Part shown: one piece after another, positions 1 to 64,000 of the stretch
Numbering within the stretch: the first letter of the stretch is position 1
Layout of the letters: every line of letters begins with the position of its first letter
Assembly: GCA_947561715.1 (NCBI GenBank)
Contig: OX387203.1
Location: forward strand, 18,972,001 to 19,036,000
Length of the DNA stretch: 64,000 nucleotides
Direction: 5' to 3'
Source of the DNA: Ascidia mentula
Lineage: Eukaryota; Chordata; Ascidiacea; Phlebobranchia; Ascidiidae
Notes under the pieces: generated by a model
Told to the model about the DNA's origin: nothing
What the model saw: only the letters and a program-made list of their open reading frames with translations
The model's database searches: none
Position numbers and translations under genes: made by a program

Positions 1-107
1 CTTTCTGAACAACTCTTTGTTGCCATACCATTAGGAAACCCGTAACTGGATCCGCAATGACCTCTGCCCTTTGAACAAGATCCCCAACACCTAATCCAGT
101 CCTTAAA
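1..107. repeat. Left edge of a segmental duplication
   Basis: This stretch matches the sequence starting near 33,748 closely. In that copy it runs without a break into the equivalent of the 4,090-bp unit, so the window opens inside a diverged duplicate of the receptor-gene intron. No gene is seen here. The bases just before the unit (position 107) differ from those before its second copy (4197), which fixes the left end of the tandem unit. Confidence 0.75.
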
Positions 108-531
108 CAGTCTATAAACTTTAAGCTCGTAATCCAGCGGAACTGAAACAACATCTTTCCTGAATGCGTCCTGGCCGATGTCAAACACTCTATACATATA
201 AACTAATCAACCTTCTCTCCAACCCATTCTTACATCCGCAAAACGTAATCCTGTACCATTACTTAATTTGTTTTTTTGCTCTTCACGTTTAACATAACTT
301 CATCTTTCTGAAGTTTCGTCTTATCCTCTTTACTCGTGGTGGTTTTCCAGTACAAAAAAAGAAAAGAACAGTGGCCATCTGTCTGCAGCTCACAGAATTC
401 ATATTATTGGCTCCACTTTGCTTGTATGCAAGATAAGCAAATCCTGCCAAAATTATCAACAAAAAACGTTTTACAAATTTGCCATCAATCCAAGCAACCA
501 TTTCACGTTTCTGGTTTTACTCTCACCAATA

Positions 532-2520
532 CATGATTTGCACCAACGCCAATGCGCATGCGCGAGAATCGGGGTCAAGGGTTTAGTTGTGCTATGCGCG
601 TTTTGTTTTTCACATCCAAGTGTACACCAACCCAAAAGATTCTCCTTGTGTTAGACCATCTGGAGAAATTTTGCGGGCATACTGCACCTGTACAGGTAAG
701 TTGTTTGGGTAGTCCTATTAATTGTGAAGTAGCCTAAAATAGGAAATCAGTCTGCCTCCAAACCATGGCATTTTTTAGATTAAATCAGAACTGCAATCAC
801 ATTGCAGCATCGAGCTGAAACTACAGTAACTAAATTAAGAGAAATCGTGCACTTCACTTTTCTTTCAGAGGAATGTGTCAAACTCAAATTTTATAGGTTC
901 ATTGAAAGCTAAAGAAAAAGATTTCTAGCAATCTGGTTTAGACAAAACAAGTGATTATTTTTATATCTTTAAATGCACATTGTTAAACTGCCCTTCTTAT
1001 GTTGTACTTTGTTTGTTCCTTTCAGTTTACTGTCATATTACCTCGTGTAATTGAAAATTCTTGTGTTCACACAGTGCTGGTTGATTTATTAATGTTATGT
1101 GCAAACATTTGTATTAACACTACAGTACGCATCTCTGTGACAAAAACTTTCAAGAGAGCAACAATTTAAAATAAACCATGTGAACAATATTTCTTCTGAC
1201 TAAGTAGTTCCATTAGATTACACAGAGCAGCACATATCATGACAATATCAACAAAATACAAAACATTTTCAACATATATACGATGATTGGCAAATTGTTT
1301 AGTTTTCTGGACCTCCTACCAGGTGGCTTCAATAAATCACAACATCTTACAAGCAACTCCTCCCAAATGTGAAAAATCCTGTCAGCCATCACAAAGTCGC
1401 CAAACAGTGGTGTGTAGACTGCCTCTTCCATAAGAAACAAAATGAAACTGTCTTGATTTGCAATTACATTTTTAGGAGCAGTCAATAATATATTAACTTT
1501 GTTGTAAGGAGGTTTTTGAAAAGGCTCGGATAGGTCAACATTCAAGTCAACACTATGACTATTTAGTTGCCATGAAAGAAATTTGGTTAATGTTGTTATG
1601 ATTCTTGAAACCGATGAGCAAGAAATGCCAAATCTCAGTGCTAAATCTTTTTCCAACAGTTCAAATCAAAATCTCATCAATGTCATCACTAACTCATCAT
1701 CAAATAACAGACATATACAGAATTGTTTGCTTCTTGTTGCATTGCAACTTAATCTTTCCAGTAATTCATCCCAACAGATCTCTTGTCTAGTAACTTGAAA
1801 ACTGATTTTTTGTTTTACCGGTTCAAAAGTTGTCAGAAAGTTAAATCCACATCGGCATTATTGCAATACATTTTGTTTTCGGTTTAAAGAGTTCACTTGC
1901 ATCTGCAACTACCACCTGCATCCAATATAGAACTTGGTTCAATTGTTTCCTGACATGTACTTATGTTGGGACTATTTAAAGTTGTTAGGGCTCTTTACTT
2001 GCTTGTCAACCAGATGGTGGTTTCCCAGCTTTTATGACACTGGTTGTATGACCCATGTGTAAATTAGGCACTGGATTTTGTGTTGTTGGCCTGCCTTTAA
2101 CAAAGTGCTGTTTGGAGCAAATGCGAGTCCATTTGCGTTTTTCACAACCTTCCCTTTTAACACAATTCACCCATCGATCATGATCTTCTTTATGTTTTGA
2201 TTTCGTTGGAAACGGGTGAAGTACGAATGGAGAATCACATACGCACCGCGGCACCGACTACCACATACAAGATTGCATTCATGAATTTCACACTCACACT
2301 GTTTAGATCTCCACTGACGCAATTTTCTTTGATTGTTATTGCAACCAACTACGCAACATCCAAGTCCTGACATTCAGTTCAGAACCAAAGCGTATAACAA
2401 ACAAAATAAGTGATTATTTCTTTAACTTACTATCACACAAAACAGCACTTCGCTCGCGTAGCACAACTTAACCTCTGACCCCAAGCTGACACTAGAGGCA
2501 CTGTTTTGGTGCAAACCATG
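532..2520 (-). mobile_element. THAP-domain DNA transposon (ISL2EU/Harbinger-like), unit 1
   Basis: The element is flanked by TA at 530-531 and 2521-2522. The ends are inverted: catgatttgcaccaa on the left and, read from the right end, catggtttgcaccaa. An inner block containing ggggtca and agttgtgcta is also inverted. The diverged third copy at 34,261 has a single TA and no insert, so it is an empty site that fixes both ends to the base. Inside on the minus strand are THAP-like and helix-turn-helix/DDE_4-like pieces. A THAP domain with this transposase type is known from ISL2EU/IS4EU elements of the IS5/PIF-Harbinger branch; the family name is an inference. Its 1,989 bp is short for an autonomous element. 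Confidence 0.8.
1237..2373 (-). pseudogene. Decayed THAP/DDE_4 transposase, unit 1
   Basis: Read on the minus strand. The THAP-like start shows CCVVGCNNNQ (first zinc-binding cysteines), then in another frame FVLHPFPTKSKHKEDHDRW and ICSKQHF, which has one residue more than the usual C-x2-H. A separate reading frame (1656-1237) gives a helix-turn-helix (LRFGISCSSVSRI) and a DDE_4-like end (GDFVMADRIFHIWEELL). At least one frame change splits the THAP region. The middle of the catalytic domain, including the first two acidic residues, is not seen. It cannot be active as read; the ends could still be moved by a related enzyme. Confidence 0.65.
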
Positions 2521-3496
2521 TACAAAAACTATTTTTACCACGACGGGATTCGAACCCAGGATATCCCGGCCACGATCAGACCTTCTTCTTGGTATGGAGG
2601 AATGGCTAACTTGTCAGCGAAAGCAGTCGAGGTTCTGAATAATCGACTCACATGCGACGTGAATATTTTGAAGGTGGGAAGTTTCCTGTATATTTTTGCA
2701 GAACCATATTTGCTGCTTGAGGTGGATTTGGGCAGAAAACCTACGTGGGGTTTTGCGGCGTTGCATTTAAGGTAGTTTGCGTAGTTGCATTGGATTACCG
2801 AAGAATTAAAGTGCGCATTTCACAAACAAAAGCTTTTACGTCGGTACGTGCGCCAGGTACTGAATTTATAAGAAAGTAAATCAGAATAACATTAAATACG
2901 TGCCTGTTGTAAGTGGGTACACTTTTCGTGCGACATAATAGTCAATTCCGTAACAGAAACTAGTAATAAAGGCACATAATGTTGCTTCTTTGTATTGTCG
3001 AATAATACCACATGTGTGGTAATAATGCCACGTGTTACGTAACAATGTGCCACGTGTTTGGTAACAATGCTCAATTTAAAAACAATGTGTTAAACTAGCG
3101 AACATGAAACTTTTAGTTTTCTCGGTAAATTATGCAAAAAGATTGACGATTACGTTTATTTAAAAAGTCAACGCAAACTGTGATGCGATTGGCGTATTCG
3201 CCACCCCAGATATAAACCTTTACTTATCTTAGATTAAGTTTTTGCGCCACCCACCGGCCACTTCTTACCTCAACAACATTATTGTTACGTGGAAGTGTTT
3301 CGCAATCAATAATTCCCTTAAAATATTATAAACGATTCTGAACGCGTGGGGTTTTGAAATTGTCTTATTTGACCCGACTTTATTATAAACTGTTCAATAT
3401 TGGTTATTTCAAGCAAAGTGAAACCCTGATAACATCGTCTATCGGTTGGTCAACACAAATACAACGAATGTAGGGAACATATTTAAGTGCTTTCAC

Positions 3497-3785
3497 CTCA
3501 TGTAAGGACTGGTGAGGTTTTCAGGATAAGTGGGAAAGTTGGCCGGTTTCTCATCACTTCCATCCCTGCAAGTGGCGTAACGAAGATGACCATTACAAAA
3601 CCACGCAGCCCTCACCTCCCTCCCATCATCGCAAGTGAACTCTGCACAAAACAAATGAACGTAAATCGATTTGAAATCCATCAAAATTTGGAAAACTAAC
3701 GAAATACGTACTTTCGTCACGTGTATACTGTGCTGAAGCAATTGTGACGAAGGAGAGCAGGATTTCAACCACCTTCAACCAATAC
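3497..3785 (-). CDS. Duplicated receptor 5' exons: signal peptide and LDLa, unit 1
   Basis: Two exons on the minus strand. The first (3785-3712) gives a hydrophobic stretch WLKVVEILLSFVTIASA and ends at a GTACGT donor. The second (3641-3497) follows a GCAG acceptor and gives an LDLa module, FTCDD...WFCNG...TCRDGSDE, ending at a GTGAAA donor. Both stay open and keep the phases of the homologous exons at 35,537-35,220, although many residues differ. No start ATG is visible in the first exon, so an upstream exon is needed. The rest of such a gene would lie left of the window. It may be the start of a paralogous receptor gene or an orphan gene end. Confidence 0.5.
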
Positions 3786-4621
3786 CTGATAAAAACCCAA
3801 AGAGTTTATATCTTGCAATGATATATTTCTTTAACTCAGGGGAATGACGTCATCATTGATTTTAGTGGACTTTTACAAACCTTATGTCCAAGAAACACTG
3901 CAAGGTTATTTAAGTTAACTGGTAACCACCAAAATGGCTTTTATATCAACTGTCGTCACTTTTCTGTTTGTTTTTATTCTCATCCGCTTGTTGCTCAAAC
4001 GCTTAGAATAAATATTCAGTAGTTTTCGCCAAATCTCGACAGCTCACTGAACCATTCATATTTTTGATGAAACTTACATTGAAAGGTTTTTTTTGTCATT
4101 TTTGGCAAAACAAAAGTTTAGTCACCACACTGGTTCAACCATATGTCTGATATAAATACTTTAAACCACGCTTAGTTTACTCCAGCACATAAAAAGGCAG
4201 TCTATAAACTTTAAGCTCGTAATCCAGCGGAACTGAAACAACATCTTTCCTGAATGCGTCCTGGCCGATGTCAAACACTCTATACATATAAACTAATCAA
4301 CCTTCTCTCCAACCCATTCTTACATCCGCAAAACGTAATCCTGTACCATTACTTAATTTGTTTTTTTGCTCTTCACGTTTAACATAACTTCATCTTTCTG
4401 AAGTTTCGTCTTATCCTCTTTACTCGTGGTGGTTTTCCAGTACAAAAAAAGAAAAGAACAGTGGCCATCTGTCTGCAGCTCACAGAATTCATATTATTGG
4501 CTCCACTTTGCTTGTATGCAAGATAAGCAAATCCTGCCAAAATTATCAACAAAAAACGTTTTACAAATTTGCCATCAATCCAAGCAACCATTTCACGTTT
4601 CTGGTTTTACTCTCACCAATA

Positions 4622-6610
4622 CATGATTTGCACCAACGCCAATGCGCATGCGCGAGAATCGGGGTCAAGGGTTTAGTTGTGCTATGCGCGTTTTGTTTTT
4701 CACATCCAAGTGTACACCAACCCAAAAGATTCTCCTTGTGTTAGACCATCTGGAGAAATTTTGCGGGCATACTGCACCTGTACAGGTAAGTTGTTTGGGT
4801 AGTCCTATTAATTGTGAAGTAGCCTAAAATAGGAAATCAGTCTGCCTCCAAACCATGGCATTTTTTAGATTAAATCAGAACTGCAATCACATTGCAGCAT
4901 CGAGCTGAAACTACAGTAACTAAATTAAGAGAAATCGTGCACTTCACTTTTCTTTCAGAGGAATGTGTCAAACTCAAATTTTATAGGTTCATTGAAAGCT
5001 AAAGAAAAAGATTTCTAGCAATCTGGTTTAGACAAAACAAGTGATTATTTTTATATCTTTAAATGCACATTGTTAAACTGCCCTTCTTATGTTGTACTTT
5101 GTTTGTTCCTTTCAGTTTACTGTCATATTACCTCGTGTAATTGAAAATTCTTGTGTTCACACAGTGCTGGTTGATTTATTAATGTTATGTGCAAACATTT
5201 GTATTAACACTACAGTACGCATCTCTGTGACAAAAACTTTCAAGAGAGCAACAATTTAAAATAAACCATGTGAACAATATTTCTTCTGACTAAGTAGTTC
5301 CATTAGATTACACAGAGCAGCACATATCATGACAATATCAACAAAATACAAAACATTTTCAACATATATACGATGATTGGCAAATTGTTTAGTTTTCTGG
5401 ACCTCCTACCAGGTGGCTTCAATAAATCACAACATCTTACAAGCAACTCCTCCCAAATGTGAAAAATCCTGTCAGCCATCACAAAGTCGCCAAACAGTGG
5501 TGTGTAGACTGCCTCTTCCATAAGAAACAAAATGAAACTGTCTTGATTTGCAATTACATTTTTAGGAGCAGTCAATAATATATTAACTTTGTTGTAAGGA
5601 GGTTTTTGAAAAGGCTCGGATAGGTCAACATTCAAGTCAACACTATGACTATTTAGTTGCCATGAAAGAAATTTGGTTAATGTTGTTATGATTCTTGAAA
5701 CCGATGAGCAAGAAATGCCAAATCTCAGTGCTAAATCTTTTTCCAACAGTTCAAATCAAAATCTCATCAATGTCATCACTAACTCATCATCAAATAACAG
5801 ACATATACAGAATTGTTTGCTTCTTGTTGCATTGCAACTTAATCTTTCCAGTAATTCATCCCAACAGATCTCTTGTCTAGTAACTTGAAAACTGATTTTT
5901 TGTTTTACCGGTTCAAAAGTTGTCAGAAAGTTAAATCCACATCGGCATTATTGCAATACATTTTGTTTTCGGTTTAAAGAGTTCACTTGCATCTGCAACT
6001 ACCACCTGCATCCAATATAGAACTTGGTTCAATTGTTTCCTGACATGTACTTATGTTGGGACTATTTAAAGTTGTTAGGGCTCTTTACTTGCTTGTCAAC
6101 CAGATGGTGGTTTCCCAGCTTTTATGACACTGGTTGTATGACCCATGTGTAAATTAGGCACTGGATTTTGTGTTGTTGGCCTGCCTTTAACAAAGTGCTG
6201 TTTGGAGCAAATGCGAGTCCATTTGCGTTTTTCACAACCTTCCCTTTTAACACAATTCACCCATCGATCATGATCTTCTTTATGTTTTGATTTCGTTGGA
6301 AACGGGTGAAGTACGAATGGAGAATCACATACGCACCGCGGCACCGACTACCACATACAAGATTGCATTCATGAATTTCACACTCACACTGTTTAGATCT
6401 CCACTGACGCAATTTTCTTTGATTGTTATTGCAACCAACTACGCAACATCCAAGTCCTGACATTCAGTTCAGAACCAAAGCGTATAACAAACAAAATAAG
6501 TGATTATTTCTTTAACTTACTATCACACAAAACAGCACTTCGCTCGCGTAGCACAACTTAACCTCTGACCCCAAGCTGACACTAGAGGCACTGTTTTGGT
6601 GCAAACCATG
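4622..6610 (-). mobile_element. THAP-domain DNA transposon, unit 2
   Basis: Same element as at 532-2520, carried along by the tandem duplication rather than inserted a second time: the position within the unit and the flanking TA pairs (4620-4621 and 6611-6612) are the same. Confidence 0.8.
5327..6463 (-). pseudogene. Decayed THAP/DDE_4 transposase, unit 2
   Basis: Copy of the pseudogene at 1237-2373 with the same open segments (6463-6257, 6344-6096 and 5746-5327), hence the same frame change and missing catalytic middle. The lack of new damage agrees with a very recent duplication. Confidence 0.65.
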
Positions 6611-7586
6611 TACAAAAACTATTTTTACCACGACGGGATTCGAACCCAGGATATCCCGGCCACGATCAGACCTTCTTCTTGGTATGGAGGAATGGCTAAC
6701 TTGTCAGCGAAAGCAGTCGAGGTTCTGAATAATCGACTCACATGCGACGTGAATATTTTGAAGGTGGGAAGTTTCCTGTATATTTTTGCAGAACCATATT
6801 TGCTGCTTGAGGTGGATTTGGGCAGAAAACCTACGTGGGGTTTTGCGGCGTTGCATTTAAGGTAGTTTGCGTAGTTGCATTGGATTACCGAAGAATTAAA
6901 GTGCGCATTTCACAAACAAAAGCTTTTACGTCGGTACGTGCGCCAGGTACTGAATTTATAAGAAAGTAAATCAGAATAACATTAAATACGTGCCTGTTGT
7001 AAGTGGGTACACTTTTCGTGCGACATAATAGTCAATTCCGTAACAGAAACTAGTAATAAAGGCACATAATGTTGCTTCTTTGTATTGTCGAATAATACCA
7101 CATGTGTGGTAATAATGCCACGTGTTACGTAACAATGTGCCACGTGTTTGGTAACAATGCTCAATTTAAAAACAATGTGTTAAACTAGCGAACATGAAAC
7201 TTTTAGTTTTCTCGGTAAATTATGCAAAAAGATTGACGATTACGTTTATTCAAAAAGTCAACGCAAACTGTGATGCGATTGGCGTATTCGCCACCCCAGA
7301 TATAAACCTTTACTTATCTTAGATTAAGTTTTTGCGCCACCCACCGGCCACTTCTTACCTCAACAACATTATTGTTACGTGGAAGTGTTTCGCAATCAAT
7401 AATTCCCTTAAAATATTATAAACGATTCTGAACGCGTGGGGTTTTGAAATTGTCTTATTTGACCCGACTTTATTATAAACTGTTCAATATTGGTTATTTC
7501 AAGCAAAGTGAAACCCTGATAACATCGTCTATCGGTTGGTCAACACAAATACAACGAATGTAGGGAACATATTTAAGTGCTTTCAC

Positions 7587-7875
7587 CTCATGTAAGGACT
7601 GGTGAGGTTTTCAGGATAAGTGGGAAAGTTGGCCGGTTTCTCATCACTTCCATCCCTGCAAGTGGCGTAACGAAGATGACCATTACAAAACCACGCAGCC
7701 CTCACCTCCCTCCCATCATCGCAAGTGAACTCTGCACAAAACAAATGAACGTAAATCGATTTGAAATCCATCAAAATTTGGAAAACTAACGAAATACGTA
7801 CTTTCGTCACGTGTATACTGTGCTGAAGCAATTGTGACGAAGGAGAGCAGGATTTCAACCACCTTCAACCAATAC
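7587..7875 (-). CDS. Duplicated receptor 5' exons: signal peptide and LDLa, unit 2
   Basis: Same two exons as in unit 1 (7875-7802 and 7731-7587), with no change seen. Downstream on the minus strand lies unit 1, so this copy has no receptor body of its own unless it splices past unit 1 to a gene left of the window. It could act as an alternative first-exon set or be a dead end. Confidence 0.4.
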
Positions 7876-8675
7876 CTGATAAAAACCCAAAGAGTTTATA
7901 TCTTGCAATGATATATTTCTTTAACTCAGGGGAATGACGTCATCATTGATTTTAGTGGACTTTTACAAACCTTATGTCCAAGAAACACTGCAAGGTTATT
8001 TAAGTTAACTGGTAACCACCAAAATGGCTTTTATATCAACTGTCGTCACTTTTCTGTTTGTTTTTATTCTCATCCGCTTGTTGCTCAAACGCTTAGAATA
8101 AATATTCAGTAGTTTTCGCCAAATCTCGACAGCTCACTGAACCATTCATATTTTTGATGAAACTTACATTGAAAGGTTTTTTTTGTCATTTTTGGCAAAA
8201 CAAAAGTTTAGTCACCACACTGGTTCAACCATATGTCTGATATAAATACTTTAAACCACGCTTAGTTTACTCCAGCACATAAAAAGGCCCGGCAAATATT
8301 GTAAGCAACCGTTTATAACCAGAGATCATATTGTGACCTGGTGCAGTTTTTGCGCGATATGAACGGACCAAAATTTCGTCCCGTACTCACAGTGCGACTG
8401 GCAAAGCGTGAGACACCGGGCAATTTTATGAGACAAATTGATTATTCACTTTGATTGGCATTCTAGGCTGAGTTGCATTCTATCCCTAGTCCCAGCCATG
8501 ACAAGACTTTGCAGAGAAATAACAACATTAAACAGGTAAGAATATCGGCGCTTGGTTTGACCCGGGAGAATATTTATTTTCATTATTATCGCGCAAAATG
8601 TAGGCTTATTTATGGTTTTTCCGATAAAAATATGGCTATTTATTAACTTGGAGATAATTTAAATAGCTCACAAAC

Positions 8676-8829
8676 CTTGCTCCCATTTTTGGTCTGGGGT
8701 CAACACGACAGAACCTGCACTGATCCGTCTTAAATCCACCCTCTGACCAACCAACGACTTCTGCAAGGCCAACGACATTATGATATAATAATTGTTTACA
8801 TAGATTTATTGCAGCCAAACTACCCATAC
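8676..8829 (-). CDS. Orphan exon, cysteine-containing
   Basis: On the minus strand a TATACAG acceptor and a GTTTGTGAG donor bracket an open 154-bp segment (MGSLAAINLCKQLLYHNVV..., later QCRFCRVDPRPKMGA). The spacing vaguely recalls scavenger-receptor cysteine-rich domains, but I would not name it. The copy at about 37,610-37,765 is similar but has an in-frame stop, so at least that one is dead. No neighbouring exon was found. It may be a stranded exon carried by the duplication. Confidence 0.25.
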
Positions 8830-9411
8830 CTGTATAAGATTGAAAAGTTTGTTTGCAAATAAGCTGGCCTAAATCACAGTAAACTCTGCAACAAAAACAT
8901 TTGCAGACGTTTTGTAGAAACGGAAATCAAAATGAATATATTTATTTTACTGAGGAGAGAAGCCGAGATTTTATTTAAGCAACCTTTCTTCTTCCTATAG
9001 GTTTAAATCCGCACCCTATAGGCGGCAATTAAACATATCCACATATTGCCGCACTAATATATGGATTTTACGTATTCTTCCTTTATATTCTGACATTTAA
9101 AACTCAGGGTTTTTAATCCACTGTCTTTCATACGTCTCAAAGACATCCTGTGAAACAAACGTCATTGTAAATTATGACAAACGTTGAAAAGGATTTCCTT
9201 GACTCATGCAGTCTAACAGACGAAACAAGCAATCACTGAAAACATGTGTGTTTTTTCCAACTTTGATTTTTCCAACCAAGATAATATTACAAAATTTAAC
9301 AAGAACATTCACTGGACAGGCAAATTGTTTTGTGGTGGCTCGGTTTAAAAGTGAATGCTGAAAAATAACGGTGTTGACTTCGAAACATGCATCGTATAAA
9401 GTTAAGGAATA

Positions 9412-10465
9412 TGGGCAGTGTATAATTTCAACCTTGGGGAAGATCTTACCTTGCTTCCCGCAGATTTTTATTTTAACACACGGTCTCCTTCTTCAACAGC
9501 GTGACAACTGATTTCCTGCTCAGCATTCAATTATTTCCATAGTCATGACGTTGCAACCATGGTTGCAAGTTGATTGACAGCTTCTTGCTCTGCGCTTCTG
9601 GCGTGTCGATAAATTATTGACACGTTATCTTGGAATTTTTATTTGTTCGCATACATCGAATGGGAAAACGCAGCCTTATTACCGCCCAGTCATCTATACA
9701 TTTTGTGTGCATATTGCATATTGCCCATACCCAACAAAATAACAGAAGGTAATTAACAAAGATATGCATGCATTTTTGGTCGTTGTGGGACTGAACTTTG
9801 CCGCAACAATTAGACTTATTCCGTAAATGGTTTCATGGACCCATGACATTTTATGTTTCGTATTTGTTGTTCATTGGCGTAGTTAGCGTGAAAAATAAAA
9901 ACGATTTCATTTGTAAGCATTCCGTGATTCAGTTACATGATTCAGTTAAAATGTAATCGTGCGGAATATTGTGCATATTTGACTAAATAAATCGCTTTCA
10001 ATATCAATGGACATATGTTTAACTCAACACACGCTGATAAAACATCCAAATTATTTGACTGCGATCGAATCTTATGCCATATTTTGCACCCATTTTACTG
10101 GTCACGCTTGAAAAACGTCCTGGTATAAAAACGTCGTTGTGTCAAACGAATGCATATATGTGGAAGCGACATAGGAGTTAACTGTGCAGGTGACCGAACA
10201 AGAATATTGAACACGCCCGGTTTCTGACTACAAATACAAAGTTGATTTTTACTTTGCAAATGAAAGCAAAGTCTGACAAATCATCATCGAGCAGCCATTG
10301 CCAAAAAGGTACAAAAGTTACTGTTGTATGTTTGTTTAGTGTCTGTTCAAAACGATATAAGTTTGTTGGGTGCCCGGACTTTTCACAATTTTAATTAATC
10401 TTTTACTTACGCGGTCGCATTATTGCAAAAAAAACACGCACGAACAACGGTTGTTGAACATAATG
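9412..10465. repeat. 1.05-kb dispersed unit, copy 1
   Basis: Starts at gggcagtgtataatttcaac and ends by acgaacaacggttgttgaac. The same unit occurs at about 39,303-40,388, 40,555-41,665 and 49,138-50,098; a partial copy lies at 11,245-11,540. Short ORFs inside do not stay open across copies, so I read no gene. No inverted ends or target duplication are evident; it spreads with the segmental duplications. Confidence 0.65.
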
Positions 10466-10809
10466 AAAAATGGAAATTAACAAACTACAAATATATGCTT
10501 GCTTGTGCACTGCTTTTATAAGAGACTGACTGTTAAACAACTTTATTGGCACGAGCTTTCGCGAGATTGATCTCGCTTCATCAGGTGCAGCAAATGACGT
10601 GTCAAATAAAATGCGGTAACAGCGCTAAAAACAAGGAAGAAAAAAGAAAAAACGCACGAAGAGGTGATAATTGTTGGTCACTGAGTGCCCGTGGCATCTT
10701 GGTGCGTATAATGGCTCATAAAGCCCCAGTCTCTATTGAGACCGTGGTTGATAGAGTCAAAGCAAGCATATAGTCATAGATCAGAGACAGACACGACAAA
10801 CTGAAGAAA

Positions 10810-11260
10810 TCAAACTACAAATGATTGACCAAAAACATTTTTTTTGTGAATAAACTTTAATGTTTTAAACTCCCAAAAAATAGTTTCATTTTGACTCTTA
10901 GCTTCATAAAGTACGACTGGAAGTCGACACGCTTGAGGGCGCACTTTTTGGTTAAAGATATTGGAAAATTTTGTTTTGAGTACGAACAACGGTTGTTGAA
11001 ATTTTACGTTTTCTTCCTTTATATTCTGACATTTAAAACTGACAGTTTTTAATCCACTGTCTTTCACACGTCTCAAAGACATCCTGTGAAACAAACGTCA
11101 TTGTGTGAAATTCAAAAATCCAAATTATGACAAACGTTGAAAAGGATTTCCTCGATTCATGCAGTCTACCATTGCACTCGCTTGTTCCGGGGTTGTAATA
11201 CTGATGTGTTGAGACGCACGCAACCACCATTGACTCAAATATTTGTGTTCCTACAAACAC
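10810..11260 (-). other. Conserved open segment of unknown nature
   Basis: On the minus strand, after a TTTGTTTCACAG acceptor-like site, a segment beginning MSLRRVKDSGLKTVSFKCQN stays open for about 90 codons. The copy at 37,949-38,212 also stays open with many substitutions (MSLRRVKDIGFETVSFKCQN). An upstream piece (VACVSTHQYYNPGTSECNGR) is also shared with 38,229-38,501. I recognise no family. Two diverged open copies hint at coding use, but the ends and splice partners are unresolved. Confidence 0.2.
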
Positions 11261-11773
11261 TTCCTGTTCTGCGCTTCTGGTGACACGTTGTCTTGGAATA
11301 TGTATTTATTCGCATACATCTTAACAGAATCATCGACGTTTTGTGTGTATATTGCCCATAACCCATTAAAAGAACAGAATGTAATTATTAAAGATATATA
11401 TGCATTTTTTGGCCTGTGTGGGACTGAACTACGGGTAAGAATTGATGTTTATTTCCCTACGGTTTACGTTTCGTATTTGCTGTTCATGATTCAGCTAAAT
11501 TGTAATTATGCAGGATATTGTGTATGTTTGACGAAATAAGTTTTTTTCGAAAATATTTTAGGAAAGCAAAATGTCGAATCTGACAAAGAACAATTGCTTG
11601 AAATCCAGACGTCATAATTAGTCTTGTTTCATTCACGCTTGTACTCCAATCTATACTGTAACCACGTACACTGCACGGAAACATACAAAGACCCCCTGAC
11701 AAGAGGGTTTCGCACTTCACCAAAACTCACACTTAGCAACATTGAAAGATTTGGGAGACGCAGGGGTCAACGT

Positions 11774-12398
11774 TAAATAGATTCGCTAAACCGAAACTCT
11801 GTGCCTGCCCACAGCTGACTTCAAATTTATTGGAGAGTTTTAGAAACAAAACAAAAATCTGAGGACAATTTACATGGTTTTATTCAACAAAGCGCGTTTC
11901 TTCATCAAAAGAGATTTTTTCGCTGGTTTCTTGCAAGTTTTAGCGGAAATTTCGCGTTTTCTCTTTAGTTTGGGTGTGGCAAGGTCCGCCTTTGGATTGG
12001 CTGCTTTACCGCCAGCACCTCCCTGATTGGTTGAACTGGGGTCGTTTAGCGCCGCCTCTTTTTGGCTGATGTTGGTGGGCGATTCGCCTCGGCTATTCCC
12101 ATTGGATGATTCGTCAAGGTCTGATTAGTGCACTGACCGCTTTTTGATCTTTGCCGACCCTAGATGGAGTTTTAAATTGAGTTTTGTTTTACCACACCGG
12201 GATTCGATCCCAGGATATCCTGCCCACAAATCCCGATCAGGTTTTCTTCTAGGTATATGGGTCGGGCGCTTGACCAATGCTGCCAATCGGCCGCCCTTTC
12301 ATCACCGTCCAAATCCACCACCATCTCTGTACTGACGTCTAGCGGTTTGGAAACTTATTTGGTGATAGTTGATTCCGCTGCTAATAAATAAAACCATT
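11774..12398 (-). pseudogene. Dead copy of the NIFK terminal exon
   Basis: Closely matches the last NIFK exon and its 3' flank at 51,380-51,900, including the lysine-rich tail coding and the cagcgg exon start. It is not functional: a stop arises soon after the exon start (frame ITK then stop), small changes break the frame, and a SINE interrupts it at 12,186-12,300. It arrived with block C. The parent gene is intact 39 kb away. Confidence 0.8.
12186..12300 (-). mobile_element. tRNA-derived SINE inside the NIFK pseudo-exon
   Basis: The sequence interrupts the match to the NIFK exon and is absent at the parent site (51,790). Read on the minus strand it has an A-box-like TGGCAGCATTGGTCAAGCG and a B-box-like GGGATCGAATCC, as in tRNA-derived SINEs. 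Related copies with a B box lie at about 2540, 6630, 34,285, 32,975, 61,370 and 61,750. It is too diverged to be a tRNA gene. Confidence 0.65.
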
Positions 12399-12499
12399 GC
12401 TTTAGTTGTTAGATTTTAATGCATTTGTGGCATGTAAAATTTCACTGAAGAACATAAAGCAGAAGAAATGAACAGTCTTATGTGCACTTTCATGCTTAC

Positions 12500-13056
12500 C
12501 ACAGGTTAGTGGCAAGAGTACATCGCCCAAATCTTTTTGGTTCACCTGTACTCCAAGGTAAAGTTCCAACACGTGATCCATCCCTCCACTGGAAGCTGTT
12601 TGTTTCCGAAACTCGTGTTGCTCCGATGTAGAATGAGAATGGAAACCCTGAACGTTGTTTATCAAAATATTACTGAGCCGATCAACCACAAGAAATTTTC
12701 GCTTCATTAAGGAGTTTCAATTTTAAAATAAGTTTGGCTGTAAAGTAACCACGATGGTGAAGATTTTTGCTCACAATTGCTCACAACTTGTACACAAAAT
12801 TACCAATTTCGAAACATCAGTGACTGCGGAATTAAAATTTTCCGATCTTTACCCAAACACATGCAAAGAACAAGCATCATACATGGATATAAAAGGAATT
12901 TTACGAAACCAAAATAAAACTTTTCTTTACCAAAGAATAGTCAATGATTATCGCATTACCTGTTGCTTTCCCAATCTTTTCCACCAGGAAATTAAATATG
13001 TTTGTTGTTTTTACATTAGCGAGATGTGCATTGTGTGCATTGCATGTAGTTCAGCA
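12500..13056 (-). CDS. C-type lectin domain, two exons of a truncated gene
   Basis: Two minus-strand exons fit phase 1 to phase 1. The upstream exon (about 13,056-12,959, ending at CAG|GTAATG) reads NAHLANVKTTNIFNFLVEK, typical of helix 2 of a C-type lectin domain. The downstream exon (12,647-12,500, CAG acceptor, GTAAGC donor) reads FYIGATRVSETNSFQWRDGS and then LPWSTGEP, matching the family's W/F-I-G, F-x-W-x-D-G and W-x-x-G-E-P signatures. The start of the upstream exon is unclear because a stop lies just before it. The exon with the closing cysteines should follow below 12,490, but there the sequence switches to duplication block C. The gene is therefore probably broken, or its 3' part lies elsewhere. 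Calcium-site residues cannot be judged fully. Confidence 0.55.
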
Positions 13057-13640
13057 ACAACCACAATTCAATATGGACGGCACCTCTGTACCACTATTTT
13101 TAATGCAATGTGTTTGTTGCATTTTCCGCCTCTTAGTGGTGTGTGGCCGATAGCAAAATGACGTCACCACCCGCGCGAGCAATTTAAAAATCCAATCATT
13201 TCTATTGTCCTGTAGGGAGACGGGGTCTCTAATTAGACAGAAGTTAATCAGTTGTCTAATAATCACAGTTGTGTTATGTATTTAAATTTCCGATTGAATA
13301 CAAACCGTTGGTTCAACGGTTCCTAATAGTGAACGGTCCCGAAACAGCATTTTAATATTATTATTGTTATTATTATTATTTTTTAAGTTTCCGAATAAAT
13401 TCGATCGAATAAACCGAAACTAACTTTGGTATCCATCTCTTTTAAACGCAATAAATTTAAACAAAACATGTGCTGGATTGGATCTAATCTTACTATACAG
13501 CCTTTTATTGGCACTTATAGAATAACCTCGATTGCTGTACCAAATGCTCAAAGTTGATTTTCATCATTTCGGTGAAAAAAAAATAAAACGAACAAACATT
13601 TGTGCAGTTTGAATAATGATTCTAATCTAAACTGAACTTT
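13057..13640. other. Non-coding stretch upstream of the lectin exons
   Basis: AT-rich with a short TTA/TTG microsatellite-like run (13,355-13,385). It also has segments such as ggttcaacggttcctaatag and aattcgatcgaataaaccga that resemble the hAT-like repeat just downstream. No open segment with splice sites was found. Confidence 0.4.
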
Positions 13641-13643
13641 GCG

Positions 13644-13790
13644 TATTAGAGTTGGATGCAGTAAAAAGTTTCGGTTACGGCCGAATTTTGCAAAAGTATT
13701 CGGCCGAAACCGAATATTTATAAAAACCTTAATTTTCGGTCGAATAAATTCGACAAACCGAACTTTCGGTGAATCCCTAATTCCTAATCT
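13644..13790. mobile_element. hAT-like miniature element (candidate)
   Basis: Rich in inverted ttcggccgaa-type motifs. Read on the minus strand one end is tagggattcaccgaaagttc and the other is of the form tagagttggatgcagtaaaa. Such TAGGGAT-CACCGAA ends are typical of many hAT-related miniature elements. A clean 8-bp target duplication was not found, so the ends are approximate. Confidence 0.35.
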
Positions 13791-13869
13791 TTTACTCAAG
13801 TGAATTTAAAAATTCTTCTTTGTTTTATTTCGTGACCCAAGAGGCTTTTGTCGACACCAAAACAAAAGT

Positions 13870-14122
13870 AGTGAAATATATGCCATACTGGTCCCATGTC
13901 GGTGACACGTATGTGTGTCATTCTGGTGCTACGTGGCCCATGTCACTGGTGTCATGTGGCCCAAAAACATACCGGAAACACGTAGGAATGCCTGACACCA
14001 TGTGTGTCATGCTGGTGCCACGCGGCTGTAAATTCGGTGACAATTGTGCTACGCTGGTGCCATGTGGCCCAAATTTTTTTCTATGTTTGCCATCCTGGTG
14101 CTACGTGGCCCATGTCACTTTT
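13870..14122 (+). repeat. Imperfect minisatellite (tggtgccatgtggccc)
   Basis: Repeated variants of tggtgctacgtggcccatgt and catgtgtgtcatgctggtgc, spaced roughly 30-60 bp. The open frame across it (13,820-14,128) is a by-product of the repeat and is not proposed as a gene. Confidence 0.5.
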
Positions 14123-14129
14123 TCTTAGA

Positions 14130-15930
14130 CCAGGTTGATCCCAATGAAATTTGCAAAGGAAAATCCAAGCGAATGAATGAAGCACATGGGGGTGTTAATT
14201 CCTTTTAACTTTGGCGACGAAAACGGGAAAAATGTGCAAACTTCTCCGATTTAATTCGTGCCATAGCATCGACCCCACCTTACCTAGTGTAAAACCATGT
14301 TTGCTGTTAAGTGCAACATTAAACTCATCAGTTTACAGAAGGATACATAAATATTTACGCTGACCTTTTTGCGTCATAGATTATTGCATTGCTTTAGCTG
14401 AGCGAAAAATATGATGACGCTCATAAAACGTCAAATAACAGCGATTGACCAGCAAGGTTTGCAGGAAGGGAAAAGATTGGAGATGTTTAAAACAAATCAA
14501 ATTGATCCCTCGATTTGTATGAGGGGAAGAGAATATGGAGTTTGCCAGGTATTTAAGCAGGAGATGCCACCGAAAACCAAAAATTTGAACGCCCGAAACG
14601 ATTCTATGTGGGTGCGTAGTGTTTACAAATGCAGCGTAAATCTTCCCTATATGCAACGCCACTAGGTGTCACAATATACCAATATTGCTGTAGCTTTTGC
14701 ATGCCCATTGTATAAATGTTCCCGCCTTGTTTCTCCGTGTTGATGCCCAACGAATGACAAAGAAAATTACCAGAAAGTGAAGTCTTTTCCTGGCCGTTTT
14801 GCCAGGAAATTCAAGTTTACTGACTCCGTGCTTATCTCTGCATAAACCTATGTAAAATGCTGCTTTGATCCATATTTTTTCACAACGAAGTACATACTAA
14901 GCAAAGCCTATAAATGCCCACAATCACCATTGTTTGCTTAAAATGTAAGGGTTGTCTGTGTGATTCCAGGTTCTTTCCGCCGCAAAAACAAAAATTTTGT
15001 TCGTACGTCATAGAGAAATTAGGCCAAAGCTGCTACGCGTTGATTTTTTAAATTTTTACGAAAAGTTCTGGTTTATTAAATTACATAGCGTTCAGATGGC
15101 GTGCAAAACATATAATTGTCCTCTATAACTGTTCCTTTGAAACTTATCACCTCACCAGTTATCTAATTAATCACGTGCTACGTTTTGAAACACTTTCCTG
15201 CCCTGGTGATCACAGTGACGTTATCGTCACGGAATATGTTTTTGTCAGTCAGTCATAAATGGATGAAAGTTAAATTGAAGCTCAATTGTATTATATAAAT
15301 TAGAAGAACATTACAATTATCCTCATATTGCTCCGATTAGAAAATAAAGCAACTGTTCTCGAGCACAATCTGTCTGGTGACACAGAAATAGTTTTTTTGT
15401 TCTAAATCATCACGTCACTCTTTTCTTTATTGTTGAAACTTAACGTTCACAAAATTCTACGACAAAAATGGATTGATCCAATAACTCTGGCACAGTTACA
15501 ATGCAATATATTGTTTTAACATTCGTCGATTATATTATTAAGAGGTGTGATTAAAACTAAACACATTTCATGTAAGCTTCCTCAGGGTTGTTTTTCACAC
15601 CCGTATTTACGTAAGCCGGTTATTTGATGACGTCATAGTTGTGGACAACTTTGTTTCTTTCATCTCGACTTCTGAATTTTATGAAAAAGAAACCAATACA
15701 TATTTCTCAACTCCGACGTTTTTTGTGAAATATTTGGAAAGGTTTTATTTAAAGTGAAGGTGCTGAAGTAAGTTTGGTTACCTGAGGAAATGTGTTTACT
15801 CACCTATAGAAGCAATATTCTCCATTCTAAGGTTGATTTGATCAACTCCAAAAATATATATGTTACATTATTACTCACCCTACTAGTTGAAAACAAGTAA
15901 CGTTAATCACAAGCAACAGCACACAGACTT
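14130..15930. other. No gene seen
   Basis: AT-rich sequence with overlapping short ORFs on both strands at 14,381-14,665 but no splice context or recognisable motif. A minus-strand cctcag acceptor near 15,787 followed by AATAAA at about 15,750 could be the 3'-terminal exon of the stalk/membrane gene just upstream; this is speculative. Confidence 0.35.
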
Positions 15931-15932
15931 AC

Positions 15933-16297
15933 ATATGTTTTGTACGCGACCAGAAGCAGATGATCCCAATGACAACAGCAGCAATAAGAATGGCATCAAG
16001 TGCCAAAGAGGCTATGTTCATGATTGCAGGGACGTGATTGTATTGGATTGCATCTGACGAACCTGTGAGAATTACTGCTGAAGGGAAACAAAAGCATTTG
16101 TTCGGGAAAGTGAAATTACTCTTTCTTAAGTTAATAAAATTGAACTTACGAATGGAGGTTGCAGAATTTGGTTTTGAATTCTTTGTAGCAGAAGTTTGGA
16201 GATCAATAGCTGCGGTTGTAGATGGGTTTGGTTTGTAAGAGGCTGCGTGGGATGTGGCGTGACTCGTTGCTATTGTCCTCGTTGTTGCTGCAGCTGT
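15933..16297 (-). CDS. Ser/Thr-rich stalk and transmembrane exons of a type I membrane protein
   Basis: Two minus-strand exons. The first (16,297-16,150) follows ATGCAG and codes a Thr/Ser/Ala-rich, mucin-like stretch (TAAATTRTIATSHATSHAAS), ending at a GTAAGT donor in phase 1. The second (16,077-15,933) follows CCCTTCAG and gives a membrane segment, MNIASLALDAILIAAVVIGI then ICFWSRTKH, ending at a GTAAGT donor that overlaps a possible stop. The order stalk, membrane helix, short basic tail fits a type I surface protein. C-type-lectin-like sequence just upstream (about 16.9-17.1 kb) suggests a membrane lectin, but the link is inferred. A copy of the membrane exon lies at 48,005-48,240. Confidence 0.5.
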
Positions 16298-16311
16298 CTG
16301 CATGACCACTG

Positions 16312-16925
16312 TGTTGAAATTTAAATAGAAATACATAATGGGTTTTCATGTCAACATATTGTTGTGTTCTTTAGTTGTGAAGTTTGATTCTATTGATTTG
16401 TGATCAACGCCTTGTATGCCATTGCATGATTTTCGAGTATAAATTTAATGCTGGTATCAGTTGACAAATATATCTCGAGGCATCATTGTATTCTGTACTT
16501 CTCCACCTGTATGTAGAATCAAGTAAAGTTAATGAACCAAGTACTTCTCCACCTGTATGTTGAATCAAGTAAAGTTAAAAAAAATCAAATAAAGGTGGAA
16601 TGTATCTGAGCTGTCTGTACGTCCGGTGTGTCGGAATTTGCATAGAAATACATAACAACTTAATAGTCAATTATTTTTAAAAATAGGTTTTTATAAAAAC
16701 TTATTGTTAGATTCTTCAGTTGTAAAGTTAGATTTTATTGATTTACGATCCAAGCGTTGTTTGCCAGTGCATATTTTCAGAATATTATTTTTAATGCATT
16801 TGGGTAATTACCTACTGGTATTCTTTTGACAAATATATCTAGAAGTAACATTGCATTCCGCACTTCTCTACTTGTATGTTGAATCAATTGAAGTTAATGA
16901 ACCCATTATCACACAATACTTTTCT
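16312..16925. repeat. Local tandem duplication of about 310 bp plus a 46-bp repeat
   Basis: The stretch 16,312-16,530 recurs, diverged, at 16,625-16,910 (shared: catagaaatacataa, gacaaatatatct, gaatcaa-tgaagttaatgaacc). A 46-bp piece with cttctccacctgtatgt is repeated at 16,498 and 16,543. No gene is seen. Confidence 0.55.
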
Positions 16926-16929
16926 CTGG

Positions 16930-17090
16930 TTGCGATCGGTCCCCAGCGCCCACTGTCCATTGACAATATTTGAAAAACGATGCCCACTAATAGTTGCTTG
17001 TTGCTGCATCCCGTTTAACGACCTCTCTTTAGCAAAATAGTCAACATAATGTGGAAGTCTTCGCCTGGTTTTACGGGCAAGTTATTCATC
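16930..17090 (-). CDS. Possible C-terminal part of a C-type lectin domain
   Basis: On the minus strand an open segment includes FSNIVNGQWALGTDRNQRK followed by VLCDN. The NG-x-W...C pattern with a final V-L-C-D/E resembles the end of C-type lectin domains. A GTATTG donor could follow NQRK. The upstream boundary is unclear. If real, it would precede the stalk exon at 16,297 in the same gene. Evidence is weak: no complete domain is visible. Confidence 0.25.
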
Positions 17091-17209
17091 AGGCAGCAAG
17101 CTGAACGGATGAGAATTAAATTGCTTGCAACAGTGGCGTAACCGCAGCTCACTCCAATCATAATTGGTTCCAAGACAAGCATGGGAACGTATTTTTGATT
17201 TAAATCCAT

Positions 17210-18540
17210 TCAAATAGTTTACTGACTGTGCTTTTCAAAGCGCAATATATTTGCCTTTATTAGAAAGCTGACTGAATTAACATGTTGCAAAACGTTTCCA
17301 TGCTTCTGTTATGATGAGTGTTATGATGTTAATTGTTTATTTCATACATGAGGCTTTAAGTCACTGTAACTAAGGAACAACTGCAAAACACATAGATCAA
17401 AAGAAAACAGTACATACGCCTGGACAAGGATGAAAAACCACACGCGCGCGACAACACACAGTCTATCACTCACGCAAACGTAGAGCGCGCAAGGCTCAGG
17501 GCAACTTGCGTACCGCCATTGGCTCATGCATATTAAGACAAGTCTTGTCTTAATTTCACAACAATGAGGTATAAGAGTTTATATTTATCATCTTGCTGCA
17601 ATACAGAAGTAATTCCATGCTTTCGCATAGCAAGGCAGGATCGCCCCACTGCGCAGGCCCTTTATATTTGACGATCAAAGCTCTAATATTCTTGGCGATC
17701 ACAGCTCTTGCTGCAATATTTACGTTTTGTTGTTACATTTGTTACTATTGTATCTGACGTGCCACCCTGCGACGTGATATTTGAACGGGCATTTAAACCT
17801 TTTGATTTTTAACCATGTCAAACAAGTTTTTCAGACATTTCTCGATGTTCTCCATCAAGGACAAAGCTCGAAACAAACATTTCGAACAATAATAAGGTAT
17901 GACGTTTGTTTTTCCTTTTGATTTTATGAGCCTGATTGTGTAAGAAAATGCCAATATGCTGTTAAGTATGTTTTGTCAAATGTCAAATCGTTTTTATAGT
18001 TATAAGCATAAGCCTGACCGTAGTGGTTATGTCAATCTCATTTTCGTTGATATTATAATGTTGTAATAACGCTTGCATCTCAATAAGTTTACGTCACACG
18101 CGAATTCACTTTGAGAAGTGTTTTTTAGATTTAATTAAATCATGTCCGAAACGTTAGATTATTTTCTATAACATACGTCACTGCTGGCAACTTAGGGTTG
18201 ATTGTGGAAAAATGGTCATAACATTGTCTGCTTAGAAAGTCCTCACGGAGGCATGACGTCAGCTAAGGGGCCTGACACGTTATTTCTTACATTGCGCAAA
18301 CGAGGTCGCCCAGCCTGCATGCATTTTTTACTCATTTTATTTTGCCCCTCATTAGGAGAAACCCTCGTGCTAGTTTAGGGGTTGTTATGGCTATTCGAAG
18401 CAAGAGATTACTAATTAACAGCTTTCATGTATGATTTTTCGGCCCATTTATTAATTGACATGACCTTAATGCAAATCTAAATCACCACCGTTTACGTCTG
18501 TAAATACAAACATTTCCTTCATGTGAGAAATCACGCGGAA
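17210..18540. other. No gene seen
   Basis: Unique-looking AT-rich sequence. Contains short GC-rich spots (gcgcgcgacaacacac near 17,443) but no open segment flanked by credible splice sites. Confidence 0.4.
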
Positions 18541-18543
18541 CCT

Positions 18544-18768
18544 TTATACCCTAAATTGATATAAAAACGGACTTTGCTCAAACACAGACATTTCATTCAT
18601 GTGAGGTAGCTGTAACGATATATCGATTTGCAACGAACCGCCTGACTTTACTTTGTGTCCCTTGTAAGTAACTGCCAGAATCGTTAAAGGAAATTGTATA
18701 ACTGTTATTCTAGATTCGACATGGCTACGTGTTTCCAAAACGTTAATGTTTATGTAATTTTGAACTTG
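18544..18768 (-). CDS. Candidate terminal exon of an unknown gene
   Basis: A strong minus-strand acceptor (TATTTTCCTTCAG) opens a 74-codon frame that ends in a stop at 18,544. It reads QVQNYININVLETRSHVESR at the start and MNEMSVFEQSPFLYQFRV at the end. Composition looks protein-like, without low complexity, but I recognise no domain and found no partner exon upstream. It may be a chance ORF. Confidence 0.25.
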   Translation of the reverse strand, partial: QVQNYININVLETRSHVESRITVIQFPLTILAVTYKGHKVKSGGSLQIDISLQLPHMNEMSVFEQSPFLYQFRV

Positions 18769-18799
18769 CTGAAGGAAAATAGCAGGAGAAATGCACAAA

Positions 18800-19925
18800 A
18801 TGACGCGAAATTGGTGTTACAATGCAAAAGCATTTGGGCAAGCGCGACATCTCGCGACCATGTCCCCTCGACACAGACTGAATCATTTTTTATTCACCGA
18901 GCAAAGACTCGAAGAGCATATAACTGCTAGTCGCAAGGCACCTTAACACGCCACATTTTTCGCAAGTGATCAGACGTTACAAACTTGATTACTGAGCACT
19001 GAAGCCAGGCTTGGGAGCCGTAGGTAAAAAATAATTCGCAGTGATTAACCTACGAAGTTCCAAATGCACTGGTAAAATTAAAAAAAGCGACTTATTTTAC
19101 AGACCGCAGAAGGCATTCATCACTCTCTAAAAACTGCGTGTCTATACAATGCAATGTGGGAGATTTGTGCATACGGCCAAGGCGCAAGTTACATTTCACA
19201 TTTGCAAATCCTTTTTAGCCCACACTGACCGTCAAACTTTGCCAACTCTGCTCAGTACAAAAGCTTGTTCGTTTAACTAATTGGAATTTTTGAACACACG
19301 CCTCATGTCGAACCTATCTGTATTGGTATGCACGACCTTAACGGACAGTATAGTTACTCACAAGTTATGATAATCGTGTTGATTAATGTTTCGCTGTGAC
19401 GATATTAGCGCTATAGTGACCTCACATGGCAGCAATAAAGTCCCTTATATGGCTCGTAAACACGAGCAATTCAATGTCACTCATTCATGTCCCCTGCGCG
19501 TCACAGTAGACAACAGAATATCTTGATGTACTATATTATAAATTTGTTTGTGAATTATAACTTTTATGTGTTTTGTTTTGTGTTAACATTAGGCCTAGAT
19601 ATAACGGCAGGATGTTCGAGTTTTTTTTGACAGATACGAGAAGATACGTTGATGATTACGTTCGAGTGTTCAGCACGGACATCTCAATATGTACGATTTT
19701 GACAACACAACGATCTCTGACGGTTTCCGGAGTTCGATTGACGCATATTTCGACGGCGTACGCAATCTTTCAACTTTCAACGATCACCACCGTCTATACT
19801 CGTGCGGAAGTAACAACTGCGATCTATATACGAGTACAACCAGGAGTTGAACAAGGAAATCACATCAAAAGATATGGACAATTCGCAACAAGAACAAATA
19901 TTCAATCTATCAAAGGACAAGATTA
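18800..19925. other. No confident gene
   Basis: A plus-strand ORF at 19,573-19,926 has no recognisable domain. Another frame over 19,800-19,940 reads YEYNQELNKEITSKDMDNSQ, a short helix-like stretch. Neither has clear splice or start support. Confidence 0.3.
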
Positions 19926-19928
19926 ATG

Positions 19929-20535
19929 TTGAGGAACCATAAACACTTGTTCGGAAAACATTTACGAGGACGGGAGTTTTTATGTATCTGACGTCACATT
20001 TCTCGTATGTTATGTTGTGTTTACGTGGCATCTGTATTTTTATTAACGTCGAGTAATACGCCACGAACCCATTTCAACATACGGCGATAACGCGATGTTT
20101 ATTGTATGCACGGAAGACAGCTAAATATCCGGCTATTCAAATTACGTGACCCTTCCATCAACACAGCTGTCTTTTTAAATGAGTCACGTATCAGTCCGAA
20201 CCCAAACGACCCTGTATGCGTTTTCTATATAAGCCACACATCTTTGGGTAAAACATAGAGTCATTATAGAGTCATATGGAGAAATAGAGAGAAATATAGA
20301 GTCACGGAGAGTCGCATAGAGTCATTTAAGTCAAGACATCAAGTCGATAATTTTCAAGCCAAACAGACATACATTTTAGTACGCGTGGTTTGTAACGTTT
20401 TATTGTAATATTCGTGCGACTGTTATTTATGCATTAAACCGACAAATTGACTTTGGTTTAGATAGTAGCCTTTTTATCAGGAGTCAGATATACGGCAGTG
20501 TTATTATTTTGTGTAGACGTTTAAATAACGCCCTA
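19929..20535 (+). mobile_element. Possible solo LTR (fossil)
   Basis: Starts with TGTTGAGG after a purine-rich stretch and contains a TATA-like ctatataagcc at about 20,225. A run of agagtcat-type repeats follows, and it ends near ccctaca. This layout resembles a stand-alone LTR of a retrotransposon. No second copy is seen in the window and no clear target duplication was found, so the call is tentative. If an LTR, it is an old remnant with no coding part attached. Confidence 0.25.
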
Positions 20536-20539
20536 CACT

Positions 20540-21737
20540 ATTCCACATAAACATTACGCCAAGAGATGTTAACCTTAATCACTCAAAAATATTTTCAATG
20601 TTTTTCGCAAAAATGTCTGACCACAAAGAATGGACGCAGCCAGACACATTGACTACCTTAACCACACATAGTTTCATTAAACTAGGATTCCGCAGGTTAA
20701 ACATTAGATCTTAAACTCGCTGTTTTTGTTCTTTATAAGAGAAACAAGAAACGTCGGTCAATAAAGTAACGTTTTTATTGTGTCAGAAAGGCAGATATTG
20801 AATTTGCCAAAAGATTGTGAATTGTCTGTGAAAGTTTAAATATTTTTCAACGAAAACACTTTAAAGGGATAAAACTAACCGCTAGTTTGTACCAAACGGT
20901 AGTTGATGGCAAGAAGAATTAACTTCAAACAAAAAATGTTGTTGCTGCTCGTTTGATGCCACGTTACGATAAACGCAATTCTTATTGGTATTTACACTGA
21001 CAGTTCGTCCTGCCAAGAATTTTACAACATCTTGTTTGCATTAAATTATACTCATCCATGTTATCCATGATACACAGGTTTATGTACAAGTCATGTGAGA
21101 GGGGGTTTTTAGGGGGGGGGGTTAACTTTTTTCGGTGACGTTTTGTAGTTGGCAGAATATATTTCCCTCAACCAGTAGTTTGTCTTGGTTTCATGGAACA
21201 TTTCTAACATCAAAATATCATATTTACAAGTAAACGATCACCCAGCAACACGATAAGTTCATATCCGTCGTCAAACACATAATATTTCATCTCATACGGT
21301 GGATGGTACTTTGCACGCCACAAATGCACTCAAATGTGTCTCCAATTCGATAGAAAACAAAATAAAGTGGTGAAGTCCCTCGAAGCAAGGGGAATCACCG
21401 CATCATTTTAATGTCCAAATGATTCTACCCAAGTTGATGTCAAGCATTCCAACACTCACACATAATAACAGTGTCCATGTGTTGGATGACGAGTCGGACC
21501 AACTCATCACGTGAGTCATACCATGGTACAAAAAATGATTACTCAAAAATACAACTAAAAATGACCGGGCATTAATAGAGACATGGAAACAAAAAATGTC
21601 ATTAGAAATATCAATTTTGTGTTGGAATTACTCTGCCATCACAAATAGAATTCTACACATGGAAGCGTATGGAGTCGGTTCTGTCAATTTGATGTCAGAA
21701 AAAGTACTTCATATTTTGCACAAAACCAAACCCAAGG
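20540..21737. other. Intergenic, 3' of the receptor gene
   Basis: AT-rich with a g-run at 21,100-21,120. No ORF or repeat was recognised. It lies downstream of the receptor gene's stop codon. Confidence 0.4.
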
Positions 21738-21743
21738 TTTATT
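21738..21743 (-). terminator. Polyadenylation signal overlapping the receptor stop codon
   Basis: The minus strand reads CTG TAA ATAAACC: the hexamer AATAAA begins within the stop codon. If used, the 3' untranslated region would be only about 20-30 bases. No alternative was checked in detail. Confidence 0.4.
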
Positions 21744-23723
21744 TACAGAGCAGTTTCTGCTTCAACCACATGTAAGTTTTGTCGGTTAGCAACCACAAAC
21801 ACATTTTCCTGTTGCTCTTCCTGTGGTTGAGGCCTGAAAACGGCACGTAGGACATCCCGGACTCTATCATACAGGAGTTTCGGTGCGTTGGAGTAGATGA
21901 GGGGATTTAGAGAGCTGTTGATGGGGAGTAGGATGATTGCTGACACAGCGTACATCACTGGAGGCATGGGGACTCCACCAAAGTTTACAAATGCCATGAT
22001 TGAAATTGGAACCCAGCAGAGAAAATCGGTAATTATCAGTCGGAGGATTTTCTTTTGCATTTCTGCCGAAACAAACAGCATTTCTGGAATAATATGTTTG
22101 CAAATACGAATGCGATTACCTTTGTTTTGTCTTGCCACCCTGCCATCTCTTGATCTCTCGTTCAATTTCCTGGCACTGGCAGTTGTCTTCTTGTAAATCC
22201 ACAAATACGTAATTGCCACGAACATGAAGGCCAGGAAATTAAGAGTAATAATAGCGATTGAAAATCCCCATGCCTTGTCGTTGGTTGTTACATAAAGTTT
22301 GCTGATGCAAACGCTGCTGCTGCTGTAATATCTACACACAGATAATTTTGGGGCGATAAAATTGAACATTTTGCGATTATAAAAACGTACCCCAAATATC
22401 CAGAAATATCAAATAACTCAGTGTAATTGTAATCCTCAAGAATATCCATAAAATCCATCCAGGAATTAGCATCATTCACTCGCATGATGGCAGTGTTGAG
22501 TTCTTGGGAATCGTTGCTTGTAAAGTTGTGTTGGAAAGTTACAAATCGATCCATGAAGTTATTCATGCCTGTATACGCAGCGCTAGTGTCATTCGAAACT
22601 GGTTTCACCACCAAAAAAACGACAAAATATCTTACTAGAGAAGTCGACTGCAACATTTTCAAAAAACGGATTCTCATTCATCAAAGCTTTGGTTTCGAAC
22701 AAATGTTGAAGTTGAGTCGTGAGTGGAATAAAAGCAATTGTAAACGAGAATGCCCAGGAGAGGATAATGGAAAGGATGACTGTTTTCAATTCCGGTTTCA
22801 AGGATGCATCGAGTGGCTGAAACAAAAGAGAACATAGACGTGTTTTCATTAAAAGTAATAAGTTTGCAAGCTAGGGGTTCGTTTCAAATCGTGGGATGTT
22901 GAACATAGTTGTCAGTTCGAATCCCATCGGACTGGAAATTGCTCCTTCTTTCTCTACCCTGTAGTTCCCAAATTGGGCAAAACTGCGTCATTTTAACAAC
23001 ATTCGTTTTAGTTTCGTTTCTCATGTCAGGCTCAGATTCTAGCGATATCTGTGAGTGTGAAAATAAATAGGTTTCTGGAGATAAAAGATTTCCAGAGAGA
23101 AAGTTTTCGTAAAATTTTGAAAAGGGTCGTCACCGGTTCAACGAAGTTGGCAATAGCTGACTTACCAAAATAAAATTGTTTCACTTACGTTTTTCACAGC
23201 ATAAAGTCGGAATATGGTCAACAGAACCATTGTAAACACCGATGTTTCGCTTGAAAGCAAAACCAATACCCCCATTGTGGTGCAACTTCCGCTTGATCTC
23301 CATATAAGGTCATTGGCACAATAATTTCCAGAGTATCTGACACCAGCGGCGCCCAGCATGATCAGATAAACTCCCATGAGTAGATCGGAAACGGATAGAT
23401 TCAAAACAAGCAGATGGTTTGTGCGAAATGCAGCAGATTGTGATTCTGTCGTCGCCAACGTTTTACCTTCCATCACCATGACAACCAAAACAAATTAAAG
23501 GAATATAACACGTGTTCTTATTGTGCAACCAAGACTAAACAAACTTTGTTTATTTTACCAAATTTCCGGCAATGGCGAGCATCCCCATTATCCACACAAT
23601 GGCTCGTAGAAATGGGTTTGCAATCAACTCGTATCGTGATGAAAATATGTTTTCGTCAATCACTTTTGTATTTGTTGGACATTCGTCTGACCAATCAGAG
23701 CAGTCGCCGACTCCATTGAATTT
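21743..23723 (-). CDS. Seven-transmembrane part of the receptor
   Basis: Five exons. 23723-23559: end of the last LDLa module, linker and helix 1 (FLRAIVWIMGMLAIAGNL). 23485-23189: helices 2 and 3, with IFRLY in place of the usual D/E-R-Y. 22816-22636: helix 4 (VILSIILSWAFSFTIAF). 22598-22391: a long second extracellular loop with N-glycosylation-type sites (NDTS, NFTS, NYTE). 22330-21743: loop end YYSSSSVC, helices 5, 6 and 7 (NPLIYS), and a cytoplasmic tail with QPQEEQQENVF. The loop intron between 22636 and 22598 is only 37 bp. The tail is short, ending VEAETAL. Confidence 0.85.
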
Positions 23724-26700
23724 CTATGTGGAGTAAATTAAAGAAAACTTTGTAGTTAAGTTGGTCATATTGGCGTTTGTAAACAGCACAATGCGAAATT
23801 ACTGTTTTGTATGTAATTGGTGAATAACGGAACTATGGAAATTAGACAAAAAATGTGTACTCCAATATACACGTGTAGTTTTGTATACGTGGAAGGCGTG
23901 TGACGCGCTAATTGGCCAGAAAACTGGCGACAAAAATAAGAACTAATAGGTAAACTGGCAGTTCTCATCTGGTGGCAAACGTTGAAGTGTGCTTGTGCCG
24001 TTAGTTGTAAAGAACATGATTTGTGCAGTGGGTCGCACTTTATCCTATGATATTCGTCTGTTTAACATTGGGCGCTTCTAAAATTTTGTTCATATTGATG
24101 TCATTTTATTTAATTATGAAAGTATCCGTCTCTGTAGTTCGGCTCCCAACTTTTGTTTTGTCGGTAAATCGTTAGTGCAGGGTGAACTGAGCGTTTACCA
24201 TAGTTGGGGTTGGGAAATTAGGCGCTGAAACACGGAGAAATGTCTTTCTAAATCGGTCCTAAAACTTCTACAGCCACCCACCCAATAACTTTAGTCCGAA
24301 TTAGGGTTCGCTTAATTAATTTCGGCCATAATAGTAACACGCACGGAATCAAAACATCTTTGCAACAGGACACAAAACTTAAATATTGTTAACATGTGTT
24401 TACCTTCTCTTTCTTAACGAACAATGGATCTTTATTTTCGCAATAAAACCTTCCGTCCTTTGTGCAGTTTATTTCGTCACTTTGATCATCGCAGTTAATT
24501 GTGAGGTCACAAACATCCGATTCGTTGACAGAAATCTGTCACAGAAATCTGGGAAATACTTAAACCGTCTTTGTGGTTAACTGTGTGCGAAAGATTCAAC
24601 AAAGGGCATTATGACAAACAATACTGAACAACAGATACCGATACCTATTTGACTTTTATAGTTAAAATACAGCTTTGAAGCGATTTTGCTCTAATTCTTG
24701 CAATTAATGTGTCTTGAATTTTTTGTGGTTTTGTTGACAAAAAATAACTTTACTTTGGCTCCATTTAACGTTGGACAGTATAATCTTCCTTCCTTTGTGC
24801 ACAATTCTTCTGGATATTCGTCACTTTCATCCTTGCAATCAATGAAACCGTCGCATACTTTGGACATAGGAATATTGAGAAGTCCTTCATTTGCGTCGCA
24901 GTGTTTCCGATGTTTGCAAAGTTGAGGATCTTCATCGTGGGCGAAGATTCGACCTGTGTCATAATTGTAGACCCGATCACCACAATCCCGCTTCCCATCG
25001 CACAGTTGTTTGTTGTCGAGCCTACTCCACCCCCAGACCTGTGCAAAACACATTACATGGTTTCTGGTATGTTTTTGTGCGAACGATTTGTTGCTCATGC
25101 TGGAAGGAATATTTTGGGTATTATTTTAAACGAATCTTTTATTAGTTATTGCAAGGCTTGTCAGGATTTCGTGGCTGTTACATGAGGTTTCATCATTAGT
25201 AAGTCCGTAAATCCAGTGGCGACAATTCAGCAGTGACCTTAAACTTTATGCGTGTGGCGAAAAGACACATGACACACAGCACTAATTCTTGTTTTTTTTT
25301 CTTTTTTTGTTCACCTGCGTTGTTTATTTAAATCGCTGATCATTAGGGGAGACCGGGGATACCTCGGACACGGGGATACCTCGGACCAGGTATTTTACGT
25401 CACAATTAGGTATTGTTAAAACACTTTTACAAAAGCTTTATGTCTCCATCAAACGTTAACAGGAACTTTGGAATTAAATCATGTCTGCTTAAAAAGTTAT
25501 AATCGAAAAAGTCAATTTATCAGTGAAACCAAGTTTTTCAATTTGTATGTGGAAGGTTATATATCTGTCAAAGTTAATCAAAATGCAGTAATTTGGGGTT
25601 GATTGTATAATCAAATGTGTATTCTTGGATAGGCCAATGATGATTTTGTGTAACCTTTAAAAATACGGCCATAGTTTAAGAATTTCTATGTCGTCACGTG
25701 GTCGGGGATACTTCGGACATCATGGCAAAAAATCGCGAGAAGGCAACAATTTTTGAGTTTTATGAAAAATTATCGGTTATAGAAGAGAATAAACAGAGGC
25801 TGGATGAAATGATTGAATTTTGGCAGTAAGAAAAAGTCCCAAAGACAAAAAATCGTTTGTTGACTCTAAAATCTATGATATCCGTGCTGCCGTTAAACCT
25901 ACACGATTTACCCAAAGCATGAACGTGTGTAAGGGTCGAAACGATAAGTGGCCATGCCCCGATTCCTGAAAGCTTGAATGATATTTTATGCGCTAATGCC
26001 CCAATGCTGATATTGCGCCAAGTTTGATTTCAGTTATTTGTTAAATAAACAAAAAAAACGTCTGTTAAAACTTGCTGTCCGAGATATCCCCAGTCACGTC
26101 CGATGTTACCCCGGTACCGGGGTGACTTCGGACATTTGAGACCTGTTTAAAAAATGGGCTGAATAAACATTTTTAGTGAGCTAAAACGAACGAAAACCCG
26201 TTTGTTTTTTGAGCAATGCTTTACTACTCACAACAAAATAAAATTTAAGAATGTGGTTCATAATTTAAAAAAATATGAGCAATTTTCCCAAAACCGTCCG
26301 AGCATTCCCCGGTCTCCCCTACATATATGCGCAGATCACATCGCACTTTTGTTTATGTTTTCATCTTTTCTGACACTTTATTTTTGCACTTTATTCGTTT
26401 TTCTATGTTTGCCACGTCGTCCCGTAACGCCACATTAATTTCATGAAAAACCGTTGATTGGTTAATTTACAATTTGGCTTTTACTGAGTATATGCACGTT
26501 TTACAGTCATTTTAGCCTGTTCATTAAAGGAAAGCCTATTTAGCGAGAGAGACTTTAGCTTCCATATTTAGCCATTAATTTCATGAAAAACCGTTGATTG
26601 GTTAATTTAACGGTGCGAGGAGGTGTTTTGAGTACGATCGAGTAAGTTTCGAAACGGGCGTGCTGTACTGAGAGTGAGTGTGAAAAAACGAAAAGAGTAT

Positions 26701-29700
26701 CGATGGTATTGGTTTTTACTGAGTATATGCACGTTTTACCGTTGTTTTAGCCTGTTCATTAAAGAGAAGCCCATTTAGCGAACCAGCGTGAGAGACTTTG
26801 GATTCAGTGGTAATCCGTTACTGCAGGGTCCGGGCCGAGGTAGGAAAGAAATCCGTGACAACTTGCAAACTCAATTTGTCAGGTAACAGTGCCCATGTGG
26901 GACATAAAAACGTCCAACAAAACACTAACAGCAACAAACGTCATGATAGCAAAGTTGTTCGAGATTTTTATACCTGGAAATGTGATCACTATGTGATTGT
27001 TATGCATTACAAGATGTTTATTTCTCAAAAGTTTGGCTAAAGTTTTACATCAACCTGGTAAAAAACAAAGAAAATAGCAACATAAGCTTGACGAACAAAT
27101 ACAATTTGTGACGAAAGCTAGAATTAAATCTTAAACGTTTGGAATGTGACAAGGAAATTGACTTTTCACGCGACTTCTCTTTCAAACTCTCGCCGTGGTC
27201 GCAGTACTTTAAGTACCCACATAAGTCTGCCTCTTATTTTTGTGGCAATTGTTAAACATGTAGGTATCACAAATCAGTACTACATGCCGTTTAGTGCAAA
27301 CCAAATACCACATAAATTCCACGCATGTCAACTTTGCACAATAATTGTCTGTGGAAACTCGGTACAAGCACGAGTTCTAACTGTTAACGACCTTGAAGGT
27401 ATTTCTTTAGTAAAGTAATAGGATTTTGTAAATAATTATTATCACGTATTGAAGTCTTGTTCGAATTTTTGTAAAATAAAACTTTGGAATTTTTTTTCAA
27501 TGTTTCAGATAAGCAATCTTGTATGCGAAGCTAGTTTTACTCCCCACTACATCTCATAGTTGGTTTTGAGCAATGGGATTGAATTCCAAACTCTGAGCTT
27601 TTGAGATTAAGGTACATTACAAACAACAAAGAGAGCGAACAATTTTCCATGATGATACGGAATTTGGTTGTAAATATGTAAGATGTTTTAACTCGCGATA
27701 AAAGTATTCAAACTTATAACTCGCTTCATGTCTCTGATTGTTGGTTTGTTCCACTGTAGTTCAGAAAACTACAAGAACCAAACCATGAAGGTAAAAAATA
27801 TTCATTGCGTTCGACTGCGTAAACATTGTTGCAAACGTTTGTTTAAACTGGAGATTGTCCAGCAAGTGAGTAAGTACAATGTGTTGGTAAGAACCTACAA
27901 ATGTACGTAAACAACTAAACCATTTTCATTAAGTCTGGTGAACTGACTTCCGACTAAAAATAAGTTATGTATTCTCACTTACGTCACACAACCACCACCC
28001 ATGTATGTAGTTGGTTGTTGTTGTTGAACAGTCGTTCTTCACTTCCTCTTCAGCACTGAAAATATTTGAATGTTTCGCGTTTATTTTATAATTAAAAATT
28101 CAAATTGAATGCAGATGATATTTACTTGCGACCTCTGTAGTAATTAAACAAACGTCTTTAAAACCCATACATGGGAATACAGCTCAGAACTGACCCAAAA
28201 TTACGAAAAGAAGTTTATCCTCCAAACACCTGCTGCACTCCACTGAAGCAAAAATGCCTCACACTGGATTTGTTCTCTTGTGATAACATCAATAGTATGC
28301 CAAGAAATATAAACAATAACAAACATTCGCTTTATCCTAATTGGTTTCGAAACACGGTAGCTGAAGAACCCAAACATATTGAAACCACTTTAACCCAACA
28401 AATAAAACTGTCAACTTGGTACAAAGCAAATTTCTCATGCTTGGTTGTCCATTATTGAAACACTGTTACGTCACAAAGGTTGGTGGCTTGTAGTGCCTAG
28501 ATATGCGATGACTTGCATTTAAAGTCTTTTTCGACTACAATACTTTGTAATCAAGGCCCAAAACATCTTTATGATGTCATAACAGTAAAGGCCCGTTTAC
28601 ACTACAGACGATTCCGTGTTTGTTTTATTATGCGCGCGTGCTGAGTTGTGCTGGGATGGGATGTGCCGGTCTGTGCTAGGATGTGCTCGCTTTTGCTCGA
28701 TGAGCATAAATTCGGGCACAGTTGGGAACTGTAACGTTTATGCTGTGACGTAATGAGAATGACTTGCAGTTTTGTACCGCCCAGGTAAATATCACAGTTC
28801 TTGGAACGACACAGGAAAATCGCTCGTAAGATGCAATATTTTGGTTTGTGGTTGTGTGATGTGACCGCGTTTGACATGTGAGCGATTGTTTTGAGCGCAC
28901 GAAATGGCGAAATAACTGAATTACAAAGCAGTGTGTGGAACGGCGTCTCAGCGGGATGCTGCTGTGGAAAACCATTGTCCTGGTTCAATTATACCATCTT
29001 TGTTTTCATTATCTGTAGTGCTACCTTGCGTCGTAAAAAATATCTAAAACAGTAACTGCCTTAAGTATGTAACACAGCACATGCCTTAAGTATGTAACAC
29101 AGCACATGCCTTAAGTATGCAACACAGTACATGCCTTTTGTTGAAGAATATGTACAGCCAATAGCAACAACTTCAATTTGAACCTATAATATCGCTGGCG
29201 GGGCCGAGAAATGCAAGGCAAGGCTCCTTACAAATTATCAACGTAACTTGTCACTTGCACTTGTCGGTTTCGTGTTCGATTATTCCAGTAGTGTAAACAC
29301 CGTGTGTGCCAGACTGTGCTGTGTCGTGCCAAACTGTGTTTGTGTGTAAACGGGCCTTTAAGGAATGGGTATTTTTTCCCTGCAGCGGCGAAACACATCC
29401 TTAACACCTGCATTAGTTGATGAGTCGTGCAAATGAAAACAAGTCATGTAGTATTTACAGACACTTAACACATATTACACTATTGCAAGTCATAGATTCC
29501 TAGTTACGCAATGGATGTCAGTGATTTCAATCCAAAGAACAAACTAATGCTTTATCACTTACTAATGAAATTTGCCACAATCTTTGGTTTTCCCACTTTG
29601 ACAAAAACATTCATCACTTTTATCGGGACAGTCGGTGACGTCATCACACACATTTGACCTTGAGATGATCATTGGGTCATTTGTACATTGAAAACATGAA

Positions 29701-32700
29701 CGATGATTAAATGTCTGAGAACTTCGAATGTCTCTGCAAATGAAGTCCATTCTTTTTGAATAAGAACTAATGATGTTTTTAGTGAAAAATTTTTTCTTTA
29801 CAATAAACTGCGTTTGACACGAGGTTATTTATATTGTAACATTACAAGTTCATTCTGTCTTATCTTAACCGGAAGATACTTTCAACCAACCACAACATTT
29901 CATCAGTACCTGGCGTCTCCATTCTCCGAGGTGTAACACAAATCAGATTTATCATCACAATCGGCAATGCCGTCCCATAGAAACATTTGCGGAAGATTGC
30001 AATTCCGGCCATTCCGAACACATTTGAATCCATGTCCATTATTCCAGTGTTGGAAAGCTGGGCAGTCATTGCAAGGATCGCCATCACAAACAGTCGAACG
30101 TTTCCAACAAGCTGAATTCGGACACTGGAAGTGGGAGGGGCAGAGGTACTCACATGGGGAATTCCCCAAACAATGAGCGAGCTTGTCGCAGATTTCATAT
30201 TTTGAGTTACAGGAAATGTTGGTCGGATAAATTTTGTTGTAACAGACTCCATTATTGTCGAAACAATTACAACGTGGTTTTGAACTAAATAAAATTGATA
30301 GTTTATTTGCATCAACGAAATAAAGGTCTTTTCAAACCTACCCGAAATACACTTCCTTGTTCTTGATGCATTGCTCATGGAATTTTCCATTACAACCGCA
30401 TTCATCACTCATATCAGGGCAATCTATGACGTCATCACAAACACTTGACCTTGAGATGATCATTGAGTCATTTTTACATTGGAAACACAATCCTTCTTTC
30501 ATGGACGATGTATTACGAATATCTCTGCAATAACAAATTTGTTTACAGAAGCAATATTTTACCACAAGCAAGCAGTAATCGCCGTTCTTTGTTAACATTT
30601 ATAGCCACAAAACCACTAAGCTCATTTGACTAAAACTATATTCATATTTGCAAATGTTTTAGTTTTTTCGTTTTCACTGCAATAGGAAGAGTGACGCCGA
30701 ATAATGGTAAGATAAGGAGCACAGAGGAAGAGGGGAGTCTGGAGCAGTGCTGGCAAGTACGCATATGCAAAACACAATCAAAAACGAAATACCTGGCAAC
30801 TCCATTCTCCGAGGTGTAACACAAATCAGATTTATCATCACAATCGGCAATGCCGTCCCATAGAAACATTTGCGGAAGATTGCAATTCCTGCCATTCCGA
30901 ACACATTTGAAACCATGTCCATTATTCCAGTGTTGGAAAGCTGGGCAGTCATTGCAAGGATCGGCATCACAAACAGTCGAACGGGACTGGAAGTGGGTGG
31001 GGCAGAAGTCACACAGCGTTTTTCCAACACATTGGATCATTCCTTTGCAAAACTCCTTTACTCTTAGGGCGCACACTTTGTTTGAATTACTGAAGTCAAA
31101 CTTGTTGTCGCAACTGTAACGAAGTAATATATTAGGTCAGATAATAATAGTTTCGGGAGATTTGTGTTTGTAAATGTTAAAACATGAAGAGTCGTCATGG
31201 CGGATAATATGTAAATGTTAAGTTTGGTTTGAAATAAACTAAATTAATGCCAACTAGTCATGCACGATTGTGTATGCAAATGTGTGAATAACAATACACA
31301 ATCGACGACTTTACAATAATTTAGCGTAACATCTGTTGAAAAAAACTAATGGAAAGCAAATTGGCGCCAATGTTATAAATTCTGTGAGCTGTAAACAGTT
31401 GACCACTGTTTCGTACTATAAGGTCTCATCAGTGCAGCTTGGTGCGACTGTTGTAAACGATCATGCCGACCATCCGGTCAGGCAAATACTTCTACATTGT
31501 GGTGACTATACAGCCACCGTCATCTGAAGCCACTCTGTGCAAAGCCAGCCCAGCCCTTGTCTGTGCTGCTGTTGTTTTGAGAGGAGAGTTGAGATGCCAG
31601 TGAAAGAGGCTGAACCGTTTGCAACGGACGACAACCTTGACGTTGAAGACCGCTTTAACCCTCAGCTTTAAAAACTTTTTCAACTGATAAAAGAACTTAA
31701 AGTGCATATATGACACGGCCATGGCAACTTTGCGTAAAACTAAAGGAACATCCACAACAAACATATATCCAAAGTTTTACGGTTCTACGTCAAACAAAAA
31801 AATGTAGAAAACTCCACGAAAAGTAGCGGCGACAAAAAATCGTAAACCTTTTGCGCTGAGGAGAAAAGCACAGCGCACAAGGCGCTCGAGTCGAATAAAT
31901 GCATTGTTTAGATAGATGAAGGCACATTTTTTGCAGATATCGAATAGTTTCAAAAATAGGAGAATCCACAGATTGCGTAACCTTAAAGGTCAGGACAGGC
32001 TTATTTGTCCCTAATTAACGGAAGACCATAGGGTATAGCAGAAACGACATTACTCTGTACTCCGATAAGACAGGAATGGTGCGTTTCTTTGCTCAGTGAC
32101 ATTACATGGCATCATTTTGGGTGTGATGTCATGACTTTAACCTCACCTCTGTGTTGACTTTAATTTGATGATGCCAACATTTCGAAAATCATTTATGACG
32201 CGAACTCGTAGGCAACGCTATACTGTCGGACAAAAAGTGGTATTATGACAGAATAATCAGCCAACTGGGTTGGTTTTTCTCGGCGATCTTTGCCAGCCTC
32301 AAAATTCAATTATATCTTCTATATCTTTTGCTGTGAGTGGACAAAACGACAATGCTAAACTAACGGTTTGTTTCTGTCGTGTTTTTAAATGTTTATGTAT
32401 CACGTTAGCGATCATATATGCTGTAACAACAAGAACACCCTGTCCCAGTAACTGTTTTATTATTACCCAACTAAATAAGACATAATAGGTCGAACAGCGG
32501 CCTTCTGTCTTCAGCTTAAATTAACATAAAAATCCGTTTATTGCACTTGTTCACATTTTGTCCCCTGTTTAATGCAATATTACGCTAAACCAGTTTTAGA
32601 TTCTTTTGCATTCCTACGCATACGGCTTGCTGCCAGCACTGACGCACGACCGCAGCGCCTTCTATGAAATCAAGCAACAATATCTCGCTTCCGCATGATT

Positions 32701-35537
32701 TCGTTCGCAGCGGCAAAAGTGCGACTTTGATCAGCTCTATCTCAGAAACCAGTCGCAGTATCAAGCTACTTTTTTCGCCAAAAATGTTCTCAAGTTATGA
32801 ACATCTCTTTTTTTGAATATTAGCATGTTACATTTGTACGTGTCATATGCACTTTAAGATGACCAGAGATTGGTGATAATACAAGCATCAGTACTCGTTC
32901 ATTAGATTAAGACCTCAGAGGCGGGCGCAGCTTCGCTCATCCAAACGACAGAAGCCCGACTCGTATGCCATCCTGGGTTCAAATCCCGGTGAGATATCGC
33001 CACAACTCCAGTGGTTCCTACTGAAGCACCCACGCAACCAGTTGCCACATCCACCCCAAAACCAACCATGCGGACAACGGCATTACCGAAATGCGGTCTC
33101 GCAAATGGAAGAAAACATCGTACTGCCACACTACATACGCAACATCAGGCAAGCATTTTAAATGTTTATGTGGCAAAGTACATTCAAAATACCGCTGTGA
33201 CGACTGGGCTCCGGATGAAGCCCATCCCGTTGTTACAACACAAACTACCAGTGTTTATTGATTAGTTGTACATGTGGCACATGTTATATTCTAATGCCCG
33301 ATAAGAAGGTTGTGTGTAATATGGCCATAATTACAAAGCAATAATACTAAATGAATTCAATACAACCTGTTTTTAATCAGCCAATATCTTGTACTTTTTT
33401 TATAATCTTTGACAATGTCGCCTACTTCGTACACACGTGTGTGCATTTAGGACTTCCGGTCCAATCCTCTTAAACTCGGTGCCTCTACAGGGATTGGTTG
33501 TTACGACGGGGTCAACATCCCCCTCTTTTCTGACCTCACACTCTCCTTCAAAACAATATTACAAACACCTCCTACTGAAAACACATTCTTGAACTCACTT
33601 CTGCACACACACTTGAAATCTTTAAACACCTATTTCACAACTGCCCATCCATCCATATCTTATAAACCCTGGTAAAAAACACCCTCAACGCACTTCTTCT
33701 TAACTTTCCCAAAACTCCTACAACCTAACACACCCCACGCCACAGCCCTTCTGAACAACTCTATGTTGCCATACCATTAGGAAACCCGTAACTGAATCCG
33801 CAATGACCCCCGCCCATTGAACAAGATCCCCAACACCTAATCCAGTCCCTTAAACCGTCCATCAACTTAAGCTCGTAATCCAGCGGAACAGGAACAACAC
33901 CTTTCCTGAAGGCGTCCTGGGCGATGTCAAACATTCTATACATTACAATTAATTAACCTTCTCTCCACCCCATTCTTAAAATCGCAAAACTTAATCCTGT
34001 ACCATTACCTGTTTTTTTTTGTTCTTCACGTTTAAAATAACTTCCTTATTCTGGCGTCTTTTTTCCATTCTCTTTAATCTTCTCCCATATTTTTCTTTCC
34101 ATTTAATATTATGTAACATGGGTTTAATTCATATTATTGGCTCCACTTAGCTTTGCATGCAAGATAAGCCAATCCTGACAAAATTATCAACAAAAAACGT
34201 TTTACAAATTTGCCATCAATCCAAGCAACCATTTTAAGTTTCTGGTTTTACTCCCACCATTAAAAACTGTATTTTTATCACGACGGGATGCGAACCCAGG
34301 AGGGCCACGATCAGACTTTCTTCTTGGTATGGAGAGGTGGCCAACTTGTCAGCGAAAGCAATCGAGCTTTTGAATAATCGACTCACATGCGACGGGAATA
34401 TGCAAAAGGTGGTCGAATTTTGGGGAAGATTCCTGTATATTTTCGCAGAACCATGTTTGCTGCTTGAGTTCGAGTTGGGCAGAAAATCTACATGGGTTTC
34501 TGCGACGTCGCATTTAAGTTAGTTTGCGTAGTTGTGCAAAAAAAGCCATAATAATATTGGTAAGCTGCAGACAGGGTGTGTACACGCACTGTTTCGACCT
34601 GTGAGGTCTCATCAGTGCAGCTGTTGCAGTGGCACTGTGCTAGCTTTTACACTAGCAGGCACACTAGATTCCACTTTGTGGTACCTGTCCGGTCAACGTT
34701 GCTCTTTGTATTTCCGAATAATATCATATGTGTGGTAATAATGCCACGTGTTACGTAACAATGTGCTACGTGTTTGGTAACGATGTTCAATTTAAAAACA
34801 ATGTGTTAATCTGGCGAACATGAAACTTTCAGTTTTCTCGGTAAATTATGCAAAAAGATTGACGATTACGTTTATTTAAAATTTTGTAAAGTCAACGCAA
34901 ACTGTGATGCGATCGACGTGTTGGCCACCCCTGATATAAACCTTTACTTATCTTAGATTAACTCTTTGCGCCACCCACTGGTCACTTCTTTCCTGAACAA
35001 CATTGTTGTTACGTGAAAGTTTTTCGCAATCAATAATTTCATTAAAATATTAAAAACGATTCTGAACGCGTGGGTATTGAAATTGTCTTATTTGACCCAA
35101 CTTTATTACAAAATGTTCAAAATTGTTTATTTCAATTAAAGTCAAACCCTGATAACATCATCTATTGGTTGGTCAACACTAATACAACGAATGTAAGGAA
35201 CATATTTAAGTGCTTTCACCTTATGTAAGGACTGGTGAGGTTTTCAGGATAAGTGGGAAAGTTGGCCGGTTTCTCATCACTTCCGTCCCTGCAATCGGAA
35301 ATATCATCACAAAACCACTCAGCCACCACCTTCTCCAAATCATTGCAAGTGAACTCTGCAAAAAACACATGAACGTAAATCGATTTGAAATCCATCAACA
35401 TCTGTAAAACTAACCAATATGTTAAATTAATTGAGAGTTGATGATTTGTAACAAAATACTTACTTTCGTCCCGTTTATACCGTGCTGAAGCAATTGTGAT
35501 GAAGGAGAGCAGGATTCCAACCACCTTCAACCAATAC
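21743..35537 (-). CDS. LDLa-module rhodopsin-type GPCR (GRL101/relaxin-receptor-like), 14 exons placed
   Basis: Exons by coordinates, minus strand: 35537-35464 (signal-peptide core WLKVVGILLSFITIASA), 35355-35220 (LDLa), 31113-30793, 30524-30342, 30284-29910, 29733-29563, 28055-27983, 25038-24754, 24535-24404, 23723-23559, 23485-23189, 22816-22636, 22598-22391 and 22330-21743. All junction phases agree, and all but one intron have GT-AG ends. The product has about nine extracellular LDLa modules (for example VCDGFIDCKDESDE, INCDDQSDEINC, GDCSDWSDEC), then seven helices. Motifs such as NLSVSDLLMGVYLI, LSSETSVF and the helix-7 NPLIY are typical of LDLa-bearing leucine-rich-repeat or GRL101-type receptors; no leucine-rich repeats are seen here. 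It acts at the cell surface; the ligand is unknown. The start codon is not found in the first exon placed, so an upstream exon, or a start supplied by trans-splicing, is needed. Further exons in the 31.1-35.2 kb intron cannot be excluded. Confidence 0.85.
25346..26319. mobile_element. Non-autonomous DNA transposon with GGGGAGACCGGGGA ends
   Basis: Flanked by TA at 25,344-25,345 and 26,320-26,321. Left end ggggagaccggggatacctc; the right end read inverted is ggggagaccggggaatgctc. Variants of the terminal motif (ggggatac-tcggaca) recur at about 25,370, 25,708, 26,085 and 26,115. It lies in a receptor intron. A short plus-strand open stretch from MAKNREKATIFEFYEKLSVI (about 25,722) is the only coding-like part. 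The TA target and ends suggest the Tc1/mariner-pogo group, but no transposase is recognised. Confidence 0.75.
26433..26801 (+). repeat. Imperfect tandem duplication
   Basis: The stretch ttaatttcatgaaaaaccgt...gagagactttag (26,433-26,551) recurs at 26,573-26,801, with about 100 extra bases in the middle of the second copy. Shared blocks include actgagtatatgcacgtttt and ttagcctgttcattaaag. No gene. Confidence 0.65.
26802..27980. other. Receptor intron, no feature recognised
   Basis: AT-rich intronic sequence between the exons at 25,038 and 28,055. Plus-strand ORFs here (26,798-27,040, 27,146-27,418 and 27,728-27,910) lack any recognisable motif. Confidence 0.45.
28588..29358. mobile_element. 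Non-autonomous DNA transposon with AAGGCCCGTTTACAC ends
   Basis: Inverted ends aaggcccgtttacac (left) and the same read from the right end, flanked by TA (28,586-28,587 and 29,359-29,360). It lies in the receptor intron between the exons at 28,055 and 29,563. The subterminal parts are rich in tgtgctg/tgtgcc words on both ends. No transposase coding is seen. Family uncertain. Confidence 0.65.
29057..29135 (+). repeat. Three-copy 25-bp tandem repeat
   Basis: tgccttaagtatgtaacaca followed by gcaca is repeated three times with a period of 25, inside the transposon at 28,588-29,358. Confidence 0.7.
29563..31113 (-). CDS. Duplicated two-exon LDLa cassette of the receptor
   Basis: Exon pair A'/B' (31113-30793 and 30524-30342) and pair A/B (30284-29910 and 29733-29563) are duplicates. 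A and A' share a nearly identical stretch from HFQ...RSTVCD through NDCPAFQHWNNGHGFKCVRN to DDKSDLCYTSENG. B and B' share CFQC-ND-MIISRS-VCDD and a C-PD-SDEC end. The 5' parts of A and A' differ: A begins SKPRCNCFDNNGVCYN, A' begins CDNKFDFSNSNKVCAL. Every pair begins and ends in phase 2, so either pair could be included or skipped without a frame change. Confidence 0.85.
31114..33740. other. Large receptor intron with SINE remnant
   Basis: Between receptor exons at 31,113 and 35,220. At about 31,420 there is a piece (aggtctcatcagtgcagct) of a short interspersed repeat also found at 34,605 and 59,500. At 32,955-32,990 there is a tRNA-like B box (gggttcaaatcccgg), probably a SINE. A plus-strand Thr/Pro-rich frame (33,011-33,265) follows it but has no exon support. 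Confidence 0.45.
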
Positions 35538-36107
35538 CTGATAAAAACACAAAGAGTTTATATCTTGCAATGATATATTTCTCTAATTCAGGGGAATGAC
35601 GTCATCAATGATTTCAGTGGAACACCAAATTGTTGGAAGTACTGCGGCATTGTACTTAACCAGCAACAGGCTCGCGCAATTACATTCTTCTTTTTACAAA
35701 ACGAATCTTATTTTTTCACAACAATGGAACATTCAAACTGGTGATAGTGGATAATTATTTTCACAAAGTATATTTCATAAAATATATATTTTCTGCGGAG
35801 CACTGGTGTTGAAAATCACTGATTTAAGTTAACTGGTAACCTCCAAAATGGCTTTTTATATAAACTGTCGTTACTTCTTTCTTTTTTGTTTTTTTCTCAT
35901 CCGCTTGTTGCTCAAACGCTCAGAATAAATATTCAGTAGTTTTCGCCAAATCTTGACAGCTCACCGAACCATTCATATTTTTTATGAAACATAAATTAAA
36001 AGGATTTTATTGTCATTTTTGATAAAACAAAAGTTTATTCACCACACTGGTTTAACCATATGTCTAATATAAATACTTTAAACCACGTTTAGTTTACACA
36101 TAAAAAG
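33748..36107. repeat. Third, diverged copy of the 4,090-bp unit, without the transposon
   Basis: Homologous to 1-4197 at lower identity. It carries the receptor's signal-peptide and LDLa exons, shows the empty TA target (34,261-34,262) of the THAP transposon, and has private insertions: a short interspersed repeat at about 34,545-34,710 and a segment at about 35,621-35,825 beginning aacaccaaatt and ending ctggtgttg. It continues past 36,107 exactly as unit 2 does past 8287. Confidence 0.8.
34545..34710. repeat. Short interspersed repeat (aggtctcatcagtgcagctg)
   Basis: Absent from the matching place in the tandem units (about 2785). A close relative lies at 59,468-59,600 in the troponin I intron, sharing tgtttcgac-tg-aaggtctcat, tggcactgtgctagctt and ccactttgtggtacct; a fragment is at 31,420. 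No A/B boxes are obvious; type unknown. Confidence 0.55.
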
Positions 36108-36195
36108 GCTTGACAAATATTGTAAGCAACCGCTTATGACCAGATGTCAGATTGTGACCTGGCATAATTTTTGCGAGATATGAACGGACCAAAAT

Positions 36196-37293
36196 TTTAT
36201 CCAAATAATTAATGTTCGTAGTACCCATTGGATAACAGTTTCAAATATTTTCTCTTTAAATAACCATACAGTTCAAGTATATGACAGTCAGCCGGACAAG
36301 TATAAATCGGATGAAAAATTCGACATTTCTAAGTTGCTAAATTTATCTAATGCCAAATACATAAGTCTGGAAGTCCCAAATGTACAAAAGCAATTTGGTT
36401 CAGGCAACTGTGGGGTGTACGCCATTGCGTTTGCGGTCGCTTTATGTTATAATCACCATCCAGAACATCTAAATTTTAACGAGCCATTGCTGCGAACTGA
36501 TATAGAAAAAATGTTGCGCAATAAAGAATTTGAGTCTCTTTTTAAGATGAAGAAGCTTATCGTAAACAGAAAAAAGAACAGCGAGACGGTTGCGATTCAT
36601 TGTAATTGTAGACTTGCAGAAAATATGCAACAATATTTTATTGAATGTAGTAAGTGTAAGGAATGGTTTCATCCGGAATGTTTAGAGCGCCCCATACCGG
36701 ATGAAGCTAAAATCGAGGACGTGCCTTGGTTTTGCGGAAAATGTTAACGTATCTAGCGGGATATTGTAGTATAAGCTAAGTATAGGCTTGTCAATGTAAC
36801 AAATGTGTAACATATTTTTTAAGTATTTTTCAGGTTGGTCGCTGGGTTGTTTGTGGCCTATTTGGCTTAAACACCAAGTCATCTGTGTACCTCCTCGTGG
36901 TGCGACTGGAAGCAGCTTCGGCTGACCAAACACAGAGGCGATTTTTGAAAATATGGGGGTTATGGTTAATATTCTTCAAATTTGAGAGAGCGCGCGTTTT
37001 TTCTCGCGAAAAACTTTACTATTTTTAGATAGTACAGACACCAAAGAATATCTACCCTTAAGGATTCCAGCGGGAATCGATGTTCACTCATGGTTATGAC
37101 ATAGCAAACATATCATATTCATATTCGAAAATTAATGCTAATTTTTTTTGATTTTTCATTTGTTGGAAAGTTCAGCCTGTGATCTATCTTTGTGCGAAAA
37201 AAGTAAGTCGCTGGCTTTTAAGATGGCAGAGTTACACGCGGCCAAAATTTTGTTAACTGGCGATTTTTTTTTGTCAACTAACATCCCTCTGGT
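36196..37293 (+). mobile_element. 3' fragment of a DDE/Ulp1-PHD DNA transposon
   Basis: It interrupts the match between 36,108-36,195 and 8288-8345, which resumes at about 37,300, so it is an insertion into the duplicated block. It holds the Ulp1-PHD coding end (36,271-36,747). About 100 bp at its right end (37,180-37,293) is the inverted counterpart of the left end of the element at 42,322 (shared: ttgacaaaaaaaatcgccag and gacttacttttttcgc). It is thus the 3' part of the same family; its 5' part is missing. Confidence 0.65.
36271..36747 (+). CDS. Ulp1-like cysteine protease C-terminus fused to a PHD finger (transposon-borne)
   Basis: Reads VQVYDSQPDKYKSDEKF, then NVQKQFGSGNCGVYAIAFAV, then a PHD finger (HCNCRL...ECSKCKEWFHPECL...VPWFCGKC) and a stop. 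The YDS aspartate, the Q of QFGSGNC and the nucleophile C fit C48 (Ulp1/SENP) proteases; the catalytic histidine lies upstream of the fragment. The PHD finger keeps its C4-H-C3 ligands. C48-like proteases are known in several large DNA transposons (for example KDZ elements). The frame is open to the end, but the 5' part is missing, so this is a fragment of a longer protein. Confidence 0.65.
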   Translation, partial: VQVYDSQPDKYKSDEKFDISKLLNLSNAKYISLEVPNVQKQFGSGNCGVYAIAFAVALCYNHHPEHLNFNEPLLRTDIEKMLRNKEFESLFKMKKLIVNRKKNSETVAIHCNCRLAENMQQYFIECSKCKEWFHPECLERPIPDEAKIEDVPWFCGKC

Positions 37294-39302
37294 TATAATT
37301 TTGGCGCGATATGAACGGAACGAAATTTCGTCCCGTACTCACAATACAACTGGCGAAGCGTGAGACACCGGGCAAGTTTATGAAACAAATTGAATATTCA
37401 CTTTGATTCACGTACTAGGCCGAGTTTAACCTAACTCAACAAACCCAAGTCCCAGCCATGACAAGACTCTGCAGAGAAATAACAACATTAAATAGTTAAA
37501 AATTTCCCCGCTTGGTTTCACCAGGAAGAATATTTATTTTCATTATTATTTCTCCGGGAAAAATGTGGCTATTTATTAACTTGGAGATAATTTAAATAGC
37601 TCACAAACCTTGCTCCCATTTTTGGTGTGGATTCAACCCGACAGAACCTGCACTGATCCGTCTTAAATCCACCCTCTGATCAACCAACGACTTCTGCAAA
37701 GCCAACGACATTATGATATAATGTTTGTTGACATAGATTTATTGCAGCCAAACTACCCATACCTGTACAAGATTGGAAAGTTTGTTTGCAAATAAGCTGG
37801 CCTAAATCACAGTAAACTCTGCAACAAAAATATTTGCAGATGTTTTATAGAAACGGAAATCAAAATGAATATATTTATTTCACTGAAGAGAGAAGCCTAG
37901 TTTATATTTAAGCAACCTTTCTACTTCATATAGGTTTAAACCCGCACCCTAGGCGGCAATTCTGTGAGTAAACTTAAACGTTTTAAACCCCGAAGAAATA
38001 ATTTCATTTTGACTCTCAGCTTCATAAAGTACAACTGGAAGTCGACTCGCTTGAGGGCGCACTTTTTGGTTAAACATATTGGAACTTTTTGTTTTGAGTA
38101 CGAACAACGGTTGTTGAAATTTTACGCTTTCTTCCTTTGTATTCTGACATTTAAAACTGACAGTTTCAAATCCAATGTCTTTCACACGTCTCAAAGACAT
38201 CCTGTGAAACAAACGTCATTGTGTGAAATTAAAAAATCCAAATTATGACAAACGTTGAAAAGGATTTCCTCGATTCATGCAGTCTACCATTGCACTCGTT
38301 TGTTCCGGGGTTGTAATACTGATGTGTTGAGACGCACGCAAGCACCATTTGTGTTCCTACAAACACTTCGTGAAGATTAGTAATAAGAACAATGCTTATC
38401 ATAATTAACTGGCTCGTACACGCCAAGTCCTTACGGAAAAAACTGCAGCTCTTCTGCTTTCTAATGAAATTCAAACTTATATCCTTGAGGTGGAATGTCA
38501 AACTAAATGGTGGTACAACAAGAATTTCTTACGTTTAGCGAACGATGCAAAAGTACTGCCCGGAAAGGCAATTTAACTTAGCCTATGTGCATTTGGCCCG
38601 GCAGCGTTGTGTCGAAGCCTTGACCCATTACCCACCCATTGAACAGGGTTGACTAATAGAAGGTATGCAGTCATTTTGGTCTTTGTGACTAAATTCGGTA
38701 TCATTACACATTTTTGCAGCAACTCTCATTGATCAGTTAGGTTGTAATCGTACAAGATATTGTGTATATTTGATTAAATAAATCTCTTTTGCAGTCAACG
38801 GACGTTTGTTTAAATCAACGCAGGCTAAACACGATCCAATGCAAACTATTTGACATCTATAGAATTCCTCCCATCCCTGGAAAAACAAAACGTGGATGTG
38901 CAAAATGAATATATTTATCCACTATAACATCCCAACCCCCTTATACCGCACTCAAATGCTCCGGTGTTATGACATTTAATACACTAAGACGAAACAAGCA
39001 ATAACTTAAAACATATCTGTTTTTTCCAACTAATTTTAAAAAAAAGGCAATGATAATTATGCGTGGGGATTTCTATGGTCAACTCACCATCAAATTTCCT
39101 CGGTTTTGACGAAATAAAATCCTTTCACCGCCCTGCGACAATTTCGGTTTAAAAGTCAAAATAGCAGATAATATTATAAAAGTTAATAAAGAATATTCAC
39201 TGGACAGGCAAATTGGTTTGTGGTGGCGCGGATTAAATGTGAATGCTGTAAAATAACTATGTTGACTTCTTTCGTTTCGAAACATGCATCGTATAAAGTT
39301 TG

Positions 39303-40388
39303 GGCAGTATAAAATTTCAACCCAGGGGAAGATTTTACCCTGCTTCCCGCAGATTTTTATTTTAACACTCGGTCTCCTTCTTCAACAGCGTGACAATGAC
39401 TTCCTGCTCAGCCATCAAATAATTCCATAATCATGATGTTGCAACCATGGTTGCAATTTGATTGACAGCTTCTTGCTCCGCGCTTCTCGCGTGTCAATAA
39501 ATTATTGACACGTTGTCTTGGAATTTTTATTTATTCGCATACATCGAACGGGAAAACACAGCCATATTACCGTCCAGTCATCGACGTTTTGTGTGTATAT
39601 TGCCCATAACCCAACAAAGGAACAGAAGGTGATTAACAAAGATATATATGCATTTTTTGGTCGTTGTGGGACTGAACTTGGAGCTAAAATTCATGCTTAT
39701 TTCCCTACGGTTCAATTAGACTTGTTCCGTAAATGGTTTCATGAATCCATGACATTTTATGTTTCAAGTTTGTTGTTCATTGGCGTAGTTAACGTGCAAA
39801 ATAAAAGTGGTTTCATTTGCGAGCATTTCGTGATGATTTCATGATTCAGTTACATGACTTGATTCACTCACATGATTCAGTTAAAATGTAATCGTGCGGG
39901 ATATTGTGTATATTTGACTAAATAAATCCCTTTCAATATTAATGGACATATGTTTAACTCAATGCACGCTGATAAAACATGGAAATTATTTGACGGCGAT
40001 CAAATGTATGCCATATTTTGCACCCATTTTATTGGTCACGTTTAAAAAACGTCCTGGTATAAAAACGTCGTTGTGTCAAACGAATGCATATATGTGGAAG
40101 CGACATAGGAGTTAACTGTGCTGGTGGCCGAACAAGAATATTAAACACGCCCGGTTTCTGACTACAAATACTAAGTTGATTTTTACTTTGCAAATGAAAG
40201 CAAAGTCTGACAAATCATCATCGAGCAGCCATTGTCAAAATGGTACTAAAGTTTCTGTTGTATGTTTGTTTAGCATCTGTTCAAAACGATATAAGTTTGT
40301 TGGGTGCTCGGACTTTTAACAATTTGAACCAATTGTTTAATGACGGGGTCGCTTTATTTCAGAAAAACCGCACGAACAACGGTTGTTG
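39303..40388. repeat. 1.05-kb dispersed unit, copy 2
   Basis: Starts gggcagtataaaatttcaac and ends at acgaacaacggttgttgaac. Closest in order and flanks to the copy at 9412. Confidence 0.6.
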
Positions 40389-40554
40389 AACTTAAAAGAA
40401 CGCAATGTTGCACGGTTATAATTGAAAAACCAGACAAATCCAAATATATAACAGTAGGCCCTGATAAGTTATAAAATGTCCCTTACACCGTTATCTGTAG
40501 GTATAGCAAAAAAAACGTATTTAACTGACAGGAATCAGCCTTTGCAGGTCGGTA

Positions 40555-41665
40555 TGGGCAGTGTATAATTTCAACGTTGGGGAAGATCTTACCTTGCTTC
40601 CCGCAGATTTTTATTTTAACGCTCAGTGTTCCTCTTCAACAGCGTGACAATGACTTCCTGCTCAGCATTGAAATATTTCCACAATCATTACGTTGCAACC
40701 ATGGTTGCAAGTTGATTGACAGCTTCTTGCTCTGCGCTTCTAGCGTGTTAATAAATTATTAACACGTTGTCTTGGAATTGTTATTTATTCGCATACATCG
40801 AATGGTAAAACACAGCCTTATTACCGCCCAGTCATCGACATGTTGTGTGTATATTGTCCACATCCTAACAAACGAACAGAAGGCAATAAACAAAGATATA
40901 CATGCATTTTTGGCTCTTGTGGGACTGAACTTGGTGTTAGAATTCATGTTTATTTCCCTACGGTTTAAACCTGGATTTTGCCGCGACAATCAGACTTATT
41001 CCGTAAATGGTTTCATGGACCCATGACAATTTCTGTTTCATATTTGTTGTTCATTGGCGTAGTTAACGTGAAAATTAAAACTGATTTCATTTGTAAGTGT
41101 TTCGTGATGATTTCATGATTCATTTACATGACTTGATTCACTTACATGATTCAGTTAAAATGTAATCGTACAGGATATTGTGTATGTTTGACTAAATATA
41201 TCGCTTTCAATATCAATGGACATATGTTTAACTCAACGTATGCTGATAAACAGCATCCAAATTATTTGACGGCGATCAAATGTATGCCATATTTTGCACC
41301 CATTTTACTGGTCACGCTTGAAAAACGTCCTGGTATAATAACGTCGTTGTGTCAAACGAATGCATATATGTGGAAGCGACATAGGAGTTAACTGTGCTGG
41401 TGAACGAACAAGAATATTAAACACGCCCGGTTTCTTACTACAAATACAAAGTTGATTTTTACTTTGCAAATGGAAGCAAAGTCTGACAAATCATTATCGA
41501 GCAGCCATTGTCAAAAATGTACAAAAGTTTCTGTTATATGTTTGTTTAGTGTCTCTTCAAAACAATATAAGTTTGTTGGGTGCCCGGACTTTGCACAATT
41601 TTACCTGCTTTATACTTAGGCGGTCGCTTTATTGCAAAAAAAAAAAACGCACAAACAACGGTTTT
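40555..41665. repeat. 1.05-kb dispersed unit, copy 3
   Basis: Starts gggcagtgtataatttcaac and ends near caaacaacggttttttttt, with the end motif degraded. It shares the variant ctcagtgttcctcttcaaca with the copy at 49,138, unlike copies 1 and 2. Confidence 0.6.
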
Positions 41666-42431
41666 TTTTTGAACCTAATCAAAAATCATTATCGAGCAGT
41701 CATTGCTACAGAACTTATTAATGTAGAACAAATGTTGCCGTGCATTTCGTCATCGATGTTTTATGAACGAACAACTCCTGGGTGTCCATCAAGACATGAG
41801 TTGTTTTTCAGATGAATAATACGTTTCAAGTTTATTAATGTTTCAAAGCAGTGTTCTTGATGTAAACACTTAAAAAACTTGGACGTAAGGCATAGGAATG
41901 TTACTAAAGGGAGGCGTGATAGAAATTTGTACAGAACTTATTAATGTAGAGCAAATATTGCCGTACATTTTGCCATTTATGTTTTGTGATCGCACAACTC
42001 CTGGGTTTCCATCAAAAAACAGAAATCTGTGAAGCAAACTTTGGTAAAAACTGACATACAGTGATCTCTAAATTTTTCATGATATATTAACAGACGATCA
42101 TTTTTAAAATATTCAACAACAACTGCCGTCAAACCGCGGCAAAATGTCGAATCTGACAAAGAACAATTGCTTGAAATCCAGATGTCATAATTAGTCTTGT
42201 TTCATTCACGCTTGTACTGCAATACATACTGTAACCACGTACACTGCGCGGGAACAACCAAAGATCCCCGACATGAGGGTTTCGCACTTCACCAAAACTC
42301 CCACTTAGCAACATTAAAAGATTTACCAGATGTTGGTTGACAAAAAAAATCGCCAGTTGACAAAAGTTTGAACGCGCGTGACTCGACCGCTTTACGAGGT
42401 AACGACTTACTTTTTTCGCAACCGGCAGCGT

Positions 42432-42987
42432 GATTAAAAACCGAGGTAACGATGCGCATTTTTGCGTTTACGAAATAGTTGTTAGAAACCCCAACAAAGG
42501 AGAAGCGCCGTTGGCTGTCGCAACGTATGTGACAAACCGCCATAACATCGCATCTATTTAACAATTTTTAAAACTCTTCAAAATCGACGAAAATAAATAC
42601 ATCAGTGAAACGAACGTTAAACTTATAATGTGTGAAAGTTCAATAGCGCTTATTCGTTCAATTTTAGTCGAGTATATGGTTGAGGATTTCCACGCTTATA
42701 TAGAACGATGTTACGCGGTCGTATCGGGAGAAGCAAGTGACAGGCAGTTAAATCAGAAGCCGTTCCTACATTTATGTAATAGTCACATAATGAAAAACTT
42801 GAAACAATTATGCGGATTAGTCAAAAAGCGTCGCGCCGAATCGATGTTTATTGTTGGTTTGTTAGTAGCCGCAGAGGGTATGAAGGAAATTGAAGAAATT
42901 TTGTTCCACGTCGATTATTCGAAACTTGTTGAATGTTTGTACCCAGCTAAAGGTAAGAACTCTTTTTCGAGCATTGTTTATTGTTAA
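42432..42987 (+). pseudogene. Middle part of a DDE-like transposase (deleted copy)
   Basis: Reads FCVYEIVVRNPNKGEAPLAV, a stop after HNIASI, then MCESSIALIRSILVEYMVED, LHLCNSHIMKNLKQLCGLVK and FHVDYSKLVECLYPAK, with a GTAAGA donor-like site. The pattern of an acidic strand, an EIVVRNP-type strand and a C-x-S-H-I-M-K stretch resembles transposases of the MULE/KDZ type; exact family unknown. The N-terminal part with DATG is missing here but present at 44,241. Confidence 0.5.
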
Positions 42988-43022
42988 TGTGTATAAATTT
43001 AACTTCTTTCACTTTATTTGCA

Positions 43023-43800
43023 GCCATCAAGAGCGGAGAAGTACGGCCTTGGGATATCTGGGAAGCAAACAATGTGGCGGGTTCCCGTCAAAAGCAGCCA
43101 GAAACGGTTGCTGTGCATTTCGACAGAAGGGTAAAACCATGAGAGGTTCTTTTGATTTTGCAGCTTTAAGCATGCCTGGTGGTACCACCTGGCATGCAAT
43201 ACAGGAACTTTCTTCCGCTACCATCGTTGAAGACATCAAAGTTGTGGTCATAGGGTTTGGCACCAATGATGTTCTCGCAATGAAAGGTGACAACCCTATG
43301 AATGGTGGCATTAGCGGAATTGTTGGCCGCATGAAAGCTCTTGTCCGATTGGTACAGACTCTATACCCATTTGCCAAGGTATTAAGAAATACTATACATT
43401 ACTATGAGTTCGTTGGCTATCCAGGATTTTCCCGAATTAAAATGCGGGAACAAAGATGAACTCGAGTCCACTGTCGGTGAGTACGAATGTTTTTACCAAC
43501 AAAATTATTAAATTAACAACAATATTTTTAACTAGAAATTCATTGAACAAATGGAACTGGTGAAAACAAGACCAACATTTCTTGATGTTGTTCAGGAAAG
43601 GGCACATCAGTTAAAACATTACTCTATTATATATATAACTCGCTGTATGTTAGTATAATTTGTTGCCAAACTTGTATTTGCTAGGTTGACAAACCGTCAT
43701 ATGTACGGTAAGCCCCAGTACAGCGATCGGTTCCATAGTACGATTGGCTCCAGAGGCCTTCCCAAATATGGGGAGGGGGGTTGTACTGGATTCCAACCAA
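43023..43800 (+). CDS. SGNH-hydrolase-like ORF, multi-exon (transposon-associated)
   Basis: A plus-strand frame reads FDFAALSMPGGTTWHAIQEL, then VVVIGFGTNDVLAMKGDN with the G-x-N-D block, then MKALVRLVQTLYPFAK. After GT-AG-like breaks come DFPELKCGNKDELESTV, KFIEQMELVKTRPTFLDVV and finally YSDRFHSTIGSRGLPKYGEG with the D-x-x-H block. These are the late catalytic blocks of SGNH/GDSL esterase folds. The first block (G-D-S) is not clear; ALGYLGSKQ may be its place. Exon phases do not all agree, so the model is incomplete and may be broken. SGNH domains are known in ORF1 of CR1/L2 LINEs; the presence of introns here argues for another origin. Confidence 0.45.
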
Positions 43801-43899
43801 CAAGACCTGCGGTCGTCCACCAAACTGCACACCAGACCACAACGGAAAGTGACGGAAGCATCGGAGTCCGGATGGATGGTTGTAACAAGACTCGAGTAG

Positions 43900-44428
43900 C
43901 GAGGAGTTCCAGCTCAGCCCAACATCTGAGGACACCGAGATCATCAATTCAACACCTGAGGACACCGAGGAGACCACCTCCACGTTGAAGAAGTGTACGA
44001 AGAGGAAGAGGAAGAAGAGTCCTAACGCCAAGAAGACCGCGTCACCACCGATGAAGTTCACACGAGGGAATTCACGATCCAAAGCGCTTGCGATTATGCA
44101 CGATGAACAAAAGGTCGAAGGCGTTGCGGCAAAACGAAAGTTGGGCAGAACGTTGCAGTATGTCACTTCGACTCCCAGTATCATGCTGTGGTCGCAAGAG
44201 ACGTTTGAGATTTTCCACGAACGCACTAAACGTGATATAATGTACATAGACGCAACCGGCAACGTGATTAAAAACCGAGGTAACGATGCGCATTTTTGCG
44301 TTTACGAAATAGTTGTTAGAAACCCCAACAAAGGAGAAGCGCCGTTGGCTGTCGCAACGTATGTGACAAACCGCCATAACATCGCATATTTCGCAATTTT
44401 TGAAACTTTTTTTTGGACAAGTGATTAA
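43900..44428 (+). CDS. N-terminal and core part of a DDE-like transposase
   Basis: Reads from an acidic repeat (SEDTEIINSTPEDTEETTS) into a basic nuclear-signal-like stretch (KKCTKRKRKKSPNAKKTASP), then IMYIDATGNVIKNRGND and FCVYEIVVRNPNKGEAPLAV, ending soon after HNIAYF. The DATG aspartate is probably the first catalytic acidic residue. The frame ends where the deleted copy at 42,544 continues, so this copy is also interrupted. The family is inferred from the pattern; no match search was possible. Confidence 0.5.
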
Positions 44429-44534
44429 CCGGGCTAATTTAAATGTCACCCATACATTTACAATCAAAAATTTTTTTTTTGTAACGAATATATAACCAAA
44501 TTTTCCGAAAATACCTCTGTGGAGCGCTTTACTC

Positions 44535-45526
44535 TTGGGGGATGTAGGTCGTCACGGAAGTAGTGAACCGTACCGCGCGTATTCTAAATACGTACAAAAA
44601 GTCCAACAACGCGGAGTTGGACAAACGTTGCTTGCCGATAATCGCACGCAGGGAATCATGGAAAAGAGTCAACAGGAATTAAAGCGGACTCGGTTCAACG
44701 ACAGAAAGCTTAACGGCCTGCACGAGTTTGCGAAAATGTACGACGATAAACATAAAGCGCTTATAGTTGAGTTTATGGACAGTGGGTACCGTCGAAAACC
44801 CAAGCGCAAACGCGTTAGACAGGAAGCGGAGGTTGAGGAGAGATGGGGGAAGAAGGCAAAGGTTGTTGGGATAGACAAAAGTATAGGAAGATACTTTCAA
44901 ACTCCCAACAAATCTTTGCGGGCTCCCAGCAAACCATCAGAAAAAACAGGAAGTCACGCGTGTAGAATCGAGCTGGATCCAAATAGTTTGACATGGCGGT
45001 GCTGCGGGCGCAAAATGGAAGCGGCGAATTGTATGAATACTTCAGATTACGCGCAGGTTTAGGCAGGCAATGTTTGGCTTAGTGACAAACATATAGATGC
45101 GGCCCATTACGTATTACTTAATCAGTTCCAAGGGTTCGACGGCATGCAGAGCACGTTGGCGTACTCACGTGAAATCGATAGGGTACCGACGTACGAAATA
45201 ACCATATCATTCAAATATATGACATTCAGTCGACAAAGTATAAATCGAAAGAAAAATTCGCCATTTCTAAGTTGCTAAATTTAACAAATGCCAAATACAT
45301 CAATCTGGAATTCCCAAATGTGCAAAATCAATTTGGTTCTGGCAACTGTGGGGTGTACGTCATCGCGTTTGCGGTCGCATTAGGTTTTAATCACAATCCG
45401 GAACATCTCTCCTTTAAAGAGCCATCGCTGCGAACAAATATAGTAAAAATGTTGCGCAAAAAAGAATTTGAGCCTCTTCATAAGATGACGAAGGAAAAAC
45501 AGCGAGACGGTTGTGATTTACTGTAA
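44535..45526 (+). CDS. Linker and Ulp1-like protease part of the transposon protein
   Basis: 44,535-45,062 gives a basic, coiled region (FNDRKLNGLHEFAKMYDDKH, YRRKPKRKRVRQEAEVEERW). After a break, 45,070-45,200 reads NVWLSDKHIDAAHYVLLNQF, a stretch typical of Ulp1-like domains in transposons (L-x-D-x-H-I). 45,272-45,526 then gives NVQNQFGSGNCGVYVIAFAV with the C48 glutamine and cysteine. The PHD region that follows in the copy at 36,590 is here only a decayed CNCRLAENKQQY. Several frame breaks; not functional as read. Confidence 0.5.
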
Positions 45527-45584
45527 TTGTAGGCTTGCAGAAAATAAACAACAATATTTAATTGAGGGTAGTAAGTGTGGAAAA

Positions 45585-46320
45585 TAAAAAACTAAAGGAC
45601 ATACGCCAATTTGGTTTTTACTGCTCGATTTGTACTGGCATCTAGTATTTGTGTGCAAAATTTCAAGTCGATTGACATAAAAATGTTCAAATCACAGACG
45701 GACAACTCTCAAATTTACTTAATTCCGCCCAACCTTAGCCATCATAGTTTCAAACATGCGTTTTCGTTCGCGAAGAAAAAATTAAAGGACATACGGCAAT
45801 TTGGTTTTCACTGCTCGTTCTGTACTGGCATCTAGTATTTATGTGCAAAATTTCAAGTCGCCTGATATAAAAATGTGCAAATCACAGGCGGACAACTCTT
45901 AAAATTATTTAGTTCCGCCCAACCTTAGCCACCATAGTTTCAAACATGCGTTTTCGTTCGCGAAGAAAAAATTAAAGGACATACGCCAATTTGGTTTTCA
46001 CTGCTCGTTCTGTACTGGCATCTAGTATTTATGTGCAAAATTTCAAGTCGCCTGATATAAAAATGTGCAAATCACAGGCGGACAACTCTTAAAATTATTT
46101 AGTTCCGCCCAACCTTAGCCACCATAGTTTCAAACATGCGTTTCAGTTCGCAAATAAAAAACTAGAAGACATAGGCCAATTTGGTTTTTACTGCTTGTTT
46201 TCAACTGCCATCTAGTATTTGTGTGGAAAATTTCAAGTCGCTTGATATAAAAATGTTCAAATCACAGGCGGACAACTCTCAAATTTACTTAATTCCGCCC
46301 AACCTTAGCCACCATAGTGT
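45585..46320 (+). repeat. 190-bp tandem array, about four copies
   Basis: Anchors such as aaaggacatacgccaatttg fall at 45,594, 45,784, 45,974 and 46,164 (fourth diverged), giving a period of 190. Copies 2 and 3 are nearly identical; 1 and 4 are more diverged, as expected if the centre was amplified last. ORFs starting MVFTA in the units are by-products. The array sits between the transposon protease end and the Gypsy remnant. Confidence 0.8.
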
Positions 46321-46339
46321 CTGTAATGTTTCGCCACAG

Positions 46340-48005
46340 AAGGTTCGTCACCAGTTCAGAAACGAATGTTTATTTATGAGAAATATCCGATTAATAACGA
46401 TAGTCTCGATAACAATCATAACATCCGACGACAGTTTTTCAAGACCCAAAAACGCACAATAAGCTCGACACCAAGATTTTTGCGATTCTGGTTTTGACCA
46501 TGGAGGCTGCGTGTGCACTGTTGACTCCGAGATCGGTAACCACGTGACCATAGCTACCCGAAGGAATAACGCAATCACGACTGACATATACGCGTTGACA
46601 TGACAGCGCAGCGGTGTAAGAGGAAAATGGAACGAATGCGTCACCGGCTTGCAACACATCCTGCGAGTACAAAATATCACACCGAAATGCTGTTAGAAAA
46701 TCATGACCTAAGAGACAGGTTCTGTCCAGACTCCTTGTGACATAAAATTCAAAAACGTTCGACAGACCTCCGAGCTGAAACGACAGCGATGCAACGCCGT
46801 CAGTTGCAAGCAAGGTTTGTCCGTCCGCCTGAAACAAAACCGTTTGAGAGGCAGCCAGATGAGTTTTTCTCAACCCTAACGCTTGCCACATGCTGTAAGC
46901 AATTAGACTTACTGGGGATCCGGTATCAATAGTAAACACGACGGACCGAGATTCGACTGCGCCATTTACGTGTACTACCGAGCTCGCGCCACTGGAATGC
47001 TGTAGAGAGGACAGAGGCACTATTTTTCGTTGGGTTGGGGCAAACTCCTCCCGCGGTTTCCCAACCCATTCTCGTTTAAAGGACATTCCCGACGAATGTG
47101 TCCAGGCTTACCGCAGCCGTAGCAGGTGAGACCATACGGTGGCCTGTATGTTGACCTTCGCCTGGGGTTTTCTTCCTGAAAGTTTAATTTGGCTAGGTCA
47201 CTCAGTTTTTCTGATATGTCCTTCATTGCCCCTTGCATTTGTTTATTTACGGCTTCAAGATTAGCTAGGCGGACATCGGTTGATACCCTGGGCTCATTTT
47301 CAGGACATCCGTGCAACGCATGGACCCTCTCTCCACTCGGTTTCAAACCAACTCCAACTTAACAAGTCATCTGGAGACAAATCCTTGTCAGTATTGAAAA
47401 TGTGGAACGCCAGATTTCTATCCAAAAGACCACGCAGAAAAGCACTGCGTACTGCCTGGTCTGTTATCTTTTTAAATTCAGTTTTGTTTCCATAAGCTAA
47501 GCGTGCTAAATCATTTAGCTCACCCAAGTATTCTTCGACAGACTCCGAACCCAACTGCTTTCTTTCCATTAACTTGTACATTGCAGCACCGCTATCCAAT
47601 TCCGGAGAAAACATGTTTCTCAGACAGCCCGTGAAGTAAATAAAGTCCCTCTTTTGTTCTTCGTCGAAACTCATTTTCTTGATTCTTGGACCAATTTCCG
47701 GCGAGCAAAAAGTTAGCATTGAAAAGGCCCGTTGATTCAAGGGGATATGTAGAATGTCAGCAAAGCTCTCAAAGCAAGTCAGCGATGCGGCAAAATCTTG
47801 TCTGTCGTCAAATTGTGGTGGTGAATTCACCCATTTGGAAGGCATTCCTGTTCCTACCGGAAAATCCAGGCCTTCACCATATATCCCCTCATACCTTCTT
47901 AGCCAAGCCTTTGCCTCGTCGGTTTTCCATTTTCCGCCGATTTGCTTTTCCACCCGTGTTGGATGAGGTGTCTGGTACAGATTTTCTGTATCTTTCAGAC
48001 TAGTT
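46340..48005 (-). mobile_element. Ty3/Gypsy-type LTR retrotransposon remnant (gag-protease), fossil
   Basis: Minus strand. From right to left: a capsid-like Gag region (about 48,000-47,300), a CCHC zinc knuckle (CYGCGKPGHIRREC, about 47,110) and a retropepsin-like domain (FTIDTGSPVSLIA, about 46,930). Reverse transcriptase, integrase and LTRs are not seen in the window, so it is a broken partial copy. Reading is not continuous, with a small number of breaks. The well-preserved motifs suggest moderate rather than great age. Confidence 0.75.
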
Positions 48006-48240
48006 ACACTAGTTAAAAACAAAGAGCGTTAATCATAACTAACAGCACACAGACTTACATATGTTTTGTAAGCGACCAGAAGCAGATGATCCCAATGACA
48101 ACAACAGCAATAATAATGCCATCAAGTGCCAAAGAGGCTATGATCGTGATTGTAGGGTCGTGACTGTATTGGATTGCATCTGACGAACCTGTGAGAATTG
48201 TTGCTCAAGGCAAACAAAAGCATTTGCTCGGGAAAGTAAA
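48005..48240 (-). pseudogene. Copy of the transmembrane exon of 15,933-16,077
   Basis: Matches 15,886-16,130, including the exon ends (acatatgttttgta on one side, ttgct-aaggcaaacaaaa on the other). The frame now differs at several residues, and the rest of the gene (stalk exon) is not found next to it. It abuts the Gypsy remnant directly. Confidence 0.55.
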
Positions 48241-48890
48241 AATACTCTTTCTTAAGTCTTACGTTTACGTGTTCACGTAACATGGACATTGCACATTTAC
48301 GCATATCATGAACATTGATCACAAATAGCCAAATTACGTCATTAAAGTTCGGGACCTCTCAAATTCTGATTGTACCTCGGTAAAATAGGAATGCGCATTC
48401 GTTGGTGACCTCATTTCTTTGTTTACGTAGAATTGTGCTTTTGAAAACATTCCACGCTATTCTCACGCGATGTTCGTTGTTTTGTTTGATGGACATGTGG
48501 CCATTAACTGACCACTCCTTGTGTTCGCACGCGATCTCTTTTGCTGACCTTCAGTCTTTGTGTTCGCACGCTTTGTGTCCGCACGAGATCTCTATAGTCA
48601 TTGTTTGCAGAAGTTTCGCTTCTCAAATAATTGCTGTCATGCATCAATCGTTCTGGTTTGGTTTTCAAGTAATTGTTTTGTGAAGAAAATGGGCTGCTGT
48701 CCATCAGATAAGATAATAGCTTATGTCATGGTAATTTCGAACCGACTTTTTCGTGTGGTGACTTTTATCGAAGTGTATATATATGTACATGCTTCCTTGA
48801 CTAACGCAGTCAGTCACAATCTCTGTCTCAGTTCAACTCGGTCTATGTCTAATTCAACTATGAATGTGTTTACATAATATAACATCCCAA
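48241..48890. other. No gene seen
   Basis: Holds a short run of repeated gtgttcgcacgc-gatctctt words (48,520-48,595) and overlapping ORFs on both strands without motif or splice support. Confidence 0.35.
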
Positions 48891-51000
48891 CCGCTACAAA
48901 CCTCACTCATATGCTCCGGTGTTATGACATTTAATATACTAAGACGAAACAAGCAATAACTTAAAACATGTGTGTTTTTTCCAACTTTGATTTTTCCAAC
49001 CAAGATAATATTACAAAAGTTAATAAAGAATATTCACTGGATAGGCGAATTGGTTTGTGGTGGCGCGGATTATAAGTGAATGTTGTAAAATAACTGTGTT
49101 GATTTCGTAACATGCATCGTATAAAGTTAAAGAATATGGGCAGTGTATAATTTCAACGTTGGGGAAGATCTTACCTTGCTTCCCGCAGATTTTTATTTTA
49201 ACGCTCAGTGTTCCTCTTCAACAGCGTGACAATGACTTCCTGCTCAGCATTGAAATATTTCCACAATCATTACGTTGCAACCATGGTTGCAAGTAGATTG
49301 ACAGCTTCTTGCTCTGCGCTTCTCGCGTGTCAATAAATTATTGAATTATTATAAATTATTAACACGTTGTCTTGGAATTGTTATTTATTCGCATACATCG
49401 AACGGGTAAACACAGCCTTATTACCGTCCAGTCATCGACATGTTGGGTGTATATTGCCCACATCCTAACAAACGAACAGAAGGTAATCAACAAAGATATG
49501 CATGCATTTTTGGCTCTTGTGGGACTGAACTTGGGGCTAGAATTCATGTTTATTTCCCTGCGGTTTAAACTTGGATTTTGCCGCGACAATTAGACTTATT
49601 CCGTAAATGGTTTCATGGATCCATGATATTTTCTGTTTCATATTTGTTGTTCATTGGCGTAGTTAACGTGCAAATTAAAACTGGTTTCATTTGTCAGCTT
49701 TTCGTGATGATTTCATTATTCACTTACATGACTTGATTCACTTACACGATTCAGTTAATCGTGCGGGATATTGTGTATATTTGACTAAATAAATCGCTTT
49801 CAATATCAATGGACATATGTTTAACTCAACGCACGCTGATAAACAGCATCCAAATTATTTGACGGCGATCGAATGTATGCCATATTTTGCACCCATTTTA
49901 CTGGTCACGCTTGAAAAACGTCCTGGTATAAAAACGTCGTTGTGTCAAACGAATGCATATATGTGGAAGCGACATAGGAGTTCACTGCGCTGGTGAACGA
50001 ACATGAATATTGAACACGCCCGGTTTCTGACTACAAATACTAAGTTGATTTTTACTTTGCAAATGGAAGCAAAGTCTGACAAATCAGCCATTGCAAAAAA
50101 GGTGCAGACCTTACAGGTCGTAACAGTGTGTACACCTGTCTGCAGCTCTCAAAACAGTGTAATTCGATAGCATTGGCCTATACGCTATTTCACTCACAGT
50201 TCGCCAAGTATCAACACAAATTACACTGAGCAGCACTATGTCTGGGTGCAAATTGACTTGCTCAAATGCATTTACAAATGCAAATGCGTTTATAATGTTA
50301 TTATCGCAAGTAACAAGCAGGCCTAGACGGAATGTAGTGGGATTATTTTATTTTTAAAAGGAATTTTTGAAACATGAAAACCAAACGGAAGACATGAGTT
50401 GTTGCTGCCTTTCAGATGTATAATACGTTTCAAGTTTATTAATGTTTCAAAGCAGAATTCTTGATGTAAACACTTAAAAAACTTGGACGTAAGGCATAGG
50501 AATGTTACTAAAGGGAGGCGTGATAGAAATTTGTACAGAACTTATTAATGTAGAGCAAATATTGCCGTACATTTTGCCATTAATGTTTTGTGATCGAACA
50601 ACTTCTGGGTTTCCATAAAAAAAATAGCAATCTGTGAAGCAAACTTCGGTAAAAACTGACATACATTGATCTCTAAATTTTTCATGATATATTAACAGAC
50701 GATCATTTTTTAAATATTCAACAACAACTGCCGTCAAACCGCGGCAAAATGTCGAATCTGACAAAGAACAATTGCTTGAAATCCAGATGTCATAATTAGT
50801 CTTGTTCATCCACGCTTGTATTCCAATACATACTGTAACCACGTACACTGCGCTGGAACAAACAAAGACCCCCGACATGAGGGTTGCGCACTTCACCAAA
50901 ACTCACACTTTGAACGGACATTTAAAGATTTGGGAGACGCAGGGGTCCAACTTGGTCTAAAGTCAATGGTTCCCTGCCTATGATACGCGAAAGACATCCA
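48890..51000. repeat. Segmental block next to the NIFK 3' end
   Basis: Contains the fourth 1.05-kb unit (49,138-50,098) and the stretch shared with 11,560 and 42,140 (50,745-50,940). Because it adjoins the intact NIFK gene, and block C carries the NIFK tail, this locus is likely the source of block C. Confidence 0.6.
50474..50880 (-). CDS. Possible small secreted protein, unknown
   Basis: From an internal ATG at about 50,878 the minus strand stays open for about 134 codons. It begins MSGVFVCSSAVYVVTVCIGI, which resembles a signal peptide. Cysteine-containing stretches follow (NCSLSDSTFCRGL, FRDQCMSVFTEVCFTDC), ending NIPMPYVQVF. The copies at 41,880-42,300 and 11,560-11,720 have the same sequence but broken frames. 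Either this is the one living copy or a chance ORF. No family recognised. Confidence 0.3.
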
Positions 51001-51435
51001 GGTGGAACAGGAAAATATTTAACGAATATTGTTTGGCGCTAACAATTTAGCTTGTAGCCCACATTTAACGTTTGAAATTATTTAGAAATCATGAACTCTT
51101 CCACGACAACAAGGTTTAAAGATGACACTTTCCTCAATTGTGCCATTATTTTTTTGTTTAAATGTAGAGCGACTGTGCAGGATTTTGTAATGGTACGCGA
51201 TATAACACAGGTTGGAACCATAGTTCGAATATACAAAGGACCTGTCGGCTTACATCACTATGAACAAACAACCAGTGACACGAACTAGTGCATATTTGCC
51301 AGTTTTCGTTTCGAACGACAAGAACGATATGAAAATTACAAATTCTAAACCGAGTCAAAAGTTAAAGCATGGAAATCAAACATTAAATAGATTCGCTAAA
51401 TCCAAACTCTGTGCCTGCCCACAGCTGACTTCAAA

Positions 51436-51441
51436 TTTATT
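51436..51441 (-). terminator. NIFK polyadenylation signal
   Basis: AATAAA on the minus strand about 40 bases after the NIFK stop. The copy in block C (near 11,835) is also kept. Confidence 0.6.
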
Positions 51442-51479
51442 GAAGAGTTTTAGAAACGAAACAAAAATCTGAGGACAAT

Positions 51480-54400
51480 TTACATGGTTTTATTCAACAA
51501 AGCGCGTTTCTTCACCAAAAGAGATTTTTTCGCTGGTTTCTTGCAAGTTTTAGCAGAAATTTTGCGTTTTCTCTTTAGTTTGGGTGTGGCAAGGTCTGAC
51601 TTTTGATTGGCTGCTTTACCGCCAGCACTTCCCTGATTGGTTGAACTGGGGTCGTTTAGCGCCGCCTCTTTTTGACTATTGTTGGTCGGCGATTCGCCTC
51701 TGCCTTTCTCATTGGATGGTTTGTCACGGTCTGATAAGCGCACTGACCGCTTTTTGACCTTTGCCGATTTAGGCGGAGTTTTAAATTGAATTTCATCATC
51801 GTCCAAATCCACCACCATCTCTGTACTGACATCTAGCGGTTTGGAATCTTGGTTGGTGACAGTTGATTCCGCTGCTAAATAAATACAACCATAGTTTTAG
51901 TTAATAGCATTTAATGCATTTGGTGGATGTCAAACCTCAATGAAAAACACAAAACTCACTGACAGAAGAAATGAAAAGTGATATGTGCACTCATAGGTGC
52001 CTGGTTTTCATATTTCCTATGGGGCAGCAATATTGGAATGATATAATTTTTTCAAACAAACATAATTAACGGATTATGAGGAAGACATGTATTTAACCTA
52101 TGCAGTTTTTGCAAATGTTGAGATTTCAGCTGGCGTTTGGATATTTTGTGCCACTGTTATCTTTTTGTGACCCGCAATGTCTTGTGCTTTTGGCCCAAAT
52201 CAAAAGAAATGATGAAAACGCTTTGTTTTTGGATCCATGGTTGAATTGTTGCAAGTTAAAAGCTGGACAGTTGGTTTAAGATCAGGCAAAAGTTACGAAT
52301 GTGATGAGTTATGGGATTTCCTTAAGGAAAACATAATATTGGTCCGGAATTATTCACCTTTAGTTTCTGTGTCGTTCTTAGGAAGTTTTCGAACACAAGG
52401 TTTCCAGTCTTTTTTCACTCCAAGCTAAAAGAAAATAAATATTAACCAGGGTTGTAACGAGAAACCAACAACCAGCATTGGCTAACTTTGTGTCAAGGGT
52501 TTAATCCACATTAATTATCGAAATTGTAAATTAAAACACAGTTGGCAAACATAAATGCAATTTCAGTTATATGCCAAAAATTCTCAACGTAGCTAACATT
52601 GTATACATATCTTGTTTTTTTGTTTTAACAAATATTTTCATTCAGGTTCTTGTTACTGACGAAAACTTAAATATGGATGCACATTGGAGAAATCCACAAA
52701 TGCGGTAACCACATAACTCACATTTGTGATGTCATAATCAACTCCTAACTCCTTTAGTTTCTCCTGCAATTTATTTAAAGTCTTCTTTTTTCTCAGTTCT
52801 CGCTTCAAAACCTAAGCAAACATAAAATTTCAATGGTTTTTGTTTAAATTTTCGCAAACATTTTCATACAAACACAAAAAAAAAGAGATATAATTTTACA
52901 ACCTAAAGTATTCTTACATTTTTTGGTTCCATTTTTGGTTTGTTGTAACTGTTTATAGCAATTTTTCTTGTGGATGGTTTATAAAACATTCTGTCAGATC
53001 CTTTGAAAGTTTCAGGGTGGAGTTGATCTTTCGGGATTACTTCGCCTGGCAACGATAACGTAACCCAAATTTAAACCAACGTATTAGAATGAATTGTTGA
53101 GTGGAGCAGTTGGGAGTTAAAATATTTAGCAATGCTTGACCCAGGGCTCCTTATAGAAGGCAATACACGTTGTAATACCCATAGGCGCCTTGTTTTCATT
53201 TTTCCGGGGGGGGGGGGGGGGCATATTATGACGTCATAATTTGTTACTGTGAGGTCATCAAGTATCGAAAAACTGTGTTTGAATTTCAACGCATGAGGCG
53301 TATTAGCCAAAAGGGCGGCGTTAACGATAAACACACGAGATCGGTCTACGACACGACCAATAAGAACCTGTTGGCATATTATACTGCGAGACTGACGTTG
53401 CAACAACCGATGTCGTTTGAACATTACAAATGCGAGTTACATGGTGCGGACAGACACGCGTAATAGCCACTCGTTTTTTTTTTTCAAAAAAAAGGCCCCC
53501 TGCCTCCCCCCCGGACTAGGCGCCTATGGTGATACCCAATAACGCCTTACCAACTAATTTAAAAAATTGAAATATAGCCGTCCACAGTGAAACAAATTAC
53601 ATGGGTATGTAGGCATGACCAAAAGAACATTGAAAAATATTAATACTTCTACCATGGGTCAGAGAAATTTTTACAGCAATAAATAATATACTGTAAAGTT
53701 TGTTGCAATTAATTTTTGATGCAAAACTTACATTTAAGAATATGTTCCATGAGTAAATAGTTGTTCATCGTTTCAGCAGCCACTTGTGCCACAGCCGCAC
53801 ATTCAAACTCAATGTAGGCATAACTCTTGGATCTGCCAGTCTTCATAAAACAACAAATGGTTAATGATATTTTCAATCAAACAACAAGACAGATACTGTG
53901 ATTTCACAAGGGTGTTAATGTGTTCTTATATACACTTTTTTTGTTTTTTGTGCCTTTGAATTTTGTGTGGTTGACATTTGAATTGTGATGTTAACCCCTG
54001 GTGAAGTCTTGCTGTATGGCAGACAAACATCAGACAAATAAAGTAAAAAAATTGATGTCAGAAGATCAGTAACTATTTGAACAAGAGAGAGATCTTGAGA
54101 AGAAAACAAAACACTACAACATAGAAGGACAATATCTAAGGTGAGTTTCAAATAAAATGACACAAAACTATGAGGCAACCATACACAATGGAATGGATAG
54201 AATTGTTACACGGGGCCAATTTCTGGGGGTAAGGACCAAATATTTTTGTTTGAACTCTTCTTGTTGTCTAATGTGCACAAATACAGATACATTGGAGAAC
54301 TGTTAATTATTTACGTTGGTGAAAGCTCGTTTTATGGGGTCAAAACACAAGAATCATTCCACAAAAATTAATTCAAAGCAAAAACGGTACTGCAACGTAC

Positions 54401-55934
54401 GACGAAATAGGTAGCGCTTAGTTTAGGCATAGAGTTGCTGCATGAAAAGTTAGTACCCTTGACCCTCAAAAAGGCATATGCCTTGGGGCTAGATATGGCA
54501 ATCCCCTTTCGTCTGGTTTCGATCTTATCAATCTTCCAATTTGTATGTACAATATTATTCTCACCAAGTGCCAATATGAAGACACAAGGCAGGCAATGTT
54601 AACTTCAATCCTTTTCACACAAGCAGTTTACGTGGCAACTCGTAGAATATATCAACTAGCACTTAACAGTTCACATGGGAAACAGGATTTTCTTACACAC
54701 ACACCAGACTGGAAAAAATGTCGTAAAAATTGCGCGAACGATCGCACTTTTGCGAAAATTTACAGATAATCCGTGCAATATTAATGACCTAATGCATTAA
54801 CATACGAAAAACGTTGCGATCGTCCGCGCAATTAACGATCGCCAAAACAAAATCCGCCACCAAAAAACAAGCTTTCCAATCTGGCACACACATGCATTGA
54901 ACATATTTGCACAATTCAGTGGCTGCCTTTACATTACCATATGGTGATGATATAGCATTATTTCAGCTTATTAGTCAGATTGTTGCAGTATCTGTGGTTG
55001 CATTAAAAGGTTTATAACTTAACTTTTACTGCAATAATCACCTTTTTGCTTCTAGACAACCTCAGTCTTGTAACAGTTCCAAATTGTTCAAAATATCGTT
55101 TTAATTGTGGTTCAAAAAAGCCGTGAGGCAAATGTTTGATAAAAATCACACCTGGTTCATTCAAGTCAAAATCATCAAGAGCTTTTTTCTGAAAAGAAAA
55201 CAGTTTCAAAAATGCAAATGATTCACACAAGTTGATTACATGCCCATCAAACCAAAGCCTAACTTAACAATACGGTATGCATATACCACATTGGAAAAAA
55301 TGGTGCACTTTTGCGAAAACTTGTCGATAATCCGCGCAATATTAGTTAGCTAATATATACAATAAAATATGAAAAAACTGGCGATCGTCCGCGCAATTAA
55401 CGAACACTGAAAAAAATCCTACGTGCAAAACAAAAATTTTCCAATCTGGTATATATATATTATATGAAAGCCTAAACCTCAGTTGTTTTAGATTGTCCAC
55501 ACTGATGATTTAAGTCCAATGCCGGCAAAAATAAAATACCATGTGTACTAGTGTTCATACAAAATAATTAATATATCCATGCGCCATTGATTGCATCTCA
55601 GGGAGTGAATGGTCAATGACTAATAACTGGACAAGAGTAAAAAAACTCTATAGCCTTTATTAAGAAATAGTGTTAAATAATGATGCGTGATGTTTCAATA
55701 AAGTTTACTTCACACAATATGGGGAAAAAGGCTTAATTTGGTGGAAATATTTAAGTCTCAATAGTTTTCTCAATTAGATCACGAATTTGTAAACTTTTTT
55801 TACAATAATTTACGTAACTGAATCACCTTTTTCCGCAGCTTATTCATGTTTTTGGAAAATTCATCTTGTTTGGTTTGATCAAGAGCAATAAATTCCAAGT
55901 TCTTTTTGGACTTTTTACCCTTCGTTTCGGTCAT
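51480..55934 (-). CDS. NIFK: NIFK, nucleolar RRM protein, complete 7-exon gene
   Basis: Exons: 55934-55827 (ATG start, [20 protein letters not shown]), 55189-55042, 53840-53732, 53045-52918, 52811-52722, 52424-52358 and 51874-51480 (stop). All junctions are GT-AG and in phase. The RRM covers exons 2-3: [20 protein letters not shown] is RNP2 and the first helix, [20 protein letters not shown] is RNP1 and helix 2. It is followed by [12 protein letters not shown] as in vertebrate NIFK (NNYLFGERLLEC). The tail is long, charged and lysine-rich ([20 protein letters not shown]), fitting a nucleolar protein. Vertebrate NIFK binds the Ki-67 FHA domain and works in pre-rRNA processing; whether this ascidian protein does so is inferred. 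Introns hold at least three miniature transposons. Its last exon was copied to 11,774-12,398. Confidence 0.9.
51993..52020. mobile_element. hAT-like terminal remnant at a duplication edge
   Basis: cataggtgcctggttttcat resembles the left end of the element at 53,180 (cataggcgccttgttttcat). The match between block C and this locus ends here, so the element probably inserted after block C was copied, or its end served as a break point. The right end was not found. Confidence 0.35.
53180..53528. mobile_element. hAT-type non-autonomous element with 8-bp target duplication
   Basis: The ends cataggcgcc and ggcgcctatg are inverted copies. The flanks gtaatacc (53,172-53,179) and gtgatacc (53,529-53,536) form an 8-bp target duplication with one difference, as hAT elements make. 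Inner ends are a g-run on the left and c-runs on the right. A plus-strand frame (53,275-53,463) may be a remnant of a coding part. Sits in NIFK intron 3. Confidence 0.75.
54704..54884. mobile_element. Miniature inverted-repeat element in NIFK intron 2
   Basis: Ends ccagactggaaaa and, inverted, ccagattggaaag. The inside shares cttttgcgaaaa, gataatcc-cgcaat and gcgatcgtccgcgcaattaa with a second copy at 55,286-55,449. It sits within a (ca)n stretch, so the target duplication is hard to define. Confidence 0.65.
55286..55449. mobile_element. Miniature inverted-repeat element in NIFK intron 1
   Basis: Second copy of the element at 54,704-54,884, ends ccacattggaaaa and ttttccaatctgg, flanked by TA-rich sequence (atata and tatat). 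Two related copies in one gene suggest local movement or preference for AT-rich introns. Confidence 0.65.
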
Positions 55935-57230
55935 ATTGTTCAGCTTGTCTTTACAAAAACGACGATCTTTACTCAACAACTTCGCGTTTCCATCAACGAA
56001 GTGAAAAACACTAATTCCAATGAGCCGAATTTACACGTGGTTGTGCTTTTTATTTCTATGTGAACAATTGTCAAGCAACAAATGTTTGCCAATATTTTTT
56101 AAATATATTTTATCATCAGAAATAGAACAACAAAATGAACTACCCGTATTTAACCTTCAATTACCTTCGCGATATGCCTGGGTAATTAACCTAAAAGAAA
56201 GCGTTGGGTTTTCGTTTTTGAATAATTTAGCACGACCGGTTGGTCAATAAACGTATAAAGCGCGGTTGCATCTGCAGTATATTTCAATGTACTTTTATTG
56301 CTTCTAATTATTTTAACCAAAATTCGTTTTAACGCACGCGACATAAAAGCTCGCGTTGTCACAATACTCGCGTGGTTTAATCCATTGAAACGCATCAAGA
56401 CCGAAATTTCCTGCTTAACATTGTCCTTAGGATTTAATTTTACCCACGGAATTTGTGTGGCATTTCTGCCCGGTCTTTGACCACCTCGACTGATGAGCCG
56501 GGCAGTTTATGAATTTTATTAATAACCTTCTGTACTCTGCATTTTTTCTTATTACGCAGCATCTGAATTACTTCGATCTACCCCCATTGAAAAACGCCAT
56601 CGCCATCGTATTGGATGATTTACTAATTTTAATTTAACTCAGTAATTACTAATTGCGCAGTGTGAAATCTGTTGTGAGTTTAGTTTTTTTTTTGCTATGT
56701 AACAGTTAATAAAACAAATTCGTACACATCTCCTGAAATTCCACGAAAAATGTCTGTACAGTAAGAAAAGTTTTTTGAAACGACTTTCTCTGTCACAAAA
56801 CTTTTTTATCCATATTTCTTTACCAACGCCAAATATATGAGTGCAATTGCTCAATCGGGTGACCAGGTATTGGCATGCAATAGTTTGTATGGTTTCGTGC
56901 GTAAGTGAGGAAAGTTATAGTTTTTTTCTCTGTGCGGAAATCAGCGTTTCCACGGCCTCTGACTTGATAACGTTTGTGGTTTTACCGGCAATCGCTCACT
57001 CTCAGTGTATTTATTAGTTTACAACATTTGGAAACAAACACCCATTCATTATTTTGTTTATATTTAAAGCGAGTATCGTGTGACACTTGAAATTATCAAG
57101 AAACTGTCGGATAATCTTTAGTAGATTTATACGAAACATTAGAAATTCTAAAAACAATTAAAAGCATTTGTGTGGTGCGGGGGAGTATTGTTGTTTGAAA
57201 AGAAGAATCTGTTGAATCAGAATTTTGTGC
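55935..57230. other. Region between NIFK and troponin I
   Basis: About 1.3 kb between the troponin I stop and the NIFK start, so the two same-strand genes are not an operon-like pair. An AATAAA for troponin I lies near 57,010. Short ORFs on both strands (56,020-56,480) have no motif. No TATA box for NIFK was recognised. Confidence 0.5.
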
Positions 57231-57232
57231 GT

Positions 57233-60200
57233 TTACTTCTTGACAGCTTTGAGGTTGGATCTGAGGTCCATGGACACCTTGTGTTTGGATCCTAGCAGGG
57301 CCTTCAACATTTGATCGGCCGACATACGGACCCGACGCAGAGGTGGGCGCTTGAACTTTCCTCGGAGGTCGAATATCTTTTGGTTCAAATCTTCAATCTG
57401 CAAAACATTTTGTTGAAAAAACAACCACATTTCTATCGAAGATCCTTTTACACCGGGTCATAAAGTTTTTTCCAAACTTGATCCACATATAAGCCCATGT
57501 AACATAGAAATCTGTGCAAATATTAACGCTACGATTTCGAGCAGTATTTCAACGTGCATATAAAAAAGAAATAACAGGCGGTGGCCCTGTTCACGCCTAA
57601 TCATTAAAATTCGCACAGATTTCTGTTTTACACAAGTTTGGAAAAAAACTTTGTGACCCGGCGTAGTGGTATTTTCCCATTTCTATCGAAAAATGACATC
57701 GAAAAAATAACATTCGCTACCAATAGAATATTAAACAAAATGTGATTGTGATTCTGCAGAACTCACTGACTATTACGGCTCTTTTGCGCATACAATGTGA
57801 TTTAATGAGAAAGCTTGCAAATGCTTATGGCAGGGCAACCCTGGTAGCCTGTGATGTAAAACAGTAATACAAGTCATAACAATGATAACAAATGCTGTGT
57901 GTGACGTCACAGTAACGTACATCAGTCCTTTGGTGCTGTCAAGTTTCCATGACCTAATTGACCTTGGAACGGACGCACGGAGACAACTGTTGCGTCATTA
58001 TGGCCATTGGTGCCCTATTAATGGCCCAATGGAATACCCTCAATAACAGACTGTCTTTAATATAAAAATGCTCATTACCGATAAAGAATTATTATTTGCT
58101 TCCATTTATGCAACTTTCAAACTGGTATTTTTCGACAAAGTGATTTATGAGATTACCTCTTGGTCGTTCTTCTTAACTTTCAACTCAATTTCGAATCTTT
58201 GTTCGTCGACGACGTCGATCTTACCGTGGAGTTCGCGGCAGAGATCCTGGAATGGATATAAGTTTTTTGAACAATTTCTACTTTTTTACATGGTTCAGAT
58301 CACAATGTTTCCTGTCACAAAATGGACGAAAATCTTATAAGTGAAGATTGCACTGACTAGGATTTTTATGCTTTGCCACAGCTGGGTGTCTGACACCACG
58401 CAATTAGTTTGTAGCAAATTAAAACGAGGTGAATGTTTCTGTCTGATCCTGCATTACGTGTAAGAAACCTTTGAGCGGAATACCGAAGGTTCGAATCCCG
58501 GCTTGGTGAACGGAACATTTATTATTCTAAACACGTTGATTTTTCGGCAAAATGATTTAAACCCAGTTGGGAAAGACTTTGGACGTTTATGAAGCCACAT
58601 AATAACTACTGGTTGATGAGTCAAAGGGCCTTCGCCAACTGCCGGGAGATGACCTACCCTTCATAGGCTGGCGTTAATCCCATGAGAGAAGGTTACTGAT
58701 GCGGGGTTGTTGCGGTCAAACGCCTTCGGTGGATTTGAATTAGGTTTTATTGCCACCAACTCTGGAGACTTTGGATCAAGACGATTTCATTAATCTGAGA
58801 TTCTGTGGCTACCGACAGATTTAGTGCTGGGTTATGGCTCTGCTGGCCGTAAAGCGGCCTGAAAATGGCCATTGGGATAAATAAGCGGGTGAAACACTAA
58901 AGGTCAAATTTTCCAGTTAATTTTTGGGGTTCTGCGAAAGACGTAACTTTCGCTGCGAAGAGATTTTTTTGGCCATTAGAATTTTTTAATCCTGAACTTA
59001 CGTCATAAGCTATGAAGGGGGGCCGGATTTCTGGCCTGCGGTACCTGTCTTGTGCCCATTGGTTAATCCGGCACTGGATATATGGTCACAAAAACCCTTC
59101 AAACTGCAATTTACTCCGTACCATTAGGTCCTGTTGGGACATTGAATCCAGGTCTCCAAGTTCACACATTCTCTTGTTAAGAGCTGCTTTTTTCTCTTCA
59201 GCTTTTTGTTCGGTTTCTCGCTTCAAATCCTCCCGTGCTTTGTTGAGCATGAGGGACTTCAACATCATCTTGCGCTGATGCGTCATCTTACGCGTTCCGC
59301 TCTAATAAACACAGAGAAACGTCATCAATCAATTTTTTGGTGGTTTCAACAAAAACATTTTGGAACATTTTTACATGTGGAACTGAAACGGAAGAAATCA
59401 ATAAAAACAATCGAATTCCGTTGCTTTTGGCGTTTTTGAAATTAATCCCATGTCGTGCTGCTGATAGGGTGTGTAAACGCACTGTTTCGACATGTAAGGT
59501 CTCATCAGTGCAGCTGTTGTGTGGCACTGTGCTAGCTTTCACACTAGCAGGGACACTAATTTCCACTTTGTGGTACCTTTCGGTCCACGTCGATCTGCAG
59601 GGTACCCAATACTGTGTGCCAAACAACAGAGAGAAACCACTGTGGAGCGCACTATGGCCAAACGGTAGCGCTTATGCAAATAGACTTCGGTGTTTGCAAC
59701 ACATATTTTACTTACTACTAAAGTATAATTTTTTTCTATTTCTAGTATTCATATTCCGCAAAGCTGATAAACCGCATTTAAATAATGTTGTGGGTTGACA
59801 TGGACATGAATGGGAGAATTACGTCCTGACATCAAACATACCACGACCGCTTTCTATTTAAATCCCATGAGAAAAGTAATGGTTTGTGTCAATTTATCTG
59901 ACAGCCCTCGTGGCGCCACCGCGACTTTCAGTAACTGATCAGTGCAGATCATCTCATACTGGCGCTTTTTCAATGAGAGGAACGCTGCAGTCAAGGTTTG
60001 GAAAAATGGCCGACTTCCGTTCAAAAAAACATTTTCGAATTCAAGCTAAAAAATAACTCTTTGAAAGTCCTTTTTTGATCGTGTCAAAATTTGTCAAATT
60101 TTTTAATTTTTGACTTTAGAAAGCAATTTGCACGGTGATTGAAGCATAGTTACGTTCAATCTCAGATAACATATTAAGTGTTATTTTTCTTTTAACAACT

Positions 60201-60605
60201 AGGGTGTTTGGGGTTAGTTAAAGCAGCAGCATATATTAGTTAATCCATTAACGTATAGCATATCGTACAATTGGTTCATTGCAGAAATAACTTCTAAACT
60301 ACGCAAGGCGACGTGGACGTGGGAACAGTTTTCAAAAACATTTAAAAAAAATACATTTGCTTGCTTTTCGCCACAAACATTTCTCTTGTTTTTACACTGA
60401 TTCATATTTTTTGACCCGTAATCATCGGTTTAGAAATTTTGCAAAAGTAGAAATTGCTGTGAATATTATTTGTAACACAAGCTGGATTCAAAACATACAC
60501 AATTTTGGTGTTTCTTATGATCCAACAAGGCGCATTGTTACCGCACAATGCACGAGGTACAGATCGTTACATAAAACACATGTCCACACTCACCTCTTCC
60601 GCCAT
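57233..60605 (-). CDS. TNNI: Troponin I, 4 coding exons
   Basis: Exons: 60605-60594 (ATG, MAEE), 59301-59122, 58246-58157 and 57397-57233 (stop); all junctions GT-AG and in phase, about 148 residues. Exon 2 ([20 protein letters not shown]) is the troponin C/T-binding helix region. Exon 3 ([20 protein letters not shown]) is the coiled-coil stretch. Exon 4 carries the inhibitory segment [20 protein letters not shown] and the actin-binding tail [18 protein letters not shown], almost as in vertebrate fast skeletal troponin I. The protein blocks actin-myosin interaction in muscle until calcium binds troponin C. Ciona troponin I is known to make a longer heart form from extra 5' exons, which I could not place. 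Ciona troponin I mRNA is known to be spliced-leader trans-spliced; the AG in TTTTACTTCAAG (about 60,680) is a candidate acceptor. Confidence 0.93.
57451..57663. mobile_element. Fold-back miniature element in troponin I intron 3
   Basis: Long inverted ends: caccgggtcataaagttttt on the left, and cgccgggtcacaaagttttt when the right end is read inverted, continuing through tccaaacttg and agaaatctgtgc. Flanked by TA (57,449-57,450 and 57,664-57,665). About 65 bp of each arm can pair, so the whole 213 bp is nearly a hairpin. Confidence 0.75.
58440..58960. mobile_element. SINE-like sequence in troponin I intron 2
   Basis: A tRNA-like B box (ggttcgaatcccg) at about 58,489, followed by about 450 bp of unusually GC-rich sequence with several short words characteristic of composite SINEs (ctaccct, atgagagaaggtt). 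No A box was found in front, so the 5' part may be missing. No target duplication identified. Confidence 0.35.
59468..59600. repeat. Short interspersed repeat, copy in troponin I intron 1
   Basis: Closely related to 34,545-34,710 (aggtctcatcagtgcagctg, tggcactgtgctagctt, ccactttgtggtacct). A ggtacc-containing end follows. Function unknown. Confidence 0.55.
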
Positions 60606-60712
60606 GTTGTTCCGCTTTTATTTCTTTCCGATGAGAATCTTAAAAATCCGAAGATTTGAATTCAACGCTGATCGACTTGAAGTAAAATGACACAAACTCT
60701 GACGAACGCGAG

Positions 60713-60722
60713 CCTTTTTATA
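60713..60722 (-). promoter_or_regulatory. TATA box of troponin I
   Basis: TATAAAAAGG on the minus strand, 108 bp upstream of the start codon. The AG-rich acceptor candidate lies about 35-40 bp downstream, leaving room for a short outron. The position fits a conventional core promoter for a strongly expressed muscle gene. Confidence 0.7.
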
Positions 60723-61055
60723 GCCCATGAGGTTTATGACGTCACAGAGTGTCGAAAAACCATTATCGCCTTCTGTTCAATGACAAACCGCCAGTGTTTC
60801 CAGGAAAGAAAAGCATCACATCAGCGCACGCCCAGAACGTAAATCTGTTTCACAACGAATTGTAAAAAATAAAAAAAAGTCAGAGATTTAAAAAACTTTA
60901 AGATCTTATTTTCGGGAAAAGTCAATAAACGATTTTCCGAAAGGAATATGGTGTGACTAAAATATGAGGAGAAACACTGCACTTCACACTCAGAGAAACA
61001 TCTGTTTATGACGTCACAAACCGAATGAAACCTCCTGCGTTGTTTCTGGTATTAG

Positions 61056-61061
61056 CAGCTG
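61056..61061 (-). promoter_or_regulatory. E-box CAGCTG upstream of troponin I
   Basis: A CAGCTG palindrome about 340 bp upstream of the TATA box. CAGCTG is the preferred core of myogenic bHLH factors. A single six-base match has low weight by itself; relevance is inferred from the gene being muscle-specific. Confidence 0.35.
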
Positions 61062-61359
61062 AAGGGAAAATGTGTTTATTTTATTAGAAGTGAATTCTCA
61101 TTGATTGCAACCAAAACATTGGATGTGTTGTCGTTACTTCAACGACGCCAAGTTAAAGTAAATGATTTCATGGTGGAAGCATATCTTGATTTGTTTTTTT
61201 CATGTTTTTGCACTCAAGATAATTTACCGAAGTTTTAAATTATTAAATTTTCTTGTCTTAAAATAAGCATTGATTTAAAAACATGATGATTGGTATTTCT
61301 TATTTATCCATGGCACACTGGCCTCGTGACCGATGTGCCCATTTACTCCCTTTTCGACT

Positions 61360-61785
61360 ACACCGGGATTTGAACCCAGGATATCCTGGCCACGATGTTG
61401 CCAATCACCTGCCATTCACAGTCACTTTTTGTTAACTCCTTGATACCTCTAGTGTTAGCGAGGTCGTTTTCTGTGACAGTTTTGGGTGCGGTGAAATTAG
61501 AGTGTGTATGCTAAATAGTTTTTAAATATTTTCGTCCAATAAGGCGACACCAGAGGCTTTGTGGATGATCTCTATGAATCACTTTGAGGCAACTTGTGGC
61601 CGTATTCGCAAAAAAAACACATATTATGACTTCACTGCTTCTATTTTATTTTCGCCATGTTTGCAAACAAAACAATAAAAAGCGTCAAACAGTTCGCTGC
61701 TAGGTGGCGCCATCGATATGTTTCGTAGGGAAGTCCCAACGTGGCCAGGATATCCTGGGTTCAAATCCCTCTTTTGACCTCAGCT
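61360..61785. repeat. Inverted pair of tRNA-SINE pieces
   Basis: gggatttgaacccaggatat at about 61,368 and its inverted counterpart (atatcctgggttcaaatccc) at about 61,751 lie some 340 bp apart in opposite orientation, both with a B box and ccaggatatcctgg. They are probably two SINE insertions and not one element. The sequence between them has no gene. Confidence 0.5.
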
Positions 61786-62891
61786 GTCAAGTTTGAATCA
61801 TCCCATGGGCGCCCTTATTTAAAACTTGCGAAACCCCGAAACACATGACGTCGAAGCGGCAACCAGAACATCCCGACTTTAAGAAATGTTAAGAAAGCAT
61901 TTTTGAAACGTGTGTTCGCCAGTATTTTATGTTTTCAAACTGAAAAAGTTCGCGAAAGAGTTTTACAGTTTCCATAAGCGGCCATTTCTGGTGTAGTATG
62001 ACCTCACATTGCAGGTCTGTTGCGGTTTTGTGAAAATAAAAAGATCAAAAAAATTAAAACCAAAAATTACACTTTCTAAACAATTTATTAAAATGTCCAA
62101 AAAAGATTTTTTTGTGGCCGAATAGAAGGGTTTGGTCAAGTCATGTTTTTGAAGACGAAGACGGCGAACTTTTCCCCTCATTTCTCTTTCGTCAATATTT
62201 TGTTCCCAACTCCACTAAATAACTGCGGCGTTAGTCGTGTTTAACCGCGTAATATAATGCCCCTCGCCTTTATAAAAAGTAGACTTTCGAGAGTGAATGT
62301 TTTGTGTTGCTCCGTTGAAGGCCCTTCCGTAGGTAAGTGCTGTTTATTTTATCTATAACTTTTTGTGTATACGTATTTTGCAGAACAACTTAACCGCACC
62401 AATTTAATGAATAGGTTGGGAAGTATACGTATAAGTACAGATAGCGGCATTACAGTACAAGAAGATGGCCTTATAATGTTATAAAGACTTGAACATGACA
62501 CTTGCTGGTTTACCATAATAATTTGTTTTTCATCTTCGATATTCCCTCTATCGCCTTGGTTTCCTTGGCATGTCCGGGACAGACGTCAACATTGCCATAA
62601 CTGTAGGCGAACACACAACGTTCGAAAGAGAGGCGACAACTGCAGTCTCAACATCGTTGTTATAATCGGTGCAGGATCCCATGCATTGTTCGGTTTCTTG
62701 TATTAGTCACAAACCACATGAGAACAATGAGGCTCGGTCTAATTAGTTTCCGATCTTCTTTCAAGACGCGATCTGTAATTTTCCACAGGTTCCAATCACG
62801 TGGTGTGAAAATCGGGACATGCTTAGTCATTCAAGCGTGACCCGCAACAGTCAATGCCTCCTTGTTCGAACACAAAGCTACTGTTTATGTA
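61786..62891. other. Intergenic; possible plus-strand core promoter at 62,271
   Basis: TATAAAAAG at 62,271-62,279 is followed about 50 bases later by a perfect donor (ccgtag|gtaagt, 62,332/62,333), which could mark a short non-coding first exon of a plus-strand gene running out of the window. No coding exon was found after it, so this stays a suggestion. Confidence 0.3.
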
Positions 62892-63453
62892 TGATCACAT
62901 GGTCACCGCACAAACTCGTGTTTTAGACATTTTTTACCCCGAATTATTTCTACGTTTTTCTCACAACAACCATCAGTCACGTCACAATGGACTCTGTTGG
63001 TAAACATGAACAAGCAGAGAACGTGAGGTGCTTTGATCTCGTTTGGTTGCCATGCCAACGTAATTGAAAAACGGGAAAAGTGAAAATTTTTATTTCCTCC
63101 GCACTTTGCAAACTGAGTTTGTACGAGCAACGGCTTTTTACAAATCTTCTGTGTAAATTCAACATAGAAATCCAGCAGACAGCTCGTTAAGTTGATGTTC
63201 AGTAAAATATGGTTTTACTAAAGACATCATAATTTGATCGACAGCCTACCAGGGAACCTTGGTACTGATCCAAGTGTAAATAAAAAATAAAAATCAATTG
63301 ATTATAACTGTTTTAAGGCCATATTAATTTTTTGTATCTGATCACATTGTCACCGCACAAACCCGTGTTTTAGACATTTTTTTACCCCGAATTATTTCCA
63401 CGTTTTTCTTACAACAACCCTCAGTCACGTCACAATGGACTCTGTTGGTAAAC
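62892..63453 (+). repeat. Direct repeat of about 114 bp (two copies)
   Basis: 62,892-63,005 and 63,339-63,453 match closely (tgatcacat-gtcaccgcac, gtgttttagacatttttt, cacaatggactctgttggta). Each contains an ATG with a short frame (MDSVGK...) that diverges outside the repeat. No gene is proposed. Confidence 0.65.
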
Positions 63454-63803
63454 TCGATAAAGTTTGCGACACCAGAGGTTTACACAGAAATCATTTTGTC
63501 CATTTGATTTTATTCCAGTCGCCCCAAATTAACGAGACGTCAAAAATATACTCAAAATATTAGCAAATAAATTCTTGTTCTTTGTAGGAATTTATCCTCC
63601 CATTGATCCGTAAAATATTAAAAAGTTAAACATCGTGTAAAGGAGCAAGTGGAGATATTTGAATCCAAACTACTAGATTATATGAAGCATGACCGTTTTC
63701 TGGAAGTTTAAATTTAACAATGGAATACGTAGAGTTTATGCAAGCATTTTTGACCACCCAACCTAATTTGTTTGTTTGTGTACGTGCGCCCTCTTGCGGA
63801 TGA

Positions 63804-63934
63804 TTATACAACGTTGTACACAGAAGGTTTTTTGGGAATGAAATACAGAATCACTCCCACGGTAAGGAGAAGAAACCCGACAGCAAGTAGAGTAAATGTA
63901 AAGTTGATTTCTTCTGTTGTTTTCAATTCCACAT
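63804..63934 (-). CDS. Last exon of an unidentified membrane protein (runs off the right edge)
   Basis: A TTTAG acceptor at 63,935 opens a frame reading VELKTTEEINFTFTLLAVGF, then LLLTVGVILYFIPKKPSVYN, VV and a stop at 63,804. A single hydrophobic helix followed by a short basic tail fits a type I membrane protein. A C-terminal SVYNVV could be a sorting or PDZ-type end, but this is speculative. Upstream exons would lie right of the window. Confidence 0.5.
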
Positions 63935-64000
63935 CTAAACACACGGAAACTTGTTATATTATTTCTTTGTATTCAGAGCTTGTTTGGATCGCTGAGGATT

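Follow-up and report, generated by a model that had tools for sequence, protein, structure and literature searches.

Probable Mutator/IS256-like transposons of Ascidia mentula with an SGNH esterase upstream of the transposase

Results

Two broken transposon copies in the window

The window, a 64,000-nucleotide stretch of the Ascidia mentula genome (contig OX387203.1, positions 18,972,001 to 19,036,000), holds two broken copies of a DNA transposon bounded by terminal inverted repeats (TIRs): a sister fragment at 36193-37293 and a main copy at 42325-45578. Their features are as follows.

36193..37293, +, sister fragment: 3' end of one family-a element (C48, PHD, 3' flank and right TIR ending ...CCCTCTGGT at 37293; right tip located by motif)
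36196..36570, +, C48 (Ulp1-type) protease domain of the sister fragment; Pfam PF02902, E=1.8e-4, 21.9 bits against a cut-off of 20.7; 87% to its counterpart in the intact copy L016
36571..36744, +, intact PHD finger of the sister fragment; Pfam PF00628, E=2.5e-7, 31.1 bits against 24; 91% to L016
42325..42420, +, degenerate left TIR of the main copy; 42329-42420 about 81-93% to the TIRs of other copies, tip shortened relative to ACCAGAGGGATG...
42417..42909, +, middle segment of the transposase, displaced to the front of the main copy (from its position in other copies)
42920..42952, +, predicted end of exon 0 with donor GTAAGAAC; recovered from 10 of the 11 sequences examined, truncated in L022
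43024..43378, +, relic of SGNH exon 1; catalytic-serine stretch deleted, oxyanion Gly and Asn blocks kept
43379..43476, +, remnant around SGNH exon 2, ending at donor GTGAGTACG; Asp/His block lost
43536..43610, +, predicted small exon 3; donor mutated in the window copy
43685..44149, +, transposase exon, predicted beginning; a linker that includes a Lys/Arg-rich stretch
44150..44777, +, transposase core with an internal deletion; retains the first D motif (YIDATG) and the TQGIME motif
44778..45196, +, basic linker joining transposase to C48
45197..45493, +, broken C48 protease fragment; Pfam E=2.1e-3, below the gathering cut-off; 80% to L016
45492..45578, +, first half of a PHD finger; 83% to L016 over 28 residues

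As an earlier note on this DNA had proposed, pieces of transposase, C48, PHD and SGNH are present at this locus, based on Pfam and the comparison with L016, and the PHD finger of the fragment at 36.2 kb is intact, scoring above gathering. At 45586 the main copy passes into a 190-bp tandem repeat. The transposase of the main copy matches an intact copy at 42418-42960, 44150-44413 and 44379-44777 (81-88%). In other copies, the displaced segment follows and overlaps the match to query positions 1761-2086, which places it between 44407 and 44411 of the window, and the main copy carries a deletion at this very point. The position of SGNH between transposase pieces, as the earlier note described it, is real in the window copy but does not hold elsewhere; it reflects a local rearrangement in which 42417-42909 moved to the front.

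The SGNH pieces of the main copy (43024-43122 and 43148-43396; Pfam GDSL_2 E=4.4e-4, below the gathering cut-off) are a dead relic, in which the catalytic-serine stretch and nearly all of exon 2, with Asp/His, are missing, and the Ser, Gly, Asn and Asp/His blocks do not occur as a full set. The finding is more than chance, since the 3.2-kb main locus matches 144 pieces across the genome, a count that includes the locus itself. The main copy was multiplied at C71:17.8-19.0 Mb together with its flanks, and therefore by segmental duplication.

Structure of other copies

Other genomic copies read TIR - SGNH exons - basic linker - transposase - C48 - PHD - TIR. This order was seen in several copies, and one family does join a DDE-like transposase, C48, PHD and SGNH as had been suspected. 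Complete tips read ACCAGAGGGATGTTAGTTGACAAA..., so that the previously noted element end, ttgacaaaaaaaatcgccag, is present but the full tips are longer. Both tips were found in 10 of 20 fetched family-a loci (L009-L028), and seven of these ten are flanked by target duplications read by eye (8 bp in five, 9 bp in two), the other three having none. The TIR arm measures 498-1709 bp in eight of nine loci, with up to 99.7% identity, and is split in the ninth (L013). An intact ORF of 1248 aa, with C48 and PHD above the Pfam cut-off, is found in L016.

SGNH lies within bounded, duplication-flanked copies in L022 (partial), L025 and L026, and the sister-family (family b) locus L029 carries SGNH, C48 and PHD between tips at 1221 and 5712. 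Among the family-b loci fetched (L029-L031), none has its own transposase core. A further element, inside L030, contains SGNH only; it has a TIR of 1085 bp at 98.9% and an 8-bp duplication with one mismatch, and its empty site, the single one found, is in L036. SGNH is missing from L016, which has the best-preserved transposase ORF, and from L018 and L027, which are both-ended and duplication-flanked, so that not every jump requires it in cis.

C48 scored above the Pfam cut-off in L013, L016 and the 36.2-kb fragment, with the His-Asp-Gln-Cys layout, while in the distant families (family c) it was recognized by eye from the residue pattern, with no Pfam match. The PHD finger accompanies the transposase in L016 and the distant families, and as a fragment in the main window copy. 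In the distant families, SGNH precedes ORFs that span 2323, 2383 and at least 2219 aa and combine a transposase at 24-28% to L016 with PHD and USP (ubiquitin protease); a search of the fetched DNA of these families for TIRs found none.

Recurrence and conservation of SGNH

SGNH lies upstream of the transposase on the same strand in all nine fetched family-a loci that hold both (five independent), and likewise in all three copies fetched from the distant families that contain a complete transposase ORF, which answers the question, raised in the earlier note, of whether it recurs at the same place. Over the family-a loci mapped, it is present in 10 of 21 (six independent) and absent in 11. These absences, together with the SGNH-only element in L030, agree with one part of what the earlier note expected of an accidental insertion, namely SGNH alone elsewhere and missing from other copies. 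The insertion itself is refuted by the recurrence at the same place in sister and distant families, and we regard an accident confined to the window copy as scarcely credible, also because the SGNH-only element shares this type of TIR and is flanked by an 8-bp duplication, and because SGNH is under purifying selection.

The SGNH of family a is 53% identical to that of family b and 31-32% to that of the distant families, and one intron position is kept across families. The S, G, N, D and H residues are invariant in all four spliced sequences, with the blocks in SGNH/GDSL order, so that the catalytic residues are intact there. Pfam GDSL_2 matches all four, the first above the cut-off (best E 6.7e-14); splicing the exons of L026 raises its score from 20.1 to 34.7 bits, against a cut-off of 32.9. 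Purifying selection acts on SGNH in all three families, in the coding frame only: frame-0 ratios for exon 1 were 0.31 in family a (p=0.011), 0.10 in family b (p=3.4e-7) and 0.27-0.28 in three pairs of family c (p=3.3e-4 to 4.2e-13), and the non-coding frames gave 0.80-3.87. The transposase core, C48 and PHD are under purifying selection as well.

Based on this conservation by selection, the esterase is a real component of the transposon and seems to be functional rather than an accidental passenger. An improbable though not negligible alternative is that some families captured a host (or LINE ORF1) gene as cargo with no transposition role. Several moved copies do lack SGNH, an SGNH-only non-autonomous element exists, fish Helitrons carry the SGNH gene texim (PMC4021074, in the text available), and the profile of SGNH is as close to PAF acetylhydrolase (E 7.4e-6) as to the ZfL2 ORF1 esterase (ZfL2-1, PDB 4c1b; E=9.3e-6). 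However, cargo fits poorly with the constant place, strand and intron position of SGNH, with its selection in all three families, and with a divergence that is comparable for SGNH and the transposase-protease part among close and distant copies alike (SGNH 53% and C48 50% between families a and b; SGNH 89% and transposase 92% between L036 and L037; 75% and 65% between L037 and L038; SGNH 31-32% and transposase-protease part about 28-31% between a and c). Inspection by eye of the ORFs that surround the distant SGNH copies under study revealed no reverse transcriptase.

Class of the transposase

The motifs YxDATG (DSTG in L038), xxDxSMA, CxSH and TQGIxE are common to five aligned proteins and give a D, D, CxxH, E layout of the MULE-like D-D-C2H-E type. 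MULE transposases have an RNase H-like DDE fold with a C2H motif. The transposase core had no Pfam or PDB sequence match, other than one chance-level zinc-binding match in Pfam (E=0.13). In a fold model of modest confidence (pLDDT 54; a first, longer model had 35), the order of strands and helices fits an RNase H-like DDE transposase. The top four Foldseek rows were the ISCth4 transposase (best E 1.1e-3, probability 1.00), which we take to be an IS256-family enzyme, with no match for the core at E 0.001 or better. Since the nearest fold is that of an IS256-family enzyme, the transposase probably works like a Mutator/IS256 (MULE) enzyme rather than a KDZ one, and the TIRs and target duplications agree with the Mutator/IS256-like pattern (8-11 bp).

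The earlier note had linked the protease to KDZ elements (Kyakuja/Dileera/Zisupton), and 8-bp duplications would also fit the Dileera-type Zisupton-1_PGr, as far as the accessible part of PMC12730594 describes it. The D, D, CxxH, E layout, the IS256-family fold match, the 8-9 bp duplications and the long TIRs point away from KDZ, which was compared by description only, and we consider that assignment very unlikely.

One polyprotein or two proteins

The conserved phase-0 introns suggest that SGNH is a predicted N-terminal domain of the transposase polyprotein. In family a, a canonical phase-0 donor at the end of SGNH exon 2 is conserved in 9 of 11 sequences and a canonical phase-0 acceptor at the transposase exon start in 10 of 11 (two partial); family c has matching phase-1 sites, read by eye. 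These sites argue against a LINE-like arrangement, in which a single element would encode two separate proteins (ORF1 and ORF2); we think this arrangement unlikely but worth serious weight. It would fit the stop after SGNH exon 2 in L036 and L037, soon past the proposed donor, and the weak constraint on the transposase exon start, where six pairs without the frameshifted L009 give a frame-0 ratio of 0.37-0.95, with frame 0 lowest in five of them, and frame 0 is lowest in 3/4 pairs with L009.

Discussion

The explanation we favor, and hold to be likely, is a Mutator/IS256-like cut-and-paste transposon that, when complete, has long TIRs flanking a multi-exon gene, which encodes SGNH esterase - basic linker - DDE transposase - C48 - PHD; both window copies would then be dead Mutator/IS256-like (MULE-like) elements. 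SGNH would be spliced in frame to the transposase, as the conserved phase-0 GT..AG sites suggest, to give one polyprotein. The DDE transposase would cut and rejoin at the TIRs, PHD may tether it to histone tails, and C48, plus USP in the distant families, may strip SUMO or ubiquitin from the transposase or from host repair and silencing proteins. SGNH might keep the protein at membranes or lipids, the action suggested for CR1/L2 ORF1 proteins, or might remove acyl groups from lipid or protein; either action would help its own localisation or counteract host modification.

The combination of parts, unfamiliar to the earlier note, appears new only with respect to SGNH, for which our literature search found no report in a DDE transposon. 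The pairing of C48 and PHD is already known from animal Mutator elements: a figure in PMC2836005, according to its legend, aligns the Ulp1 and PHD parts of Ginger1 and Mutator transposases. In the portion of that paper available, hydra and lancelet MuDR/Mutator elements share the Ulp1 protease, with no mention of SGNH, and the DNA transposon Ginger1-9_HM likewise has C-terminal Ulp1 and PHD domains in its transposase, which is however Gypsy-integrase-like and has no listed SGNH. Rehavkus Mutator-like elements, in the sections of PMC6446971 available, resemble the present ones in that they have one MULE-like transposase that includes a PHD finger, TIRs that are long, and a minisatellite close to the 3' end. 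They are described there from arthropods and annelids only, with TIRs of 26-400 bp, 9-bp duplications and no mention of C48 or SGNH; the present families, compared with Rehavkus by description only, have mostly 8-bp duplications (8 bp 5/7, 9 bp 2/7) and TIRs up to 1.7 kb.

Other mobile elements carry SGNH enzymes in different settings. The CR1/L2 ORF1 esterases, including ZfL2-1, are SGNH esterases of a mobile element but belong to a retrotransposon ORF1, apart from the integrating enzyme. Some CR1-like elements reportedly hold esterase and PHD domains together. The texim genes place SGNH on a DNA transposon, but on rolling-circle Helitrons with no DDE transposase, and have been read as either a transposition part or a captured host gene (PMC4021074, available text). 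Bdelloid LTR elements carry an SGNH/GDSL enzyme as the accessory ORF3, but are retroelements (PMC5408684, available text).

A broader reading, which we put forward tentatively and at somewhat less than even chances, is that these elements form an undescribed major animal cut-and-paste clade, with a transposase polyprotein of SGNH - (SANT-like, by eye) - PHD - DDE - C48 - USP or SGNH - DDE - C48 - PHD, in which the esterase is used in transposition itself. If so, a transposase would bring along an acyl-esterase together with proteases for SUMO and ubiquitin, and lipids, membranes or protein acylation would be of importance to a DNA transposon, as has been suggested for LINEs. SGNH esterases are known from the ORF1 proteins of LINEs, from LTR elements of bdelloids and from Helitrons; in none of these has a role in mobility been proven. 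A DDE cut-and-paste transposon has no RNA particle that would need packaging or transport through membranes. That selection has kept the domain in such an element speaks for a role shared by widely different mobile elements, for instance in positioning the protein within the cell or in taking off acyl marks. This role is testable in the present system because copies with 98-99% identical TIRs exist. The C48 and USP proteases also make these elements a clear example of transposons with a possible action on SUMO and ubiquitin marks.

Copies of the element in the window

In translation and Pfam searches, 42.3-45.6 kb of the window (C71:18972001-19036000) held fragments of C48 and of GDSL/SGNH, along with open protein pieces lacking a Pfam match; a PHD fragment there was recognised by its similarity to an intact copy. 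At 36.18-36.75 kb, C48 is accompanied by an intact PHD finger. This 36.2-kb piece represents the 3' part of an element, with its right TIR terminating at 37293. The 42.3-kb piece starts at 42325 with a degenerate left TIR, and a 190-bp tandem repeat takes over from 45586. That transposase, C48, PHD and SGNH occur together, as the earlier note had claimed, was borne out; the placement of SGNH between transposase pieces, however, is a feature of the rearranged window copy, because segment 42417-42909, whose proper place is inside the transposase, has been relocated to the front, and the order elsewhere is different. The flanking DNA of the window copy is common to the fetched loci L009-L012, and these five are therefore segmental duplicates, not separate jumps.

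Further observations in and around the window were as follows.

37.8-46.3 kb, with C71:17.85-18.69 Mb: much of the stretch, flanks included, segmentally duplicated at five places on one contig
45586-46318: the 190-bp tandem repeat adjoining the element; far longer arrays follow the related copies L009 and L011
46439-48028 (minus strand): two ORFs like LTR retroelement gag and aspartic protease (DTGSPVS motif, by eye)
35216-35557 (minus strand): ORF like an LDL-receptor class A repeat, by eye
21743-22408 (minus strand): ORF like the end of a seven-helix receptor (NPLIYS), by eye
3004-3070 and 7094-7160: one short tandem repeat occurring twice, ~4.1 kb apart, which suggests local duplication

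Organization of the full element

A DNA search of the genome (195.8 Mb in 79 contigs) with the 3.2-kb window copy returned 144 matches; the 20 family-a loci fetched were selected for matching the window and hence are not a random sample. None of the 20 was intact throughout, and mapping against them gave the canonical order: left TIR, SGNH exons, basic linker, transposase, C48, PHD, right TIR. Both element tips (full form: ACCAGAGGGATGTTAGTTGACAAA) were present in 10 of the 20 loci, seven of which had target duplications.

Target duplications in family-a loci with both tips
8 bp: L013, L018, L022, L025, L026
9 bp: L023, L027
Absent: L016, L017, L020

The TIR arms align across 498-1709 bp in eight of nine loci measured, the arm being split in L013, and are up to 99.7% identical, so that movement was recent. 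Clustering used 93 of the 144 pieces, leaving out chiefly short matches to the TIRs and pieces lying in regions already covered by another one listed, and yielded 37 loci. As lower bounds, SGNH was counted in 18 of these, transposase in 31 and C48 in 19, with SGNH and transposase together in 12, SGNH and C48 in eight, and SGNH only in six, since the SGNH exon-1 search showed extra SGNH pieces beside some loci scored without it (e.g., near C71:18530107, and directly upstream of L015 at 60% identity).

SGNH as a component of three families

In all nine mapped family-a loci with both, SGNH precedes the transposase on its 5' side and shares its strand; five of these loci are independent: the window copy and L009-L012 (segmental duplicates), L014, L022, L026 and L028. 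It was absent from 11 of 21 mapped family-a loci, and in L025 it is present without transposase, between good TIRs with a target duplication. SGNH exon 1 had 121 matches in the genome, in roughly three identity classes.

Identity classes of SGNH exon-1 matches
Family a: ~70-100%
Family b: ~53-68%
Family c: ~30-37%

Related tips bound the family-b locus L029 at 1221 and 5712, with an 8-bp duplication that has a single mismatch, and the locus contains SGNH, C48 and PHD; it lacks a transposase core, and the other two fetched family-b loci have no family-b transposase core either. L030 copies L036 at 99% but is interrupted by an SGNH-only element of 4.2 kb; this element has TIRs of 1085 bp (98.9%) and an 8-bp duplication in which one position is mismatched, and L036 represents its empty site. 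In family c, SGNH is upstream of single ORFs of 2323 aa (L036), 2383 aa (L037) and at least 2219 aa (L038), which contain transposase, a C48-like domain recognised by residue pattern only, a UCH/USP domain (above the Pfam cut-off in all three) and a PHD finger (above it in two of three).

SGNH-only element and giant open transposase frames (2.2-2.4 kaa; PHD, DDE, C48-like, USP)
L030 (oriented minus) 1508-5683: SGNH-only element; two-exon SGNH is the only clear gene piece; sits in a family-c transposase
L036:179-7147 (minus): giant frame
L037:1353-8501: giant frame
L038:1343-7999: giant frame

A fourth family-c copy (C2:902500-920500) carries SGNH, PHD and a partial transposase, and L033 carries SGNH, the fetched DNA ending before the downstream part. 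SGNH matches scoring equally at several places suggest that the giant-frame elements spread recently. The transposon described in the earlier note is real and reaches wider than that note saw, with SGNH in families a, b and c; judged from sequence, SGNH is a component that belongs to transposon families.

Selection and gene structure

We calculated ratios of nonsynonymous to synonymous change per site from plain proportions, with Fisher tests on rounded counts. For SGNH exon 1, the ratio was 0.31 in family a (L025-L026, p=0.011), 0.10 in family b (L029-L030, p=3.4e-7) and 0.27-0.28 in three family-c pairs (p=3.3e-4 to 4.2e-13), and the same alignments in the other two frames gave 0.80-3.87. 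Further usable SGNH pairs ranged from 0 to 0.40, with one family-b pair at 0.67. In family a (L016-L013), the ratios were 0.14 for the transposase core, 0.24 for C48, 0.15 for PHD and 0.62 for the stretch preceding the core. In family c (L036-L037), they were ~0.13-0.20 for the core, 0.19-0.48 for the protease part (0.66 in its last 19 codons) and 2.4 for the minisatellite stretch within that open frame. Separately, codons 420-500 of the L037 ORF, between the minisatellite and the PHD region, are strongly hydrophobic and little changed from L036 (ratio 0.22, few changes); a T-rich intron end and a transmembrane segment are candidate readings.

All four spliced SGNH proteins retained S, G, N, D and H and matched GDSL_2, and the nearest solved structures by profile were PAF acetylhydrolase (E=7e-6) and the ZfL2 ORF1 esterase 4c1b (E=9e-6). 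The predicted family-a introns that separate exon 0, both SGNH exons, a small exon 3 and the transposase exon are bounded by GT..AG sites in phase 0. We searched 11 sequences, including the five segmental duplicates. Ten contained the exon-0 donor region (truncated in L022), nine the exon-1 acceptor, 10 the exon-1 donor and nine the exon-2 donor. For exon 3, the acceptor region and the donor region were each present in 10, although the donor has become TT in the window and in L012, and the transposase-exon start was present in 10 (partial in L010 and L013). The exon-2 acceptor was matched in two of 11 with a short query, and the exon in L026 and L028 was taken from the ORF instead. The intron within SGNH has an identical position in families a, b and c. 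A donor and an acceptor in phase 1, identified by eye in family c, would likewise link SGNH to the transposase frame. Because the splice sites are in phase (0 in family a, 1 in family c), the likeliest predicted product of the SGNH and transposase exons is one polyprotein, but constraint is only weak where the transposase exon begins.

Transposase class and proposed mechanism

Family a and c proteins are 24-28% identical across the aligned stretch and have in common the motifs YxDATG (DSTG in L038), xxDxSMA, CxSH and TQGIxE. No useful match to the transposase sequence was found in Pfam or PDB. A core model from 11 sequences (pLDDT 54, pTM 0.48) shows strands and helices in the order of an RNase H-like fold, both Asp lying at strand ends. 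In Foldseek, ISCth4 transposase provided the top four matches to this model (best E 1.1e-3, probability 1.00), the best having a TM of 0.31 to the query, and there were no matches at E <=0.001. ISCth4 belongs to the IS256 family, whose members are bacterial relatives of Mutator. Considering the ISCth4 match together with the target duplications and TIRs, the modelled fold places the element beside MULEs, and it is an element that works like a Mutator/IS256-type transposon. By features, Rehavkus is the closest published group (PMC6446971).

From family knowledge and the empty site, the DDE core would cut and paste at the TIRs, while PHD may read histone tails, and C48 and USP may remove SUMO or ubiquitin; the Ginger authors proposed that such proteases participate in transposition (PMC2836005). 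The ZfL2 ORF1p study reports ester hydrolysis and binding of negatively charged phospholipids by its esterase, with membrane targeting favoured by its authors (PMC3905857). By analogy with these properties, our best guess is that SGNH may serve here in lipid or membrane contact, or in acyl-group removal. The SGNH-less copies L018 and L027 retain target duplications, i.e., have moved, so SGNH either works in trans or is not required for an individual jump.

Among the best matches listed from the open-licence literature, and among all 24 papers there that contain both SGNH and transposase, considered by title and start of abstract, we found no description of SGNH in a DDE cut-and-paste transposon, an absence that is weak evidence because the scope was open-licence papers, without Repbase entries. 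Compared with Mutator/IS256-type transposons, it is the conserved SGNH component that sets this element apart.
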